From contig JAHEGY010000007.1 of the NCBI GenBank assembly GCA_024644875.1, positions 1 through 64,000 on the forward strand: 64,000 bases of DNA, read 5' to 3'. Below, piece by piece: positions 1 through 64,000 of the stretch. Numbering within the stretch: position 1 is the first letter of the stretch; each line of letters begins with the position of its first letter. The notes below the pieces were generated by a model. It was not told the origin of the DNA. It saw only the letters and a program-made list of their open reading frames with translations, and ran no database searches. Both the position numbers and the translations under genes were made by a program. The DNA is from Cyclobacteriaceae bacterium. GTDB taxonomy: Bacteria > Bacteroidota > Bacteroidia > Cytophagales > Cyclobacteriaceae.

Positions 1-194
1 ATCAACACATCGGCCTCACGTCGAGAGCAAATACCGGAATTTGCGATGAATTTGTTAAGTCGCATTTCAATAGCGGGACTTTCTTCTTTTTCAGGTTTTC
101 TCAGGAACTGATACTCTGGAGATCTTGCCTTCCCTGGCTTGGAGTTGGGATCAAATGTGCCAGGTTTTGAACGTTTCCTGCTTCTTTTTTTCAT
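1..194 (-). CDS. RluB-type 23S rRNA pseudouridine synthase, N-terminal part
   Basis: Partial gene running off the left edge; only about 64 codons are present. Translating from the ATG at 194-192 gives a Lys/Arg-rich head (MKKRSRKRSK) followed by MRLNKFIANSGICSRREADV at about residues 43-62, which is the S4 RNA-binding domain typical of RluB/RsuA pseudouridine synthases. The catalytic domain lies outside the window. The basic head before the S4 domain is common in Bacteroidota homologues. It follows scpB by 25 bases on the same strand, and scpB-rluB adjacency is widespread in bacteria. The family call rests on the S4 motif alone, so RluB cannot be separated from RsuA or RluE with certainty. 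Confidence 0.82.
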   Translation of the reverse strand, partial: MKKRSRKRSKPGTFDPNSKPGKARSPEYQFLRKPEKEESPAIEMRLNKFIANSGICSRREADVL

Positions 195-219
195 TGATCG
201 AAAGAAAAATTCATGCGGA

Positions 220-786
220 TTAATCTTCTATCCTTTCTTCACCAATAGTATTATCCTCCGAACTGAAATCCTTTGGTGATGGAAGTTCACTAAGATCGTT
301 GATTCCAAAATACTCCATAAATTTAGGGGAAGTACCATACAGCAAAGGACGCCCGATTGTATCTGCTTTTCCCTGAATCTCAATCAATTCCTTTTCAAGT
401 AGTTTCTGGGTTGTATAATCACAATTAACGCCCCTGATCTGTTCAATTTGAGATTTTGTTACGGGTTGCCTATATGCAATAATGGATAAAGTCTCCAGTG
501 CAGAGTTTGAAAGTCTTTTTTTGGATTGTTGTTTTAAAAGTATCCCGATACTCGACTGGTATGAGGGCTTGGTCAGGAATTGATAACCGCCACCTACATG
601 TTCAATCCGAAATGAGAAGGAATCTTCTTTATATTTTTCTGATATTACTTTTATAGCCTGATCAATATCCTTATCCGGGATATCAGCATCAAACATTTCC
701 GTGAGGCAATTCTTTATCTCTTCCTTCTTTATTGGTTTTGGGGAGGAAAATATTAGTGCCTCAATATGATTGGAAAGAAAGTCCAA
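220..786 (-). CDS. scpB: Segregation and condensation protein B (ScpB)
   Basis: 188-residue protein, normal ScpB length, made of two winged-helix domains. The opening pattern IEALIFSSPKPIKKEEI and the later LSNSALETLSIIAYRQPVTK and IRGVNCDYTTQKLLEKELIE are the family signatures. ScpB binds ScpA and the SMC ATPase to form the bacterial condensin that organises and segregates the chromosome in the cytoplasm. The start is a TTG placed immediately after the stop of the upstream dksA-like gene (zero spacing), and no in-frame ATG is available, so translation is probably coupled; an AGAAGAA stretch just upstream may help ribosome binding. The acidic C-terminal tail after residue 170 is poorly conserved in the family. 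Confidence 0.93.
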   Translation of the reverse strand: MDFLSNHIEALIFSSPKPIKKEEIKNCLTEMFDADIPDKDIDQAIKVISEKYKEDSFSFRIEHVGGGYQFLTKPSYQSSIGILLKQQSKKRLSNSALETLSIIAYRQPVTKSQIEQIRGVNCDYTTQKLLEKELIEIQGKADTIGRPLLYGTSPKFMEYFGINDLSELPSPKDFSSEDNTIGEERIED

Positions 787-1173
787 TTATTTCTTCTGAG
801 CAAGCTTGGCTTCTATACAATGCATTGTATGGGGAACCGCTCTGAGTCGTTCTTTACTGATCAGTTTACCGGTATCGACACAAATACCGTAGGTTCCGTT
901 CTTTATTCTGATAAGAGCATTCTCAAGGTTATTGATGAATTTCTGTTGTCTGGCGGCCAGCTGACTAAGGCTTTCCTTTTCCATAGTATCTGCACCATCT
1001 TCCAGTAACTTACTTGTTCCGGAAGTATTATCAGTACCGCTGTCATTACTTCTACTCAGAGTTTCCTTAATATAGTTAAGCTCTTTTCTTGCTTTTCCCA
1101 GTTTCTCATTGATGATTGCCTCAAATTCTATCAATTCATCAGCTGAGTATTTGGTTTTTTCATCTTTACCCAT
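787..1173 (-). CDS. TraR/DksA-family transcription factor
   Basis: About 128 residues if the ATG at 1173 is used; an in-frame ATG at 1224 would add 17 residues that do not resemble the family. The N-terminal two thirds (residues about 10-90) look like the DksA coiled coil, and the C-terminal part carries YGICVDTGKLISKERLRAVP, the TraR/DksA C-terminal zinc-finger region. Only one cysteine of the usual finger is in place plus a Cys in HTMHC, so metal binding is probably lost or altered, as in many Bacteroidota members. DksA proteins enter the RNA polymerase secondary channel and act with ppGpp to tune rRNA and amino acid promoters. Directly abuts scpB. Confidence 0.88.
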   Translation of the reverse strand: MGKDEKTKYSADELIEFEAIINEKLGKARKELNYIKETLSRSNDSGTDNTSGTSKLLEDGADTMEKESLSQLAARQQKFINNLENALIRIKNGTYGICVDTGKLISKERLRAVPHTMHCIEAKLAQKK

Positions 1174-1334
1174 TGTACTTTCTATTAAATTCAAAAACAA
1201 ACTGTCTTGTTGTAGGCTTGACATGCCTGAAGGACAGGATTCACTTTAAGAACCGCAAATTTGTGAATTTATTGCTACATAAAAAAGTTTAAATTTCAAA
1301 TATTGCATATAAATTTTACCTTAGATAAAAAAAA

Positions 1335-2384
1335 ATGAGAAAATTAAAGTCTTTTTTGCTCGTATTGGCCTTTTTAATATGCCTTACAGGCCATTCCACC
1401 GGTCAGGTTCAAAACCATATAAATAATGAACAGAATCAGGGCCAGATACAGAATCAGGGCCCAATTACCCTTGTTGTTCATGGCGGGGCCGGTACCCTCA
1501 CAAAGAAAAATATGACCAATGAGCAGGAGCAGGCTTATAAAAATAAAATTGCTGAAGCGATAGACATTGGGTTTGCAATATTGGAAAGTGGAGGTACTGC
1601 GCTCGATGCTGTTATTCATACTATTGTGATCCTGGAAAATTCACCACTTTTTAATGCAGGAAAGGGTGCTGTATTCACCCATACGGGTGAAAATGAATTA
1701 GATGCTTCTATAATGGATGGCAGCAATATTACAGCCGGAGCTGTGGCAGGTGTCAAAACGATCAAAAATCCAATTCTGGCAGCCAGGGCAGTAATGGAAC
1801 AATCACCCCACGTTATGTTATCAGGAGCCGGCGCCGAGGAATTTGCCCTTAAAGCAGGATTGGAAATAGTGGATCCATCATATTTTTATACAGAAAGAAG
1901 ATATAAAAGTCTGCAACGGGCCATTGAAAACGAAAAGGGGGGAAGTGGACAGGTCGATGAACTTTACGATCACAAATTTGGGACAGTGGGCGTTGTGGCT
2001 TTAGATGCCGATGGAAATCTCGCCGCAGGCACGTCCACCGGAGGTACCAATAACAAGAAATTCGGACGGATCGGGGATTCACCAATTATCGGCGCCGGGA
2101 CTTATGCAGATAATAATTCATGTGCAGTATCTTCAACAGGGGATGGTGAGTATTATATCAGAGGAGTTGTCGCCTATGATATAGCTGCCAGGGTGAAATA
2201 CCTTGGATTGGAGATTGAAGAGGCAGCTGAATCCGTAATCCATGGGCAACTGAAAGAAATGGGTGGTTCCGGTGGAGTAATCTGCTTAGACCAAAAAGGA
2301 AACTATGTAATGGAATTTAATACTGAAGGAATGTATCGCGGGGTAAAACAAAAGGGTAAGAAAATGGAGGTTTATATTTATTAG
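1335..2384 (+). CDS. Secreted isoaspartyl peptidase / L-asparaginase (Ntn hydrolase)
   Basis: 349 residues. A signal peptide (hydrophobic residues 6-19, MRKLKSFLLVLAFLICLTGH) is followed by a Gln/Asn-rich linker (residues 24-43) and then the plant-type asparaginase fold beginning LVVHGGAGTL. The autocleavage site is visible as HKFGTVG with Thr217 as the likely N-terminal nucleophile; STGGTNNKKFGRIGDSPI and GTYADN downstream are family motifs that line the substrate site. The enzyme self-cleaves into two subunits and hydrolyses isoaspartyl dipeptides or asparagine, here in the periplasm. It stands alone between divergent and convergent neighbours. The linker DNA holds an 18-base repeated segment. 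Confidence 0.93.
   Translation: MRKLKSFLLVLAFLICLTGHSTGQVQNHINNEQNQGQIQNQGPITLVVHGGAGTLTKKNMTNEQEQAYKNKIAEAIDIGFAILESGGTALDAVIHTIVILENSPLFNAGKGAVFTHTGENELDASIMDGSNITAGAVAGVKTIKNPILAARAVMEQSPHVMLSGAGAEEFALKAGLEIVDPSYFYTERRYKSLQRAIENEKGGSGQVDELYDHKFGTVGVVALDADGNLAAGTSTGGTNNKKFGRIGDSPIIGAGTYADNNSCAVSSTGDGEYYIRGVVAYDIAARVKYLGLEIEEAAESVIHGQLKEMGGSGGVICLDQKGNYVMEFNTEGMYRGVKQKGKKMEVYIY
1431..1461 (+). repeat. Short direct repeat in the asparaginase linker
   Basis: CAGAATCAGGGCC occurs at 1431-1443 and again at 1449-1461, a period of 18 bases (six codons). It encodes part of the Gln/Asn-rich linker between the signal peptide and the catalytic domain. The in-frame period means slippage would lengthen or shorten the linker without a frameshift. 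Confidence 0.7.
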
Positions 2385-2442
2385 TTTCACAAGGGTAATC
2401 AACAATTGGCTGAGAGTATCAAAAATTCATTGAACTGTCTTT

Positions 2443-4923
2443 TTAAAATTTATAACCTATCACAAAATTTCTCTTTTCCTTAACCATATCCCCGTCGGGA
2501 TGGAATAGTTCCATAAGCAGAATATAATGACCAGGAACTGCTGTATATCCGCTGTCTGTTATTCCATCCCATGTAATATCTTCTTTTGCCCCAAGAAGCC
2601 TTCCCCTGCCCAGGTTTTTTGATAATGTGCCACCGATGTTGAAAATGTAAATATTTGCCAGATATCCGGTTTTCTGAAGATCTATAAATATGTGCAGTAT
2701 ATCGTCTAAACCATCCTGGTCAGGTGAGATTACTTTTGGATATAACCCGATATGATATGTCTTAACTTCGGCATTCCTGAACTGAGAATTTAATTGAGTA
2801 GGCGTACCATATCCGGAATTGCTTGAGGCGGAATGCCAGTTCTCCGAGTCATCTGCCGGGAAGTCCGGGGATACCCTTTCCAGGGATATGCCTTCCGTCT
2901 CTTTCAGTAGAAGGTTATGCTGTTCATCACTAAAATAGATATCCTCCAGTTTAATATCGTCTAAAGTCCATAGCGATATGTATCCACCCTTGTCCGGCAA
3001 TGCAGGAAGATCAGCTATCTCCAGACAATACTTACTATCTGTATTGGAAAAATCACGGGTCACTTTGTCTATATCTTCTGTCAATACCAGAAAAGAATAA
3101 GGTTCTAGCAGAAAATGATCATTTGAAATGAGGTATTTTTGTTCCTTGGATGGAAACTCTTCCCCTGTCAGATACCAGCTTTTCATATTCAGATGCTTCT
3201 CCGACCGGTTATATAATTCGATCCAGTCAACTCCACCGGGTTTTGGATTAAACAATATCTCATTTATAATAACGTCACCAATGGAAGGATCACCCGGAAC
3301 CGTAACCTGAATGGTGTTACTTCCCTCATTCATGAAATTCCCGGCACAATCCCTTATCCCGTTTAAGCTTAGTTCATAGCTCAGGTTGATGGCTGGATTA
3401 TCTTTTACAGAGATCTCCAGGGTATTGAAGTCGATGGTGTCAAATACCCATTGACCTGTCATGATATGATCATTTACAAAGACATCCAGATCCTGAAAAC
3501 AACCTGCATGCAGTTTTTCATCGAACCGGACAACGATCAATTCTTCTTCAAATGCATGAGCAGATAGGATCCCGGGCCGTGTCAAGTCGGGATTAACATT
3601 ATTCACCGAATTTATATAACCTGGTGTACCCCCGTGGGCTGAGACAGAAGCGGTCCAGTTTTGCAGATCGCCACATGGATTAAGGATATCGATCATTTCA
3701 ATAGAATATCCCCCATTCGATTTATCGATATACTTATACCAACTCTTATCATAGCTAATGGAAAATATCGTCCCATTTTTTAGGTTATATATGGCCAGGT
3801 CCTTTCCGTCATTGTTCAATTTCGGAAACCTTTCCATTAATATGGTATTTGAATAATTTATAAACAATTCTCGCTTTGATCTTGGGATAAGTATGTAATA
3901 TTCCCCTGGAAATAAGTCGTGATCAGGCAAGGGATACAATTCAGAGCGAGTGAAAATAAATGAATTACAAATACTAAGAAGTTGATCTGTAGCATTAAGG
4001 ATCTCAAGATATTCGCTTTCAGGCAAACCCACTGATGGGGTCTCATCAGCCAGTATTTCGGTAATTAACACATCATTAAATTCAGGTTCAATGCCGATTC
4101 CGAAATATAAAGTGGTATCCCGTAGGGAATTTCCCCAACAATCCGCCAAATCTTTAACCATAAGCAGATAGGTCTTCCCTGGTTGTAAAGGTTCTGGAAA
4201 TATAAGGTGCTGAACATCGGTATATCCGCTAATGGCTAATTCACATTCTATATTTTCAACAGGGAACTCAAAGGCGGTTAAGTGATCTCTATCATTAAAA
4301 TCAATCAATTCACTGAACCGGATCTGCAAAATCCTATCATCCAGTGTTGCAGAATTGATAATTTCCGGAGGGATGTTATCTGGGGATATGTTAAAAACGG
4401 AATTATTAAATCCGGGAGTACCCCCGTTTAAGTTCTCAGATACTGCCCAATTGTTTTTCCCGGAACAAGGATTATAAGGGTTAATAAGTTCCAGGGCCCA
4501 TCCACCTGCCGATTTCTCCTTGTCCGAGATCCAGGTATTATCATATGTGACACTGTCAATAGTGTTCAGTTTATTATCGGTCAAAAAGATCGTCTGTCCG
4601 GTATTATTTAAAACATCCCAGCGCTCAAGTCCAAGGGCCTCAATTCCCGTATCTATCAGATGTATTTCAGAAGACCTGCATAAAACAATAAACTGGCCTG
4701 GCATTATCTTAAATTCAGGAATTTTATAGCCGTTAAGTTCCCATCCCGATATATAAAATGTTTCATCAGAAATATTCAGTATCTCTACATATTCTATTTC
4801 CGGCAAACCATAGGACGGAACAGGGTCAAACATGAATTCATTGATGATGATTTTTTCATTTTGACCATACGAGAGATTTATGCACATGATCAGTGCAAAG
4901 CTGGTTGAAATAAATACTCGCAT
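2443..4923 (-). CDS. Exported lamin-tail-domain protein with Ig-like and FlgD-like C-terminal domains
   Basis: 826 residues with a signal peptide (residues 1-20, ending SYG before QNEK). Three lamin-tail-like domains start near residues 24, 280 and 545; each opens with an INEFMFDP / ITEILADE / INEILFNP strand followed by EYVEILN or WIELYN and ends in a W...GGTPG-type loop. Two Ig-like (SbsA/Big_5-type) segments with DNIPPEI and DLTRPGI openings sit between them. The last 110 residues (YPKVISPDQDGLDD ... WDGITDSGYTAVPGHY) resemble the FlgD-Ig or gliding-motility C-terminal module common on Bacteroidota surface proteins, which may serve as an export or anchoring tail. The function is unknown; a cell-surface or extracellular matrix role is inferred. 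Monocistronic, pointing away from asd. Confidence 0.82.
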   Translation of the reverse strand: MRVFISTSFALIMCINLSYGQNEKIIINEFMFDPVPSYGLPEIEYVEILNISDETFYISGWELNGYKIPEFKIMPGQFIVLCRSSEIHLIDTGIEALGLERWDVLNNTGQTIFLTDNKLNTIDSVTYDNTWISDKEKSAGGWALELINPYNPCSGKNNWAVSENLNGGTPGFNNSVFNISPDNIPPEIINSATLDDRILQIRFSELIDFNDRDHLTAFEFPVENIECELAISGYTDVQHLIFPEPLQPGKTYLLMVKDLADCWGNSLRDTTLYFGIGIEPEFNDVLITEILADETPSVGLPESEYLEILNATDQLLSICNSFIFTRSELYPLPDHDLFPGEYYILIPRSKRELFINYSNTILMERFPKLNNDGKDLAIYNLKNGTIFSISYDKSWYKYIDKSNGGYSIEMIDILNPCGDLQNWTASVSAHGGTPGYINSVNNVNPDLTRPGILSAHAFEEELIVVRFDEKLHAGCFQDLDVFVNDHIMTGQWVFDTIDFNTLEISVKDNPAINLSYELSLNGIRDCAGNFMNEGSNTIQVTVPGDPSIGDVIINEILFNPKPGGVDWIELYNRSEKHLNMKSWYLTGEEFPSKEQKYLISNDHFLLEPYSFLVLTEDIDKVTRDFSNTDSKYCLEIADLPALPDKGGYISLWTLDDIKLEDIYFSDEQHNLLLKETEGISLERVSPDFPADDSENWHSASSNSGYGTPTQLNSQFRNAEVKTYHIGLYPKVISPDQDGLDDILHIFIDLQKTGYLANIYIFNIGGTLSKNLGRGRLLGAKEDITWDGITDSGYTAVPGHYILLMELFHPDGDMVKEKRNFVIGYKF

Positions 4924-4995
4924 AAGATGTATGGAAAATAATAAAAACCATCGATATTTGCACTGATTTTAGAACATTTTTATACAAAATACAAG

Positions 4996-5988
4996 ATGAA
5001 AATAGCAGTAGTTGGTGCAACTGGTTTAGTGGGCACTGAAATGTTAAATGTAATAGCAGAACGAAATTTTCCCTATAATGAGTTATTGCTGGTTGCCTCA
5101 GCGCGATCGGTAGGGAAAAAGATCAAGTTTAAAGGGGAGGAGTATACAGTTATCGGAATGCAGGAAGCAGTTGACGAGAAACCGGATATTGCTATATTTT
5201 CTGCAGGTGGAGGAACTTCACTGGAATGGGCACCAAAATTCGAGGCTGCCGGAACCGTCGTGATTGATAATTCATCAGCCTGGAGGATGAGCCCCGAACA
5301 CAAACTGATCGTTCCGGAGATCAACGGGCATGAACTTAATAAAGAACATAAGATCATAGCAAATCCAAATTGTTCAACCATACAAATGGTTATTGCACTG
5401 GCTGGTTTGCACAAGAAATATACGATAAAACGGATTGTGGTCAGTACGTATCAATCTGTTACCGGGACAGGTAAAGATGCCGTGGATCAACTTATGAATG
5501 AAAGAAAAGGGATCGAAGGGCCTATGGCGTATCCCTATAAGATCGACCTGAATGTTTTACCCCATATCGATGTTTTCCTGGACAATGGATATACCAAGGA
5601 AGAGATGAAGATGGTCAACGAAACCAAGAAGATATTCAGCGATCCGGACATACTGGTTACGGCCACTACCGTAAGGATCCCGGTTGTGGGAGGCCATGCT
5701 GAATCCGTCAATGTAGAATTTCATAAAGATTTTGCACTGGATGAAGTAAGAGATATATTGGAAAACACTCCGGGTGTTATAGTTCAGGATGATCCTGCAA
5801 ACAATATCTATCCAATGCCAATAAATTCTCATGGCAGGGATGAAGTTTTCGTGGGACGTTTGCGTAGGGATGAAACACAGCCAAAAACGATTAATATCTG
5901 GGTCGTAGCAGATAACCTAAGGAAAGGTGCTGCCACCAATGCCGTTCAGATCGCTGAGTATATGATTGAAAACAAACTGGTTGGTTGA
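4996..5988 (+). CDS. asd: Aspartate-semialdehyde dehydrogenase
   Basis: 330 residues, standard family length. The NADP-binding GATGLVGTE motif is at residues 7-15, the catalytic cysteine is Cys126 in NPNCSTIQM, and VVGGHAESV near residue 235 supplies the substrate-binding region with the active-site His. The enzyme reduces aspartyl-4-phosphate to aspartate semialdehyde, the branch point to lysine/diaminopimelate, threonine and methionine. Its stop codon overlaps the TTG start of the downstream methyltransferase by four bases (TTGA), suggesting coupled translation although the two activities are not known to be linked. Confidence 0.96.
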   Translation: MKIAVVGATGLVGTEMLNVIAERNFPYNELLLVASARSVGKKIKFKGEEYTVIGMQEAVDEKPDIAIFSAGGGTSLEWAPKFEAAGTVVIDNSSAWRMSPEHKLIVPEINGHELNKEHKIIANPNCSTIQMVIALAGLHKKYTIKRIVVSTYQSVTGTGKDAVDQLMNERKGIEGPMAYPYKIDLNVLPHIDVFLDNGYTKEEMKMVNETKKIFSDPDILVTATTVRIPVVGGHAESVNVEFHKDFALDEVRDILENTPGVIVQDDPANNIYPMPINSHGRDEVFVGRLRRDETQPKTINIWVVADNLRKGAATNAVQIAEYMIENKLVG

Positions 5989-7172
5989 TCGCTGAAAAAT
6001 TCAATACGGAAATATTTGAATTTATAAAGGCTAATGAATCTTCAGATCCTTTTGAACTTACTTTAAGATCACATCAATTCTCCCCAGATACCAGGAAATT
6101 GATATCTGAGCAGGTTCTTTCCAGGCAAAAAATCAAGAAAAAAGTGCCCTCCTGGGGAGATTTTGATAAAATCATATTGCCGAAGCCGGAATTCATTGAA
6201 CAAGCGTCTTCAGAAAATACGGCAGGATATAAGTCAGAATTAATCGGGGGAGGCCGCTTGTTGGATCTCACAGGAGGAACAGGCGTAGACACCTATTTCT
6301 TTTCGAAAATAGCCAGTCATGTTGACTATGTGGAGAAAGATCCTGAGCTAGCAGCTATTGCAGCATATAATTTTGCCATCATGGGACTTAAAAACGTACG
6401 GGTTATGAACCAGAAAGCGGAGGAATTCCTAAGCCACCTTGAAGACAGGGGCGTTTATGATGCGGTTTATGTAGATCCTTCAAGGAGAAATCAATCAGAT
6501 AAAGTTTTTAAACTTGAAGATTCCGAACCGGATATACTCAAGTTACAGGATCAACTGAATTTAATATCACCTAAATTAATCATAAAGGCTTCCCCGTTTC
6601 TGGATATACAATATACTTTCCGCAGGGTAAATCACCTTAGAGAGGTCCACATATTGGCAGTTGATAATGAATGCAAAGAGATCTTATTAAAATGTGAGGC
6701 ATCCAATACTGATAAAGACTTACATTTAACCACTGTCAATTTCATTAAAGGGGAAAGGCAAAGATATGATTCAAGTGTACAAAGAGAGCAGGGGAGCCAG
6801 GCTGAAATCTCCAGCACCGGGATTTTCCTGTACGATCCTAATGGGGCCATCAGAAAAGCGGGCTTGTTTAATTCTATCGCACGCGATTTTAGTTTAAGAA
6901 AACTATCCGGCAATAGTCATCTGTATTTTAGTGACACTTTGTCACAAAGATTTCCCGGCAGGATTTTTGAGTTGATAGATCAAATACCTTTTCATAAGTT
7001 CTTAAAGAAGCCGTTGTATAAAAAGGCCAATATAGCCATCAGGAATTTTCCGCTATCGGTTTTGGAGATAAGGAAGAGGACAGGACTTAAAGAAGGGGGT
7101 GATCTGTATATTTTTGGCACCACCGATCATCAAAAGAATGCTTTTTTCATCCTGGCGAAAAGAATTAAGTGA
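5985..7172 (+). CDS. Class I SAM-dependent methyltransferase, THUMP-like domain
   Basis: 395 residues starting at a TTG that overlaps the asd stop. The Rossmann methyltransferase core shows motif I LLDLTGGTGVDTYFF at about residues 90-104 and YVDPSRR near 163-169, which corresponds to the motif IV region of RNA methyltransferases. The C-terminal part (residues about 310-395: KFLKKPLYKKANIAIRNFP ... RKRTGLKEGGDLYIFGT) fits the THUMP-like domain found at the C terminus of this Bacteroidota family. The substrate is unknown; nucleic acid, probably rRNA or tRNA, is inferred from the fold. Normal length, no sign of damage. Confidence 0.85.
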   Translation: MIAEKFNTEIFEFIKANESSDPFELTLRSHQFSPDTRKLISEQVLSRQKIKKKVPSWGDFDKIILPKPEFIEQASSENTAGYKSELIGGGRLLDLTGGTGVDTYFFSKIASHVDYVEKDPELAAIAAYNFAIMGLKNVRVMNQKAEEFLSHLEDRGVYDAVYVDPSRRNQSDKVFKLEDSEPDILKLQDQLNLISPKLIIKASPFLDIQYTFRRVNHLREVHILAVDNECKEILLKCEASNTDKDLHLTTVNFIKGERQRYDSSVQREQGSQAEISSTGIFLYDPNGAIRKAGLFNSIARDFSLRKLSGNSHLYFSDTLSQRFPGRIFELIDQIPFHKFLKKPLYKKANIAIRNFPLSVLEIRKRTGLKEGGDLYIFGTTDHQKNAFFILAKRIK

Positions 7173-7343
7173 ATTATTATATCTATTATGTTTCCAAAAA
7201 CAGGAATTTCAAACAGAACACATAATAGGCCGGGATCGTAGATATATTGATATTATCAGGAAAAGAAATATAGTGATTATCATTTCTTTCAAAAACGATG
7301 TAATTTTGATCTTATATTTAGATAACAGATAAGCAGATAAATC

Positions 7344-10300
7344 ATGATAGGACTTATTACAAAAGGCATTTCTAAAGTATTCGGCTCCAAATCGGAACGG
7401 GATATTAAACTTGTTATGCCTTATGTGGAAAAAATTAAGGAAGTTTATCCTTCTCTACAGGATATAAGTGATGACGAGCTCAGGGAAAGGACCCGGCAAT
7501 TGAAGTCCAGGATTGGTGAGGAATTATCTGAAACCGATACCAGTATCCAGGAAATACAAACAAAGATCGACACGGACGAGGGTTTGGCGGTTCATGAAAA
7601 AGAAGAATTGTTTACCCAGATAGATAAACTTGAAGAGGATAGAAACACTCAGTTAGAAGATTTCCTTATGGAGATCTTACCCGAGGCCTTTGCCATAGTT
7701 AAGGAAACTGCCCGGCGGTTCAAGGAAAATGAAAAACTGGATGTTGAGGCCACCATGCTGGATAAAACCATTGCTGCCCAGCATTCACATGTGGAGATCA
7801 AAGGGGACAGGGCTATATGGCATAATAAATGGATGGCTGCGGGTAACGAGATTACCTGGGACATGTTACATTATGATGTCCAATTGGTTGGCGGAGTGGT
7901 TCTGCACCAGGGGAAAATTGCTGAAATGGCAACAGGTGAAGGAAAAACCCTGGTAGCTACCCTTCCCGCTTTCTTGAATGCCCTGGCCGATAGGGGTGTT
8001 CATATTGTAACGGTTAACAATTACCTGGCTACCCGCGACTCAGAATGGATGGGACCTTTATTTGAATTCCATGGGATTACTGTTGACTGTATAGATAAGC
8101 ATGAGCCTAATTCTGAAGCCCGAAGAGAGGCCTACAGGGCTGGCATCACATACGGTACAAATAACGAATTTGGATTTGATTACCTCAGGGATAACATGGC
8201 CAGAAATGTGGATGAATTGGTGCAGAAGAAGCATCATTATGCCATGGTGGATGAGGTTGACTCCGTGTTGATCGATGATGCCAGGACTCCCTTGATTATC
8301 TCGGGTCCGGTACCCAAAGGGGATGAACATGAGTTCTATGATCTGAAACCAAGGGTACAGAAACTACACGAATATCAGAAAAAACTTGCAACACAATTAT
8401 TGATTGAAGCCAGAAAGCTGATCAGTGAAGGGAATGAGCGCGATGGTGGGCTGGCATTGCTTAGAGCCCATCGTGGATTGCCAAAGCATAAACCCATAAT
8501 CAAATTCTTAAGTGAAACGGGTATGAGGCAGATACTTCTCAAAACTGAGAACTATTACCTGCAGGATAATGCCAAACTGATGCCTGAAGTAGATAAGGAA
8601 TTATATTTTACGATTGAAGAAAAAAATAACAGCATTGATCTGACTGAAAAAGGGCTTGACCTGGTCACCAAGGAGGGAGAGGATCAGAATTTGTTTATTT
8701 TACCTGACATTGGCCATGAAATTGCCGTTCTGGAAAATGATACAGAACTATCTGAGACAGAAAGACTGGAGAAAAAAGATATTTTAATTAAAGAATATTC
8801 GGAGAAAGCACAGCGGATCCACTCTATCAACCAGCTGATCAAGGCCTATACAATGTTTGAAAAGGATACTGAATATATCCTGGTCGATGGAAAAGTGAAA
8901 ATTGTAGATGAGCAGACAGGAAGGGTGCTGGATGGAAGAAGATATTCTGATGGGCTGCATCAGGCCATAGAGGCAAAGGAAAATGTAAAAGTTGAAGACG
9001 CAACCCAGACTTATGCAACCATTACCCTTCAAAATTATTTCCGGATGTATCATAAGCTGGCCGGGATGACAGGTACTGCCGAAACAGAAGCAGGCGAATT
9101 ATGGGAGATATACAAGCTTGATGTGGTTGTAATTCCTACGAACGAGCCTATTATCAGAGATGATCGACAGGATAAGGTGTTTAAGACAGTCAGAGAAAAG
9201 TTCAATGCCGTAATACAGGAAATTATTGAATTAACTAAAGCAGGCAGACCCGTTCTGGTTGGAACAACTTCTGTTGAAATATCTGAGATTGTTAGCCGGA
9301 TGTTGAATATTAAGAAAATACCGCACCAGGTATTGAATGCAAAACAACATCAACGTGAGGCAGAAGTGGTGGCCTTTGCGGGAAAACCCGGTACGGTAAC
9401 TATTGCTACCAATATGGCTGGTAGGGGTACCGATATTAAACTTACACCTGAATCCAGGGCGGCTGGTGGTCTTGCGATAATTGGAACAGAAAGACATGAG
9501 TCCCGTCGTGTTGACAGGCAGCTTCGGGGCCGTTCGGGCCGACAGGGTGATACAGGTTCCTCACAGTTCTTTGTTTCCCTGGAAGATAACCTGATGAGAC
9601 TATTTGGTTCTGACAGGATAGCTAAAATAATGGACCGTTTAGGCCTGGAAGAAGGGGAAGTGATACAGCATTCCATGGTTACTAAGTCGATTGAAAGAGC
9701 CCAGAAGAAGGTGGAGGAGAACAACTTTGCCATCCGGAAACGACTTCTCGAATATGATGATGTCATGAATTCCCAGCGTGAGGTTGTCTACAAAAGGCGT
9801 CGAAATGCTTTGTTCGGGGACAGGCTACAGGTGGATATCATGAACATGATCTATGATACCGTGGAAGATATCGTGAACAGTGCCAAGAACAGCGAGGATT
9901 ATGATGGATTCAAGCTGAATGGGATAAGCGTATTTGGGATGGATTTTAATGTGTCTCAGGAAGAATTCATGGAGCAGACAGAGGCAGACCTCACGGCCAG
10001 GTTGTACGATGATGTATTCAAGCATTATGAAGACAAGAATGATGCAATCAGGCTTAGATCACAGCCTATAATAGATAACATAAATAAAGAAAGGGGTGCT
10101 ACCATAGAAGACATTCTTGTCCCATTTACAGATGGTGTCAAGCAGATTGGTATTGCTTCTAACCTGGCCAGGAACGTTGAAACAAACTGCAAGCATTTGA
10201 TCCTGTCACTGGAAAAAATGGCCACCCTGAGTATAATCGATAATTCCTGGAAGGAACACTTACGGGAAATGGACGATCTAAAGCAGTCTGTTCAGAATGC

Positions 10301-10703
10301 CGTTTATGAGCAAAAGGATCCTTTGCTGATTTATAAGTTCGAAGCTTTCGAACTTTTTAAGCAACTTATACATAAGGTCAATGAAGAAGCCACTTCCTTC
10401 CTGATGAAAGCTTCCATACCGATACAGGAACCAGATGAAGTACAGGAAGCCAGAAGAGCCAGAAGGGCGAGACAGGCCCTTAAAGAAACTAAGGAAGAAT
10501 CACGATCAGCGCTTGAATCTTCAAGTCCGGATACAAGAAGCCGGCCTCCTGTTGAGAAGATGGCGCCTATGAAATCTCAGAAGGTAGCAGGAAGAAATGA
10601 CCGGGTCAATGTACAATACGCCGATGGGCGTGTGTTAAAGGATGTAAAGTACAAGAAAGTAGAAGAAGATGTGCTGAATAACAAATGTGTCATCATTGAA
10701 TAA
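7344..10703 (+). CDS. secA: Preprotein translocase ATPase SecA
   Basis: 1119 residues, the long Bacteroidota form. Walker A is [11 protein letters not shown] near residue 197, Walker B with the [20 protein letters not shown] segment begins near residue 302, and motif VI region [12 protein letters not shown] lies near residue 730. Extra insertions relative to the E. coli enzyme are present around residues 60-100 and 330-480. The usual C-terminal zinc/SecB-binding CxCx8CH tail is absent; instead the protein ends with [14 protein letters not shown] ... NNKCVIIE. SecA drives post-translational export of unfolded proteins through SecYEG at the inner membrane. The SPOR lipoprotein gene follows after 6 bases and probably shares its transcript. 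Confidence 0.98.
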
Positions 10704-10709
10704 CAGGTT

Positions 10710-11210
10710 ATGATCAGAAAATATGGTTTAATTTTTCTATTGGCAGCTTTCAGTTATAACTGTGCAAAGAAAACGGTACCTACTGCTGTACCTGAGGACT
10801 ATAGTGAAGACCTGTCTGATACCTACCCGGAGATCGTAGAATATGAAAATCCGGCACTTGAATTCGATGAAACGGTGGAAAAAGCACCTTTCAGAACTCC
10901 GGACTTTGATGTCACGGAAGATCTTGATGTAGTTTTGGACAGCATAGCCACCATAAATAAAAACCTTCCCTATTTGCGGTATACTGTGATGGTTCACAAT
11001 AGTAATTCCAGGAATGATGCTGAGGAAGCCCGCAAAGATGTATTCCGGGTTCTCCCTGAAGCGAAGCCAAAATTGCAATTCATATCGCCCAGTTATATTG
11101 TAAAAGTCGGTGATTTCTTCGACCAGCTTGAAGCCTACCAGACACTCATTAAGTTAAAACGCCAGTTCCCGAATGCTGTAATCATACCTGAACAAGTTTA
11201 TATTGACTAA
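10710..11210 (+). CDS. Putative lipoprotein with C-terminal SPOR-like domain
   Basis: 166 residues. A short hydrophobic signal ends at Cys18 (AFSYNC), a weak lipobox. An acidic linker (residues 30-75) precedes a C-terminal segment whose pattern SPSYIVKVGDFFDQLEAYQTLIKLKRQFPNA is split here by position as: YIVKVGDF near residue 130, AYQTLIKLKRQFP near 143, VIIPEQV near 158. This is the SPOR fold pattern, which binds denuded peptidoglycan strands at division sites. It lies 6 bases behind secA and 6 bases ahead of an M20 amidohydrolase, so the three may be cotranscribed. The exact role is unknown. Confidence 0.75.
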   Translation: MIRKYGLIFLLAAFSYNCAKKTVPTAVPEDYSEDLSDTYPEIVEYENPALEFDETVEKAPFRTPDFDVTEDLDVVLDSIATINKNLPYLRYTVMVHNSNSRNDAEEARKDVFRVLPEAKPKLQFISPSYIVKVGDFFDQLEAYQTLIKLKRQFPNAVIIPEQVYID

Positions 11211-11216
11211 TATTCC

Positions 11217-12413
11217 ATGAATATAAAAGAAAAGATCAAGAAACTGGCTGCCGCTTATGCTCCTGATATTGTTGCCAATCGGAGGCATCTTCATGCCAAT
11301 CCTGAATTATCATTTGAGGAAGAAAAGACCAGCGCATTTGTGTTTGACAAGCTAAAGGATTATGGCCTTGATCCTCAAAAGGGAATAGGAGGGAATGGTA
11401 TTGTAGCATTGATAGAAGGTGAGAATCCTGAGGGTAAGGTAATTGCCCTGCGGGCTGATATGGATGCCCTGCCGATAATGGAACAGAATGATATACCCTA
11501 TAAATCAAAGAACGAAGGAGTTATGCATGCCTGCGGGCATGATGTACATACCTCATCACTGTTGGGAGCCGCCAGGATCTTAAATGAAATAAAGGATTCC
11601 TTTAGTGGTACTGTAAAGTTAATATTTCAACCCGGTGAAGAAAAGATACCAGGGGGTGCCTCACTTATGATAAAAGATGGTGTTCTTGAAAATCCCGCTC
11701 CTGACTATATTTTCGGTCAACATGTTATGGCGCAATTACCTGCGGGGAAAGTGGGTTTTAAACCAGGGATGTATATGGCCAGTGCAGATGAGATCTATAT
11801 CAAAGTTATTGGAAAAGGAGGCCACGGAGCGATGCCGGATAATAATATAGATCCGGTTCTGATCACATCCCATATTATCGTAGCCCTGCAACAGATCGTC
11901 AGCCGGCATGCTAATCCTAAGACACCTACCGTTTTGTCATTTGGTAAAGTGGTGGCCAATGGTGCGACAAATATTATACCTGATGAAGTGTATGTTGAAG
12001 GAACCTTCAGAACACTCGATGAAGACTGGCGGCATGAAGCGCATAAGAAAATGAAGAATATTGCCGAAGGAATGGCTCGCGGTATGGGTGCCGAAATTGA
12101 ATTTACCGTACTGAATGGATATCCATTTCTGAAAAACGATGATGGACTCACTGGTCGATCCAAAGACTTCGCGATTGAATATATGGGCGAGAAGAATGTG
12201 GTCGACCTCGACATATGGATGGCTGCTGAGGATTTTGCCTATTTTTCACAAAGGGTAGACTCATGCTTTTACCGCCTCGGCACCCGGAATGAAGAAAAGG
12301 GTATTATTTCTAACGTACACACGCCTACTTTCAATGTTGACGAATCGGCCCTTGAGATAGGCGCAGGCTTGATGGCCTGGTTGACCTACAATAATCTGAT
12401 AAACAGTGAGTAA
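11217..12413 (+). CDS. M20-family amidohydrolase
   Basis: 398 residues, the normal length for the hippurate hydrolase/N-acyl-amino-acid amidohydrolase branch. Metal and catalytic motifs are visible: RRHLHANPELSFEE near residue 22, MHACGHDVHT near residue 103 (two-metal ligands), FQPGEEKIPGG near 139 (catalytic Glu) and MAAEDFAYFS near the C terminus. A dimerisation (lid) domain spans about residues 180-295. The cytoplasmic enzyme would hydrolyse amide bonds of N-acylated amino acids or related conjugates; the true substrate cannot be read from sequence. It follows the SPOR lipoprotein by 6 bases. Confidence 0.92.
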   Translation: MNIKEKIKKLAAAYAPDIVANRRHLHANPELSFEEEKTSAFVFDKLKDYGLDPQKGIGGNGIVALIEGENPEGKVIALRADMDALPIMEQNDIPYKSKNEGVMHACGHDVHTSSLLGAARILNEIKDSFSGTVKLIFQPGEEKIPGGASLMIKDGVLENPAPDYIFGQHVMAQLPAGKVGFKPGMYMASADEIYIKVIGKGGHGAMPDNNIDPVLITSHIIVALQQIVSRHANPKTPTVLSFGKVVANGATNIIPDEVYVEGTFRTLDEDWRHEAHKKMKNIAEGMARGMGAEIEFTVLNGYPFLKNDDGLTGRSKDFAIEYMGEKNVVDLDIWMAAEDFAYFSQRVDSCFYRLGTRNEEKGIISNVHTPTFNVDESALEIGAGLMAWLTYNNLINSE

Positions 12414-12482
12414 GATTAGCAGGGAAGCTTTATCTGCAATACATGCTTGAATTGAATCAGGTTTGTCCTGTCATTCAGAATA

Positions 12483-13688
12483 TTAAATTCCTATCTCTAC
12501 CTGGAACCGTATCTGCCAGTTATCATTTACGATCTGGTCTCTATAGGCATTATGCCTGTCTTCATAGGCGACGTCCATTTGTACCTTTAGCTTGTGCCCC
12601 TTGATATAGCGGGTAACCCCTATGGCATATTCATCGATATCATCTGTAAAATCTGATATTTCACGTACAGGATCGAGAAATGACAGGCGGCCAATCAATG
12701 ACCATTTACTTTTGAAAACATAGCTCCCCTGGAAAAAGAAACCACTCCCCGCATATACATAGCGTACATCTCCATCCTCATTAATGGTAATGGGATCATT
12801 CGTGGAGCGAGACATATATTCTGACATAAATGCCCAGCCATTGTATTTTAAAATTGCATCGAGAAAGAAACTGGTCAGATCACGCTGCTCATAGAGGATC
12901 CTCCCTGTTTGCCCTCTTTGCCGGATTGCTCCATCGTTGTAATGAGCTGTGAATCCTACAGATAATTTTGGCTTTTCTTCACGTCCCAGGTCTCCCATGC
13001 TATAATCCCCTTTGTTTTTAAACTTCCCCATTGGCAATACTTCAACTCGTCCGGTATATGCCAGTCCTTCATCTGTTGTAATAAAGTTCCGGCCTTCCCC
13101 GGATGAAATAGCTCCCTTTATTGCATAATGTATTTTATTTACATTGTTTGTATACACCCCCTGGATCCCCATATCCCGGTCAATATTTAAGCGGGCGTTA
13201 ACAAAAGTACGGTCTACCATTTCAAGATTTCCGGAAGACACGACCCTTTCCCTATTACCTGGAAGTTTCGTTTGGCCAAACGACAAAGTCCAGTTATTGT
13301 TAATTTTGTAAAAGAAGACAGCATCCAGAATGATATTAGGTACTGAAGCATTTTCAAAATCAAGAGATAGATTTTCAAAGGCCAGTTCCACCTTATAGGC
13401 GAATTTCGGATCAAAAACATATCCATTGAACTTCAGTCTCAATCGTCGTATACGTGCCTGGATGCTTCCTAACTCAAAAACAGAAAGATCGGCAGAGGTA
13501 TAGGCGATCTGGGGTTGAAATCTTAACCCGAAGTTCATAAAGAAACTGGAATCGGGGGATTTAATGCCAATCCCTTTAGAAAAATCGAATTCAGGAAAGT
13601 TATATTCATTTTCCTGACTGAAGGCGTCTTCCGGAATGAAATATAACAATATGCCAAGTACGAACACTAACGAATAACGACGGCTCAT
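12483..13688 (-). CDS. Phosphate-selective porin O/P family outer membrane protein
   Basis: 401 residues with a signal peptide (residues 1-25, ending DAFSQ) and then a beta-barrel pattern: FGLRFQPQIAYTS, RIRRLRLKFNGYVFDPKFAYK, LSFGQTKLPGNRERV and a terminal strand NWQIRFQVEIGI ending in an aliphatic residue. RLRLKFNGYVFDPKFAYKVE is the signature of the OprP/OprO family. These trimeric porins pass phosphate or polyphosphate across the outer membrane. Its position beside two Na/Pi transporters and a PiT permease supports a phosphate role. A Bacteroidota promoter is visible just upstream. Confidence 0.88.
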   Translation of the reverse strand: MSRRYSLVFVLGILLYFIPEDAFSQENEYNFPEFDFSKGIGIKSPDSSFFMNFGLRFQPQIAYTSADLSVFELGSIQARIRRLRLKFNGYVFDPKFAYKVELAFENLSLDFENASVPNIILDAVFFYKINNNWTLSFGQTKLPGNRERVVSSGNLEMVDRTFVNARLNIDRDMGIQGVYTNNVNKIHYAIKGAISSGEGRNFITTDEGLAYTGRVEVLPMGKFKNKGDYSMGDLGREEKPKLSVGFTAHYNDGAIRQRGQTGRILYEQRDLTSFFLDAILKYNGWAFMSEYMSRSTNDPITINEDGDVRYVYAGSGFFFQGSYVFKSKWSLIGRLSFLDPVREISDFTDDIDEYAIGVTRYIKGHKLKVQMDVAYEDRHNAYRDQIVNDNWQIRFQVEIGI

Positions 13689-13720
13689 AAAAATGTGATT
13701 TGATAAAAAATAAGACGCTG

Positions 13721-13751
13721 CAATTTTATGTTATTTTTAAAATATATCAAA
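13721..13751 (-). promoter_or_regulatory. Bacteroidota-type promoter for the O/P porin
   Basis: On the minus strand a TTTG (13751-13748) is followed after 19 bases by TAAAATTG (13728-13721), one mismatch from the TAnnTTTG element. The predicted start point near 13714 would give a leader of about 26 bases. The match is by eye to the consensus known for Bacteroides sigma-ABfr promoters. Confidence 0.5.
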
Positions 13752-13848
13752 ACAGGCCATCTTGACCAGCCTCCAATAAACGAGCGAAAATTCTAAAATT
13801 CAGGAATATTAATACCATTTTCACAAGTTAGTATTGCTCATTGAGGGA

Positions 13849-15543
13849 TTAGGAAACCTGTCCGTTCAGGGCTTCCGTAACGTTAATAATGTGATCAGCT
13901 GAGCGTTCAAAATATATGAAAATATTATAGTAAATCAATCCACTGGTGTAGTCATATTTTTGCTTTTCCAGATTCTGCAAATGACTTCTTCTCAAATTGC
14001 TTCTGATACCATTGATTTCCTTTTCGATAACTATGGCTTTTTCAATTTCAAGACCATTCCCCCAATTGTTTAAGTTTTCAGTCATTACAGTAAGGGCGTC
14101 TTCCACTTTTTCCTGAATGGAGTTTATTCCTTCGACCTGGATTTTGCCGAAATCGGCTTTCATCTCAATCTTTCGTTCGTACTCTTTCGCAATCTTTGCG
14201 AAAATATCAGCGATCCTTTCCAGGTCATGACATATTGAAAATATACTCCGGATCTCTACCGAGGATTTTTCGGTTAATCTTCCTTCACTGATCTTTAGGA
14301 TATAATTTGAAATTTCCTTCTCCATTGTATCCGAGGTCGTTTCCATGTTATAGATCTTCTCGATCTGTTTATACTGCTTGTTGGGTTTGTCTTTGTCCGT
14401 TAGCTTTCGCAACCTCCTGCCCATATTTTCTATCATATCCCCGAAATTACCTAATTCCTGGCGGGCCTCCAGTAGTTCAAGACCTGGGGTGTTCATTAAG
14501 CCTCTGCCAATGTATTTAAGATGGTATTCCTCGTCCTGTTCTCCTCTGGAAGGAACCAGTTTTATTGCGATTCTGACTAGAGCAGGAACAAACCAAATTA
14601 ATAATAATACATTTATTACATTAAATGATGTATGAAAATAAGATAATGCTATTGGTATAGATTCACTGTTTTCGAAAGGCGAAGGAAATCCCATCTGATT
14701 CACCATGAAATAGTCAATTCCTCTTAAGAAATATGGATAAGCAAATAACATCCATACTACGCCTATCACATTAAACAGAGTATGAATCCTGGCAGATCGT
14801 TTGGCATGTACGTTACCCACGATGGAGGCTATTGTGGCTGTAATGGTAGTGCCGATATTTTCACCCAAAACCATAGGAGCAGCAATTTCAAAGGGAATCC
14901 AGCCTTGATAACACATGGTGATGGTCAATGCCATCGCAGCACTGGATGATTGTATTATTACAGTTAATATAGTACCTACCGCAACAAATAATAATGCAGA
15001 CAGAATTCCCAGATGGGCATAATTAGAAAGAAATGCCAAAACTTCAGGATTATTTTTCAGATCCGGAACTGTAGATTTTAAGGCGTCGAGACCCATAAAT
15101 AATAAGGCAAATCCGATCATGAATTCTCCCCAAAATCTTAAATTACTTTTTTTAGCAAAAAGTAAAGGTATTCCGATAGCTATAATAGGGAGTGATATTG
15201 ATACAATCTTGACATTAAATCCAAATATAGAAACAAGCCATGCAGTTATTGTAGTACCTACATTAGCCCCCATCATTACACCGGCAGATTCTACAAGGGT
15301 AAGCAGCCCGGCATTTACAAAGCTAACGGTCATTACAGAAGTTGCAGAGGATGACTGAATAAGTGCGGTAATTAAAAACCCGGTAATCACCCCCAGGAAT
15401 CTGTTTCTGGTCATAGAGCTGAGTATTTGTCTCATTCTATTCCCGGCAGCTTTCTGTATCCCGTCGCTCATTACTTTCATGCCGAAAATAAAAAATCCGA
15501 GGGCACCGAAAAGATTTAAAAAATCATAAAATCCGAATTGCAT
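13849..15543 (-). CDS. Na/Pi cotransporter with C-terminal PhoU-like domain
   Basis: 564 residues. The N-terminal 330 residues are membrane-embedded and contain the inverted-repeat QSSS motifs of the NptA/SLC34-like family: ALIQSSSATSVMTVSF near residue 60 and VIIQSSSAAMALTITM near 195, each followed by a GANVGTT or GENIGTT motif. The C-terminal about 200 residues are helical and PhoU-like (KISEGRLTEKSSVEIRSIF ... GLIYYNIFIYFERSADHI). It would bring phosphate into the cytoplasm with sodium, and the PhoU-like tail may sense or limit uptake. It is divergent from the PiT gene across a region holding a Pho-box-like repeat. Confidence 0.94.
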   Translation of the reverse strand: MQFGFYDFLNLFGALGFFIFGMKVMSDGIQKAAGNRMRQILSSMTRNRFLGVITGFLITALIQSSSATSVMTVSFVNAGLLTLVESAGVMMGANVGTTITAWLVSIFGFNVKIVSISLPIIAIGIPLLFAKKSNLRFWGEFMIGFALLFMGLDALKSTVPDLKNNPEVLAFLSNYAHLGILSALLFVAVGTILTVIIQSSSAAMALTITMCYQGWIPFEIAAPMVLGENIGTTITATIASIVGNVHAKRSARIHTLFNVIGVVWMLFAYPYFLRGIDYFMVNQMGFPSPFENSESIPIALSYFHTSFNVINVLLLIWFVPALVRIAIKLVPSRGEQDEEYHLKYIGRGLMNTPGLELLEARQELGNFGDMIENMGRRLRKLTDKDKPNKQYKQIEKIYNMETTSDTMEKEISNYILKISEGRLTEKSSVEIRSIFSICHDLERIADIFAKIAKEYERKIEMKADFGKIQVEGINSIQEKVEDALTVMTENLNNWGNGLEIEKAIVIEKEINGIRSNLRRSHLQNLEKQKYDYTSGLIYYNIFIYFERSADHIINVTEALNGQVS

Positions 15544-15672
15544 TTATTCTTATTTAGAAAAGTCAAAGTTTAAGTTAATAAAAAGGAACCTGTTATTTCA
15601 TAATATTGTAAATTGAGTTCTTTATCAGGTAAAAAATGAATCCCTTTGTATACTCTGGGGAAGCGCCCAAAG

Positions 15673-15689
15673 TTAACATTCTGTTAACA
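15673..15689 (+). promoter_or_regulatory. Pho-box-like direct repeat between two phosphate transporter genes
   Basis: TTAACA occurs at 15673-15678 and 15684-15689, separated by five bases, so the repeats lie 11 bases apart on one face of the helix. Each copy is part of a GTTAAC palindrome. This is the layout of the PhoP-binding boxes described for Bacillus (TTAACA-like hexamers every 11 bases). It lies 130 bases from the start of the Na/Pi gene and about 99 bases from the PiT start. Binding by a PhoB/PhoP-type regulator here is an inference. Confidence 0.45.
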
Positions 15690-15787
15690 AATATATAATA
15701 AAAAAATAATATAAAATCGGGCACATATCATAATGAAAATTAAAAATTGAACCTACTTTTACCACAATATATAACAATCCGATCCCC

Positions 15788-18079
15788 ATGGAGTCATACT
15801 ACATATTTATCGTTGTCATTTTAATTATTCTGGCTGTTTCTGATTTGGTAGTCGGCGTAAGTAATGATGCTGTAAATTTTTTAAACTCTTCAATAGGTTC
15901 AAAAGCAGCACCCTTCAAATTAATAATGTTCATTGCTGCATTGGGGATACTATTTGGTGCTACATTTTCAAGTGGGATGATGGAGGTAGCCAGAAAGGGT
16001 ATTTTCCACCCTGACCAGTTCTTTTTCAGCGAGATCATGATCATTTTTCTGGCGGTCATGATGACGGATATACTTTTGCTTGACTTGTTTAATACATTCG
16101 CACTTCCGACTTCCACTACTGTGTCAATTGTGTTCGAGTTGCTTGGGGCAGCTGTGGCGGTTTCTCTTATCAAAATATCAGTGTTGGGTGATTCAGCAGG
16201 TACTCTGGGCAATTATATCAACTCCAGCTCGGCTTTATTGATTATTACTGGGATATTGCTATCTGTGGTGATCGCATTTACCATTGGGTTGATTGTTCAA
16301 TGGCTGGCACGCCTGATATTTTCATTTAATTATGAAAAGACATTAAAATATTGGGGCTCTATATGGGGAGGTATTGCTATTTCCATTATTACTTATTTTA
16401 TTCTTATTAAAGGTGCCAAGGGATCTTCCTTCTTAACATCAGAAACGGTTGACTGGATCAAGCAAAACACGTTTTATATCCTACTGTTTAGTTTTATCAG
16501 CTGGACTATAATATTGCAGCTTATATATATGGTCTTTAAATTTAATATTCTCAAGATCATTGTTTTGGTGGGGACTTTCGCCCTGGCTATGGCCTTTGCA
16601 GGAAATGACCTGGTGAATTTTGTGGGGGTACCCTTGGCTGGGCTGGAATCCCTTACTTCATTCCTGGCCAATGAGGGTACAGATCCGGGAGCTTTTGTGA
16701 TGACCACCCTTTCCGGTAAGATCCAGACACCGACGTATATGTTACTACTGGCTGGTCTGGTTATGGTTATCGCCTTATATAAATCCAAAAAGGCCAGGTC
16801 CGTGACGGCCACTGAAATTAATCTCAGCCGCCAGGATGAAGGATATGAACGTTTTGAATCCTCCATGCTCGCTCGTAACCTGGTAAGAGGCACTATGAAT
16901 TTTTCTGCAGCCATATCAAAGTTTGTACCTGCTGGAGCACAAGGATTTATTTCCAGGAAATTCAATCAAAAAGCTTTTCAGGAAAGGAAAAAGAAGGAAG
17001 GTGTCTCTTTTGACCTGGTGAGAGCTTCCGTAAACCTTGTCGTTGCCAGTGCGCTTATATCCCTGGCTACTTCATTAAAATTACCCTTATCCACAACTTA
17101 TGTAACTTTTATGGTAGCGATGGGGACATCATTGGCAGATAAGGCCTGGGGAAGGGATAGTGCTGTTTACAGAATATCCGGGGTCATTACGGTAATTGGA
17201 GGATGGTTCTTTACAGCCTTTAGTGCCTTTGCCGCTGCATTTATTTTAGCTTATTTAATACATATCGGTGGTTTGTTAACCATTATTCTGCTAATAATAG
17301 CAATCATATTAATGGTTTACAAATCCTTCAAGATACACCGAAAACGCGAAAGTGAAAAAGTAGTATATGAGGAAAGAGAATTATTAGGCCTTGAGATTAA
17401 CGGGGGGAATATCTTGACCTCTTGTAATGATAATGTAATAGGAACACTAACCACAGTCTCTGATCTCTATAACAAATCAATAAATGGATTGATCAAATTT
17501 AAGCGAAAATCCCTGATAAAGGTAGATGAGGAAATTACAAAACTTGACAAAAACATCAAACACATAAAGAATTCTCTCCCACGAATAATTGCCAAACTTC
17601 AGGAGGACGATGTGGAATCAGGGCACTATTATGTTCAAGTTGTTAATTATTTAAAAGAAACAGTTAACGCACTAACGTATATTTCAAAACCTGTTTATAC
17701 ATATATAGATAATAATCATAAACCTTTGAATAATGAACAGGAGAAGGAGCTTAATCAACTCAGGGAAGATATAAGCAACTTTTTCAGCTCAACAATATTG
17801 GTACTAAAGGAGAAAGGATTTGTGAATATTGATGGGATTTTATTGGAGCAGAGAAGCTTAATAGATCGATTAACCTCGCTTAGTAAACAGCAATTGAAAC
17901 GCATTAAGAATCAGGAAAGTGGAACTAAAAACAGCACTTTATATCTTAATATTATGAATGAGAGTAAAAATCTTTTACTTTTTACTATAAATCTGATTAA
18001 AGCTCAGAGAGATTTTCTGGTCTTTAAAACAAATAAGAGTACTACTCCTGTGCTCGAAAAAGAGTTTAAAAAGGAGTAA
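15788..18079 (+). CDS. Inorganic phosphate transporter, PiT family, long form
   Basis: 763 residues, longer than the roughly 330-500 of typical PiT. The two PiT signature repeats are visible: VVGVSNDAVNFLNSSIGSKA near residues 22-41 and FAGNDLVNFVGVPLAG near 270-285. About eleven hydrophobic segments cover residues 1-515. The remaining 230 residues form a cytoplasmic, mostly helical tail rich in charged residues that resembles a PhoU-like coiled bundle. PiT proteins carry metal-phosphate in symport with protons or sodium. The domain arrangement (permease plus sensor-like tail) parallels the divergent Na/Pi neighbour. Confidence 0.93.
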   Translation: MESYYIFIVVILIILAVSDLVVGVSNDAVNFLNSSIGSKAAPFKLIMFIAALGILFGATFSSGMMEVARKGIFHPDQFFFSEIMIIFLAVMMTDILLLDLFNTFALPTSTTVSIVFELLGAAVAVSLIKISVLGDSAGTLGNYINSSSALLIITGILLSVVIAFTIGLIVQWLARLIFSFNYEKTLKYWGSIWGGIAISIITYFILIKGAKGSSFLTSETVDWIKQNTFYILLFSFISWTIILQLIYMVFKFNILKIIVLVGTFALAMAFAGNDLVNFVGVPLAGLESLTSFLANEGTDPGAFVMTTLSGKIQTPTYMLLLAGLVMVIALYKSKKARSVTATEINLSRQDEGYERFESSMLARNLVRGTMNFSAAISKFVPAGAQGFISRKFNQKAFQERKKKEGVSFDLVRASVNLVVASALISLATSLKLPLSTTYVTFMVAMGTSLADKAWGRDSAVYRISGVITVIGGWFFTAFSAFAAAFILAYLIHIGGLLTIILLIIAIILMVYKSFKIHRKRESEKVVYEERELLGLEINGGNILTSCNDNVIGTLTTVSDLYNKSINGLIKFKRKSLIKVDEEITKLDKNIKHIKNSLPRIIAKLQEDDVESGHYYVQVVNYLKETVNALTYISKPVYTYIDNNHKPLNNEQEKELNQLREDISNFFSSTILVLKEKGFVNIDGILLEQRSLIDRLTSLSKQQLKRIKNQESGTKNSTLYLNIMNESKNLLLFTINLIKAQRDFLVFKTNKSTTPVLEKEFKKE

Positions 18080-18142
18080 AATAGATAAGAAAAGATAATG
18101 TAGTATTAACAATTTTGCCAAATTGTATCATTTATATTAGAC

Positions 18143-18150
18143 TATCTTTG
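18143..18150 (+). promoter_or_regulatory. -7 element TATCTTTG upstream of the second Na/Pi gene
   Basis: TATCTTTG is a perfect match to TAnnTTTG. An ATTG lies 17 bases upstream, shorter than the usual spacing, so the -33 half is weak. A start near 18157 would place the hairpin at 18168-18190 inside a 40-base leader. Confidence 0.45.
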
Positions 18151-18167
18151 TCAAATATGGAATAGTG

Positions 18168-18196
18168 AAAGTTGCCCTACGGGTAACTTTATTTTT
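18168..18196 (+). terminator. Leader hairpin with T-rich tail directly before a start codon
   Basis: AAAGTTGCCC (18168-18177) pairs with GGGTAACTTT (18181-18190) around the loop TAC, ten base pairs with one G-T wobble, followed by ATTTTT that touches the ATG at 18197. It has the look of an intrinsic terminator. It could end transcripts from the PiT gene, act as an attenuator for the downstream Na/Pi gene, or hide the start codon region. Which of these is true cannot be told from sequence. Confidence 0.55.
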
Positions 18197-19330
18197 ATGA
18201 GAAAAACAATAAAGGAAAGCTTAGTTTATTCTGAGAATATGATTGTGTTTACATGGATTGTAAGGATCTCCCTTATAATCTCTATCATATTTATATTCCT
18301 CCTTGCTATAGATCTGATGATCAATGCACTTTCATCTATCGGGCTTGGTGCAGCCCAGGAATTAATTAAAATTGCGGAAATTCCTTTTATTTCTTTGTTT
18401 ATCGGGCTGCTGACCACTGCGTTGATTCAAAGCAGTTCAACAGTAACATCGATAGCTGTGGCTATGGTAGCTTCTGGCACAATCTCTTTGAATATGGGTA
18501 TTTTCGTTATAATGGGTGCTAATATAGGTACAACTTTAACCAGCGATATAATATCCCTAAGTTATATTACAAGTAAAAGTAAATTCAGGCTGGCCCTTTC
18601 TGCCGGGGTCATACATGATTTTTTCAATATATTTACGACCATAATTATCTTTCCCCTGGAATATTACTATAAGATCTTATCCGGATCAGCGATGTATATT
18701 ACTAAAATTCTTGGAGTTCAGGGCCCAACACCTGATATGGTCGTTTCAAAACCTGTATATTCTATAATAAAGCCTTTAACTCTTGGGATTGCGGACCTTA
18801 TCAACAATGATTGGATTGTAGCCGTGATTGGCATACTACTATTGTTTACCGCCATCAAATTGTTCTCAACATACTCCTATAAACTCTTAATCGGTAAATC
18901 AAAAGATAAAATGAAATCTTATATATTCAGCAATCCTTTTAAGTCTTTCTCATGGGGATTGCTGTTTACCGGGGCCTTACAGTCAAGTTCCATAACCACT
19001 TCCCTATCCGTCCCACTAGTAGCTACCCAAAAAGTGTCGCTCTCCTCAGTGTTCCCATTTATAATGGGGGCAAATATAGGCACCACCATAACAGCACTGC
19101 TAGCTGCAATTTTCAAATCTGAAGCTGCTGTAAGTCTTGCCATTACACATTTAGTCTTTAATTTTATCGGGGTTCTGATATTCCTACCTTATGCAAAAGT
19201 CAGAAGCTTCCCGGTTTATCTGGCCAGAAGATTTGGACTATTGGCCAGTGATAACCGACTCATAGGATTCTTTTATATTATATTGACTTTTTTCCTGATC
19301 CCATTCTTGTTGATCTATTTGTCAAGATAG
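18197..19330 (+). CDS. Na/Pi symporter, short form without PhoU domain
   Basis: 377 residues, all membrane domain. The paired QSSS motifs of the Na/Pi cotransporter family appear as ALIQSSSTVTSIAVAM near residue 75 and ALQSSSITTSLSVPL near residue 262, each followed by GANIGTT (residues about 107 and 295). No cytoplasmic PhoU-like extension is present, unlike the copy at 13.8-15.5 kb. Predicted role is sodium-coupled phosphate import. The start ATG follows a terminator-like hairpin without any Shine-Dalgarno sequence. Confidence 0.88.
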   Translation: MRKTIKESLVYSENMIVFTWIVRISLIISIIFIFLLAIDLMINALSSIGLGAAQELIKIAEIPFISLFIGLLTTALIQSSSTVTSIAVAMVASGTISLNMGIFVIMGANIGTTLTSDIISLSYITSKSKFRLALSAGVIHDFFNIFTTIIIFPLEYYYKILSGSAMYITKILGVQGPTPDMVVSKPVYSIIKPLTLGIADLINNDWIVAVIGILLLFTAIKLFSTYSYKLLIGKSKDKMKSYIFSNPFKSFSWGLLFTGALQSSSITTSLSVPLVATQKVSLSSVFPFIMGANIGTTITALLAAIFKSEAAVSLAITHLVFNFIGVLIFLPYAKVRSFPVYLARRFGLLASDNRLIGFFYIILTFFLIPFLLIYLSR

Positions 19331-19506
19331 ATTCACGGTTTTTCAATTTTCCATTTAATTGAACTAAGATAAATAACAGCCTCCAATCAAGCTGAACTCT
19401 AAATTTTAACCTCGCAGAGGACTATATCTTTATAAAACATATTTTCTCGCTTGTTTTTATTATCTTTAAAATCCTGTTAACTTAAATAAAACTAATAGAT
19501 ATAACA

Positions 19507-19884
19507 GTGAGCGAAAACAAAAAATTCCTGGATATTTTCCGATTAAAAAACATGATAAATGCCCTGATCGGATTTATTGAAACTAAAGTTGAGATATATA
19601 AGATCCAGTTTAAGGAGGAAATTGCCAAAGCCCTTTCCGTTCTGGTGCTGTTGACGATATTCTCTATGGTGGGGACATTATTCATTCTTTTTATAAGTCA
19701 TTTCTTCAGCCAGTTGTTAAATGATGTCATGGGCAGCAATTATATAGGATATCTTATCGTTTCGGGATTATATCTGGTAATTGGTATGATCATATATTTA
19801 TTAAGGAAGAAAATAGCAGATTCGATTATTGACATGATGTTTGAGGACGAGGAAACAGAAAACCAAGAAGATTATGAGCAATAA
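19507..19884 (+). CDS. Small membrane protein, holin-X/phage-holin-like family
   Basis: 125 residues from a GTG start. An amphipathic charged head (residues 1-40, IETKVEIYKIQFKEEIAK) precedes two long hydrophobic helices (about 45-70 and 78-99) and an acidic tail. This fits the widespread family often labelled phage holin or Holin superfamily III (PF07332-like). In Bacteroidota it is a chromosomal gene usually paired with a small membrane partner, and there are no phage genes nearby, so the holin name should not be read as a lysis function. Overlaps the next gene by 11 bases. Confidence 0.68.
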   Translation: MSENKKFLDIFRLKNMINALIGFIETKVEIYKIQFKEEIAKALSVLVLLTIFSMVGTLFILFISHFFSQLLNDVMGSNYIGYLIVSGLYLVIGMIIYLLRKKIADSIIDMMFEDEETENQEDYEQ

Positions 19885-20224
19885 AATTGAAGATAAGAAA
19901 CATGAGTTGCTGAAAGCATCGGATGATTTTGAGCAAACACTCAATGAAGATCTGACGAGTCTCTCTGAATTTGCTACCCAATGGGGAGGACGAATATTGC
20001 TTATTGGCGGTGCTATGCTAATTTCTTATTTGGGTGTCAGGGCCATTATAGGTAAAAAGAAAGAAGAGGATTCCCTCACAGTCAGCGATGATAAATTAGC
20101 ACGGATTAAAAACAGAAATATACTTGTCAAAAGCCTATCTGATAAAGCGGCACTTGTTTTATTGGCATTGATTCGAGAATATATTGTGGAATTACTTAGT
20201 GACCCGGCGAAAGAAAATGAATGA
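19874..20224 (+). CDS. Small membrane protein of unknown function
   Basis: 116 residues from the ATG at 19874, which lies within the last codons of the preceding gene. A helical charged head (residues 1-37) is followed by one hydrophobic segment (RILLIGGAMLISYLGVRAII, about 40-59), a charged linker, and a second moderately hydrophobic helix (KAALVLLALIREYIVELL, about 92-109). The pattern recalls YqjD/YtxH-like stress membrane proteins, but I do not recognise a family. It overlaps both neighbours (11 bases upstream, 8 bases downstream), so the three genes are one translation-coupled unit. Confidence 0.68.
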   Translation: MSNKIEDKKHELLKASDDFEQTLNEDLTSLSEFATQWGGRILLIGGAMLISYLGVRAIIGKKKEEDSLTVSDDKLARIKNRNILVKSLSDKAALVLLALIREYIVELLSDPAKENE

Positions 20225-20984
20225 GGGTATATATGATCAGTTACTGAGATCCTATTCATCAAATCAAAAATCTCTGTCTATCCTGATCGATCCGGATGTT
20301 TATAGTAATGAGGACAGGTTATCACAATTTTTAAAGATCATTGACGGGAACCATGTGAATTATATTTTTGTAGGTGGGAGTCTGATGAAAGAACCAGATA
20401 TTAATCCCTGCATCCAGTTTTTAAAATCCAGAACAGAAATACCAATTGTCCTATTTCCAGGAAACGGGCTATACCTCTCAGAATCTGCAGATGCCGTACT
20501 ATTTTTATCATTGATTTCAGGAAGAAATCCTGAATTGCTGATCGGACAACATGTATCTGTCGCTTCAGCAGTGAAAAAAAGTAATATTGAGGTTATTCCT
20601 ACAGGTTATATGCTAATTGATGGAGGACGTCCTACTTCGGTATCATATTTGAGTTTTACAAATCCCATACCAAATGATAAGCCCGAAATAGCTTCTTCAA
20701 CAGCTATTGCCGGAGAATTGTTAGGCATGAAGTTAATATACCTCGAGGCAGGCAGCGGAGCCTTTACTCCAGTACCGGGATCAATGATACAACAGGTACG
20801 GAAAGCTATTGATATTCCTTTAATTGTAGGCGGAGGTATTGATAATACGGAGAAAGCAATAAATGCACTTCACGCGGGTGCTGATATGATCGTGGTCGGA
20901 AATAAATTAGAAAAGAATCCGGGATTTATAAAAGATGTTTCTTATGTTTTAAAGAAATTCAATGAATCATTAGATATTCATTAA
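20217..20984 (+). CDS. Geranylgeranylglyceryl/heptaprenylglyceryl phosphate synthase family (GGGPS/PcrB-like)
   Basis: 255 residues from the ATG at 20217; an earlier in-frame ATG at 20184 would extend back into the preceding gene. It is a TIM barrel with family motifs SILIDPDVYS (near residue 19), FVGGSLMKEPD (near 46), PTGYMLIDGGRPTSV (near 131), YLEAGSGAFTPVPGSMI (near 176) and IVGGGIDN ... GADMIVVGN near the end. The enzyme joins a long prenyl diphosphate to glycerol-1-phosphate, the first committed step of archaeal-type ether lipids; bacterial relatives in Bacteroidota belong to the group II type. No glycerol-1-phosphate dehydrogenase is in the window. Tail overlaps the convergent araC-like gene by 15 bases. 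Confidence 0.88.
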   Translation: MNEGIYDQLLRSYSSNQKSLSILIDPDVYSNEDRLSQFLKIIDGNHVNYIFVGGSLMKEPDINPCIQFLKSRTEIPIVLFPGNGLYLSESADAVLFLSLISGRNPELLIGQHVSVASAVKKSNIEVIPTGYMLIDGGRPTSVSYLSFTNPIPNDKPEIASSTAIAGELLGMKLIYLEAGSGAFTPVPGSMIQQVRKAIDIPLIVGGGIDNTEKAINALHAGADMIVVGNKLEKNPGFIKDVSYVLKKFNESLDIH

Positions 20985-21890
20985 GGATTCTCTTCTCCTC
21001 ATTTTTCCTGCCGGAATACCAAACATCATCTTAAACCTTCTACAGAAATAAGCGGTATCTTTATATCCAACCTCCCTTCCTATTTCCCGAATGCTCTTCT
21101 TCGTAGTTCTTAGTAAGTTCACAGCCATTTCCATTCGCTGGTATTCTATATAATCCTGAGGATTTATACCGGTCAGCATTTTAAAATATTGTCCGACATA
21201 GTCTTCCGAGACATTGGCTACGCTGGATAATATATTATTTGACAGGTCACCCTGAAGGTTTTCACGGATGTACGTAAAGATATCTATCAATCTTGGATCC
21301 TTGAAATATGTAATGTTCGTTGCGAGTTGTTCGACAAATAATTGATGGTCGATAATATACCGGGTAATTTCCACGACCATATATTCCGTTAATGCCTTTA
21401 CTACCCGTTCATGCCCGGCAGAGGAAGACTCCGATTCAGATAAGATCGTGCTAATAAGAGAATTTATCTGCTTACTTTTAATGATAAAAGGAGGTATGTC
21501 CAGTGATGCGAAAAAATTAACTGAATCAAACACCTTGGCTTCAAATGTGATGTAACTAAAGATCTCCTGTGTTGAATTTGCTATCTCAGAATAATTTATA
21601 CTCTGCAGGAAGGATTCCTTGCGGGTAATATATGCATCGGATGATCCTTTGGAATTCATCGCGTTTCCATAGGTTATGTTTACATTCCTTCCTCCGGGTA
21701 TCAATAATACTTCCCCTTTTTGTACAACCTCATGCTCAGGACCGTATCTTAATTCCCCATTGTGAACAATAAAAACAGTGTTTTCTACATCGTAGAAATT
21801 TTCATTGGAAACCGATTGAATAATCTTAATATTCTTCGATTTATTGTACTTTATTCCTAATGATTCAATTATCTTATTATAATCTTCCAT
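20970..21890 (-). CDS. AraC-family transcriptional regulator
   Basis: 306 residues. The N-terminal 110 residues look like a cupin-type sensor (TVFIVHNGELRYGPEHEV, VLLIPGGRNVNI); the C-terminal 100 residues are the double helix-turn-helix of AraC, with NNILSSVANVSEDYVGQYFK near residue 217 and the signature IREIGREVGYKDTAYFCRRF near residues 269-288. It probably senses a small molecule, which the sequence does not reveal. Candidate targets are itself and the acyl-CoA dehydrogenase side of the 210-base gap upstream, where repeated TGCAAAA motifs occur. Confidence 0.93.
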   Translation of the reverse strand: MEDYNKIIESLGIKYNKSKNIKIIQSVSNENFYDVENTVFIVHNGELRYGPEHEVVQKGEVLLIPGGRNVNITYGNAMNSKGSSDAYITRKESFLQSINYSEIANSTQEIFSYITFEAKVFDSVNFFASLDIPPFIIKSKQINSLISTILSESESSSAGHERVVKALTEYMVVEITRYIIDHQLFVEQLATNITYFKDPRLIDIFTYIRENLQGDLSNNILSSVANVSEDYVGQYFKMLTGINPQDYIEYQRMEMAVNLLRTTKKSIREIGREVGYKDTAYFCRRFKMMFGIPAGKMRRRESLMNI

Positions 21891-21927
21891 CTGAATATAA
21901 TTAAACCTTTAACTCTCAAATTGGATA

Positions 21928-21979
21928 ATTTTGCAAAATAGTTATACAATAACGGTAATTAAATTGCAAAATGCAAATT
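21928..21979. promoter_or_regulatory. Palindromic TGCAAAA motifs upstream of the AraC-type gene
   Basis: ATTTTGCAAAAT (21928-21939) is a perfect 12-base palindrome. A second site, TTGCAAAATGCAAATT (21964-21979), carries two more TGCAAA units. The GC centres of the first two sites are 33 bases apart, three helical turns, which is what a regulator binding on one face would need. It is a candidate operator for the adjacent AraC protein. Confidence 0.35.
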
Positions 21980-22100
21980 ATATATTGTAAAAGTACAAAA
22001 TTATTTTGGAATATGTATATCTAGTATGAAATTTTTAATAATGACAATTCTTACAATAGTGTATTTTTGAATTGTATTTAACTAAGATTCAGTAAAAAAT

Positions 22101-23246
22101 TCAGATAGATTTCAGAATTTCGCGGGCAATTACAAGCCTTTGAATTTCAGACGTTCCTTCATAAATCTGGGTAATTTTTGCATCTCTAAGCATTCTCTCT
22201 ACATGATATTCTTTGACATATCCATATCCTCCATGGATCTGGATGGCTTCGTCAGCCACATCCATCGCTGTTTGTGATGCAACCAGTTTGGCTACCGCGC
22301 TTTCCTTTGAGAAGGGGATGCCTTTATCCTTCAGATAGGCAGCTTTATAGCAGAGCAGGCGACTTCCTTCAATAGCCGCATGCATATCAGCCAGTTTGAA
22401 TTGTATGGCCTGATGCTCGGAGATCGGTTTACCAAAAGATCTCCGTTCCCGGGCGTATTTAATTGATAGATCATGTGCCCCGGAAGCAATGCCCAATGCC
22501 TGGGCAGCAATACCGATCCTGCCTCCGTTCAGAATATTCATGGCGATCTTAAATCCCATTTCAGCACCTCCCAATAAGTTAGATTTGGGGACCACAACAT
22601 CATTGAACATAATAGAATGTGTATCCGAGCTGCGGATCCCAAGCTTATTCTCTTTGGGTCCTACCTGAATGCCATCCAGGTTTTTATCCACCACGAAAGC
22701 ATTGATGCCCCTATATCCTTTGTCCGGATCAGATTGGGCAATAACAATATATATGGAGGCATTGCCTCCATTTGTAATCCAGTTTTTAACGCCGTTCAGC
22801 AGGAAATGATCCCCCTTGTCCTCCGCCTTGGTTTTAATGGCTGTGGCATCAGAGCCTGCTTCTGGTTCAGAAAGACAGAAGGCACCCAGTACTATACCCT
22901 GAGCAAGTTGGGAGAGGTATTTGGTTTTTAGATCTTCGCTGCCATATTCTTCCAGGCCCCAGCAAACGAGTGAATTGTTTACAGACATGATCACAGCAGC
23001 AGCGGCATCAATTTTGGAAATCTCCTCGAGGGCAATCACATAGGATATGGTGTCCATGCCGCTTCCCATATACTTCGGGTCAACCATCATGCCCATGAAA
23101 CCTAATTCACCCATTTTCTTCACCTGATCATGAGGAAACTGTTGCTTTTCATCCCGTTCCAATATTCCCGGAAGAAGTTCATGTTGAGCAAATTCGCGGG
23201 CTGTTTCCTGAACGGCCCGATGTTCCTCACTCAGGGAGAAGTCCAT
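22101..23246 (-). CDS. Acyl-CoA dehydrogenase, short-chain/butyryl type
   Basis: 381 residues, typical length. Family signatures are LSEPEAGSDATAIKT near residue 135 (FAD and substrate binding), GGRIGIAAQALGIASGA near 240, and QIHGGYGYVKEYHVERMLRD near 337; the catalytic base is Glu363 in IYEGTSEIQ. It oxidises an acyl-CoA to the 2,3-enoyl-CoA, passing electrons to ETF. The final residues match short-chain or butyryl-CoA dehydrogenases best, but chain length cannot be fixed. No EtfAB or crotonase gene lies beside it. It follows the zinc peptidase gene by 37 bases on the same strand. Confidence 0.92.
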   Translation of the reverse strand: MDFSLSEEHRAVQETAREFAQHELLPGILERDEKQQFPHDQVKKMGELGFMGMMVDPKYMGSGMDTISYVIALEEISKIDAAAAVIMSVNNSLVCWGLEEYGSEDLKTKYLSQLAQGIVLGAFCLSEPEAGSDATAIKTKAEDKGDHFLLNGVKNWITNGGNASIYIVIAQSDPDKGYRGINAFVVDKNLDGIQVGPKENKLGIRSSDTHSIMFNDVVVPKSNLLGGAEMGFKIAMNILNGGRIGIAAQALGIASGAHDLSIKYARERRSFGKPISEHQAIQFKLADMHAAIEGSRLLCYKAAYLKDKGIPFSKESAVAKLVASQTAMDVADEAIQIHGGYGYVKEYHVERMLRDAKITQIYEGTSEIQRLVIAREILKSI

Positions 23247-23283
23247 AAAATGCTTTTGTTATTGTACTGTATGCAATATAAAA

Positions 23284-23979
23284 TTAATCTCGTGATCCTC
23301 CTAAAAATATCATGACATAATAAAGCAGCGAGACCAACGATCCTAAAGCAGCAACCACATAGGTCATGGCAGCCCACTTCAATGCATCTTTTGACATTTT
23401 GTATTCCGAAGCATCCACAATATTCCTTTCCTGTACCCAGGCCAATGCCCTGGAACTGGCGTTAAACTCTACAGGGAGGGTTATAAAAGCAAACAATGTC
23501 AATACACTATAACATCCGATAATTATCATCAGTACAAGATCCGTAGGAAATGAACCATACAAAAACCCGAAACCGAATATGCTGGCCAATACCACGAAAT
23601 TCAGTATCCTTCCACTTGCATTCTGGATTGGTACAAGGGCACTACGGATCTTAAGAGGGGCATAGCCCATGGCATGTTGAACGGCATGTCCACATTCATG
23701 GGATGCTACTGCCGCTGCTGCTGCATTTCTTCCATAATATACCTGTTCACTCAAATTTACTGTTTTATTCATTGGGTTATAGTGGTCCGTTAAATGCCCT
23801 TTGACTGAGGTTACCTGCACATCCCGGATCCCGTTATCAGCAAGCATTAATTCAGCAATCTGTGCCCCGGTTAAATTATTCTTCAAACCAATCTTTGAAT
23901 ACTTCTTGAATTTGCTTTTTAATTTTGAACTGACTGCAAAACTTACAATCATGAAAAATATAGCTATTACAATGATCAT
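23284..23979 (-). CDS. Membrane zinc metallopeptidase, YugP family
   Basis: 231 residues. One N-terminal membrane segment (residues 2-14) is followed by the gluzincin motif SHECGHAVQH with HECGH at residues 94-98, then two or three hydrophobic helices (about 122-180 and 205-228). VNLSEQVYYGRNAAAAAVA just ahead of the motif is typical of the family (PF04298). The substrate is not known. It is the last gene of the panC operon-like run, one base after the adenylyltransferase. Confidence 0.9.
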   Translation of the reverse strand: MIIVIAIFFMIVSFAVSSKLKSKFKKYSKIGLKNNLTGAQIAELMLADNGIRDVQVTSVKGHLTDHYNPMNKTVNLSEQVYYGRNAAAAAVASHECGHAVQHAMGYAPLKIRSALVPIQNASGRILNFVVLASIFGFGFLYGSFPTDLVLMIIIGCYSVLTLFAFITLPVEFNASSRALAWVQERNIVDASEYKMSKDALKWAAMTYVVAALGSLVSLLYYVMIFLGGSRD

Positions 23980-23980
23980 A

Positions 23981-24460
23981 TTAATGTTTTTTAATTTTAT
24001 TAATTATATCTGTGGTTGAATATCCTTCTTTGAGTTCTATCGTTTTGACCTCTCCACCATTTCCAATTACGAATTCAGCGCCAACAATGTTTTCGACCTC
24101 GTAATCTTTTCCTTTAACGAGAATATCTGGTTTCACTTTTTTGATCAATTCAAATGGTGTATCCTCGTCAAATGCAATGACCAGGTCTACGAATGACATG
24201 GCAGCCAACATCCTTGCCCTTGCATATTCATCATTGATCGGACGATCAGGCCCTTTTATCTGACGAACACTATTGTCAGTATTAAGGCCAACAACCAGTT
24301 TGTCGGCAAGATCTTTCGATTTCTCAAGATAATCCAGATGTCCAAGATGTAATATATCAAAGCAGCCATTTGTAAACACAACCTTTAATCCGTTCTGTTT
24401 CCAGTCAGTGATTACTTTTAATCCCTCATTGAGCGGCAATATTTTCCGGTTCGTTTCCAT
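23981..24460 (-). CDS. D-glycero-beta-D-manno-heptose 1-phosphate adenylyltransferase-like protein
   Basis: 159 residues, a stand-alone nucleotidyltransferase domain like the C-terminal half of HldE/RfaE. The HxGH motif is [17 protein letters not shown] (residues about 29-45), [19 protein letters not shown] and [18 protein letters not shown] follow, and the TTDII motif lies at the C terminus. The enzyme transfers AMP to heptose-1-phosphate to form ADP-heptose for lipopolysaccharide core. A separate HldE kinase domain is not in the window. Its start overlaps the end of the flippase-like gene by 35 bases. Confidence 0.9.
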
Positions 24461-25448
24461 TTGGATTTTTATGTAAGAACAAACTTATAATAAAACTGAT
24501 GCCCCCGAATACTACAATCGACACAAATTGAGAAGTATGAAGCAGGGTTGCAAATAACACACCATCTTCCTTGCTGATCCCATACAGCATTAAGACACCC
24601 CCTACGAAAGCATGATAGGTGCCTATCCCACCCTGTACCGGAGCAGCCATCCCCAGTCCCCCGGCCATTAAAATCGATAATCCTGCGAAAAAATCCAGAT
24701 TGGATGTTTCGGGAAAGGAGAAGACGATGATATATGACATCAAATAATACAAGATCCAGATCAAAGCTGTGGAAACAAAAAAGGCCGTTTTTTCTTTTAC
24801 ATTCCGGATGCTTTTTAATCCGCTGATCAGATCATATAGCACAGGTCTTAATTTCTTATAGAAGTTTGAAGAACGAATGGATTCTCTATTTCTACGGAAT
24901 AAATAGATCCCGATCAAAATCATAAATAGAAGCACTCCGCCCAGAACCAGGTAATTGCCCAGGTTAAATCCTTCAATGACGGAATTAATGTAATCGGACA
25001 GAAAGTTTTTAAGTGTTTTAAATTCTATAATGATGGTTGAAAAGATCAATACTAATAATAGCAGCAGGTCGATTATCCGCTCGCTTATCACGGTTCCGAG
25101 GGATGCAGGGATGGCTATATTATCTGTTTTCTTTAAGATAGCGCATCTTGTGATCTCCCCCATGCGGGGTAATAGCAGGTTGGCAAAATACCCTACCATA
25201 ACTGCTATAAAAGCGCGGAAGGAGTTAACCTGGTAGTTCAATGGTTTAAGGAGTAATGTCCACCTGTATCCACGCAGGAAATGGCTGATAAGGGATAGGG
25301 CTATTGAAATATATACGAAAGTAAAATCTGCTTTTTTAACTTTTTCGAAAAGCGTACCGAGATCGATGTCCCTGAAAACATACCAGAGTAAACCAAAGGC
25401 TATGATTAAGGTAAAAGTGTACTTTAGAATTGATTTGAGAACTTTCAA
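24426..25448 (-). CDS. Lysylphosphatidylglycerol synthase-like membrane protein (UPF0104)
   Basis: 340 residues with about eight membrane helices. The segment [17 protein letters not shown] near residue 58, [16 protein letters not shown] near 91 and [22 protein letters not shown] near 271 are typical of the UPF0104/AglD-like or MprF N-terminal-like flippase family. Members are thought to move or transfer lipid-linked groups; the precise role is unknown. It sits between panD (5 bases) and the heptose adenylyltransferase (35-base overlap), so cotranscription with envelope and cofactor genes is likely. Confidence 0.86.
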
Positions 25449-25453
25449 TGGAA

Positions 25454-25804
25454 TTACTGGGGTAGTTTATTCTTGTCATCCGGAAAAATAACCACTGGTT
25501 TATGAGATTTTGTCTCCTCAGGTGTCATCGATGCATAGGATATAATTATAATAATATCGCCTACCTGTGCTTTCCTGGCCGCAGGGCCATTCAAACATAC
25601 TTCGCCGCTTCCCCTCAATCCTTTAATAACATAAGTTTCAAGTCTTTCGCCATTATGAATATTCACTATCTGGACTTTTTCATTTTCCACTATATTGGCA
25701 GCATCCATGAGATCTTCATCCAAAGTGATACTACCAACGTAGTGCAGCTCAGCTTGTGTTATTTTTACCCTGTGAATTTTCGACTTTAATACCTCGATAA
25801 ACAT
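25454..25804 (-). CDS. panD: Aspartate 1-decarboxylase
   Basis: 116 residues, exact family length. The self-processing site is visible as HYVGSITLD, with cleavage expected between Gly24 and Ser25 to create the pyruvoyl group. [20 protein letters not shown] near residue 58 includes the active-site Tyr58 region and the conserved NGPAAR loop. The enzyme converts aspartate to beta-alanine for pantothenate and CoA. It follows panC by 28 bases, so the two steps flanking pantothenate formation share an operon. Confidence 0.97.
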
Positions 25805-25832
25805 TTTATTATCCTTTCAAACCGCAAAGATA

Positions 25833-26684
25833 CTAATTATAATTAACGTTATCTATCAATCTAATGTTATTAAGATAACCTGCTATACACAGGGATGTTT
25901 CATTTTCATTCTTTATCTGATCAATAATTTTAAAGTTACCGGTATCGATCATTTCAAAATAATCAAGCTTGAGTTCAGCTGATTCAGAAAATATTTCTTT
26001 TACTTTTCTTTTTGCCGATGATATTGATTCCCCGTTTTTTAGCATTTCTTTTCCTGTGATCAGACATTGATAAAAAGTGGCAGCCAGTGGGCGCAGCTCG
26101 TGAGGGATACGTAAATTCCTGGACGACATGGCCAGTCCGTCTTCTTCCCGTACAGTAGGAACACACCGAATCTCAATGTTGTAGGATAAGTCCTTGATCA
26201 ATTGCCTGATCAAATAGTACTGTTGAAGATCTTTCTGGCCAAAACAGGTAAGATCCGGTGTTACTATATTAAAGAGTTTGGATACCACGAGGGCCACTCC
26301 CGCAAAATGTGCAGGCCTGTATTTTCCTTCCAGTATTTGTTCAAATTCTCCAAAGCTGAATTCAGTTATTCTCTTGGATTCATTTTCATACAGGTCTTCG
26401 TGGGGTGGTGCATACACGATATCACAGCCGGCCATCTTCAATTTTCTAATATCCTCATCAAACGTATTTGGATACTTTAAAAGGTCTTCTTGATTATTGA
26501 ATTGTGTTGGATTAACGAATATACTGCAGACAGTAAAATCTGCTTCAATGCTAGAAGCCTTCACCAGCGATAAATGACCGCCATGAAGAGCGCCCATTGT
26601 TGGAACAAGACCAATTTTCTTCCCAGCTGACCTTTCTTTCTTAAGAATTGGGATTAATTCGGATTTCAGGTTTATAACTTTCAT
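25833..26684 (-). CDS. panC: Pantoate-beta-alanine ligase
   Basis: 283 residues from the ATG at 26684; an upstream in-frame ATG at 26711 would add MQARCKNLK, which is not family sequence and overlaps a predicted -7 promoter element. Motifs are PTMGALHGGHLSLV (HxGH, near residue 25), FVNPTQF (near 57), FGQKDLQQ (near 147) and MSSRN (near 183). The enzyme joins pantoate and beta-alanine using ATP to make pantothenate. It heads the minus-strand run panC-panD-UPF0104-rfaE2-like-yugP. Confidence 0.95.
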   Translation of the reverse strand: MKVINLKSELIPILKKERSAGKKIGLVPTMGALHGGHLSLVKASSIEADFTVCSIFVNPTQFNNQEDLLKYPNTFDEDIRKLKMAGCDIVYAPPHEDLYENESKRITEFSFGEFEQILEGKYRPAHFAGVALVVSKLFNIVTPDLTCFGQKDLQQYYLIRQLIKDLSYNIEIRCVPTVREEDGLAMSSRNLRIPHELRPLAATFYQCLITGKEMLKNGESISSAKRKVKEIFSESAELKLDYFEMIDTGNFKIIDQIKNENETSLCIAGYLNNIRLIDNVNYN

Positions 26685-26708
26685 TTTCAAGTTTTTACAC
26701 CTTGCCTG

Positions 26709-26716
26709 CAAAGATA
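26709..26716 (-). promoter_or_regulatory. -7 element TATCTTTG for panC
   Basis: On the minus strand TATCTTTG is a perfect TAnnTTTG. A start point near 26703 would give a leader of about 19 bases to the ATG at 26684 and would exclude the ATG at 26711. No clear -33 TTTG is present. Confidence 0.45.
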
Positions 26717-26765
26717 AAATTACTTTTTTAATATTGAATAGGTACTAAAATAGCTGAATATGTAG

Positions 26766-26773
26766 TACCTTTG
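26766..26773 (+). promoter_or_regulatory. -7 element TACCTTTG for the GT5-like gene
   Basis: TACCTTTG is a perfect TAnnTTTG, 37 bases before the ATG at 26810. It overlaps the right arm of an inverted repeat GGTACT (26741-26746) / AGTACC (26764-26769) that could be an operator. No clear -33 half. Confidence 0.42.
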
Positions 26774-26809
26774 TGAATCTTTTCAATAGAAAAACCAAAT
26801 AGATAGAAT

Positions 26810-27622
26810 ATGTCAAAACTTCGAATTCTCTACGTTGCGAGTGAGATTAACCCTTTTCTACAAACATCAGAAGTAGCAGAATTTGTAAGGCAATTGCCGC
26901 AACGCATGCAGGAAAAAGGTATGGAGATCCGGATTCTTGTGCCTCGATTCGGATTAATTAATGAAAGAAAAAACCGATTGCATGAAGTAGTCAGGTTATC
27001 CGGTATTAACATTTCCGTTGGTGAAGAGGAAAAACCTCTGGTCATCAAGGTAGCTTCAATACCGAATGCCAAACTTCAGGTTTATTTCATTGATAATGAA
27101 GATTATTTTCATAGGAAGTCAGTATTTTATGACAAGGAGAATAATTTTTATGAGGACAATGATGAACGAGCCATATTTTTCTGCAAAGGAGTAATTGAAA
27201 CAGTTAAGAAATTGGGATGGACACCAGATATCGTTCACTGCAACGATTGGATGACCAGTTTGATTCCAATGTATCTTAAAACTACTTACAAGAACGATCC
27301 GATCTTCCAAAATACCAAGACGGTATTTACGATCTACAATAATGCTTTCGATTACAAGTTTAATGGAGATCTGATCGATAAAGTGAAAATGTTGGATATT
27401 GATGATAGTATGTTAACAAATCTTGAGTCAGGTGATTTCGAGGGATTTATTAAAATAGGTATCGAATATTCCGATTCTGTTATAAAAGCCGGTGAAAAAC
27501 TGGAAACGAATCTGGATAAACTATTTGATAAGATTCCTGGGGATAAGAAGGTGGATAAAATAGATAAGGAAGATGACTATCTGGAATCATACTATAATCT
27601 TTATCACGAGCTCGTTGGGTAG
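26810..27622 (+). CDS. Starch synthase catalytic domain-like (GT5 N-terminal half) protein
   Basis: 270 residues, only the N-terminal Rossmann half of a glycogen/starch synthase. RILYVASEINPFLQTSEVAE at residues 4-23 aligns with the GT5 opening, but the KTGGL loop that binds ADP-glucose is replaced by QTSEVA. WTPDIVHCNDWMTSLIPMYL near residue 137 matches the family HCHDW motif. The C-terminal nucleotide-sugar domain is missing. This short form beside panC is a recurrent Bacteroidota arrangement. It may be a non-catalytic or regulatory protein; I would not assign glycogen synthase activity from this sequence. Confidence 0.85.
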   Translation: MSKLRILYVASEINPFLQTSEVAEFVRQLPQRMQEKGMEIRILVPRFGLINERKNRLHEVVRLSGINISVGEEEKPLVIKVASIPNAKLQVYFIDNEDYFHRKSVFYDKENNFYEDNDERAIFFCKGVIETVKKLGWTPDIVHCNDWMTSLIPMYLKTTYKNDPIFQNTKTVFTIYNNAFDYKFNGDLIDKVKMLDIDDSMLTNLESGDFEGFIKIGIEYSDSVIKAGEKLETNLDKLFDKIPGDKKVDKIDKEDDYLESYYNLYHELVG

Positions 27623-28889
27623 AACTCAATTTGGGTTACTGATTCTCGTAACCCTTTTTCTTTTTGCTTGTGAAGAACCCAATGAAATTGGGCTCGAACT
27701 TACCGGAGATCCCGACAGGATTGGTGCTTATTATCAGGAGATAGAACTCACTACCAACCTGATCAACAACGACTCGACTTTTACCTTATCAGTTCAAAGA
27801 CTACTTGCTGGAAATACCTTTAAAGAGGAGTTTGGTGAGTTGTCGGCTAAATCTTTTACTCAATATGGATACTCCAGTGCCAGATTGGAAGTTCCCGAAG
27901 ATGCTGTATATGACTCTTTAGTGTTCTTTATAAACAGCGATTATGCATTTGGCACAGGAGTCTCCGGTACCCAGAGGTTTACAATTCATGAACTGACCGA
28001 AGATCTTTACGACACGGCTGCATATTTCAGTTTCAGTACCGCAGAGTATGATCCCAATCCCATAGCAACAGGAGATTTTATTCTTCCTGAAAGGAAAGAT
28101 TCAGTCCTTTCTTTTAAGATCGACGATGTTTATGGAAACCGGCTTTTTGAGGCGGCAAAGGATACGAATATTATTGATCCTAATGATGTGAGCACGCTTC
28201 AGGCATTGTTTAAAGGATTTGCTATTGTGTCAGATCCAGGGAATAATTCTGTAATGGGTATTAGCGCTTCTTCTGATTCCACATTTCTCAGGTTGTATTG
28301 GAGGGAAGATACCGTTAACCAAAGCTATCCTTTTGAGTTTTTTGGCGTTGCAAATTTCAATCAGATCCTTACAGACAGAACCGGAAGTCCCCTGGATGGA
28401 ATTGAAGATCAGCATTATAGGGACTTCTTCCCGGACAATGCTAAGGCATATATACAGTCTGGGGCAGATCTTGTTACTAAACTGGATTTTACCCCCATGC
28501 TGAATTTTTTTGATACCATTGAATATGCTGCATTAAATCAAACATTGATATCAATAAATATTGATGAGCCGGGTTTTAATGAACTGCCCCCTTCCTACCT
28601 TTATTTTTATTTTCATGATGAGAATAACAAGCGCATCAAAGACCTTGGCCAATTCTTAGGGATCATGCAGGATGGTTCAACCGAACTTCAACGGGCCATT
28701 TACGATGAAGAAAATTTGTCGTATGAAGCCCCAATCACTATTTTCAGCGACCGCTTGATACAGGGTAGCTATTCCGATACCACAGTACTTATGTTTCCGC
28801 CTGAATTCGGAATTACCAATACCGTAAATCAATTCCTGGCCAGCCCTGGTAAAATTATCCTCAAAATTCATTATTCCAAGGTAAAATAG
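27573..28889 (+). CDS. DUF4270-family outer membrane lipoprotein
   Basis: Up to 438 residues. The ATG at 27573 overlaps the preceding gene by 50 bases; a TTG at 27615 would instead give a clean lipoprotein signal, MGRTQFGLLILVTLFLFAC, and I regard it as the likelier start. After the lipidated Cys comes EEPNEIGLELTGDPD and a long beta-rich domain (YDSLVFFINSDYAFGTG, LDFTPMLNF, GKIILKIHYSKVK) typical of DUF4270. Members are confined to Bacteroidota; no activity is established. It probably shares a transcript with the GT5-like gene. Confidence 0.85.
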   Translation: MTIWNHTIIFITSSLGRTQFGLLILVTLFLFACEEPNEIGLELTGDPDRIGAYYQEIELTTNLINNDSTFTLSVQRLLAGNTFKEEFGELSAKSFTQYGYSSARLEVPEDAVYDSLVFFINSDYAFGTGVSGTQRFTIHELTEDLYDTAAYFSFSTAEYDPNPIATGDFILPERKDSVLSFKIDDVYGNRLFEAAKDTNIIDPNDVSTLQALFKGFAIVSDPGNNSVMGISASSDSTFLRLYWREDTVNQSYPFEFFGVANFNQILTDRTGSPLDGIEDQHYRDFFPDNAKAYIQSGADLVTKLDFTPMLNFFDTIEYAALNQTLISINIDEPGFNELPPSYLYFYFHDENNKRIKDLGQFLGIMQDGSTELQRAIYDEENLSYEAPITIFSDRLIQGSYSDTTVLMFPPEFGITNTVNQFLASPGKIILKIHYSKVK

Positions 28890-29072
28890 CCCTCCAGACC
28901 TGATCCTGTTGCTATTTCCATAACCTGAAAACCAGATTATTACGTCTATATCGAATGGTTTAATATTATTCCAGCACTAAGCTTTTAAGTTTTTTTAAAA
29001 AAATCTTCAAAAAATGTTATTTTTTAACAAAATAATCCTATATTTAGAAGTTCAATAAAACTCAAACAACCT

Positions 29073-30908
29073 ATGTGTGGAATAATGGCCTATATCGGAA
29101 ACCAGGAGGCATTGCCTTTAATACTTAAAGGATTAAAACGCCTTGAATATCGTGGATACGATAGCGCAGGTGTAGCCGTACTAAACGATAACCTTAAAAT
29201 TTCAAAAAAGAAGGGAAGGGTAATCGATCTTGAAACAAGTCTTGAAAAGAAAGACCTGCACGGATCGATTGGGATCGGACATACGAGATGGGCCACCCAT
29301 GGTGAACCAAATGATCAGAATGCCCATCCTCATATTTCAGGTAATGGGAGAATTGTGCTGGTGCATAATGGAATAATAGAAAATTATAATACAATTCGTG
29401 AAGAGCTGACCAGGTCAGGACATAAGTTTCAAAGTGAGACAGATTCAGAAGTACTGGTTCATTTTATTGAGAGCATACAAGAACAAAACCAGTGCAGCCT
29501 TGAAAAAGCCACACGTATTGCACTATCCAATGTTGTAGGGGCTTATGCCATTGTCTTGCTTTCCCTGGATGAACCGGATCGTATTGTGGCTGCGCGTAAA
29601 AGTAGTCCTTTGGTCATAGGAGTTGGGAAAGATTTTTATTTTGTAGCATCTGATGCTTCACCTATCATTGAACATACCAAGGACGTAATTTATCTGAAGG
29701 ATTCTGAGATCGCTGTTATTGAAAAAGGTGATCTTTTACTGAAAGATGTAAACAATGTTAAATCACTTCCTTTTGTGCAGACACTTGAAATTGACCTTGA
29801 TTCTATTGAAAAAGGAGGATACGATCATTTTATGCTTAAGGAGATCTTTGAACAGCCAAGGTCAATCGGAGATTGTATGAGGGGGCGGCTTAACGCAGAA
29901 ACCGGTCAACTTGTATTAGGAGGTATACAGGAATATGCAGATCAGCTTCTCAATGCAGATCGGATAATAATGATAGCCTGTGGTACTTCCTGGCATGCCT
30001 GCCTGGTTGCCGAATACTTTTTTGAAGAGTTCTGCAGAATCCCTGTCGAGGTTGAATATGCTTCGGAATTCAGATACCGTAACCCGGTCATCGAGAAAGG
30101 GGATATTGTGATTGCAGTTTCCCAATCCGGGGAGACAGCGGATACCCTGGCTGCCATTGAAATGGCCAAATCAAAGTATGCCATAGTATTCGGTATTTGT
30201 AATGTAGTGGGCAGTTCCATCTCGAGAGCCTCCCATGAAGGGGCATATACACATGCCGGTCCTGAAATCGGGGTGGCAAGCACGAAGGCCTTTACTGCTC
30301 AATTGATAGTACTTAATATGATCGCCCTCCAACTGGCCAAGAAGAAAGGATATCTTGATCAGGAGAAATTCAATTTTATGCTGAAGGAAATGTCCACCAT
30401 TCCCGGAAAAGTAGAACGTGCCTTAAAGAATAATGATAAAATAAAGGAGGTAGCCCATAAATACAAAGATGCTATGAACTCAATTTATCTTGGGCGGGGA
30501 TATAATTTTCCCGTAGCATTGGAAGGTGCCCTCAAGCTGAAGGAAATATCCTATATCCATGCCGAAGGATATCCTGCAGCTGAAATGAAACATGGCCCCA
30601 TTGCCCTGATAGATGAAAATATGCCGGTAGTGGTTATCGCCACTAAAGACAGTACTTATGAGAAGATCGTCAGTAATATTCAGGAGGTTAAAGCCAGAAA
30701 GGGAAAGATCATAGCCATTGTAACTGAAAATGATACCACTATAAAGGATTTTGCAGATCATGTAATTGAGATCCCAGAAATAAGTGAAGCACTTTCTCCG
30801 CTGCTTACGGTCATACCCCTTCAATTGCTTGCATACCATATCGCAGTAATGCGGGATTGTAACGTGGACCAGCCTAGGAACCTCGCTAAATCCGTAACGG
30901 TGGAATAA
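29073..30908 (+). CDS. glmS: Glutamine-fructose-6-phosphate aminotransferase (isomerizing)
   Basis: 611 residues, standard. The glutaminase nucleophile is Cys2 after Met removal (MCGIMAYIG), with GHTRWATHG near residue 70 and NAHPH for glutamine binding. Two SIS domains follow (about 285-425 and 455-600), with ACGTSWHA, SQSGETADTLAAIE and the C-terminal LAKSVTVE signature. The enzyme makes glucosamine-6-phosphate for peptidoglycan and lipid A. No glmS ribozyme is seen upstream. Ends before a hairpin with a T run. Confidence 0.98.
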   Translation: MCGIMAYIGNQEALPLILKGLKRLEYRGYDSAGVAVLNDNLKISKKKGRVIDLETSLEKKDLHGSIGIGHTRWATHGEPNDQNAHPHISGNGRIVLVHNGIIENYNTIREELTRSGHKFQSETDSEVLVHFIESIQEQNQCSLEKATRIALSNVVGAYAIVLLSLDEPDRIVAARKSSPLVIGVGKDFYFVASDASPIIEHTKDVIYLKDSEIAVIEKGDLLLKDVNNVKSLPFVQTLEIDLDSIEKGGYDHFMLKEIFEQPRSIGDCMRGRLNAETGQLVLGGIQEYADQLLNADRIIMIACGTSWHACLVAEYFFEEFCRIPVEVEYASEFRYRNPVIEKGDIVIAVSQSGETADTLAAIEMAKSKYAIVFGICNVVGSSISRASHEGAYTHAGPEIGVASTKAFTAQLIVLNMIALQLAKKKGYLDQEKFNFMLKEMSTIPGKVERALKNNDKIKEVAHKYKDAMNSIYLGRGYNFPVALEGALKLKEISYIHAEGYPAAEMKHGPIALIDENMPVVVIATKDSTYEKIVSNIQEVKARKGKIIAIVTENDTTIKDFADHVIEIPEISEALSPLLTVIPLQLLAYHIAVMRDCNVDQPRNLAKSVTVE

Positions 30909-30951
30909 AACTAACCTCAGCAAAAAGACTGAGCCAATTTGATGACCCATC

Positions 30952-30979
30952 GCCCGGACTTATATTCCAGGGGCTTTTT
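30952..30979 (+). terminator. Probable intrinsic terminator after glmS
   Basis: GCCCGG (30952-30957) can pair with CCAGGGGC (30967-30974) as a bulged stem around ACTTATATT, followed by TTTTT at 30975-30979. It lies 43 bases after the glmS stop. A shorter stem CTCAG/CTGAG precedes it at 30916-30933. Confidence 0.5.
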
Positions 30980-31107
30980 CGCTGCTGGACTGGCTGTATA
31001 CACCGGATGAATTATTGCTGTTCTGTGGTTTCATAACCTGATTTCGATTCTGTAGCTTATGTTTTGCGACAACAGGTTTGATGAATACTCATATTTTTTT
31101 AGGATCC

Positions 31108-31140
31108 TTTGTTGATATTTAATACAGTTCACTAATTTTA
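31108..31140 (+). promoter_or_regulatory. Bacteroidota-type promoter for the sulfatase-rhamnosidase gene
   Basis: TTTG (31108-31111), 21 bases, then TAATTTTA (31133-31140), one mismatch from TAnnTTTG. The predicted start near 31147 leaves a leader of about 20 bases. Confidence 0.5.
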
Positions 31141-31166
31141 GAACCAGTATAATTAAAGCATTTAAA

Positions 31167-34100
31167 ATGCGAATCAATCAAACAGAACTCATCGCTTTTG
31201 GTCTGTTGATCATTATCAGTTTAAACGGTTTTGCAAAAATAGTAAGACCTAAGACAGATGACCGGCCCAACATCATTTTTATTCTGACCGATGATCAACG
31301 CTGGAGTGCACTGGGTGATGCCGGAAATCCTCTGGCAACAACACCTGAAATGGATAAACTGGCCCGTGCCGGGACCTATTTCAGGAATGCAATTGTAACC
31401 ACGCCAATCTGTTCTGCCAGCCGAGCAAGTATTTTTACAGGCTTGCACGAACGCACCCATAAATACACTTTCCAAACCGGGAATATCCGTAGAGAATATA
31501 TGGAGGTGGCCTATCCGAAATTACTCAAGGAAGCAGGATATTATAATGGATTTTTTGGAAAGTTTGGTGTGAACTCGCCCGGCAGAGAAGAGATGTTTGA
31601 CCGGGTGGAAATTTTTGATCGTAACAATCTTTTTAAAGATTATCGTGGCTACAATTATAAAATGATTGAAGGCGACACCGTTCATTTAACACGTTATACC
31701 GGCCAAAAAGCACTTGATTTTTTAGAAAATGTTCCTTCTGATAAACCTTTTTCTTTGTCTTTGAGTTTTAGTGCACCCCATGCCCACGATGGGGCGCCAA
31801 AGCAGTATTTCTGGCAGGAAGAACCCGATAAACTCTACCAGGACATGGAAATGCCTAAAGCTGATATTTCAGATGATAAATACTTTGACATACTGCCACA
31901 ACCTGTAAAAGATGGATTTAACCGTGTACGATGGTTCTGGAAAAACGATACACCCGAAAAGTACCAGCACAGTACTAAAGGCTACTACCGAATGATCTAT
32001 GGTATCGATCTGGAAATCACCAAGATCAGAAAGAAGCTGGAAGAAAAAGGGTTGGATAAAAACACCATAATTATTTTGATGGGTGATAATGGCTTTTTCC
32101 TGGGCGAACGTCAGATCTCAGGAAAATGGCTGATGTATGATAATTCAATCCGTGTACCACTTATTGTTTATGATCCAAGGGTGAAAAATCACAGGGATAT
32201 TTTGGATATGGCGTTGAATATTGATGTACCGGCAACCATTTTGGATTATGCCGGAATTCCGGTTCCTGAAACATACCAGGGGAAGAGCCTTGCTCCAATT
32301 GTTTCCGGGAAAGAAGAATCAATCGGTCGTGATACTATTTTGGTAGAACATCTTTGGGAATTTGAACATATTCCACCCAGCGAGGGTGTTCGAACAAAAG
32401 AATGGAAATACATGCGTTACATCAATGATAAATCTTCTGAGGAATTATACAATTTAAAAGACGATCCGAAAGAGATAAATAACCTTGCCGGAAACCTTGA
32501 GTTTAAAAAACTCTTGCTCCAATTTCGAAAGAAAAATGATGAATTGGGAGAACGCTACGCCGACCCGTATTCCGGGATTCCATCAGGTTTGACCGTTGAA
32601 CACATCCGCGACCCGCGTTTTACAAAAATTATCGACAATATACCCGAATTCAGTTGGATGGTCCCGAAAGAAGCCGTAGAGCAAAAAGGCTATCAGGTTT
32701 TACTAGCTTCTTCAAAACAAAACATCGATAACAACATTGGGGATGTTTGGGACAGTGGAAATGCACGAAGTAATCAGTCGGTTGATGTGGAATTGGGTAG
32801 TGCTCCCCTGAAAGAACACACTACTTACTTTTGGAAGGTACGTATTTTTGATAAAGACAACCGTTTGTCGGAGTATTCAGAAGTCCAGCAGTTTACAACA
32901 GGGAAGTTTGGTGAAGGACTCACTTCTTCCAACAGTTTTCAAATTGAAAATATAGAACCGGTTTCATTTGAAAAACACGATAAAGGCAGTTATTTTGCCG
33001 ATTTTGGGAAAGCTGCTTTTGCTACATTAAACATCAAATATTCATCTGATGACAAAGAAAAATTAACCGTTCGGCTGGGTGAAAAATTACTGGATGGAAA
33101 AATTGACCGCAAACCCGGCGGGAACATCCGATATCGGGAAGTTCATCTAAAAGTAGAACCCGGAAAAAAAGAGTATCAAATTGAACTTGTGCCTGATAAA
33201 CGAAACACAAAATCCATTGCCGTTGCATTGCCGGATTCTTTTCCGGTGATCATGCCTTTCCGATATGCTCAAATTGAATGCAAAGAAGATTTGAAGGCTG
33301 ATGATTTGACCCAGGTGGCTTATTTTAACTATTTCGATTATGAAAGTAGTTCATTCTCAAGCTCAAACGATATTTTGAACCAGGTATGGGAGATGTGTAA
33401 ATACTCGCAAAAAGCAACCTCTTTCACCGGATATTATATCGATGGCGACCGCGAACGGATCCCTTACGAGGCCGATGCTTACCTCAATCAACTCAGTCAT
33501 TATTCAGTGGATAATGAATATGCCATGGCCCGTAAAACCATAGAATATTTTATGGTGAAACCCACCTGGCCCACCGAGTGGCAATTACACATGGCTTTAT
33601 TATTTTATGCAGATTATATGTATACCGGGAACACCGAATTAATTGAAAAATATTATGAACCATTAAAACACAAAACCTTAATGGAACTGGAATATCGTGA
33701 TGGATTGATCAGTACCAAATCGCCAAAAATGAATGGTGAATTTATGGCTAAACTGGGTTTTGCCGATACCACACAGCGGGTACGGGATATTGTGGATTGG
33801 CCCCCTGCCCAGAAAGATACTGGTTGGAAATTACCCAAAGACTGGCCACAGGGCGAGCGCGATGGTTTTGTGTTTACACCCGTTAGTACAGTTATCAACA
33901 GCTTTTTTTATCAGAATATGAAAATAATGGCTGAGTTTGCCGGAATTCTGGGGAAATCCGATGAAGCACTTGATTTTGAGATGCGTGCAGCGCGTGTAAA
34001 AAAATCGATAAACACATTATTGTTCAATAAAGAAAAAGGCTATTACAAAGATGGAATTAATACCGACCATGGTGCTATTCACTCAAACATGTTGCCTCTG

Positions 34101-34703
34101 GCTTTTGGGATTGTTCCGGATGCATACAAAAAGAAAGTAGTTGATTATGTGAAAACCCGTGGAATGGGTTGCAGTGTTTATGGCGCACAGTTTTTGATGG
34201 AAGGCTTGTATAAGGCAGGTGCTGATGAATATGCCCTGGAATTAATGACTGCCACACACGATCGCAGCTGGTACAATATGATCAGAGGAGGTTCCACCAT
34301 TTCCTGGGAAACCTGGGATTTAAAATACAAGCCAAACCAGGATTGGAACCATGCCTGGGGAGCTGCTCCGGCCAACATTGTCCCACGCTATTTGTGGGGA
34401 ATCCAGCCCGGAACTCCCGGCTTTGGTGTGGCCATTATAAAACCACAGATGGCAAGTTTGAAAACCACTTCCATTGTGGTTCCAACCATAAGGGGACAGA
34501 TTAAAGGGGAATACCAAAAAGTGAGCGATCGATTATCGAATTATAAAATTGAGATCCCCGCCAATATGGTAGCCAGGTTTGTAATAGACTTTCCCCGGGA
34601 GGCCGTTGTAAGTGTTAATGGTGAAATGGTAAATCTTTCTTTTGGCTCATTACGTTTGGAGCCGGGAGTAAACGAAATTCAAATACGAATTAATTCATTT
34701 TAG
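31167..34703 (+). CDS. Secreted S1-type sulfatase fused to a GH78-type alpha-L-rhamnosidase
   Basis: 1178 residues with a signal peptide (residues 1-23). Residues about 33-480 are a type I sulfatase: [14 protein letters not shown] (metal-binding Asp pair near residue 40), then Cys82 in [11 protein letters not shown], the site oxidised to formylglycine, and [16 protein letters not shown] near 307. Residues about 490-580 form a fibronectin-like entry domain (WKVRIFDKD), followed by the (alpha/alpha)6 rhamnosidase with [15 protein letters not shown] near 759 and a C-terminal beta domain. The same order is known to me from an ulvan-degrading enzyme of marine Bacteroidota, so desulfation plus cleavage of rhamnose in ulvan-like glycans is the likely job. 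No SusCD pair or sulfatase-maturing enzyme is nearby. Confidence 0.9.
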
Positions 34704-34742
34704 TTTGGATCTCAAAACCTCAGGTCTCAAAATCAGAGGTTT

Positions 34743-35315
34743 CTATAGCAGGTTCACTTCCCAGAATATAATAGAGTAGACTCCGTATCTGAGAAACCGG
34801 GATAAAGCATATATCCAGAATTTCCTGAATGGATAATCTACTGATCCCATGAGCATACTTATTCCTGAAAATGGCAGAGGGGTTAGTGCGGCGACCACGA
34901 TAACGAAGAAACCATAATTATTCAGGTATTTCAGATACTTGATCAAATACCGTCTTTTTATAAAACGGTAAATGATGGTTGAATTTAGTTTTACGCCTAT
35001 CCAGAAGCCCAGTATACCTGCCATATAGGAAATTATAGCCAGGACAGATATATCAAAGATGTATGTATTCAGGTTCTTTGCAGAAGTAGACCAAATAAAG
35101 AACACTTCCGGTGGAATAATACCAAAGAAGATTTCAGATAACGTGTATATCGTAAAAACCAGAAATGAATTATCATAGATAGGTTTGAGAAACTCAAAAT
35201 TTTCCGGCCTTGCAAATTTTTTAAACAAAATGAACAGGGCAATAAATACAGCCAGGATCAAAATACCCCGCAGGAAATTTCGAATAAAAAAAGCGCTTCT
35301 ATCTGATATGCCCAT
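34743..35315 (-). CDS. VTT/SNARE-associated (DedA-like) membrane protein
   Basis: 190 residues with about five hydrophobic segments. The centre shows IPPEVFFIWS near residue 68 and AGILGFWIGVKL near 104; the second half has LTPLPFSGISMLMGSVDYPFRKF (shown here in part: LTPLPFSGISML) and ALSRFLRYGVYSIIF, the VTT domain signature. DedA/VTT proteins are inner-membrane transporters or scramblases implicated in undecaprenyl phosphate recycling; the specific substrate here is unknown. It is shorter than most DedA members and stands alone. Confidence 0.78.
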   Translation of the reverse strand: MGISDRSAFFIRNFLRGILILAVFIALFILFKKFARPENFEFLKPIYDNSFLVFTIYTLSEIFFGIIPPEVFFIWSTSAKNLNTYIFDISVLAIISYMAGILGFWIGVKLNSTIIYRFIKRRYLIKYLKYLNNYGFFVIVVAALTPLPFSGISMLMGSVDYPFRKFWIYALSRFLRYGVYSIIFWEVNLL

Positions 35316-35515
35316 ACTATTTTTTGTGAAGGATTTCGAAAATAATCATAAATATCTTGATTCTTAAACCGATCATAAATTTTTTAATTCCTGGAGAAAT
35401 ATAAGAATCCAGATTATCCAATTTGAGGCGACAGCTTATGAAATAAGATAAAATTTTTGGTTTTTCTGGGATAATTAAGATTTTGAGTACTTTTTAGCAC
35501 ATATAAACAATAATA

Positions 35516-36049
35516 ATGAATCAGATTACTAAAGAAGATATTGCCAAATCGATACGAGATATTCCCGACTTCCCCAAAAAAGGGATTCTGTTCAAGGACC
35601 TGACGACAGCATTTAAAAAACCGGAAATACTAACGGCCATTTCAGATGACTTATATGAATACTATGCTTCTTCGGGTATTACAAAGGTGGTAGGTATAGA
35701 ATCCAGAGGCTTTATAGCCGGCAGTATCCTTGCCAGCAGACTGGGCGCCGGTTTTGTACCCATAAGAAAACCGGGGAAATTACCCGGGGATACATATGCT
35801 TTTGAATACGACCTCGAGTATGGGAGCGACACCATCGAGATCCATAAAGATGCGCTTGAAAAAAATGATATTGTATTACTGCATGATGATTTGCTGGCAA
35901 CAGGTGGCACGGCAAGTGCAGCACTGGAATTACTGAAAATATTTGAAGTCAGTAATGTGATGATAAATTTCATTGTTGAACTTTCTTTTCTGAAAGGCAG
36001 AGATTCTTTAAGCGATGAGTATGACATTTACTCTATGATCACTTTCTGA
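35516..36049 (+). CDS. apt: Adenine phosphoribosyltransferase
   Basis: 177 residues, normal length. IPDFPKKGILFKDLT near residue 16 and GIESRGFIAGSIL near 61 are apt signatures, and the PRPP-binding loop is VLLHDDLLATGGTASAA near residues 121-137. The enzyme salvages adenine to AMP with PRPP. Stops 3 bases before the convergent metF gene. Confidence 0.96.
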   Translation: MNQITKEDIAKSIRDIPDFPKKGILFKDLTTAFKKPEILTAISDDLYEYYASSGITKVVGIESRGFIAGSILASRLGAGFVPIRKPGKLPGDTYAFEYDLEYGSDTIEIHKDALEKNDIVLLHDDLLATGGTASAALELLKIFEVSNVMINFIVELSFLKGRDSLSDEYDIYSMITF

Positions 36050-36052
36050 ATT

Positions 36053-36922
36053 TTATGTGGACAGTCCATGGGGTATCGATGAATATATATCCACGGTGGC
36101 ACGTGATTTATTGAGGGTATAAAAATGAAGTCCCGGAGCACCACGTTTCAGCAGGTCTATACACTGTTCAATGGCTAGTTCAACACCAATGCGGTACATT
36201 GTCTTTGGATCATCCTGAACCGGTTCAAATTTCTGAACGATAGCGTCAGGAATTGTTGCCCCGCTCATCTTTGTGAACTTATTTATCTGCTTGTAATTCG
36301 TTATCGGCATAATACCGGGAATAATACGCTTGGTAATATTTGCTTTTCTGGCCCTTTCAACAAAATCAAAATACAGGTCGTTATCAAAGAACATCTGCGT
36401 AATAATGAAATCAGCACCCTGGTCAATTTTATATTTCATCCATTTAACATCCTCGTCCATATTCCGGCTTTCCTGATGACCTTCAGGATATCCGGCCGCA
36501 CCGATTGAAAAAGCATCCAGCGACCTGGCGATAGGTATTAAATCACTGGCATGAAGGAAGTCACTATCCAGGCCATCTGATCCTTCTGCAGGAAGATCCC
36601 CCCTTAAAAGCATAAGGTTCTCGATTTTACGGACAATCAGATATTCCAGATCTTGCTCAACCTTGCTTTTATTGGCATTTATACAGGTATAATGGGCCAT
36701 TGTGGTCAGGCCGATCTTATTCTGAATATAGTCAACCAGGTCAAATGATAATTCCTGCGTAGAGCCGCCGGCACCATAGGTAACAGAAACGAAGGAGGGA
36801 CTGAGTTTTAACAGTTGTCCGACGTTTATCCCCAGTTCCAGAATAGACTGGTAATTTCTTGGAGGGAAGAACTCAAACGAAAATGTTTTATTATGATATT
36901 CGAATATCTCGCTTATTCTCAA
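36053..36922 (-). CDS. metF: Methylenetetrahydrofolate reductase
   Basis: 289 residues, a TIM-barrel flavoprotein. FSFEFFPPRNYQS near residue 14 carries the catalytic Glu, FVSVTYGAGGST lies near residue 42, and NLMLLRGDLPAEG, GAAGYPEGH and QGADFIITQMFFDND are further family motifs. It reduces 5,10-methylene-THF to 5-methyl-THF for methionine synthesis. No SAM riboswitch is recognisable in the 204 bases upstream. Confidence 0.96.
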   Translation of the reverse strand: MRISEIFEYHNKTFSFEFFPPRNYQSILELGINVGQLLKLSPSFVSVTYGAGGSTQELSFDLVDYIQNKIGLTTMAHYTCINANKSKVEQDLEYLIVRKIENLMLLRGDLPAEGSDGLDSDFLHASDLIPIARSLDAFSIGAAGYPEGHQESRNMDEDVKWMKYKIDQGADFIITQMFFDNDLYFDFVERARKANITKRIIPGIMPITNYKQINKFTKMSGATIPDAIVQKFEPVQDDPKTMYRIGVELAIEQCIDLLKRGAPGLHFYTLNKSRATVDIYSSIPHGLST

Positions 36923-37126
36923 TGCCTGTTCAGTTATAAATAAAATATATAGATCTTAATCGACCTGAAAGATATTAAAATGAATTGATTTATACGATTG
37001 AAATGTTTTTTTTCAACACTTTATTTTCAATTATTATGCATTTTTGCAATGATTAGAATGCATAGGCAGAACCCCATTTTTTTTAATGTGTGAAAAGGAT
37101 TTCAGAAAATTTTTAAAATTATATAT

Positions 37127-38521
37127 ATGGTCAATCCGAAAAATTTTGCAGAAGTATTAACACGCCAGAGGGAATTTTTTCTTAGCGGAAAAACTAAAAG
37201 CATAGATTACCGGATAGAACAACTCCGTAAACTCCGGGATTTGATAATTGAAAATGAAAATGCCATTTATGAAGCCTTAAACGCGGATTTCAGGAAATCG
37301 CGTTTTGAGACTTACTTGTCTGAAAATGGCTATATGATCATGGAGATTAATGAATTCATTAAGAAGTTGAAAAAGTGGGCCAAACCTGAACGATTGCCCT
37401 CCAACATGTTGAATTTTCCTTCCTCAAGTTTCCTGATGCATGAACCTTATGGCCTAACCCTTATCATTGCACCCTGGAATTATCCTTTTCAGCTGGCCAT
37501 GGGACCTTTGGCAGGGGCAATAGCAGCCGGGAATTGTGCAATTCTTAAACCCTCTGAATTAACGCCTGCAACAAGTGCATTAATGAAAGATCTGGTAAAT
37601 GACAATTTCGATGAAAGTTACATCCATGTAATAGAAGGGGATGCGGGTGTGACCCAATCATTACTTGCGGAGAAATTTGATTATATATTCTTTACAGGCG
37701 GAATTCAGGTTGGTAAGATCATTGCCCAGGCTGCTGCAAAACACCTGACCCCTGTTACACTCGAGTTAGGGGGGAAAAGTCCCTGTATCGTGGACGGTTC
37801 CATGAGTATGGATCTGGCCGCCAGGCGAATTGTATGGGGAAAATTTTTAAATAACGGACAGACCTGTGTCGCACCGGATTATATATATGTCGACCTGAAA
37901 TACCAGGAAGCGCTGTTAAATTCTTTAAAACTTGAAATTGAAAATGCATTCGGTGATAATCCTGAGGAAAGCCCTGACCTGGCGAGGATTGTGAACCAGA
38001 AACATTATAACCGGATTAAGGATCTGATCCCTGAAGGAAAAATTTATCATGGAGGAACAACCAATGCATCGGAACTGTATATCGCACCGACCATTCTGCA
38101 AGATATTGACTGGGATGATGATGTGATGAAAGAAGAGATCTTTGGCCCTTTATTGCCAGTATTGTCCTATAAGAATACCGAAGAACTGATCTCCACATTG
38201 AAGAGAAAAGAAAAACCTTTGGCATTATATATATTCTCCAAAAGGAAATCTTTCATAAACGATATTCTTAATGAGCTAAGTTTTGGAGGGGGGGCCATAA
38301 ACGATTCAGTCATTCACTATGGGAATCCTTATGTTCCATTCGGTGGTGTGGGTCAGAGTGGTTACGGGGCTTATCATGGAAAGTACAGCTTTGAAACTTT
38401 CAGCCATAAGAAGGGAATAGTCAGGAAGAGCAATTGGCTGGACGTACCCGTACGATATGCGCCGTATGGATCAAAACTGAAATGGCTTAAAAAGTTGTTT
38501 AAAATTAACTTCGAATGGTAA
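37127..38521 (+). CDS. Aldehyde dehydrogenase, class 3 / fatty-aldehyde type
   Basis: 464 residues, the short class 3 form without the N-terminal extension of other ALDHs. The catalytic cysteine is Cys247 in NNGQTCVAPDY and the general-base Glu is in VTLELGGKSPCIVDG near residue 213; IAPWNYPFQLAMGPL near 118 binds the cofactor and EEIFGPLLPV near 337 closes the fold. The C-terminal region after residue 440 (VRYAPYGSKLKWLKKLF) is basic and may touch membranes. It oxidises long-chain or aromatic aldehydes to acids. Ends at a strong hairpin shared with the convergent floA gene. Confidence 0.93.
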   Translation: MVNPKNFAEVLTRQREFFLSGKTKSIDYRIEQLRKLRDLIIENENAIYEALNADFRKSRFETYLSENGYMIMEINEFIKKLKKWAKPERLPSNMLNFPSSSFLMHEPYGLTLIIAPWNYPFQLAMGPLAGAIAAGNCAILKPSELTPATSALMKDLVNDNFDESYIHVIEGDAGVTQSLLAEKFDYIFFTGGIQVGKIIAQAAAKHLTPVTLELGGKSPCIVDGSMSMDLAARRIVWGKFLNNGQTCVAPDYIYVDLKYQEALLNSLKLEIENAFGDNPEESPDLARIVNQKHYNRIKDLIPEGKIYHGGTTNASELYIAPTILQDIDWDDDVMKEEIFGPLLPVLSYKNTEELISTLKRKEKPLALYIFSKRKSFINDILNELSFGGGAINDSVIHYGNPYVPFGGVGQSGYGAYHGKYSFETFSHKKGIVRKSNWLDVPVRYAPYGSKLKWLKKLFKINFEW

Positions 38522-38546
38522 AAAAAATCCCGCCGGATGGCGGGAT
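38521..38546 (-). terminator. Intrinsic terminator of the nfeD-floA operon
   Basis: ATCCCGCC (38527-38534) and GGCGGGAT (38539-38546) form a perfect 8-base-pair stem with a GGAT loop. Read on the minus strand it starts five bases after the floA stop and is followed by seven T residues, the classical intrinsic terminator order. On the plus strand there is no T run, so the aldehyde dehydrogenase transcript may be ended less well. Confidence 0.8.
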
Positions 38547-38551
38547 AAGTA

Positions 38552-39547
38552 TTATTTGTTCTTGCTGTCCTGTTTACCTTTGTCCGTATCAGGTTTTGCG
38601 ATAGAATCCCGCATATCCGTATCCGCCTGAATATTCTTGATCTTGTAGTAATCCATAATACCTAGATTTCCAGACCGGAAGGCCTCTGAGATGGCCATCG
38701 GGATCTCAGCTTCTGCCTCGATTACCTTAGCCCTCATTTCCTGAGATATAGCCTTCATTTCCTGTTCCTGGGCAACCGCCATGGCCCTTCTTTCTTCGGC
38801 TTTTGCTTCAGCGACTTTCAGGTCGGCATTCGCCTGGTCAATTTGTAATTTGGCACCTATATTTGTTCCAACATCCACATCCGCAATATCGATTGAAAGA
38901 ATTTCAAAAGCAGTACCGGCATCCAATCCTCTTTCCAATACAAGTTTGGATATCTTATCAGGATTCTCTAACACCTGCTTATGTGAATTTGCAGAACCTA
39001 TAGAAGTCACAATACCCTCACCTACTCTGGCAAGAATGGTGTCTTCTCCAGCACCACCAACCAATTGTTGAATATTTGCCCTTACTGTAACTCTGGCGGT
39101 AGCTATCAATTGGATGCCATCTGCTGCAACAGCAGCAACTTTAGGAGTAGTAATGACCTTTGGATTTACGGAGATCTGTACTGCTTCAAAAACTTCTCTT
39201 CCTGCAAGATCTATGGCAGTAGCTTGTTTGAAAGTTAGATTGATATTTGCTTTATCAGCAGAGATTAGTGCTTTAATAACATTTGGCACATTACCACTAG
39301 CTAAATAGTGGGTTTCGAGTTCATTGGTAGTTACCTGTAATCCTGCTTTTGTGGCAGTAATCATTGAGGTTACTATTATTCCAGGGGGTACTTTCCTTAT
39401 CCGCATAAAGACGAGTTCGAAAAGTCCTACTTTGACGCCTGAGAAAATGGCTGTTATCCACAGGTTTACCGGTACAAAGTACAGGAATACAAATAGGAAA
39501 ACAACTGCGGCAAAAACAATAAGTAGTAGCATTAATGCACTGTTCAT
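38552..39547 (-). CDS. floA: Flotillin-like protein FloA
   Basis: 331 residues. One N-terminal membrane hairpin (residues 3-30) precedes the SPFH/band-7-like domain, with [20 protein letters not shown] near residue 51 and [20 protein letters not shown] near 225, and a C-terminal Ala/Glu-rich coiled coil ([20 protein letters not shown] near 247). These are hallmarks of FloA/YqfA (UPF0365). Flotillins organise membrane microdomains and affect membrane fluidity. nfeD lies one base upstream, the usual partner gene. Confidence 0.95.
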
Positions 39548-39548
39548 A

Positions 39549-40022
39549 TTATAAATTTATAGGTTCAACGATAATTTTATTATTCTTTATAGATACAATC
39601 CTGATTTTCGTATCGGCAGTAAGATAATTACCCAGGGTAGTTACTTCATATATTCTTTCTTTGAATTCCCCTTTACCCATTGGCCTGAGTGAGGAAACGG
39701 TAATACCTTCTTCTCCAACCTGGAGATCCTCCTTTTCCCCTTCATTCACTTTGCTGTTTATTGATCCTTTTAATGCAAATTTTTCCCATACACCTGACTT
39801 GAGGCTATACACAAGTACTCCAACCCCGACGGTAAGCGAAATGACAAGAACAATAGTCCCAACCCCTGCTCCGAAACTTATATAGCTGATAATGACTCCA
39901 ATTATGGTGAATATCAATCCAAATAATCCAAGAAGGGTTGTCCCGGGTACAAAAATGATCTCAGCAATGATGAAACCAAGGCCAAAAAATATCAACAATA
40001 TAACAGCTAACCATTCTACCAT
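39549..40022 (-). CDS. NfeD-family membrane protein
   Basis: 157 residues, the short NfeD form lacking the ClpP-like protease domain. Three to four hydrophobic helices (about 3-24, 27-50, 55-72) are followed by a soluble OB-fold domain with [19 protein letters not shown] near residue 102, a recognised NfeD pattern. Short NfeD proteins pair with SPFH proteins, here FloA one base downstream, to build membrane microdomain complexes. The two genes form an operon that ends at the hairpin near 38.53 kb. Confidence 0.9.
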
Positions 40023-40080
40023 GTCCGGTAAATTGTATTAACCAAAGATAAATAAATACTTAGACATGATTGCTAAAAAA

Positions 40081-41556
40081 TCAATAAGCTTTTGCGAAAA
40101 CGACCCTTTGTTTTGAAGGCCTTCCAGAATAAATACACCTGCCTTCTTCAGTGTTGTTCCCGACAGGGATCAATCGAATGGTTGCTTTAGTCTCATCTTT
40201 TATGATTGCTTCCGTTTCTGCAGTACCATCCCAATGTGCCCAAACGAATCCACCCTTCTGGTCCAGGATCTCTTTAAACTCGTCGTAGGTATCCGCGGTC
40301 CGGGTATTTTCTTTCCTGAATTCCAGTGCTTTATTATATATGTTATCGTGAATAGCAGGCATCAGGGTTTCGATATGATTAATAATACTGTCCATATTTA
40401 TGAAGGCCTTCTCCCCCGTATCTCTTCGGGCGATTTCCACAGTATTATTTTCAAGGTCTTTCGGTCCTATAGCCACCCGTACCGGTACGCCTTTCAACTC
40501 ATATTCTGCAAATTTCCAACCCGGTTTATGGGTGTCTCGATTGTCAAAATGAACGGAAAATCCTTTTTCTGACAGCTGTGATTTGATCATATTGGCTTTT
40601 TCTGCAATTTCATTATGCTGTTCCTCTGTTTTATAGATCGGCACGATCACAACTTGAATAGGTGCCAGATTAGGAGGAAGGATCAGACCATTGTCGTCAG
40701 AATGTGCCATGATCAATGCCCCCATCAACCTTGTACTAACACCCCATGATGTGCCCCAGACATAATCCAGCCCGCCTTCCTTTGTGGCAAATTTCACATC
40801 AAAAGCTTTTGCAAAATTCTGACCGAGAAAATGCGTGGTGCCGGCCTGTAAAGCTTTGCCATCCTGCATTAAAGCCTCGATACAATAGGTGTCGATGGCT
40901 CCTGCGAACCTTTCACTTTCGGTTTTTACACCCTTCATGACAGGAATGGCCATATGTTTTTCGGCAAATTCCCCATAGATATCGAGGATTTTTAAAGTTT
41001 CTTCTATTGCTTCCTCCTGAGTCTCATGTGCGGTATGTCCTTCCTGCCATAGGAATTCAGCGGTCCGCAGGAAAAGTCTTGTTCGCATTTCCCAGCGCAC
41101 AACATTGGCCCACTGATTTAACAACAAGGGTAAATCTCTATAAGATTGTATCCAGTTCTTATAAGTATTCCAGATCACGGTTTCAGATGTAGGCCTGATA
41201 ATGAGTTCCTCCTCGAGTTTGGCTTCAGGATCAACAATTATTCCTTTTCCATGTTCATCATTTTTCAGGCGATAGTGCGTAACTACCGCACATTCTTTGG
41301 CAAATCCCTCGACATGGGCAGCTTCCCGGCTCATGTAAGACTTGGGGATAAACAATGGAAAATACGCATTGGTATGGCCTGTTTCCTTGAACATTTTATC
41401 CAGGGTTGCCTGCATCTTTTCCCATATGGAATAACCGTACGGTTTAATGACCATGCAGCCACGGACAGCAGAATTTTCGGCAAGGTCTGCCCTTTTTACC
41501 AACTCATTATACCATGAGGAATAATCTTCAGAACGTTTTGGTAATCCTTTTCCCAT
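40081..41556 (-). CDS. proS: Prolyl-tRNA synthetase, archaeal/eukaryotic-type short form
   Basis: 491 residues, class II synthetase without the bacterial editing insertion. [18 protein letters not shown] near residue 33 and [10 protein letters not shown] near 67 form motif 1, [10 protein letters not shown] near 126 with [24 protein letters not shown] (cited in part: [14 protein letters not shown]) is motif 2, and the C-terminal zinc-binding-like domain ends with VVFAKAY. The anticodon-binding domain spans about 290-390. Charges tRNA-Pro in the cytoplasm. Bacteroidota commonly carry this form. Confidence 0.97.
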
Positions 41557-41665
41557 TACTTAATTTATTTGTGATATTGGTATGATATTTGCTTATTTTC
41601 TATTAGTAAAGTGTGAAATTACGAAGTTCAAATTAATTACGTTGTAATTTTGAAGACTTTTCTGA

Positions 41666-41697
41666 TTTGTTGTTATTAAATTAGGGTTGTATATTTA
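41666..41697 (+). promoter_or_regulatory. Bacteroidota-type promoter for the Tyr/Gly-rich protein gene
   Basis: TTTG (41666-41669), 20 bases, then TATATTTA (41690-41697), one mismatch from TAnnTTTG. The predicted start point near 41703 gives a leader of about 23 bases to the ATG at 41726. This is the best full promoter match in the window. Confidence 0.6.
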
Positions 41698-41725
41698 TAG
41701 GTAGAACTTAAATCGGGTACGAGAT

Positions 41726-43240
41726 ATGAAAGCGAGAAGAAAAATAAAACTATTAAGCCTGGCAATTATAATATTTATGATTGTTTCAGCAAATGTTTCT
41801 TTCTCACAGGATGAATACGATGATATGTATTTTAATCCTGCAGACAGGAAAGAGGTGAAGTTCAACGAGAATTTGGTTAAGACCAATGCTGCCTCCGGCA
41901 AATCGGAGAGTCAGATAATAGCCAAAAGTTCTGCCAATACTGATGTAATAAATCCGACATACAGTCCCGCTGAATATGGAGATCTGGAGGAAAGTTATTC
42001 AGCCAAAACAGTGAATCCCGAATATATTGAAAGATATAAAGACAATCCTAAAGCGACTACAGGAACAACAGAAGTGGCAGAAGGCGATTCATATTATGAT
42101 GATTATTATGACAGGGCGGTTATGCCGGGAGAAACTGAAAAAGGTTCTGAAAAAGTAAACTATCCATATCCCAGTTCTTATTACGGAGGCTATAATGCTG
42201 CCATGAGAAACAGGATGTATCGTAATCCCTGGTATGATCCCTTCTATGGTGGTGGATTTGCTCCCGGATTCAGTATGGGTCTGGGATATTCATTCGGGAT
42301 GATGCCCGGATTCAGTATGAGCCTTGGTTACGGTACAGGAATGGGTTATGGCGGATACAGCCCATATGGATTCTATGATCCATATATGGCGCACATGGGA
42401 AGATATTATGATCCATTCTACAGCCCATGGGGATATGATCCTTTTTACAGCCCATATGCATACAATTCCATGTACAGAAACTCCATGATGTATGGTTACG
42501 GCGGACCAGGATTTTGTTCTCCGTTTTCTTCCTATGGATACGGTAGTGGGTATGGCGCAACCTATGTGGCAGTGCCTGTAAGTTCTGGTTCTCAATCATC
42601 CGGAGCAGTAGCCGAATCAAATACCTTACGTTCTCCAAGTTACAGGACCAGGGCCTCCAGAGGTTCTGATCAGGTCGCCGGTGTTGCACAGGACGCGCCC
42701 AATACCAGGAGAACAATTGCTACCCGAAGTACTGCTAATGAAAGGGTATCCTCACCCAATGCCAGGGTTGCTGACAGGGATTTCTCGAGATCACAGAATG
42801 AATATTACAGTAGAAGTGGATCCAGAAATGCGACTTCAACCGTTTCTTCCAGTTCATCGGCAAGAAATACGGCCTACACCAGTTCAAGGAATATGGGAAG
42901 CTCTGTAAGTAATACCAGTGCGGCACGGGTAAGATCAACCAGATCCAACTCGACTTATTCCAGGCCATCCTATAAATCATCACGCGAACAGAGATCTATA
43001 AACTCTGGCAGCACAGGCCGGTCATGGAATAGCGGAACATACAGATCATCCAGATCATCTGGTAGCAGTACTTATACACCTGCGTCCAGGTCCGGTGGAA
43101 GCAGTAGTTATGGAAGTTCCGGATCAAGTTTCAGGTCTTCTTCCGGTGGCAGCAGATCTTCAGGTTCTATCTCCAGTGGAGGAGGATCCAGAAGTGGTGG
43201 CTCCAGCGGTGGTGCATCCCGAAGTGGACGAGGAAACTAG
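41726..43240 (+). CDS. Exported low-complexity protein rich in Tyr, Gly, Ser and Arg
   Basis: 504 residues, no recognised domain. A signal peptide covers residues 1-28 (ending NVSFSQ). Residues 29-150 are acidic and of mixed composition. Residues about 150-290 are Tyr/Gly/Met/Pro-rich with repeated YDPF, YSPYG and GYG motifs (PWYDPFYGGG, RYYDPFYSPWGYDPFYSPYA). Residues about 290-504 are dominated by Ser, Arg, Gly and Thr (SSRSSGSSTYTPASRSGG, GGGSRSGGSSGGASRSGRGN). Such composition is disordered and adhesive-like. It precedes a FadL-like porin by 41 bases, suggesting a shared transcript. I do not know its role; a surface or matrix protein is an inference. Confidence 0.8.
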   Translation: MKARRKIKLLSLAIIIFMIVSANVSFSQDEYDDMYFNPADRKEVKFNENLVKTNAASGKSESQIIAKSSANTDVINPTYSPAEYGDLEESYSAKTVNPEYIERYKDNPKATTGTTEVAEGDSYYDDYYDRAVMPGETEKGSEKVNYPYPSSYYGGYNAAMRNRMYRNPWYDPFYGGGFAPGFSMGLGYSFGMMPGFSMSLGYGTGMGYGGYSPYGFYDPYMAHMGRYYDPFYSPWGYDPFYSPYAYNSMYRNSMMYGYGGPGFCSPFSSYGYGSGYGATYVAVPVSSGSQSSGAVAESNTLRSPSYRTRASRGSDQVAGVAQDAPNTRRTIATRSTANERVSSPNARVADRDFSRSQNEYYSRSGSRNATSTVSSSSSARNTAYTSSRNMGSSVSNTSAARVRSTRSNSTYSRPSYKSSREQRSINSGSTGRSWNSGTYRSSRSSGSSTYTPASRSGGSSSYGSSGSSFRSSSGGSRSSGSISSGGGSRSGGSSGGASRSGRGN

Positions 43241-43281
43241 GATTATCAAGGCGGATTTTCTAATCCAGATTATCACAAAAA

Positions 43282-44820
43282 ATGGAAAAGTGGTTTAAGC
43301 TTATATTGCTAAGCATAGGAGGAGTATTTGTTATAAACTCTTCAATAGCCCAGGTAACACCAGCAACATTGGGATTGTTATTCAGCCAGACAAACTATGG
43401 AGGGACGGCCAGGATACGTGCCATGGGAGAGGCCAATACAGCTTTGGGAGGAGACCTTTCATCAATAACCTCGAATCCGGCAGGATTGGGATTCTATAAT
43501 AGATCTGAGATCAGTATATCTCCAATTGCCGGTTTTAATTCCAATACAGCAACTTACCTGGATGCTTCGACGAGTACTTCAAGTTCTGCCTTTGGCCTGG
43601 CCAATGCCGGCGTTGTCCTTAACAGTAAAAGACCCGACAATATTCCCGGTGCCTGGAAGGGTGGGACTTTCGGATTTTCCTATAACCGGCAGAATGACTT
43701 CAGTAATAAAGCAGTGTATCAGGGAACTAATATTGATAATGATTACCTGGATTTCGTTCTGGACTTTGCCAATTCTAACGAGGCCCAGCAGGGAGATTAT
43801 TACCTGGTAGACCTTCCCTATGAAACGTATTTGACCAATGATTTTTCAGTGGATAGCAATGGTGATACAACCTTTAATGTATGGGATACTTTTGTAGAAT
43901 TTGCTTCACCGGATACACCGGTAAATCAGCAGGAAATCATAGAAACCTCCGGATCGATCAACAAATGGGGTATCTCATACGGTGGCAATGTCAATGACAG
44001 GTTCTATTTTGGATTCAGCCTGGGTGTTATGTCTCTCAGGTATAAAAATGAGAAGACCTATTCGGAGGTACGATATCCGGAAAGCATTCTGGATAACTAT
44101 TCACTTTACGAAAAACAGGATATCAGTGGTACCGGTGTCAACGGCACATTCGGTATTGTAGTTAGGCCCATTAACAAACTCACCATAGGTGTATCCTATG
44201 TGACTCCTACATCTTTTACAATCACCGATAAGTATGAGACATCCATGCGAAGCTTATGGAATGAATCTGCCCTGGATTTTTATGGTGATGATCCAGGTTT
44301 TACCGGAGATCAAAACTCCAGGAAACAACCTGATGACTGGAATTATTCCCTTGTTACACCAATGCGTCTCAATACAGGATTGGCCTTTTTCTTTAATAAA
44401 AATGGATTCATTTCTGCGGATGTGGAATGGGTGGATTACAGCAATATTAAGCTGACCTTCGACCAGGGAGGCCTGGACGATGGCAATGCGGAAATCCAGG
44501 ATAGATACAGATCGGTTATTAATTACCGCCTGGGTGGAGAATTCAGAACCGGAGATTTCAGGATCAGGGCAGGTTATAACTACTTAAACAATCCTCTTAA
44601 AGATACGGAGGAACTGAACAGGGCAAAATCTACATATTCTGCAGGTTTTGGATATAGAAAGAAGAAATTCTATATTGACCTGGCTGCATTATTTACCACC
44701 TATGATGGTGTAAGGATCCCTTATGTTATATATGAAGACCAGGGAATCGGACCCACCCCGGTTGCTGATATAAAATATAACTCAACCAGAATAGTCCTTT
44801 CGGCCGGGTTCTTCTTTTAA
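43282..44820 (+). CDS. OmpP1/FadL/TodX-like outer membrane transporter
   Basis: 512 residues with a signal peptide (residues 1-23, ending NSSIAQ). ARIRAMGEANTALGGDLSSI near residue 42 and NPAGLGFYNRSEISISP near 61 are the hallmark of the FadL/OmpP1 family in Bacteroidota, followed by regular amphipathic strands and a terminal strand RIVLSAGFFF ending in Phe. FadL-type channels move hydrophobic molecules across the outer membrane; the cargo here is unknown. It is downstream of the low-complexity protein gene and before a repeat-bearing spacer. Confidence 0.87.
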   Translation: MEKWFKLILLSIGGVFVINSSIAQVTPATLGLLFSQTNYGGTARIRAMGEANTALGGDLSSITSNPAGLGFYNRSEISISPIAGFNSNTATYLDASTSTSSSAFGLANAGVVLNSKRPDNIPGAWKGGTFGFSYNRQNDFSNKAVYQGTNIDNDYLDFVLDFANSNEAQQGDYYLVDLPYETYLTNDFSVDSNGDTTFNVWDTFVEFASPDTPVNQQEIIETSGSINKWGISYGGNVNDRFYFGFSLGVMSLRYKNEKTYSEVRYPESILDNYSLYEKQDISGTGVNGTFGIVVRPINKLTIGVSYVTPTSFTITDKYETSMRSLWNESALDFYGDDPGFTGDQNSRKQPDDWNYSLVTPMRLNTGLAFFFNKNGFISADVEWVDYSNIKLTFDQGGLDDGNAEIQDRYRSVINYRLGGEFRTGDFRIRAGYNYLNNPLKDTEELNRAKSTYSAGFGYRKKKFYIDLAALFTTYDGVRIPYVIYEDQGIGPTPVADIKYNSTRIVLSAGFFF

Positions 44821-45202
44821 TCTCCGTTAGAAGCAATCCAATAAAAGATTAAACTCCCCACATAAAGTTCCATTTCATCTGAAAGATTATCTCCCCTCGT
44901 GAAATATTTCGTTTTCCTGCGAAGGATTTCTTTTCCTCGTGCAAGATACTGCTTCACCGGATGCCTTTTTTCAAGTTCGCGAGATTTCCCTTCCTCATGC
45001 AAGATTTCATTTCGCCGGATTAATCCTCCAACCTGAAAGTCCTCCTCCACTGACTATTATATTTTTTAATAGCTTAATCATCTCAAACCCTGATATTTTT
45101 TTTAACCAAAATACCTTTATGATATAAATCTGGTATTTATTTCTGAGGATTTTGTAATTTGTGTAAGATAATAATTGAACAGCCATTATAACTTTTTCAA
45201 CT
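44821..45202. repeat. Intergenic spacer with ~20-base imperfect tandem repeats
   Basis: The only gene-free stretch longer than 300 bases. From about 44875 to 45018 an imperfect unit close to CCTCGTGCAAGATTTCNTTT recurs every 19-21 bases: recognisable unit starts are 44895, 44916, 44935, about 44955, about 44974, 44993 and about 45012, with a weaker copy to the left. The 20-base period is not a multiple of three, so the open frame through it on the minus strand is unlikely to be a gene. The rest (45020-45202) is AT-rich and should hold the promoter of the GH9 gene, but I see no convincing match. Confidence 0.6.
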
Positions 45203-47902
45203 ATGAAACATATCTTATTCACATTCGTCTTATGTTCTATTTTTATTTCCTGTGAACCTGACAATAGTCAAACAGGTTCTGATCAGGGCCCTGTAGTATT
45301 TGAGGAATTTCCACTTGAAATACCTGAAGAAAAGGCCCTGATGGCCAGATGGGAAGAGAAACAGGTCATTAAAACTAAGACCATTGACGATTTTGAAACT
45401 GAAGGAAACTGGCATGTAGATGGAATAGGGGAAATGAACTACACCAATGAACGGTCGCGTGATGGCGAGCAATCACTCAGGTTCAGGACTTCATTAAGAG
45501 ATGAAGAACATTATAGGAAAAACAGAAGTGAATGGGATTCATTTAGTGGGACACAGGGTGGAAGTACCTATATCCGGCTAACTTTCGAGGACCCTCAGGA
45601 TTGGACAGATTATAACCGTATCTCATTCTGGACCTATGTCCATCCTACCTCTATGCCTACCTATTGTATTTTTATCAGGATGAACTGCGAAGGTGCGATA
45701 CATACCGCTACCGATTATAATGGGACTTCTCATTTTGTACAGGACCTCAAACCAGGTGAATGGAACCATGTGATGTTTGAAATACCACATCTTCAAAGAG
45801 ATAAAGTGACTAACTTCACTATTTATCAAATGCTAAGGGGGCATAATCCGGAAGAAGAGGGAATTGTTACGTACGACATAGATCAACTTGAGATTCAGGA
45901 GGTTAAAACCGATATGTATGAAGGCTGGGAAGTTGAGACAGGAAAATTCTCCTATAGTCATATCGGGTACTTGCCGGACCAGTCAAAAATTGCATTGGCG
46001 GGATTTAATGGGGGAGAAAACTTTCAACTTCTGAATACACAGGATGAAGCAGTATTTACTGGTAATGCTTCTGTTATTAATAACAACCAGGGTACATTTA
46101 ATGTGCTGGATTTTTCAACCTTTAATGAAAATGGGATTTATAAACTGAAGTACGGTGAGAACCAATCCAATCCGTTTCCGGTTGGCCCGGATATCTGGAT
46201 ATCTCCCTTATTCAAGACTATAAATTTCTTCTTCTGCCAGCGTTGCGGGTATCATGTTCCGGGTGTACACCTGGAATGCCATAAAGACTGGCAGGGTTTT
46301 TATGGAGATGTGAAAAAGGTCATTAACGGAGGCTGGCATGATGCAGGCGACCTGTCTCAGGGTTCCTGGCGAACGGCCATGTCCTCGCTGGCCATGATGA
46401 TGAATCTTGAGAGACTTGATCCGGAATCAAAATATCAGGAGCTGTCAGATCGGATCAGGGATGAACTGGCATGGGGTATGGAATGGTTACTAAAAACCAG
46501 GTTCGGGGATGGCTATCATATGAGTTTCAGCGTCATGAGGATCTATACGGATAATGAGATCGGGACTATAGACGATGTGGTAAGTCCTGCAAGGAATATA
46601 CCCTGGGAGAACTTCCTGGCAGCTACCGTTCAAGGTAAAGCAGCCATGCTTCTTAAGGCCACACATCCTGAACTGGCAGAGAGATGTTCAATTGCAGCTG
46701 TCGAAGACTGGGAGGCTGCATTTAAGGGCAGGGATACATGGGAAATAGCGGATTACAGGGAGGCCGCCTGGGGCGCATCAGCATCATTGCTTCTTGCTGA
46801 AATGACAGGGAATGCCGAATATTATGATCATGCCGTAAATTTTGGATCCCTGCTTGTTGAATGTCAGGAACAGCGCTTTGTAGATGGCATACCTGTGACG
46901 GGTTATTTCTATACGACCTCCGAGAAGGAGACGGTGATCCATAACCGTCACGCCGCCTTTGAAGAGGCGCCACTCATAGCCCTGGCGTCATTATGCAAAA
47001 AACTACCGGATCATGAAGACTGGATGAAATGGTACAGTGCTGCAGCGCTGCATAGCGAGTTCTTCATGAAACGGGGCACCAAAATAGCCCAACCCTTTGA
47101 TCTCTTGCCTAATTCAGTCTGGAAAAGATCAGAGATCGAGGCTGTTGAAGATGATAGCAGAAGGGAGGACCTGATGAGACAATTCATGGATGGTACTGAT
47201 CTGGGCAATGATTACGTGTTGCGTACCTTTCCCATTTATTATGATGCGCTTTTTCATGGAAATACAAATATCCACATGTCAAGTACATGGGCCCTTGCAG
47301 AGGCCTCAAAACTTAGAAATGATATGAAAGGGATGCAACTTGTCGGGAAGCAGTTTCAATGGTTGTTTGGTGCCAATCCATTTTCGCAAAGCCTGATGTA
47401 TGGGGAAGGATATGATTTTGCACCTCACTTCGCTTATTGTCTCAAGGACCTGGTTGGAGCCTTACCGGTCGGAATGGATTGTATGTCAGGAGATGATCCG
47501 CACTGGTCGGCTACCAATACCGCTACGTATAAAGAGATCTGGGTTGAGCCTGTAAATCGGTTTATGGGCGCACTGGCTGTCTATCTTAGTGAACCGGGGA
47601 TTTCCGGGCAGGGGAAAATACAGGAGCCATCCATAGATATCAGTTTTGAAAAGAAAAGCACAGAACCAGGTCTAATTGATTGCGTGATATCATCAATAGA
47701 GGACATGGAAGTTACATTAAAAGTGTTTAACCTTGAGATGCCGGATGGGGATGATCAGATAAGCCTTGATCAAAACAATGGCCGAATAGTAAATTTAACA
47801 TTGAAGATAATTGATCCCGGGAAACCATATATAGCGATCGTATCGAATGAGAAAGGCAAATATCGTGAGGCTGTGGGAGCAGGGATTGAAATGGATCTCT
47901 GA
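45203..47902 (+). CDS. Lipoprotein glycoside hydrolase family 9
   Basis: 899 residues. A lipoprotein signal ends at Cys17 (CSIFISCEPD). Residues about 55-235 form a carbohydrate-binding-like beta domain (DDFETEGNWHVDG, IRLTFEDPQDWTDYNRISFW in part). Residues about 250-335 are the CelD-type Ig-like domain (HIGYLPDQSKIALAGF), and residues about 335-810 are the GH9 (alpha/alpha)6 catalytic domain. GGWHDAGDLSQGSWRT near residue 376 supplies the catalytic Asp pair (about Asp380 and Asp383) and TATYKEIWVEPVNRF near 775 the acid Glu. GH9 enzymes are mostly endoglucanases; the exact beta-glucan is unknown. Not flanked by other sugar genes. Confidence 0.9.
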   Translation: MKHILFTFVLCSIFISCEPDNSQTGSDQGPVVFEEFPLEIPEEKALMARWEEKQVIKTKTIDDFETEGNWHVDGIGEMNYTNERSRDGEQSLRFRTSLRDEEHYRKNRSEWDSFSGTQGGSTYIRLTFEDPQDWTDYNRISFWTYVHPTSMPTYCIFIRMNCEGAIHTATDYNGTSHFVQDLKPGEWNHVMFEIPHLQRDKVTNFTIYQMLRGHNPEEEGIVTYDIDQLEIQEVKTDMYEGWEVETGKFSYSHIGYLPDQSKIALAGFNGGENFQLLNTQDEAVFTGNASVINNNQGTFNVLDFSTFNENGIYKLKYGENQSNPFPVGPDIWISPLFKTINFFFCQRCGYHVPGVHLECHKDWQGFYGDVKKVINGGWHDAGDLSQGSWRTAMSSLAMMMNLERLDPESKYQELSDRIRDELAWGMEWLLKTRFGDGYHMSFSVMRIYTDNEIGTIDDVVSPARNIPWENFLAATVQGKAAMLLKATHPELAERCSIAAVEDWEAAFKGRDTWEIADYREAAWGASASLLLAEMTGNAEYYDHAVNFGSLLVECQEQRFVDGIPVTGYFYTTSEKETVIHNRHAAFEEAPLIALASLCKKLPDHEDWMKWYSAAALHSEFFMKRGTKIAQPFDLLPNSVWKRSEIEAVEDDSRREDLMRQFMDGTDLGNDYVLRTFPIYYDALFHGNTNIHMSSTWALAEASKLRNDMKGMQLVGKQFQWLFGANPFSQSLMYGEGYDFAPHFAYCLKDLVGALPVGMDCMSGDDPHWSATNTATYKEIWVEPVNRFMGALAVYLSEPGISGQGKIQEPSIDISFEKKSTEPGLIDCVISSIEDMEVTLKVFNLEMPDGDDQISLDQNNGRIVNLTLKIIDPGKPYIAIVSNEKGKYREAVGAGIEMDL

Positions 47903-47919
47903 AAATAGATTATTGGATC

Positions 47920-47942
47920 TTTCAGGCAGGTCCTGCCTGAAA
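47920..47942. terminator. Perfect hairpin between convergent GH9 and aroK genes
   Basis: TTTCAGGCAG (47920-47929) and CTGCCTGAAA (47933-47942) form a perfect 10-base-pair stem around GTC. It includes the aroK stop codon (TGA on the minus strand, 47924-47922) and lies 17 bases after the GH9 stop. There is no long T run on either side, so it is a probable bidirectional stop or 3' end protector rather than a textbook terminator. Confidence 0.45.
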
Positions 47943-48443
47943 ATATCGTACAATATCCGTTTCAAGTGAGATATTATACTTAAAGATCTTCTTTGCCTTT
48001 TTATAAAATGGTAGTCTGTAATTCAGTTTTTCTGTAAGACCTTCCAATAAATTATCTTCGCCCATTTTCTTAATAAGAGGCCTTTTATTGATGCCACTCA
48101 GGCTTAGCCTTTCCAATAATATATCGATTGGAGTATCAATATATACAGTATAACCCTGTTCATTCATAAAATCCATATTATCAAAAAAGCAGGGTGCGCC
48201 GCCGCCTGTTGCCAGGACAAAATTATCATTGGCCAGGGAAATGTTTTTCAGAAGTTGACTTTCGATTTTCCTGAAATGATCTTCCCCCTTTAATTCGAAT
48301 ATTTCTGCCACGGATAATTCCTCTGCTTTTATGATCTCCTTATCAAGATCAATAAATTCAAGATCCAGATCCCTGGCCACTTTCCGGCCAAAGGTGGACT
48401 TTCCACAACCTGGCATACCGGTAAGAAAAATCTTCATGTTCAA
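47922..48443 (-). CDS. aroK: Shikimate kinase
   Basis: 173 residues. P-loop GMPGCGKSTFG near residue 9, EFIDLDKEI with the shikimate-binding Asp near 34, FRKIESQLL with the substrate-binding Arg near 58, and ATGGGAPCF near 79 are the family motifs, and RPLIKKMG near 117 includes the lid Arg. Phosphorylates shikimate at the 3-position in aromatic amino acid synthesis. The ATG at 48443 or the third codon ATG at 48437 could start it. It follows a permease gene by 3 bases. The stop codon lies in a perfect hairpin. Confidence 0.94.
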   Translation of the reverse strand: MNMKIFLTGMPGCGKSTFGRKVARDLDLEFIDLDKEIIKAEELSVAEIFELKGEDHFRKIESQLLKNISLANDNFVLATGGGAPCFFDNMDFMNEQGYTVYIDTPIDILLERLSLSGINKRPLIKKMGEDNLLEGLTEKLNYRLPFYKKAKKIFKYNISLETDIVRYFQAGPA

Positions 48444-48446
48444 TAG

Positions 48447-49508
48447 TTAATCAGTTAATCTGATACGTGGATCTACAACCGCATACAGAATATCAACAAA
48501 GATATTAATAAGAATAAAAATAAGGGCTACAATTAAAGTTGATCCCATAACCACGGGAAAGTCTAATGACTGAACAGCTTTTATGGTTACAAAGCCCAAT
48601 CCTTTCCAGTCGAAAATATACTCCACAAAAAAAGCGCCCGCCATCAGTGAGGCAAGCCATCCTGATACGGCGGTTATTACCGGGTTCAGAGCATTCTTTA
48701 ATGCATGTTTATATACAGTCAAAAACCGGCTTAATCCCTTTGCCTTGGCGGTACGAATGTAGTCTTTCGAAAGAACATCAAGCATGGAACTTCTCGTTAA
48801 CTGAACAATGATGGAGAGCGGTCTTATCCCTAATGTTATTGCCGGAAGGATAATATTCTCGAGGTGTAACTGCCTGCCGTATATTGGGTCTGTTTCCCAC
48901 AACTGACCGGTCAGGTTCAATCCGGTATAATCACTGAGATAGTACCCGAATATGATTGCAAAAAGAATTGCGGATAGAAATGTAGGAATGGATATACCCA
49001 ATACGGAAACAGAAATGATCAGATGATCCAGCCAGGTGTTCTGGTTAATGGCAGCAATGATGCCGGAAAATATACCTATAATAGTGGCCAGTATCATGGC
49101 AGCCAGGGCAAGCCAGAAGGTATTCAATAAATTCCCCATCAATATTTCGTCTACCCTTCTGTTTGATTGAAAAGATCTTCTCAGATACGGTCGTTTTATC
49201 ACCATCACCTTGTCTTTCTTCAGTCGAAACAGCTTCCTGTAACCATATTTTTCCCGGTTTGACGCATTGTCATTGTGAATAGACAAGGGTGAAAGGTCAT
49301 TTATATATAAGAGAAACTGAATATGTAAAGGTTCTTTCAAACCAAGTTCCCGGGCGATCGATTCTCGTGTAGCTATATCTGTTCGTTGTCCGGCCATCAT
49401 AGAAACCGGATCTCCCGGTAAAGCATGAAATAAAAAAAAGATAACGATAATTACTCCAATAAGGACTAAAAAACCATACGCAAGACGTTTTAAAATAAAA
49501 CGGATCAT
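48447..49508 (-). CDS. ABC transporter permease, DppB/OppB type
   Basis: 353 residues with six membrane helices. LFHALPGDPVSMMAGQ near residue 26 and LGLKEPLHIQFLLY near 55 are the N-terminal hallmark of dipeptide/nickel permeases, and the EAA loop is DYIRTAKAKGLSRFLTVYKH near residue 247. It carries an expanded periplasmic segment (about residues 70-125). The partner permease, ATPases and binding protein are not in the window, so the complete importer must be encoded elsewhere. The start overlaps the stop of the DoxX gene as TAATG. Confidence 0.92.
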   Translation of the reverse strand: MIRFILKRLAYGFLVLIGVIIVIFFLFHALPGDPVSMMAGQRTDIATRESIARELGLKEPLHIQFLLYINDLSPLSIHNDNASNREKYGYRKLFRLKKDKVMVIKRPYLRRSFQSNRRVDEILMGNLLNTFWLALAAMILATIIGIFSGIIAAINQNTWLDHLIISVSVLGISIPTFLSAILFAIIFGYYLSDYTGLNLTGQLWETDPIYGRQLHLENIILPAITLGIRPLSIIVQLTRSSMLDVLSKDYIRTAKAKGLSRFLTVYKHALKNALNPVITAVSGWLASLMAGAFFVEYIFDWKGLGFVTIKAVQSLDFPVVMGSTLIVALIFILINIFVDILYAVVDPRIRLTD

Positions 49509-50599
49509 TATTCAAGCAGATCAATAACAGTATCAGCATCAGGTACATCATTATGATGCCATTTGCCGACGACAACACCATCCTTCATCAGCCACAAACC
49601 AGGATTGGATCTTATGATGGCCTCCAGGACGGTCATGTCAGCATAAAAATATGGAATGGCCAGCTGGTATTCATGTCTGAATGCCTCAAATTCCGTATCA
49701 GCAGAAGCCGTCAGAGCCCATACTTCAACATCATCTTCAACAGATTGAATGAGATCATTGATCTTATCCATGTTCCTGGTCTTCGACTTAGAAATATCGT
49801 AAAAAATGATAAACAGTTTGTTCCCGATAAAAGATTCTTCGGTAAATTCTCCATCATCAGTCCAGATATGATAATCCGTGATTTTTGGCTGGGCCTCCGG
49901 ATTTAGAATGATCATATCCTTGTACTTATATGTAGTATCACCTGGATAATCCGTGAATTCAAACTCCTCTCCATCCTTCTCCATGATATATTTATATCTG
50001 TAGGGTTCTGAAGGGGCCATGAGTTGGGGTATATTATTCCCCACTTTATAAGGCCGGAAATCGATATAGGGCAGGTGACTGATGGCGTAAACACAAAGGT
50101 AAATATTAACTGCAAATGAAAGTGCCATCACCACATTCCCTGAGCGGTCCTTCATTATAGGCTTGAAATGATTGCGCCGTATAAAGATCAGGATTACGAG
50201 TACTGACAGAACAACGTCTTTGGCAAAAGACTGCCAGGGTGTTAAAGGAATGGCATCCCCAAAACAGCCGCACTCTGTAACCTTATTGAAATAGGCTGAA
50301 TAAAAGGTTAAAAAGGTGAAGAAGGCAATCAACAGGAGGAATGCCCAGGAAGTCAGTTTCATTCTGTAATGAAGTAAAAGGGCTATTCCCAGCACTACTT
50401 CAAGGACTACAACGAATACTGCGATGACCAGAGAGTAAGGGATAAAGAAGGCAAAAAAAGGAGCGAAATCATTCGCGAATACTTCAAAATATTCCTTTAG
50501 TTTGATGGAAGTGCCTATTGGGTCATTCACTTTGATCAGGCCCGAAAAGATAAACAGGATACCAACAAAGTATTTTAAAAAATTATCCAGTATTTTCAT
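49508..50599 (-). CDS. DoxX/MauE-like membrane protein with thioredoxin-like C-terminal domain (BT_3928 family)
   Basis: 363 residues. The N-terminal 150 residues hold four helices with GILFIFSGLIKVNDPIG near residue 13 and the CGCFGD motif near 119, as in DoxX/MauE proteins. After a linker, residues about 215-363 form a thioredoxin-like domain (KLFIIFYDISKSKTRNM, PYFYADMTVLEAI, GLWLMKDGVVVGKWHHND), without a CxxC active site. Such proteins are thought to take part in membrane redox steps. It lies in the conserved DUF1599-DoxX block of Bacteroidota, where tpiA usually follows; here a DppB permease follows instead. Confidence 0.85.
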   Translation of the reverse strand: MKILDNFLKYFVGILFIFSGLIKVNDPIGTSIKLKEYFEVFANDFAPFFAFFIPYSLVIAVFVVVLEVVLGIALLLHYRMKLTSWAFLLLIAFFTFLTFYSAYFNKVTECGCFGDAIPLTPWQSFAKDVVLSVLVILIFIRRNHFKPIMKDRSGNVVMALSFAVNIYLCVYAISHLPYIDFRPYKVGNNIPQLMAPSEPYRYKYIMEKDGEEFEFTDYPGDTTYKYKDMIILNPEAQPKITDYHIWTDDGEFTEESFIGNKLFIIFYDISKSKTRNMDKINDLIQSVEDDVEVWALTASADTEFEAFRHEYQLAIPYFYADMTVLEAIIRSNPGLWLMKDGVVVGKWHHNDVPDADTVIDLLE

Positions 50600-50607
50600 G
50601 AATAGAA

Positions 50608-51144
50608 TTAATTAAGTTTTATCAGACAGAATACCGAGTAATTCATCATGTCCTGGTAATTGGCTTTAATTCCTTCTGAAATTAAAGTCTTTCCCTTATT
50701 GTCCTCAATCTGTTTTACCCGTAATATTTTCATTAAAATTATATCGGTAATAGAACTGATTCGCATTTCTCTCCAGGCTTCATCATAATCATGGTTTTTA
50801 TTTTCCAGAAGTCTCACTGTATCATCCACCGCCATATCATATAAGCTGATCAGCTCTTCAGTGGGGATATTTTCTTCCGGGTTATCGGATAACTCGATCT
50901 GTATCATACCGATAATGCAATAATTAATGATGCCAATAAATTCTGACCTGATATCATCATCTACTTTCTGCTGGCCTTTTTCCTGGATGGAACGAATTCG
51001 CTGGGCTTTTATAAAGATCTGGTCGGTAATGGATGGAAGTCTTAAAATTCTCCAGGCGGTCCCATAATCCATTGTTTTCTTTACAAAAACTTCTTTGCAA
51101 GCCTTAATTACTTCCTTATATTCGTCGATGGTATTTGAATTCAA
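50608..51144 (-). CDS. DUF1599-family protein with internal duplication
   Basis: 178 residues made of two similar halves. Half one (about residues 9-85) has TMDYGTAWRILRLPSITDQI and KAQRIRSIQEKGQQKV; half two (about 101-178) has NHDYDEAWREMRISSITDII and KILRVKQIEDNKGKTL. The DUF1599 domain is known but has no established function; the DYG/D-x-AWR and helical pattern would suit a nucleotide or metal site, which is an inference. It heads the minus-strand run DUF1599-DoxX-permease-aroK and is divergent from folP with only 38 bases between starts. Confidence 0.85.
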   Translation of the reverse strand: MNSNTIDEYKEVIKACKEVFVKKTMDYGTAWRILRLPSITDQIFIKAQRIRSIQEKGQQKVDDDIRSEFIGIINYCIIGMIQIELSDNPEENIPTEELISLYDMAVDDTVRLLENKNHDYDEAWREMRISSITDIILMKILRVKQIEDNKGKTLISEGIKANYQDMMNYSVFCLIKLN

Positions 51145-51182
51145 TATTATTTTGCAATTATATTAGATCATTTGATATAGGG

Positions 51183-52031
51183 GTGAAAGATACACTATTT
51201 TCAGTAAAAAAAACACTCAATATAAGGGGAATGCTCTATGCTCTGGACAGGCCCTGGATCATGGGTATTGTTAACCTGACCCCCGATTCATTTTATGATA
51301 AAAGCCGTGTGCAAAGGGAAGATGCCATAGTTAAACGGGTTGAAGTTATGCTTGGTGAAGGGGCTGATCTCATAGATCTCGGAGCCTATTCTTCGAGGCC
51401 CGGAGCAACCCACATCTCTGAACAGGAAGAATGGGAGCGACTACAACCGGCCATGAAAGTAATCCTCAGGAATTATCCGGAGGTGCTGATATCTGTTGAT
51501 ACATTCAGAAGTTCCATAGCTAGGAGGGCTTATAAGGAAGGAGCTTCCATAATAAATGACATATCCGGTGGACAGATGGATGATCAGATGTTTAATGCCA
51601 TATCTGAGATCAAGATACCCTATATACTGATGCATATGAGGGGAGATCCCAGGACTATGAACTCACTGAACATCTATGATAACCTCTTTAAGGAGATGAT
51701 CAATTATTTTGAAAGCAGAATACTTGAGCTGAAAGCTTCAGGGGTCAATGACATTATAATAGATCCGGGATTCGGATTTGCAAAGTCAATGGATCAAAAT
51801 TATGAATTACTTAAAAATTTTACGTATTTTGAGGTATTGGGTTATCCGCTTCTTGTTGGCTTAAGCAGGAAATCAATGATCTTCAAAGAATTGGGCGTTC
51901 AACCATCAGAAGCACTAAATGGAACTATAGCGTTAAATACTGTGTCTTTATTAAAAAGGGCATCAATTTTGCGTGTACATGATATAAAGGAAGCAAAAGA
52001 AGTTGTAAATTTAGTGGCAAAGCTAAAATAA
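51183..52031 (+). CDS. folP: Dihydropteroate synthase
   Basis: 282 residues from the GTG at 51183, which gives the family opening VKDTLFSVKKTLNIRG; an upstream ATG at 51135 would overlap the divergent DUF1599 gene and add residues foreign to the family. MGIVNLTPDSFYDKS near residue 29 binds the pterin diphosphate, DLGAYSSRPGA near 69, LISVDTFRS near 102, INDISGG near 125 and DPGFGFAKS near 203 follow. The enzyme joins p-aminobenzoate to dihydropterin for folate. cdaA begins 2 bases after its stop; folP-cdaA is a conserved Bacteroidota pair. Confidence 0.95.
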   Translation: MKDTLFSVKKTLNIRGMLYALDRPWIMGIVNLTPDSFYDKSRVQREDAIVKRVEVMLGEGADLIDLGAYSSRPGATHISEQEEWERLQPAMKVILRNYPEVLISVDTFRSSIARRAYKEGASIINDISGGQMDDQMFNAISEIKIPYILMHMRGDPRTMNSLNIYDNLFKEMINYFESRILELKASGVNDIIIDPGFGFAKSMDQNYELLKNFTYFEVLGYPLLVGLSRKSMIFKELGVQPSEALNGTIALNTVSLLKRASILRVHDIKEAKEVVNLVAKLK

Positions 52032-52033
52032 TA

Positions 52034-52927
52034 ATGTATCTGATTCAAATAGGATTTCTGGATGTAAGGCTTGTCGATCTGTTCGACATTGCAGCGGTTA
52101 GTTTCCTGTTGTTCCAGGTATATAAACTGATGCGTGGTAGTGTGGCCGTGAGGATATTCCTTGGTTTCCTGTTCCTGTACCTGATATATCTCGTGGTCCG
52201 GGCCATCGATATGGACCTGTTGTCTTCCATCCTGGACCAATTCATGGGGGTTGGAGTTATTGCGGTAATTATACTTTTTCAGCAGGAAATAAGGAAGTTC
52301 CTGCTCATGCTGGGGAAAACACCGATATTCAACAGGGAAAGCATATTCAAGGGATTCTGGGGGCATGATGAGAATATTGAGGAGAAAGTAAATCAAGTGG
52401 TGGAGGCTGCCAAATCCATGGGCGGTGCCAATACCGGCGCCCTTATCGTTTACTCCAGGGATACTGAACTGAAGTTTTATGCTGAATCCGGAGATGTTAT
52501 AAATGCCGATCTATCCAAGAGACTGATCTTATCTATATTCAATAAATACAGCCCCCTGCATGATGGTGCATTGATTATTCATAACAATAAGATCGTGGCT
52601 GCCAGGTGTGTTTTGCCGGTTACCGAGAAAGAAGATCTACCCGCTCAGTTTGGTATGAGGCACCGGGCAGCAGTGGGTATGTCGGAAGCAACGGATTCCC
52701 TGGTACTGGTTGTCTCTGAAGAGACCGGTCAGATGTCTATCACTCAAAACGGTACGATATATCATAATCTTTCCGGAAATGAGATGACTGAGAAAATAAT
52801 TGAATACCTGACAGAGGATAAAAAGGCACTGGGAGAGAAATTCGATAAAATTATTAAAGATGAATTAACTTCAGATCTGGAAAAGAAAGAGGAGAGCGAT
52901 ACCGGTAAAGTTCAAACCGCGTCCTGA
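52034..52927 (+). CDS. cdaA: Diadenylate cyclase CdaA (c-di-AMP synthase)
   Basis: 297 residues. Three membrane helices (about 10-28, 38-56, 70-90) precede the DAC domain. The catalytic DGA motif is LHDGALII with Asp177, and the RHR motif is FGMRHRAAVGMSEATDS near residue 208. GALIVYSRDTELKFYAESGD (in part) near 136 is also typical. It condenses two ATP into c-di-AMP, a second messenger for osmotic and cell-wall control. The C-terminal Lys/Glu-rich tail after residue 270 is variable. Cotranscribed with folP. Confidence 0.96.
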   Translation: MYLIQIGFLDVRLVDLFDIAAVSFLLFQVYKLMRGSVAVRIFLGFLFLYLIYLVVRAIDMDLLSSILDQFMGVGVIAVIILFQQEIRKFLLMLGKTPIFNRESIFKGFWGHDENIEEKVNQVVEAAKSMGGANTGALIVYSRDTELKFYAESGDVINADLSKRLILSIFNKYSPLHDGALIIHNNKIVAARCVLPVTEKEDLPAQFGMRHRAAVGMSEATDSLVLVVSEETGQMSITQNGTIYHNLSGNEMTEKIIEYLTEDKKALGEKFDKIIKDELTSDLEKKEESDTGKVQTAS

Positions 52928-52932
52928 TATTT

Positions 52933-53562
52933 TTACACAAGGGCCTTGATCTCAAAGGCGTAATACAACAGCCTGAACCCAAATAAAATCAATCCTATAC
53001 CTACAGACCGGTTGAGTATCTTCATAAACCTGGGTGTGATCAAGTCACGTAATTTATTGGCAAGATAAGATTTTGTAATATCAGCACTTAGAACCATGAA
53101 TATTACACCGGCATAGAACAGAAATGCCTGATCAAATGAATAATGAAGTTCTATGGTGATCATCCCGGCAACGCCAAGCCAGAATATCAATATAAAAGGG
53201 TTAATGCTATTCAGGATAAATCCTTTCAGAATTTTACGGAAGTAATTGTTTGATACAAAATGAGGCTGCTTCAGGCCTCTTTTCGGCACAGGTTTTAGAA
53301 AGGTAAATAATCCAAAGCCCATCATGACCAATGATCCAAAAAGCCCTAAAACAAACTTTACCTGGATATTTTCAGAAAGAAATGATACACCGGTATAAGT
53401 AAGGAACATATAGAAGGAATCACTCAAGGAAACGCCAATAGCCATAAATACACCTGCTTTAAAACCTTTCTCAATACTGGTCTGGAGCAAAGCAAAAAAT
53501 ACGGGTCCCAGTAAAAAAGAGAGTAAAAGTCCAAAAAGTAATCCTTTGTACAACTCAACCAT
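52933..53562 (-). CDS. LysE-family amino acid exporter
   Basis: 209 residues with six hydrophobic segments. GLLFGLLLSFLLGPVFFALL near residue 6 and TSIEKGFKAGVFMAIGVSLS near 28 are the LysE/RhtB signature, and LNSINPFILIFWLGVAG near 116 is the second conserved piece. It would export amino acids or related solutes through the inner membrane; the substrate is unknown. Convergent with cdaA, 5 bases between stops. Confidence 0.9.
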   Translation of the reverse strand: MVELYKGLLFGLLLSFLLGPVFFALLQTSIEKGFKAGVFMAIGVSLSDSFYMFLTYTGVSFLSENIQVKFVLGLFGSLVMMGFGLFTFLKPVPKRGLKQPHFVSNNYFRKILKGFILNSINPFILIFWLGVAGMITIELHYSFDQAFLFYAGVIFMVLSADITKSYLANKLRDLITPRFMKILNRSVGIGLILFGFRLLYYAFEIKALV

Positions 53563-53728
53563 TACAACAGAAGTGCATTTTTATAAATTCCGGAATTAAG
53601 TTTGCCAAAGATCCAAAAATTCATAGATCTAAAGTAAATAATAAGGATTAAAAACCTGATTACGGAAATATCAATTTATTTTTATAAATATATTTAAGTA
53701 TGGGTAAATATAGAATTATTATTTAATT

Positions 53729-54397
53729 ATGAATATTGCGGATAATATAAATAAATATTTAAAAGAGATCGGTGATAGGAACTGTAAATTGGTCGCCATC
53801 AGCAAGACCAAGCCAGTGGATATGATTCGGAACGCTTATGATTCAGGTCAAAGAATTTTTGGCGAAAATAAGGTTCAGGAATTAGCCGATAAATACCCGC
53901 AATTACCCAATGATATTCAATGGCATATGGTTGGACATCTTCAGTCCAACAAAGTGAAATATATAGCCCCCTTCGTACATCTGATTCATTCTGTGGATAG
54001 CATAAAATTGTTGAAGGAGATTGAAAAGCAGGCTGCAAAGCACGACCGCATCATTTTCTGTCTTCTGCAGGTTCATATTGCTGAAGAAGAAACCAAGTTC
54101 GGCCTTACGGAAGAAGGACTCTGCCAGGTATTGGATGAGGTTGTAAAATCAGGATTTGAACATGTTAAAATTAACGGTTTAATGGGCATGGCCACCTATA
54201 CTCCGAATGATGAACAGATACGCAGGGAATTCCGGTATTTAAAAGATTTGCTGGATACAGTCTCATTGAAATACCAGTATGGCTCAATAGATCTGGCCGA
54301 ACTATCCATAGGCATGTCCGGGGATTATAAGATTGCCATGGAGGAAGGATCAACCATGATAAGGATCGGGACCGGGGTATTTGGAGCCCGGCATTAA
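53729..54397 (+). CDS. YggS/PLPBP-family pyridoxal phosphate homeostasis protein
   Basis: 222 residues, a PLP-binding TIM barrel. Lys26 in LVAISKTKP is the expected Schiff-base lysine; FGENKVQELADKYP near residue 43, WHMVGHLQSNKVKYI near 64, and LSIGMSGDYKIAMEEGSTMI near 192 are family motifs. YggS proteins buffer PLP and affect amino acid and keto acid pools without a defined reaction. Monocistronic, upstream of a 221-base gap with a 19-base tandem repeat. Confidence 0.95.
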   Translation: MNIADNINKYLKEIGDRNCKLVAISKTKPVDMIRNAYDSGQRIFGENKVQELADKYPQLPNDIQWHMVGHLQSNKVKYIAPFVHLIHSVDSIKLLKEIEKQAAKHDRIIFCLLQVHIAEEETKFGLTEEGLCQVLDEVVKSGFEHVKINGLMGMATYTPNDEQIRREFRYLKDLLDTVSLKYQYGSIDLAELSIGMSGDYKIAMEEGSTMIRIGTGVFGARH

Positions 54398-54448
54398 TTA
54401 CCTTCAAAATTCAGGATTTATGAGATCCAGGTAATCTTCCTTATAATT

Positions 54449-54486
54449 CCAGGGCACTAAATCAAAACCAGGGCACTAAATCAAAA
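54449..54486 (+). repeat. Perfect 19-base tandem duplication
   Basis: CCAGGGCACTAAATCAAAA occurs at 54449-54467 and 54468-54486 without spacing or mismatch. It lies 133 bases ahead of the TonB receptor start. Perfect identity points to a recent event or to selection for a doubled binding site. Confidence 0.9.
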
Positions 54487-54618
54487 ATTGTAGCAAATTC
54501 TGAATATTAATTACATTTATAATTAGGGGGATATATCCTGCCTGAAGTCTATAATATAGGAACCCTGTTTACAGCCTATACCGATTTAAAGTGTTTTTTA
54601 AGATTTAAGCCTGTGTAA

Positions 54619-56736
54619 ATGAAAACATTCATTGCGAGTCTATTTTTGTTATTCATATTCATGTCGCTGCCGGTAAAGGGCCAGGATGTAGAGAAAACAA
54701 TCTTACTTGATTCTATTATTATTGAAGACCAACTCCTGGATGAAGTGAGTTATGTGGCATCCAGCTATGTCACCAGGAAAGATCTTCAGAACCAGCAGAT
54801 CCGGGATGTTGGGGAATATTTGCGTTCTATACCCAATGTTTCAGGCATTCGTCGAGGTGGAGCTAATCTGGACCCTGTGGTGCGTGGATATAAATATAGC
54901 CAGTTGAATGTATTGCTCAACAACGGGGTAAAGATTGAGAATGGCTGCCCCAACAGGATGGACCCCGTAACAGCCCGGATTGAAACGGAGGATATCGGCA
55001 ATATTGAAATTATAAAAGGACCTTTTTTGTTAAAATACGGGCCCTCTTTTGGAGGGGTCATTAACCTTAAATCAGAAGTACCACGGCCCTCCGATCAATT
55101 TGAAATACATGGGAATGCCCAGGTAGGCTTTGAATCGAACTGGAATGGGGAGAAATATCACGGATCCTTGTATGGCGGAGGCCGTAAATTCCAGTTCATG
55201 GTGGCCGGAGGATATAGAAATTATGGCAATTATAACAGCGGCTACAGGGAAGGTATGGAAACAGAAGTTAAATCATCCTTCACCAAGTATAATTACCTGG
55301 CGAAACTGGGATATAGTTTTAAGCCAAACCAGCAGTTGCTGATATCATATGACGGGATCCATGGGAGGGATGTATTGTATCCTTCCCTGCCGATGGATGA
55401 GAAATCCGATGATACCCATATTTTCGGATTGGATTACGAAGGTAAAGATCTTAGCCCAGTGCTAAAAAGTATTGAGGCTAAGTTATACCATTCGGATGTC
55501 CATCATGTTATGGATAACAGCCGCAGACCTTCGGCAGAAAATATGTTGATGGTCGCTGATGTCAACTCTTCAAATACCGGCGGAAGATTCGTTACAACAT
55601 TCCAGTTTGCAAAACACCGGTTCCTGACAGGCCTGGATTACGAGCACATTATGAAGGACGGTGCACGGACAGGTACAATGGAAATGATGGGTACCATATC
55701 CACCAAAGTTTCCAATCTATGGCTTGATGCACTCATCAGGAATACCGGAATTTTTGCTGAATACCATACATATTTCTCATCATATGAATTAAATGCAAGC
55801 ATTAGGGGTGATTTTAACAATGCAACCTCGAGTGATACGCTGGAAGTCAGCTATGAAGGTATTGATTATTTTAAAGATGTTGATTCGGAATTCTTTAACC
55901 TGAGTTTCAGCGTTGGGATTACCAAAAAGATATCCTCCAACCTGGATATTTCCCTGGCTTTCGGCCGTGGAACCAGGAGCCCGAACATGCTGGAGCGATA
56001 TATAAAACTTTTACCTGTAGGTTACGACCGGTATGATTACCTTGGTAATCCTCAGCTACAACCTGAGACCAATAATGAGATCGATCTTACATTTCAATCA
56101 AATTTCAGGAATTTCGGGAGTATGTACTTTAATTTCTTTTATTCATATGTACAGGAGTATATTTACGCGAACTTATTACCTCCTACAGTGATCATGCCCC
56201 AGTCACAGGGTGTTCTGGGAGTTAAGCAATTTGTTAATGTAGATCACATCACTTCCACAGGATTTGAATTCGGTTACAATTCACCCCAACAGTATAAACT
56301 CGGGGGAAGTATGATAGCTGCATTTACTTACGGCGTGATACCGGAAGTGACCAAATACATTATTTCAGATGGGGAAGTAGTAGATGCAGTACAAATTACA
56401 AATGATGCCCTGCCTGAGATCCCGCCTTTTGAAACAACCCTGTCCATGTTCTATAAATTCCTTAACAGTAATCTTATTCCAACGCTGAAATTGAGAATGG
56501 TAGCACCTCAGCGCCATATCTCACAGGCATTCTATGAGGAAGAGACGCCAGGATTTGCCTTGTTGGATTTCTCAATAAGGTGGAAATTTGCGAAATTTAT
56601 GGAGTTGAACACAGGAATATCAAATATATTTGATCGTGCCTATTACGAGCATTTAAACCGAAGGATTATAGGATCTAAAGAAAATTTGTATGAGCCGGGA
56701 AGGGTATTCTTCGCATCCATATATGCACATTTCTAA
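54619..56736 (+). CDS. TonB-dependent receptor, OprC-like copper receptor
   Basis: 705 residues. Signal peptide (residues 1-21, ending PVKGQ); no CarboxypepD-like entry domain. The plug (about 38-165) has VGEYLRSIPNVSGIRRGG and NIEIIKGPFLLKYGPSFGGV. The barrel ends AFTYG ... FFASIYAHF with terminal Phe. Within the plug, GCPNRMDP holds Cys110 and Met114, a CxxxM, and HHVMD in the barrel holds His296 and Met298, an HxM; together they match the copper-binding site known for OprC, at a comparable spacing. Copper uptake is therefore likely. The downstream MbnP-like lipoprotein gene, overlapping or nearly so, supports this. Confidence 0.9.
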   Translation: MKTFIASLFLLFIFMSLPVKGQDVEKTILLDSIIIEDQLLDEVSYVASSYVTRKDLQNQQIRDVGEYLRSIPNVSGIRRGGANLDPVVRGYKYSQLNVLLNNGVKIENGCPNRMDPVTARIETEDIGNIEIIKGPFLLKYGPSFGGVINLKSEVPRPSDQFEIHGNAQVGFESNWNGEKYHGSLYGGGRKFQFMVAGGYRNYGNYNSGYREGMETEVKSSFTKYNYLAKLGYSFKPNQQLLISYDGIHGRDVLYPSLPMDEKSDDTHIFGLDYEGKDLSPVLKSIEAKLYHSDVHHVMDNSRRPSAENMLMVADVNSSNTGGRFVTTFQFAKHRFLTGLDYEHIMKDGARTGTMEMMGTISTKVSNLWLDALIRNTGIFAEYHTYFSSYELNASIRGDFNNATSSDTLEVSYEGIDYFKDVDSEFFNLSFSVGITKKISSNLDISLAFGRGTRSPNMLERYIKLLPVGYDRYDYLGNPQLQPETNNEIDLTFQSNFRNFGSMYFNFFYSYVQEYIYANLLPPTVIMPQSQGVLGVKQFVNVDHITSTGFEFGYNSPQQYKLGGSMIAAFTYGVIPEVTKYIISDGEVVDAVQITNDALPEIPPFETTLSMFYKFLNSNLIPTLKLRMVAPQRHISQAFYEEETPGFALLDFSIRWKFAKFMELNTGISNIFDRAYYEHLNRRIIGSKENLYEPGRVFFASIYAHF

Positions 56737-57550
56737 AAATCTGCCAGCAATTATCTTAATTGTTCTGTGGGGCTTGATGCTCCTGACAGCATGCAGTGAT
56801 GAACCTGAGGGAGGGGCTGAACCGGAACCTGAGACGGGTCACATAAAATTTGCATTTACCCACAATGTCGATGATCAACCGATCCAACTGGATAGGATGA
56901 TGTATGTGAATTCTGCAGGGAATCCTTATGAGATCAATGAAGTCATGTACTTTATCAGTGATGTCATATTATACAAGGAAGGAGGCCAGGGTTTATTAAT
57001 CGATGAGTGGAAGGATATTCATTACATAGAGTTGGAAATCCCCTCCACACTAACATGGGAAGTATTTGATGACATTCCTGCAGGAACCTATGATTCGATT
57101 ACTTTTGTTTTTGGTATTCCGGAAGAAAAGAACGAATCTTTCATGTTCGTCAACCCGCCTGAAGACAAAATGATGTGGCCTGATATACTGGGTGGAGGCT
57201 ATCATTATATGATGATCAACGGAAAATGGCAGGATGAGACCGAGGTAGAACAATTCTATAATTTCCACCTGGGTATCGGACAGTTGTACAAAGGAGATGA
57301 AATTGATTTTGATTCCATCTATGCCTATGTCCAGAACTATTTTACAGTAAGCCTACCGGGTTCATCTTTCGAGCTGGGAAAAGATCAGACCCGGGAGATA
57401 GAGATCATTATGAATATAGAAAGCTGGTTTGAAACACCCCATGATTTCGATTTTAATTACTGGGGGGGTGCGATAATGGAGATTCAGCCAGCCATGAGAA
57501 TGGGTATAGAAAACGGGCATGACGTGTTTTCCATAGGATCAATAAAATAA
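56723..57550 (+). CDS. MbnP-like lipoprotein
   Basis: 275 residues from the ATG at 56723 (14 bases inside the receptor gene); an ATG at 56690 is also in frame but adds no useful signal sequence. A lipoprotein signal ends at Cys24 (GLMLLTACSDE). The following beta domain (GHIKFAFTHNVDDQPIQLDR, YEINEVMYFISDVILY, IPAGTYDSITFVFGIPEEKN) fits the MbnP-like family, whose members bind copper and often pair with di-haem enzymes or TonB receptors. No MbnH di-haem partner is present. The overlap with the OprC-like receptor suggests one transcript and a joint role in copper handling. Confidence 0.82.
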   Translation: MHISKNLPAIILIVLWGLMLLTACSDEPEGGAEPEPETGHIKFAFTHNVDDQPIQLDRMMYVNSAGNPYEINEVMYFISDVILYKEGGQGLLIDEWKDIHYIELEIPSTLTWEVFDDIPAGTYDSITFVFGIPEEKNESFMFVNPPEDKMMWPDILGGGYHYMMINGKWQDETEVEQFYNFHLGIGQLYKGDEIDFDSIYAYVQNYFTVSLPGSSFELGKDQTREIEIIMNIESWFETPHDFDFNYWGGAIMEIQPAMRMGIENGHDVFSIGSIK

Positions 57551-57568
57551 ACATAACCTGTGGTCAGA

Positions 57569-57967
57569 CTATTTGCCTGATTTGGGAATGATATTGGCGA
57601 CAATAAAAAGCTGCTCTTTTTGATTGATCGAATTCGATAATATAGTCACTACTTTATTCTGTCGTCCTATCTTGCCTGTTGAATTGAATACAATTTTAAT
57701 CTTTCCACCTTCCCCGGCCTTTATGGGTTCTTTTGGCCAGGTTGGGGCAGTGCAGCCACATGTCGTCACGATCCTGGATATCACCAGCGGTTCTTTGCCT
57801 GTATTGGTGAATTTGAAATGGTGTTCTACCTTGTCTCCCTGGATGATATCTCCAAAATCATGTTTCGTCTCATCAAATTTAAAATCCGGTCCATTCTCCG
57901 CCTGTGCATAAACACCTGCGGAAGAAAGCAGTACCACAATAAGATAAAACAATGAATTCCTGATCAT
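57569..57967 (-). CDS. DUF1573-domain exported protein
   Basis: 132 residues. A signal peptide (residues 1-21, ending GVYAQA) precedes a single Ig-like ASH/DUF1573 domain, FDETKHDFGDIIQGDKVEHH near residue 31 and the conserved IVTTCGCTAPTWPKEPIKAG near 66, ending in FIVANI. The two cysteines in TTCGC are typical of the family. Function unknown; common in Bacteroidota periplasm or surface. Stops 19 bases from the convergent MbnP-like gene. Confidence 0.92.
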   Translation of the reverse strand: MIRNSLFYLIVVLLSSAGVYAQAENGPDFKFDETKHDFGDIIQGDKVEHHFKFTNTGKEPLVISRIVTTCGCTAPTWPKEPIKAGEGGKIKIVFNSTGKIGRQNKVVTILSNSINQKEQLFIVANIIPKSGK

Positions 57968-58009
57968 GAAAATTTGTATTTCAATTTAAAGATACGAATA
58001 ACCAGCGTA

Positions 58010-59407
58010 TTAGGTAAAAAAGCTTTCACTGAAATTCAGGAGATATAACTCTTTTGTTGCCCTCGTGATACCCGTATAAAGCCACCGGAGATAAGAAATG
58101 TCAACAGATTCGGCCTTCAGGTAACCCTGGTCAAGGAATACGATCGGCCATTGTCCTCCCTGGGATTTATGACATGTTATGGCATATTTGAATTTTATCT
58201 GAAGTGCATTCAAATATGGGTCTTCAGCCATGGCCTGATTAAACTCCTTTTTTGTTATACCTTCATATTGACTGGCGACATTTTCATATAATTCTTTATT
58301 TTCTTCATTTGTCATAGAAGGAGTTGGTGCTGAAAGCGTGTTTAATATTACCTTTGCTTCAATATCGTGATGGTCCGGGTAATCAAGCAGCCTCAAGGTC
58401 AGATCAGCAAACCTCAGTCCATGCCGGTCTTCAGTATTGGAAATTTTCAGGACCTCGGCGAAATCGCCATTCGCCAGAAATCCGGCCTCAGAATCTTCCC
58501 CGAGCCAATAATAATTGTTCTTTACAATCATAATAAAGTCACCGGCATCGATTTCATCCTCAAAGAATAAAAGATTCCTCCTGATAAACTGATTATACAT
58601 ATTGGCCTGCTTGTTGGTTTGACATATTATTATGCTATCCTCCATGCCAAATTTCTCATATGCATATCGGAGGCCATCCTCCAGTTTATCACTTTTCATT
58701 TTGAAAACATCCCTGAATGATCTTGAATTAAACTTGATCTCTAAATTATCCAGGCTGATCTTTTCCCTGAGGTCAGTTGCATTGGACAATATCCCCGAGT
58801 CCTGTTCCTGACGGACAACATCTTTTAATTCATGCTCAAGAACCATTAATTTATACCTTAGCTCGAGGTTTTCCTTGTCAAGCGCACCGCTGTATTCCTG
58901 CCCCACAGGTGGCAATTGAGCAGTATCACCAATAAATACGATCTTATTCGATGGGTCTTCAAAAACGAAACTGGTAAGGTCTTTAAGCAATCCTGACCTG
59001 CCGAATTGCTGATCATCATAGATCATGGAAGATTCATCAATAAAAAAGATCGTGTTTTTCCGATAATTCTTAACCCTTTTAAAGCGTAACTCTCCGGTAT
59101 TCTTATCTAATACAAGTTTATAAATGATCTTATGTATGGTAAAAGCCTTTCTCTGGGAATAAGAAGATAACACCTTGGCGGCTCTTCCGGTTGGAGCCAA
59201 CAACATATATTTGTAATTAAAGAGAGGCAAAATCTTAACTAAGGATGAAATTATTGAAGTTTTACCGGTACCTGCATAACCTTTTACAAGAAAGGTGTCC
59301 GGCCCATCTTCTGACAGGAAGCGGTCGAACAGTTTAAACAGATCCTGCTGGTCTCTGGTTGGACTATAGGGGAATTTATTTACAAGTATTTCTGAAATTT
59401 TTGGCAA
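58010..59407 (-). CDS. RecD-like/Pif1-type DNA helicase
   Basis: 465 residues. Walker A is GYAGTGKT at residues 43-50, Walker B FIDESSMI near 121, FIGDTAQLPPVG near 157 (motif III), and the C-terminal UvrD-like part has KYAITCHKSQGGQWPIVFLD near 412 and YTGITRATKELYLLN near 446. Lacks the N-terminal domains of RecD2, so it is the compact form seen across Bacteroidota. Probably a 5'-3' helicase acting in repair or recombination; the partner is not known. Confidence 0.92.
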   Translation of the reverse strand: MPKISEILVNKFPYSPTRDQQDLFKLFDRFLSEDGPDTFLVKGYAGTGKTSIISSLVKILPLFNYKYMLLAPTGRAAKVLSSYSQRKAFTIHKIIYKLVLDKNTGELRFKRVKNYRKNTIFFIDESSMIYDDQQFGRSGLLKDLTSFVFEDPSNKIVFIGDTAQLPPVGQEYSGALDKENLELRYKLMVLEHELKDVVRQEQDSGILSNATDLREKISLDNLEIKFNSRSFRDVFKMKSDKLEDGLRYAYEKFGMEDSIIICQTNKQANMYNQFIRRNLLFFEDEIDAGDFIMIVKNNYYWLGEDSEAGFLANGDFAEVLKISNTEDRHGLRFADLTLRLLDYPDHHDIEAKVILNTLSAPTPSMTNEENKELYENVASQYEGITKKEFNQAMAEDPYLNALQIKFKYAITCHKSQGGQWPIVFLDQGYLKAESVDISYLRWLYTGITRATKELYLLNFSESFFT

Positions 59408-59470
59408 ATCCTTGAATTAATTTCAAACTTTATATGTTTTAATCTATGGAATATTAACCATAATTCTTAG

Positions 59471-59962
59471 ATGGAAGAAAAGATAATTGAAAAATTTGGG
59501 AATAAGTTAAGGGTAAGGGTATGCGGCATCTTAATTGAAAAGGGAAAGATCCTGTTAATCAGACACAAATCACTTGGTAAAAATGGCGTGCTATGGGCAC
59601 CTCCCGGCGGGGGAATGTTATTTGGTGAGCGTGCTGAAGAAACGATTAAACGTGAGTTTAAGGAGGAGACGGGATTGATGATAAAAGTAGAGCGCTATTT
59701 ATTTACACATGAATTTCTTAATCCACCATTGCATGCCATTGAACTTTTTTTTGAGGTAAGCCGAATTGGAGGGGAGTTAAAAACAGGATATGATCCAGAA
59801 ATGAGCAAAAATGAACAAATTATAACCAAAGCGGCATATTTGGATATAGATCAGTTAAGAGAAATACATCATGATTCCATTCATAATGTGCTCAGGAAGG
59901 TGAATAACTTAAAAGAATTACTTTACATGGATGGATATGTAAAATTTGAAGAATTTACTTAA
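59471..59962 (+). CDS. Nudix hydrolase
   Basis: 163 residues. The Nudix box runs from Gly47 to Leu69 (GGMLFGERAEETIKREFKEE opening) and keeps the REFKEETGL core with all metal-binding glutamates. It would hydrolyse a nucleoside diphosphate linked to another group; the substrate is not predictable. Starts a plus-strand series that continues to coaD, but with a promoter in the 70-base gap after it. Confidence 0.92.
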   Translation: MEEKIIEKFGNKLRVRVCGILIEKGKILLIRHKSLGKNGVLWAPPGGGMLFGERAEETIKREFKEETGLMIKVERYLFTHEFLNPPLHAIELFFEVSRIGGELKTGYDPEMSKNEQIITKAAYLDIDQLREIHHDSIHNVLRKVNNLKELLYMDGYVKFEEFT

Positions 59963-59977
59963 TTCCCAATAAATTAT

Positions 59978-60010
59978 ATTGTAATTTTATTTTTTAATTC
60001 CGTATTATTG
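59978..60010 (+). promoter_or_regulatory. Bacteroidota-type promoter for the 60.0 kb unknown gene
   Basis: ATTG (59978-59981), 21 bases, then TATTATTG (60003-60010), one mismatch from TAnnTTTG. The predicted start near 60016 leaves a leader of about 17 bases to the ATG at 60033. Confidence 0.4.
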
Positions 60011-60032
60011 CACAAGAATAAACTCCATTAAA

Positions 60033-60824
60033 ATGATAACGAGAATAATATCTATCGTATTTTTATTAGTAGCTGCCTACCTTGGTTACTATCTTGTTAA
60101 TAGCGTAAAATCCGTAATTGACGAGGAAGTATATATAACGAAAACGGAGGCGAATATCATTGAAAAACTCAAACTTATCCGGGATACTGAGGTGGCTTAT
60201 CAATTGGTACATGGGAAATATACTTCCGATTGGGATTCCCTGATCAGTTTCTTAGACTCCGGTACTATTTATATAACGGAGAGAAGGGAAGAGATCATAC
60301 CAAAGGAATATGGTACTGAAGAAATAATTGTCCATATTGATACCGTTGGTAATATGAGTGCCAAGGAGTATGTATTCACTGAAATGTATCTTCTTCTAGC
60401 CAGCGACACCGGCGTTATTCAGTCCATGAATTTCAAGGTCGGTGACCAAATTACTAAGAACTTCCAACTTTATACATTACTGACACCTGCGAAACTCTTT
60501 AAAGTCCGTTCACAATATGAAGGTGAAGTTACAGAATTATATGTTGGCCCTAATACTAAAGTGAATAAGGGGGACAATATAGCGGAGATGTTCAGGCATA
60601 AATACCCCATGAATACAAACATTTCACGATTAGCTTATATCCCCGGTACGGAAAAGAAGTTCGACATATTTGCTGATAAAATTAATCGAAGTGGTGTTTG
60701 GATAGATGTTTTTGAAGTTAAGGATGTAAATCCGGTTAATCCTGAGAGAAGGAAGAACAATAACGAAAAAGCATTACGCGTAGGATCAAGGACTGATGTA
60801 ACCATAGCAGGAAATTGGGAATAA
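60033..60824 (+). CDS. Conserved membrane-anchored protein of unknown function
   Basis: 263 residues, family not recognised. One N-terminal membrane helix (residues 5-24, ISIVFLLVAAYLGYYLVNSV) is followed by a helix with LKLIRDTEVAYQLVHGKYTSDW at about residues 45-66 (cited in part: TEVAYQLVHGKYTSDW), which resembles the major-pilin-like pattern after the prepilin helix, and then a beta-rich C-terminal domain (about 130-263). No catalytic motif is apparent. It precedes the DUF3822 gene by three bases and coaD follows, so the three genes probably form an operon. Confidence 0.78.
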   Translation: MITRIISIVFLLVAAYLGYYLVNSVKSVIDEEVYITKTEANIIEKLKLIRDTEVAYQLVHGKYTSDWDSLISFLDSGTIYITERREEIIPKEYGTEEIIVHIDTVGNMSAKEYVFTEMYLLLASDTGVIQSMNFKVGDQITKNFQLYTLLTPAKLFKVRSQYEGEVTELYVGPNTKVNKGDNIAEMFRHKYPMNTNISRLAYIPGTEKKFDIFADKINRSGVWIDVFEVKDVNPVNPERRKNNNEKALRVGSRTDVTIAGNWE

Positions 60825-60827
60825 ATT

Positions 60828-61724
60828 TTGACTGTTTCTTCTACACAATTCAGGTTATTACGTAAAGCAAAAGACCCCAAATTCAACATTGATGATCTCG
60901 AGCATTATAATCTAATGCTTCAGGCAGGGTTTAGTGATATTCAATTATGTATAACTGATTCCAGGAAGAACAGGATCCTGCTAATTGAAGATTATGTGTT
61001 GCCGGGAGTCACGAACCAGGGCGAAAGTGTTGAATGCCTTGATTGCTTGTTTGACGATCATCACCTATTGTTAGCCGGATTCTGGAATAAAATAAAAATA
61101 CTTGTTAAGAACAGGCGGTTTTCAATAGTTCCTAAAGAACTTTTTGTCGAGGAAAACACAAAGGACTACATAGGCATCAATGCACCCCTCGATGACCATC
61201 AGCATGAATGTTATCATAACACTTATAAGGGCCTCTCTTTTGTGAATGCCTTTGCAGTTAGTAATCAGGTAATATCCTTCATTGATAAGACCTATAAGTC
61301 AAAACAAATACAGTATTTTCACCAGAGTAGTTCTTTTATCCACGGCTTTAACAGATATTTTGCCGGAAAGGAGAACACCAACGTATGCTTATATCTTGAC
61401 AGGTTTGTATTGCATATCGCTGTCTTTAAAAAAGGGAAATTCAGGTTTTACAATCAATTCCCGGTTAAAAAATTCGATGATTACATACGATATGCTGACT
61501 ATGTGGTCAATGAGCTTTCCATCAATGTTACAAAGGATAAATTCTACGTATGGGGATATCTTGGCAGTGATTCGAACCATTTTAAGATCCTCAGGAAAAA
61601 GTATCCTACTTTGAAATTCGGCGAAAGACCAAGCGGGTTAAAACTTGGATATGTATTTGACGAGATCCCGGAACATCAGTATTTTGATCTTTTAAGTTTT
61701 AACTTCCTCTCAAAGAAATTATGA
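60828..61724 (+). CDS. DUF3822-family protein
   Basis: 298 residues from a TTG start three bases after the previous stop. The segment NTNVCLYLDRFVLHIAVFKK (about residues 185-204) followed by GKFRFYNQFP and FYVWGYLGSDS near 241 is the pattern that marks DUF3822, a Bacteroidota-specific family with an actin/hexokinase-like repeat suggested by the two matched beta-sheet segments. No function is known. The coaD start overlaps its stop by four bases (ATGA), so the two proteins are made together. Confidence 0.85.
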   Translation: MTVSSTQFRLLRKAKDPKFNIDDLEHYNLMLQAGFSDIQLCITDSRKNRILLIEDYVLPGVTNQGESVECLDCLFDDHHLLLAGFWNKIKILVKNRRFSIVPKELFVEENTKDYIGINAPLDDHQHECYHNTYKGLSFVNAFAVSNQVISFIDKTYKSKQIQYFHQSSSFIHGFNRYFAGKENTNVCLYLDRFVLHIAVFKKGKFRFYNQFPVKKFDDYIRYADYVVNELSINVTKDKFYVWGYLGSDSNHFKILRKKYPTLKFGERPSGLKLGYVFDEIPEHQYFDLLSFNFLSKKL

Positions 61725-62173
61725 AAAGGGTAGCCCTCTTCCCCGGATCTTTTGACCCCTTCACCAAGGGACATTATGACATCGTTATCAGGGGTCTTAA
61801 ATTGTTTGATGAGATCATAGTTGCAATTGGACAGAATACCAAAAAGCAAAGGTATTTTCCACTCGAATTGATGATTGAGAAGGTAACTGGAACATTCGAG
61901 AAAGAGGATAAAATCAGCGTGGTGACATATAATGAACTTACCGCTTCCTTTGTAAAAAAGTTCGATGCCAGGTATTTGCTTCGTGGCCTCAGGAATACCA
62001 CTGATTTCGAGTATGAAAACAGTATCGCACAGATGAATAAATACCTGAATTCAGAGCTTGAATCTGTGTTTCTGATCACTTCTCCTGAATATGCGGCTAT
62101 AAATTCTTCTATAATCAGGGAAGTACACAGATATGATGGAGATATAAATGTATTCCTGCCTTATACCCTCTAA
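61721..62173 (+). CDS. coaD: Phosphopantetheine adenylyltransferase
   Basis: 150 residues, slightly short of the usual 160. ALFPGSFDPFTKGHYDIV near residue 4 carries the TxGH nucleotide motif, RGLRNTTDFEYENSIAQMNK near 89 binds phosphopantetheine, and INSSIIREVHRYDGDI near 126 is the C-terminal ISS motif. It makes dephospho-CoA, the step before the final CoA kinase. With panC and panD in the window, three of the CoA pathway genes are here but in separate operons. Overlaps DUF3822 by four bases and the convergent Nudix gene by four. Confidence 0.96.
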   Translation: MKRVALFPGSFDPFTKGHYDIVIRGLKLFDEIIVAIGQNTKKQRYFPLELMIEKVTGTFEKEDKISVVTYNELTASFVKKFDARYLLRGLRNTTDFEYENSIAQMNKYLNSELESVFLITSPEYAAINSSIIREVHRYDGDINVFLPYTL

Positions 62174-62847
62174 GCTTTTTCAATACTTTGATAATATTTT
62201 CTGAAAACCTGTCTGATAGAAGGATAGGAATTATATAATGCGCCCTTGATCTCTCCCGGAGTCATCCACCTGACTTCCTCAATCTGTTCCTTCACTTCTG
62301 GTTTCATTTTAGAATCATCCAGGCATTTCATCCTGTACCAGCTCGTCTTCTTCAAGATATTTTTCCCATTTCGTTTATAGGTATGATAGGTATTGCACAC
62401 CTTTTCTTTTCTCTTCACTTTTATATTGCACTCTTCTTCCACCTCGCGTACCGCTGTATCTGCTATTTTTTCCTTATTGTCTTTTTTACCTTTAGGGAGG
62501 TCCCATTTCTTCATCCTGAATATCATCAGAATGTTACCGTTCTTTTCAACAATACCACCTCCTGCTTCAATAAAGGTATATTCCTCTTTAATATGTTCTA
62601 CAGCATCCTTAAAATTATCCACCTGGAAGGTAATCGAATCAATTTTCTTGTTGCTGTTTGATTTCAATAATTGAAGGTATTGATCTATAACCTGAACAGA
62701 TGCATGCTGTATAAGAACATCTCCTGAAAATGTATTAAAGTCAATCTTGTTATTTGCCTCAACCAGCAAAGTATCATAATTCTTAAGAATGACTTTCTTT
62801 TTTGATGGAATGATCCTGAATGGATTGTCGTTAATAAATATCTTCAT
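62170..62847 (-). CDS. Nudix hydrolase with N-terminal extension
   Basis: 225 residues. The N-terminal 95 residues (IQHASVQVIDQYLQLLKSNS) are not a known catalytic domain and are typical of a Bacteroidota Nudix family. The Nudix box starts at Gly120 in DLPKGKKDNKEKIADTAVRE and continues REVEEECNI; the glycine of the usual EExGU is Asn141. Metal-binding glutamates are kept. Substrate unknown. Tail-to-tail with coaD, overlapping by four bases. Confidence 0.9.
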   Translation of the reverse strand: MKIFINDNPFRIIPSKKKVILKNYDTLLVEANNKIDFNTFSGDVLIQHASVQVIDQYLQLLKSNSNKKIDSITFQVDNFKDAVEHIKEEYTFIEAGGGIVEKNGNILMIFRMKKWDLPKGKKDNKEKIADTAVREVEEECNIKVKRKEKVCNTYHTYKRNGKNILKKTSWYRMKCLDDSKMKPEVKEQIEEVRWMTPGEIKGALYNSYPSIRQVFRKYYQSIEKA

Positions 62848-62952
62848 TTACTGATCTTCTCTTCCTGTAATATTACTGTGAAATAATTCAAAAATTGTGT
62901 AATAAGGAAAATTATCTCAATGATAAACCATTAAAACTTATATTTTTGTTTC

Positions 62953-63591
62953 ATGACAGAAAATACACAAACAGCACGCCAGATCGTATTGTACCTATTG
63001 GATATCGGGGCAATAAAACTAAATCCTGATCAGCCTTTCACCTGGGCTTCAGGGTGGAGATCCCCCATATACTGTGATAACCGCCTGGCCTTGTCATTCC
63101 CTGAGATCAGGGATTATATCAAGCATGCCTTATCTACAGCGGTCAGGGAGTATTTTAGCGGAACAGAAGCTATTGCCGGCGTGGCCACTGCAGGAATACC
63201 CCAGGGCGCACTTGTCGCTGATGAACTGGATCTTCCATTCATTTATGTGCGGTCTAAACCAAAAGGACACGGTCTGACCAATCAAATTGAGGGCCGCCAG
63301 GTGCCGGATCAGAAGGTGGCTGTCATTGAGGATCTTGTTTCAACGGGCGGTAGTTCCTTGAAGGCGGTTGAGGCTATTCGTGATGCTGGTATGGAAGTAT
63401 TGGGAATGGTATCCATATTCACTTATGGATTTGATCTTTCCATCCGGAATTTCGAACAGGCCAATGTGCCCTATGTTTCACTCAGTGATTACGATACCCT
63501 GATACGTGTCGGGATTGAAGAGGATCTTATCCCGGAAGCTCAGATAGAACGACTGAAAGCCTGGCGTAAATCACCGGATTCATGGCATTAG
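62953..63591 (+). CDS. pyrE: Orotate phosphoribosyltransferase
   Basis: 212 residues. FTWASGWRSPIYCDNRLALS near residue 29 and YVRSKPKGHGLTNQIEG near 97 are family motifs, and VAVIEDLVSTGGSS near 120 is the PRPP-binding loop. The enzyme converts orotate and PRPP to OMP in pyrimidine synthesis. TATTTTTG at 62941-62948 is a perfect -7 match only four bases before the ATG, which would make the transcript nearly leaderless if used. Confidence 0.96.
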   Translation: MTENTQTARQIVLYLLDIGAIKLNPDQPFTWASGWRSPIYCDNRLALSFPEIRDYIKHALSTAVREYFSGTEAIAGVATAGIPQGALVADELDLPFIYVRSKPKGHGLTNQIEGRQVPDQKVAVIEDLVSTGGSSLKAVEAIRDAGMEVLGMVSIFTYGFDLSIRNFEQANVPYVSLSDYDTLIRVGIEEDLIPEAQIERLKAWRKSPDSWH

Positions 63592-63710
63592 GCCTTTTTT
63601 AGGAACACTCGGTTTAGATATGACAGCATCAATTATTTCCGGATTTAATGGTGTAAGTCTTTTTCCTTAATCCCGGAAGTAAAAATCATGGAATAATACA
63701 TTTGCAATAT

Positions 63711-63776
63711 TCATAGGCATGCCTCCTTTACAATGACTCCCAGGCCAAATAAGACAAAAACATAAATTCTCGGGGT
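63711..63776 (-). pseudogene. In-frame degenerate duplicate of the tail of the TIGR02757 gene
   Basis: Immediately after the TGA stop of the upstream gene (63779-63777) a second 22-codon segment continues in the same frame and ends in TGA (63713-63711). It reads TPRIYVFVLFGLGVIVKEAC then L-stop, against DPVKYDYALFGLGVIEKDAYA at the gene's own end. By my count about 45 of 66 positions agree. It is a tandem duplication of the last 66 bases, now behind a stop codon. Confidence 0.72.
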
Positions 63777-64000
63777 TCATGCGTATGCATCTTTTTCAAT
63801 AACACCTAGTCCAAATAAGGCATAATCATATTTTACAGGATCCTCAGGATCAAGTTTTTTGAGATTTTCAGTTAATTCAACCGCCGTCAGCCAATCGGTC
63901 TGCTTCCTCCGGATCAAAGACAATCTTCGGGCTACCCGGTCTACATGAACATCGATCGGGCAAATAAGATCTTTCATTTTTATCTTGCTCCAGATACCGA
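63777..64000 (-). CDS. TIGR02757-family protein, C-terminal part
   Basis: Partial gene running off the right edge; about 74 codons are visible, starting in frame with GIWSKI at the window end. CPIDVHVDRVARRLSLIRRK and DPVKYDYALFGLGVIEK match the C terminus of the TIGR02757 family (DUF2400-type), found widely in Bacteroidota. The fold resembles DNA glycosylases of the HhH-GPD group (PIDVHVDRVARRL has the helix-hairpin-like pattern), but no activity is established. Its tail is followed by an in-frame duplicate of itself. Confidence 0.85.
   Translation of the reverse strand, partial: GIWSKIKMKDLICPIDVHVDRVARRLSLIRRKQTDWLTAVELTENLKKLDPEDPVKYDYALFGLGVIEKDAYA

Follow-up and report, generated by a model that had tools for sequence, protein, structure and literature searches.

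An OprC-like TonB-dependent receptor and an overlapping MbnP-family lipoprotein gene in Cyclobacteriaceae: a probable copper-acquisition unit that recurs in Bacteroidales

Main Finding

A pair of overlapping genes encoding an OprC-like TonB-dependent receptor and an MbnP-family lipoprotein was found in the window (the whole stretch of 64,000 nucleotides that was analysed), and its recurrence in related genomes suggests a compact copper uptake route. The two products probably act as one translationally coupled outer-membrane copper-acquisition unit, in which TonB-dependent import would be aided by a surface lipoprotein. Parts of this picture were known before: an OprC-like receptor with the same CxxxM–HxM motif, also from Bacteroidota, was named in 2024 in the flavobacterium Bizionia argentinensis (PMC11213822), and in Proteobacteria copper operons headed by CruR contain receptors of the OprC type as well as MbnPH-like genes (PMC9426467). 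As far as the literature examined goes, what appears to be new is the pairing of receptor and MbnP as a two-gene unit in Cyclobacteriaceae and Bacteroidales, the presence in those genomes of a separate MbnP2–MbnH locus, and the recurrent association between OprC-like receptors and lipoproteins across the phylum.

The Receptor and Its Copper-Site Residues

The features of the receptor gene are as follows.

54619–56736, + strand: OprC-like TonB-dependent receptor, 705 aa (stop included), with a PF07715 plug and a PF00593 barrel; OprC is the best PDB relative
54946–54960, + strand: plug CxxxM, with C110 (codon 54946–54948) and M114 (codon 54958–54960) on OprC C143 and M147
55504–55512, + strand: barrel HxM, with H296 (codon 55504–55506) and M298 (codon 55510–55512) on OprC H323 and M325
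55393–55395, + strand: Met259, on OprC Met286; invariant in the family alignment

In a phmmer search against the PDB, the OprC structures 6fok and 6z8q matched the receptor with an E-value of 2e-40, the next PDB family being the haem receptor PhuR (E = 1e-7). The alignment with OprC, which the preliminary description had proposed, placed CPNRM of the window receptor on C143–M147 and HVM on H323–M325, matching one to one the four copper-site ligands of the OprC crystal structures (PMC8610252). The expectation that both halves of the OprC copper site are kept at a comparable spacing was thus borne out, the distance from the plug Cys to the barrel His being 186 residues in the window receptor and 180 in OprC. 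In the methionine track, Met259 fell on Met286, a Cu(I)/Ag(I) ligand in OprC (PMC8610252), and Met311 on Met343, within loops that aligned loosely. Counts of methionines at 311, 354 and 356 at first looked clean when set against the presence of a lipoprotein partner, but they were dropped as a marker of such a partner, given that partnerless receptors also have methionines nearby and that the loops align loosely.

The Cys, Met, His and Met ligands were invariant in a 12-row family alignment reaching 21% identity, and all four were kept in about 75 intact family receptor rows, with locus L017 as the only exception. Since unrelated TonB receptors from the same search carry A/S or Q/S at the plug ligand positions, this ligand set is more than a chance resemblance. 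OprC-like receptors with CxxxM–HxM are widespread in Bacteroidota. The receptor of L017 (1489–3828, − strand), which sits on a long branch, is a natural variant of the copper site, with Gly where the ligand Cys would be and with Met, His and Met retained.

With the OprC/NosA equivalog profile TIGR01778 (NCBIfam) the receptor scored 237 bits (233.9 bits in the genome search), about half of a cut-off of 472.45 bits, and its next profile matches were haem receptors. Judged by score, it is a divergent relative of OprC, OprC-like but outside TIGR01778. It shares with OprC/NosA the plug CxxxM, the barrel HxM, a similar distance between the two motifs and the plug-and-barrel fold, and perhaps some of the methionine track (Met259 on Met286); it differs in its lower profile score and in belonging to a separate clade (54–61% identity) with a downstream MbnP gene, whereas OprC has been described without a lipoprotein partner. 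When the receptor model, itself weak, was submitted to Foldseek, ranks 1–26 were all OprC chains. The two AlphaFold2 models, built from input alignments of 8–9 sequences, had mean pLDDT values of 57.5 and 51.9, and the plug of the receptor model lay below 50, too low for the geometry of the copper site to be read.

The MbnP-Family Lipoprotein and the Locus

The features of the second gene are as follows.

56723–57550, + strand: MbnP-family lipoprotein, 275 aa (stop included), PF20243
56792–56809, + strand: lipobox LTAC with Cys24, then SDEPE, resembling Bacteroidota lipoprotein export signals
57176–57178, + strand: Trp152 (MMWPD), on the first W of WxW in OB3b MbnP (7l6g)
57266–57268, + strand: His182 (FHLG), on HVG of 7l6g; candidate copper ligand

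The start of the MbnP gene and the stop of the receptor gene share an overlap of 14 bp; an alternative in-frame ATG lies at 56690, and the start at 56723 yields a normal lipoprotein signal. The naming of this gene as an MbnP-like lipoprotein in the preliminary description was correct: in addition to the lipobox, the PF20243 score was 92.3 bits (Pfam gathering cut-off, 27). With TIGR04052 it scored 29 bits against a cut-off of 140 bits, so that by these scores the protein is a member of PF20243 outside TIGR04052. The MbnP group profile recovered 7l6g as a PDB relative. Frataxin CyaY, the sole PDB match with phmmer (E = 0.006–0.03), was judged a chance match, and a fold search with a weak model returned pilin-like matches only, with TM values of about 0.2.

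Trp152 was conserved in 70 of the 70 MbnP sequences in which that column is filled and His182 in 69 of 70. The WxW motif reads WPD in the window protein, with the first W kept and the second lost; this loss was rejected as a mark of an MbnH-free MbnP, the MbnP2 proteins beside MbnH-like genes being WPx as well. The protein resembles OB3b MbnP of Methylosinus trichosporium (7l6g) in belonging to PF20243, in being exported and in having Trp152 on the first W and His182 on HxG. It differs in being a lipoprotein, in the WPD sequence, in the lack of an adjacent MbnH and in being paired with an OprC-like receptor instead of a methanobactin receptor.

Downstream of MbnP lies a convergent DUF1573 gene, and no di-haem gene was found downstream of MbnP at the locus. 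The other neighbours on both sides are genes that we take, from reading them, to be housekeeping genes. An Rfam search of 53000–59500 gave no match, and no leader ORF of the CutF/CruR type (CxxxC, C-terminal PP) was found upstream of the receptor, nor any matching one in the window genome. In the intergenic DNA upstream of the receptor (54450–54487), a 19-bp unit (cagggcactaaatcaaaa plus one base) is present in two head-to-tail copies.

Distribution in Bacteroidota

A clade-specific search of named genomes identified eight loci with 54–61% identity, one in Cyclobacteriaceae SH-MAG193 and seven in Bacteroidales/Bacteroidetes MAGs; clade members are mostly metagenome-assembled genomes. The MbnP neighbourhood survey that had been proposed at the outset found MbnP next in line in seven of these eight loci, those of SH-MAG193 and of six of the seven Bacteroidales/Bacteroidetes MAGs (the pair being seen in L104/L107 and L109–L114); in clade member L108 no MbnP gene adjoins that of the receptor. 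No di-haem gene was present in the flanks examined of the eight clade loci. Within a phylum sample of 395 genomes, 138 had an OprC-like receptor (E ≤ 1e-60) and 97 had an MbnP match; where both occurred, with a receptor of at least 300 bits (33 genomes), the two genes lay within 3 kb of each other in 18, always on one strand.

Three arrangements were distinguished: receptor followed by MbnP, as in the window; receptor alone, mostly preceded by a small leader ORF; and leader ORF, YtkA-domain lipoprotein and receptor, to which two subclades add MbnP and an MbnH-like di-haem gene (MbnH-like meaning that TIGR04039 was the best match, below its cut-off). In a maximum-likelihood tree of 73 receptors, the YtkA-partnered receptors all fell in one half, whereas the window clade lay in the opposite half, among partnerless receptors, and the window pairing was separate from the two receptor–MbnP–MbnH clades. 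Because the branches are separate, the receptor–MbnP neighbourhood has probably formed more than once, being gained (or kept) on each of them. This separate-branch pairing, together with the CruR-headed proteobacterial operons (PMC9426467), provides good evidence that the functions of OprC-like receptors and MbnP belong together. Those operons form one class in which both OprC-type receptors and MbnPH-like genes are found; the window locus differs in having neither leader ORF nor MbnH and in lying in Bacteroidota.

Small ORFs of one family precede the receptor in 40 of 51 OprC-like loci. Examples are L013 617–997, L012 3855–4226 (− strand), L091 2575–2940 and 6174–6554 and L109 6299–6691, with many more loci. 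The encoded peptides, of about 120–150 aa, have an N-terminal hydrophobic segment, the pattern C.NK..P...CxGxC and two C-terminal prolines, often as FHPP; no Pfam or NCBIfam match was obtained for the family. They fit the CutF-like copper leader ORFs described previously (PMC9973294) and look like a Bacteroidota counterpart of CruR, with FHPP replacing RAPP; copper-related leaders were missing from Bacteroidota in an arrest-peptide survey restricted to RAPP/RGPP (PMC12992588). As leader ORFs of the CutF/CruR kind are a hallmark of copper operons, they were counted in favour of the copper-acquisition reading.

Other genes accompany the receptors of related loci. In 33 of the 73 tree loci (L016, L018–L025, L034, L043, L044, L046–L048, L056 and L087–L103), the gene before the receptor encodes a Met/His-containing lipoprotein of about 260–310 aa that has a YtkA-like domain and may also capture copper. 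In several Bacteroidales clade members, small proteins with Cys/His-rich tails (for example GESCHQHEAHH), presumably of the NifX/NafY family as judged by reading their sequences, are encoded upstream of the receptor, either immediately before it or a few genes away (L108 1620–2006, L109 1948–2331, L110 6540–6938 and L114 6552–6947).

A Possible Di-Haem Partner Encoded Elsewhere

The preliminary description had stated that no di-haem partner follows and had proposed a compact import route. The first statement holds at the locus and fails for the genome: contig C237 of the window genome (L105 9856–13453) carries a second MbnP and after it, in succession, two distinct MbnH-like di-haem genes, with no receptor. 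In each of the nine clade genomes an MbnH-like gene adjoins a second MbnP gene, away from the receptor, the di-haem gene encoding about 390–430 aa in SH-MAG193 and the seven Bacteroidales/Bacteroidetes genomes. The receptor/MbnP/MbnH set looks split and not reduced. The gene pair is compact, as proposed, and conserved. Since di-haem genes are absent from the locus but present in the genome, its compactness does not have to imply that it works without MbnH. According to work in PNAS from 2021, the first W of WxW in MbnP is reportedly turned into kynurenine by MbnH, copper binding depending on that change. Trp152 is invariant and aligns with the W that MbnH oxidises, so the window MbnP may be a substrate of MbnH acting in trans.

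Proposed Mechanism and Alternatives

In the mechanism considered here, a lipid-anchored and probably surface-exposed MbnP would capture copper outside the cell and raise its supply at the receptor, which would accept the metal at an OprC-type site formed by C110 and M114 of the plug and H296 and M298 of the barrel wall. TonB energy would then drive copper through the receptor to the periplasm, where chaperones would pass it to a haem-copper oxidase, and Trp152 may be oxidised by MbnH-like di-haem enzymes whose genes lie at another place in the genome, which would set the copper affinity of MbnP. A COX1 gene for a haem-copper oxidase, a possible copper client, is present in the window genome. 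NosZ was discarded as a general copper client, being absent from the window genome and over its cut-off in three of the nine clade genomes. A precedent for capture and hand-over is provided by BtuB–BtuG of Bacteroides, in which a surface lipoprotein captures scarce vitamin B12 and passes it to the receptor (PMC10404256); receptors with a capture lipoprotein are thus an established arrangement in Bacteroidota. Both systems pair a TonB receptor with an adjacent lipoprotein, which in the window has a candidate surface export signal; the window lipoprotein differs in being of an unrelated family with another presumed substrate.

Counted in favour of the copper-acquisition unit were the ligands, the Foldseek result, the recurrence of the pair, its position on separate tree branches, the leader ORFs of relatives, SDEPE, the BtuB–BtuG precedent, W152 and H182, and the oxidase; counted against it were the sub-cut-off TIGR01778 and TIGR04052 scores, the lost second W, the absence of a local di-haem gene and leader ORF, L108 and the low-pLDDT plug. 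With both sides weighed, the reading as a whole is favoured with some reserve. A further reading, put forward tentatively, is that MbnP caps the OprC-type receptor and hands over a bare copper ion, with its kynurenine supplied in trans by MbnH from the MbnP2–MbnH locus. If true, it would be a metal-ion counterpart of BtuB–BtuG.

An alternative that we regard as unlikely is that MbnP is anchored to the outer membrane from the periplasmic side and serves as the first periplasmic chaperone or store for ionic copper that the receptor imports alone. MbnH-type enzymes are usually periplasmic, which agrees with such a location, and many receptors of the family stand alone. OprC itself functions without a lipoprotein partner (PMC8610252). 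Against a periplasmic MbnP, the sequence SDEPE after Cys24 resembles SDDDD and SDDFE, export signals proven to send Bacteroidota lipoproteins to the cell surface (PMC5080379); the match is only approximate, and the resemblance is weaker in the Bacteroidales orthologues, which have CKNDTP or CKEDDT instead, a point that favours the periplasmic location. The surface position of the analogous kynurenine-containing copper protein CorA also argues against it: CorA and MopE are surface copper proteins with kynurenine in the site and a di-haem partner, CorB/SACCP (PMC3912023). By description they are like the window system as proposed here (surface copper protein, kynurenine and di-haem enzyme), and MbnP has been reported not to be markedly similar to them in sequence (PMC3621798).

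The substrate of the receptor might instead be chelated copper, held by a chalkophore or in some small organic complex, that MbnP binds or strips, in keeping with the first discovery of MbnP in methanobactin operons beside TonB receptors (PMC3621798) and with the import of chelated copper by CrtA, another copper receptor (PMC12914433). This is improbable: the four-ligand OprC site for the bare ion is intact, CrtA and OprC fall in different sequence clusters (PMC12914433), and the neighbouring genes that were read included none of chalkophore type. Most improbable is a receptor for zinc, haem or another substrate with an MbnP neighbour unrelated to copper, since the haem receptors among the next profile matches, the metal site of ZnuD at a similar place (PMC8610252) and the sub-cut-off TIGR04052 scores of the clade MbnP are set against the OprC copper set of Cys, His and two Met and against related loci that combine the MbnP neighbourhood with MbnH and copper-type leader ORFs.

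Significance

Very few outer-membrane copper importers have been characterised in detail, most of them from Proteobacteria. The OprC-type site is spread through Bacteroidota, where it is repeatedly tied to exported lipoproteins, MbnP in the clades described here and a YtkA-domain lipoprotein in others. The two-gene form of the window is small enough to ask whether a TonB receptor can receive a bare metal ion from a surface lipoprotein, and it also allows one to ask whether MbnH acts on MbnP proteins from other loci of the genome.
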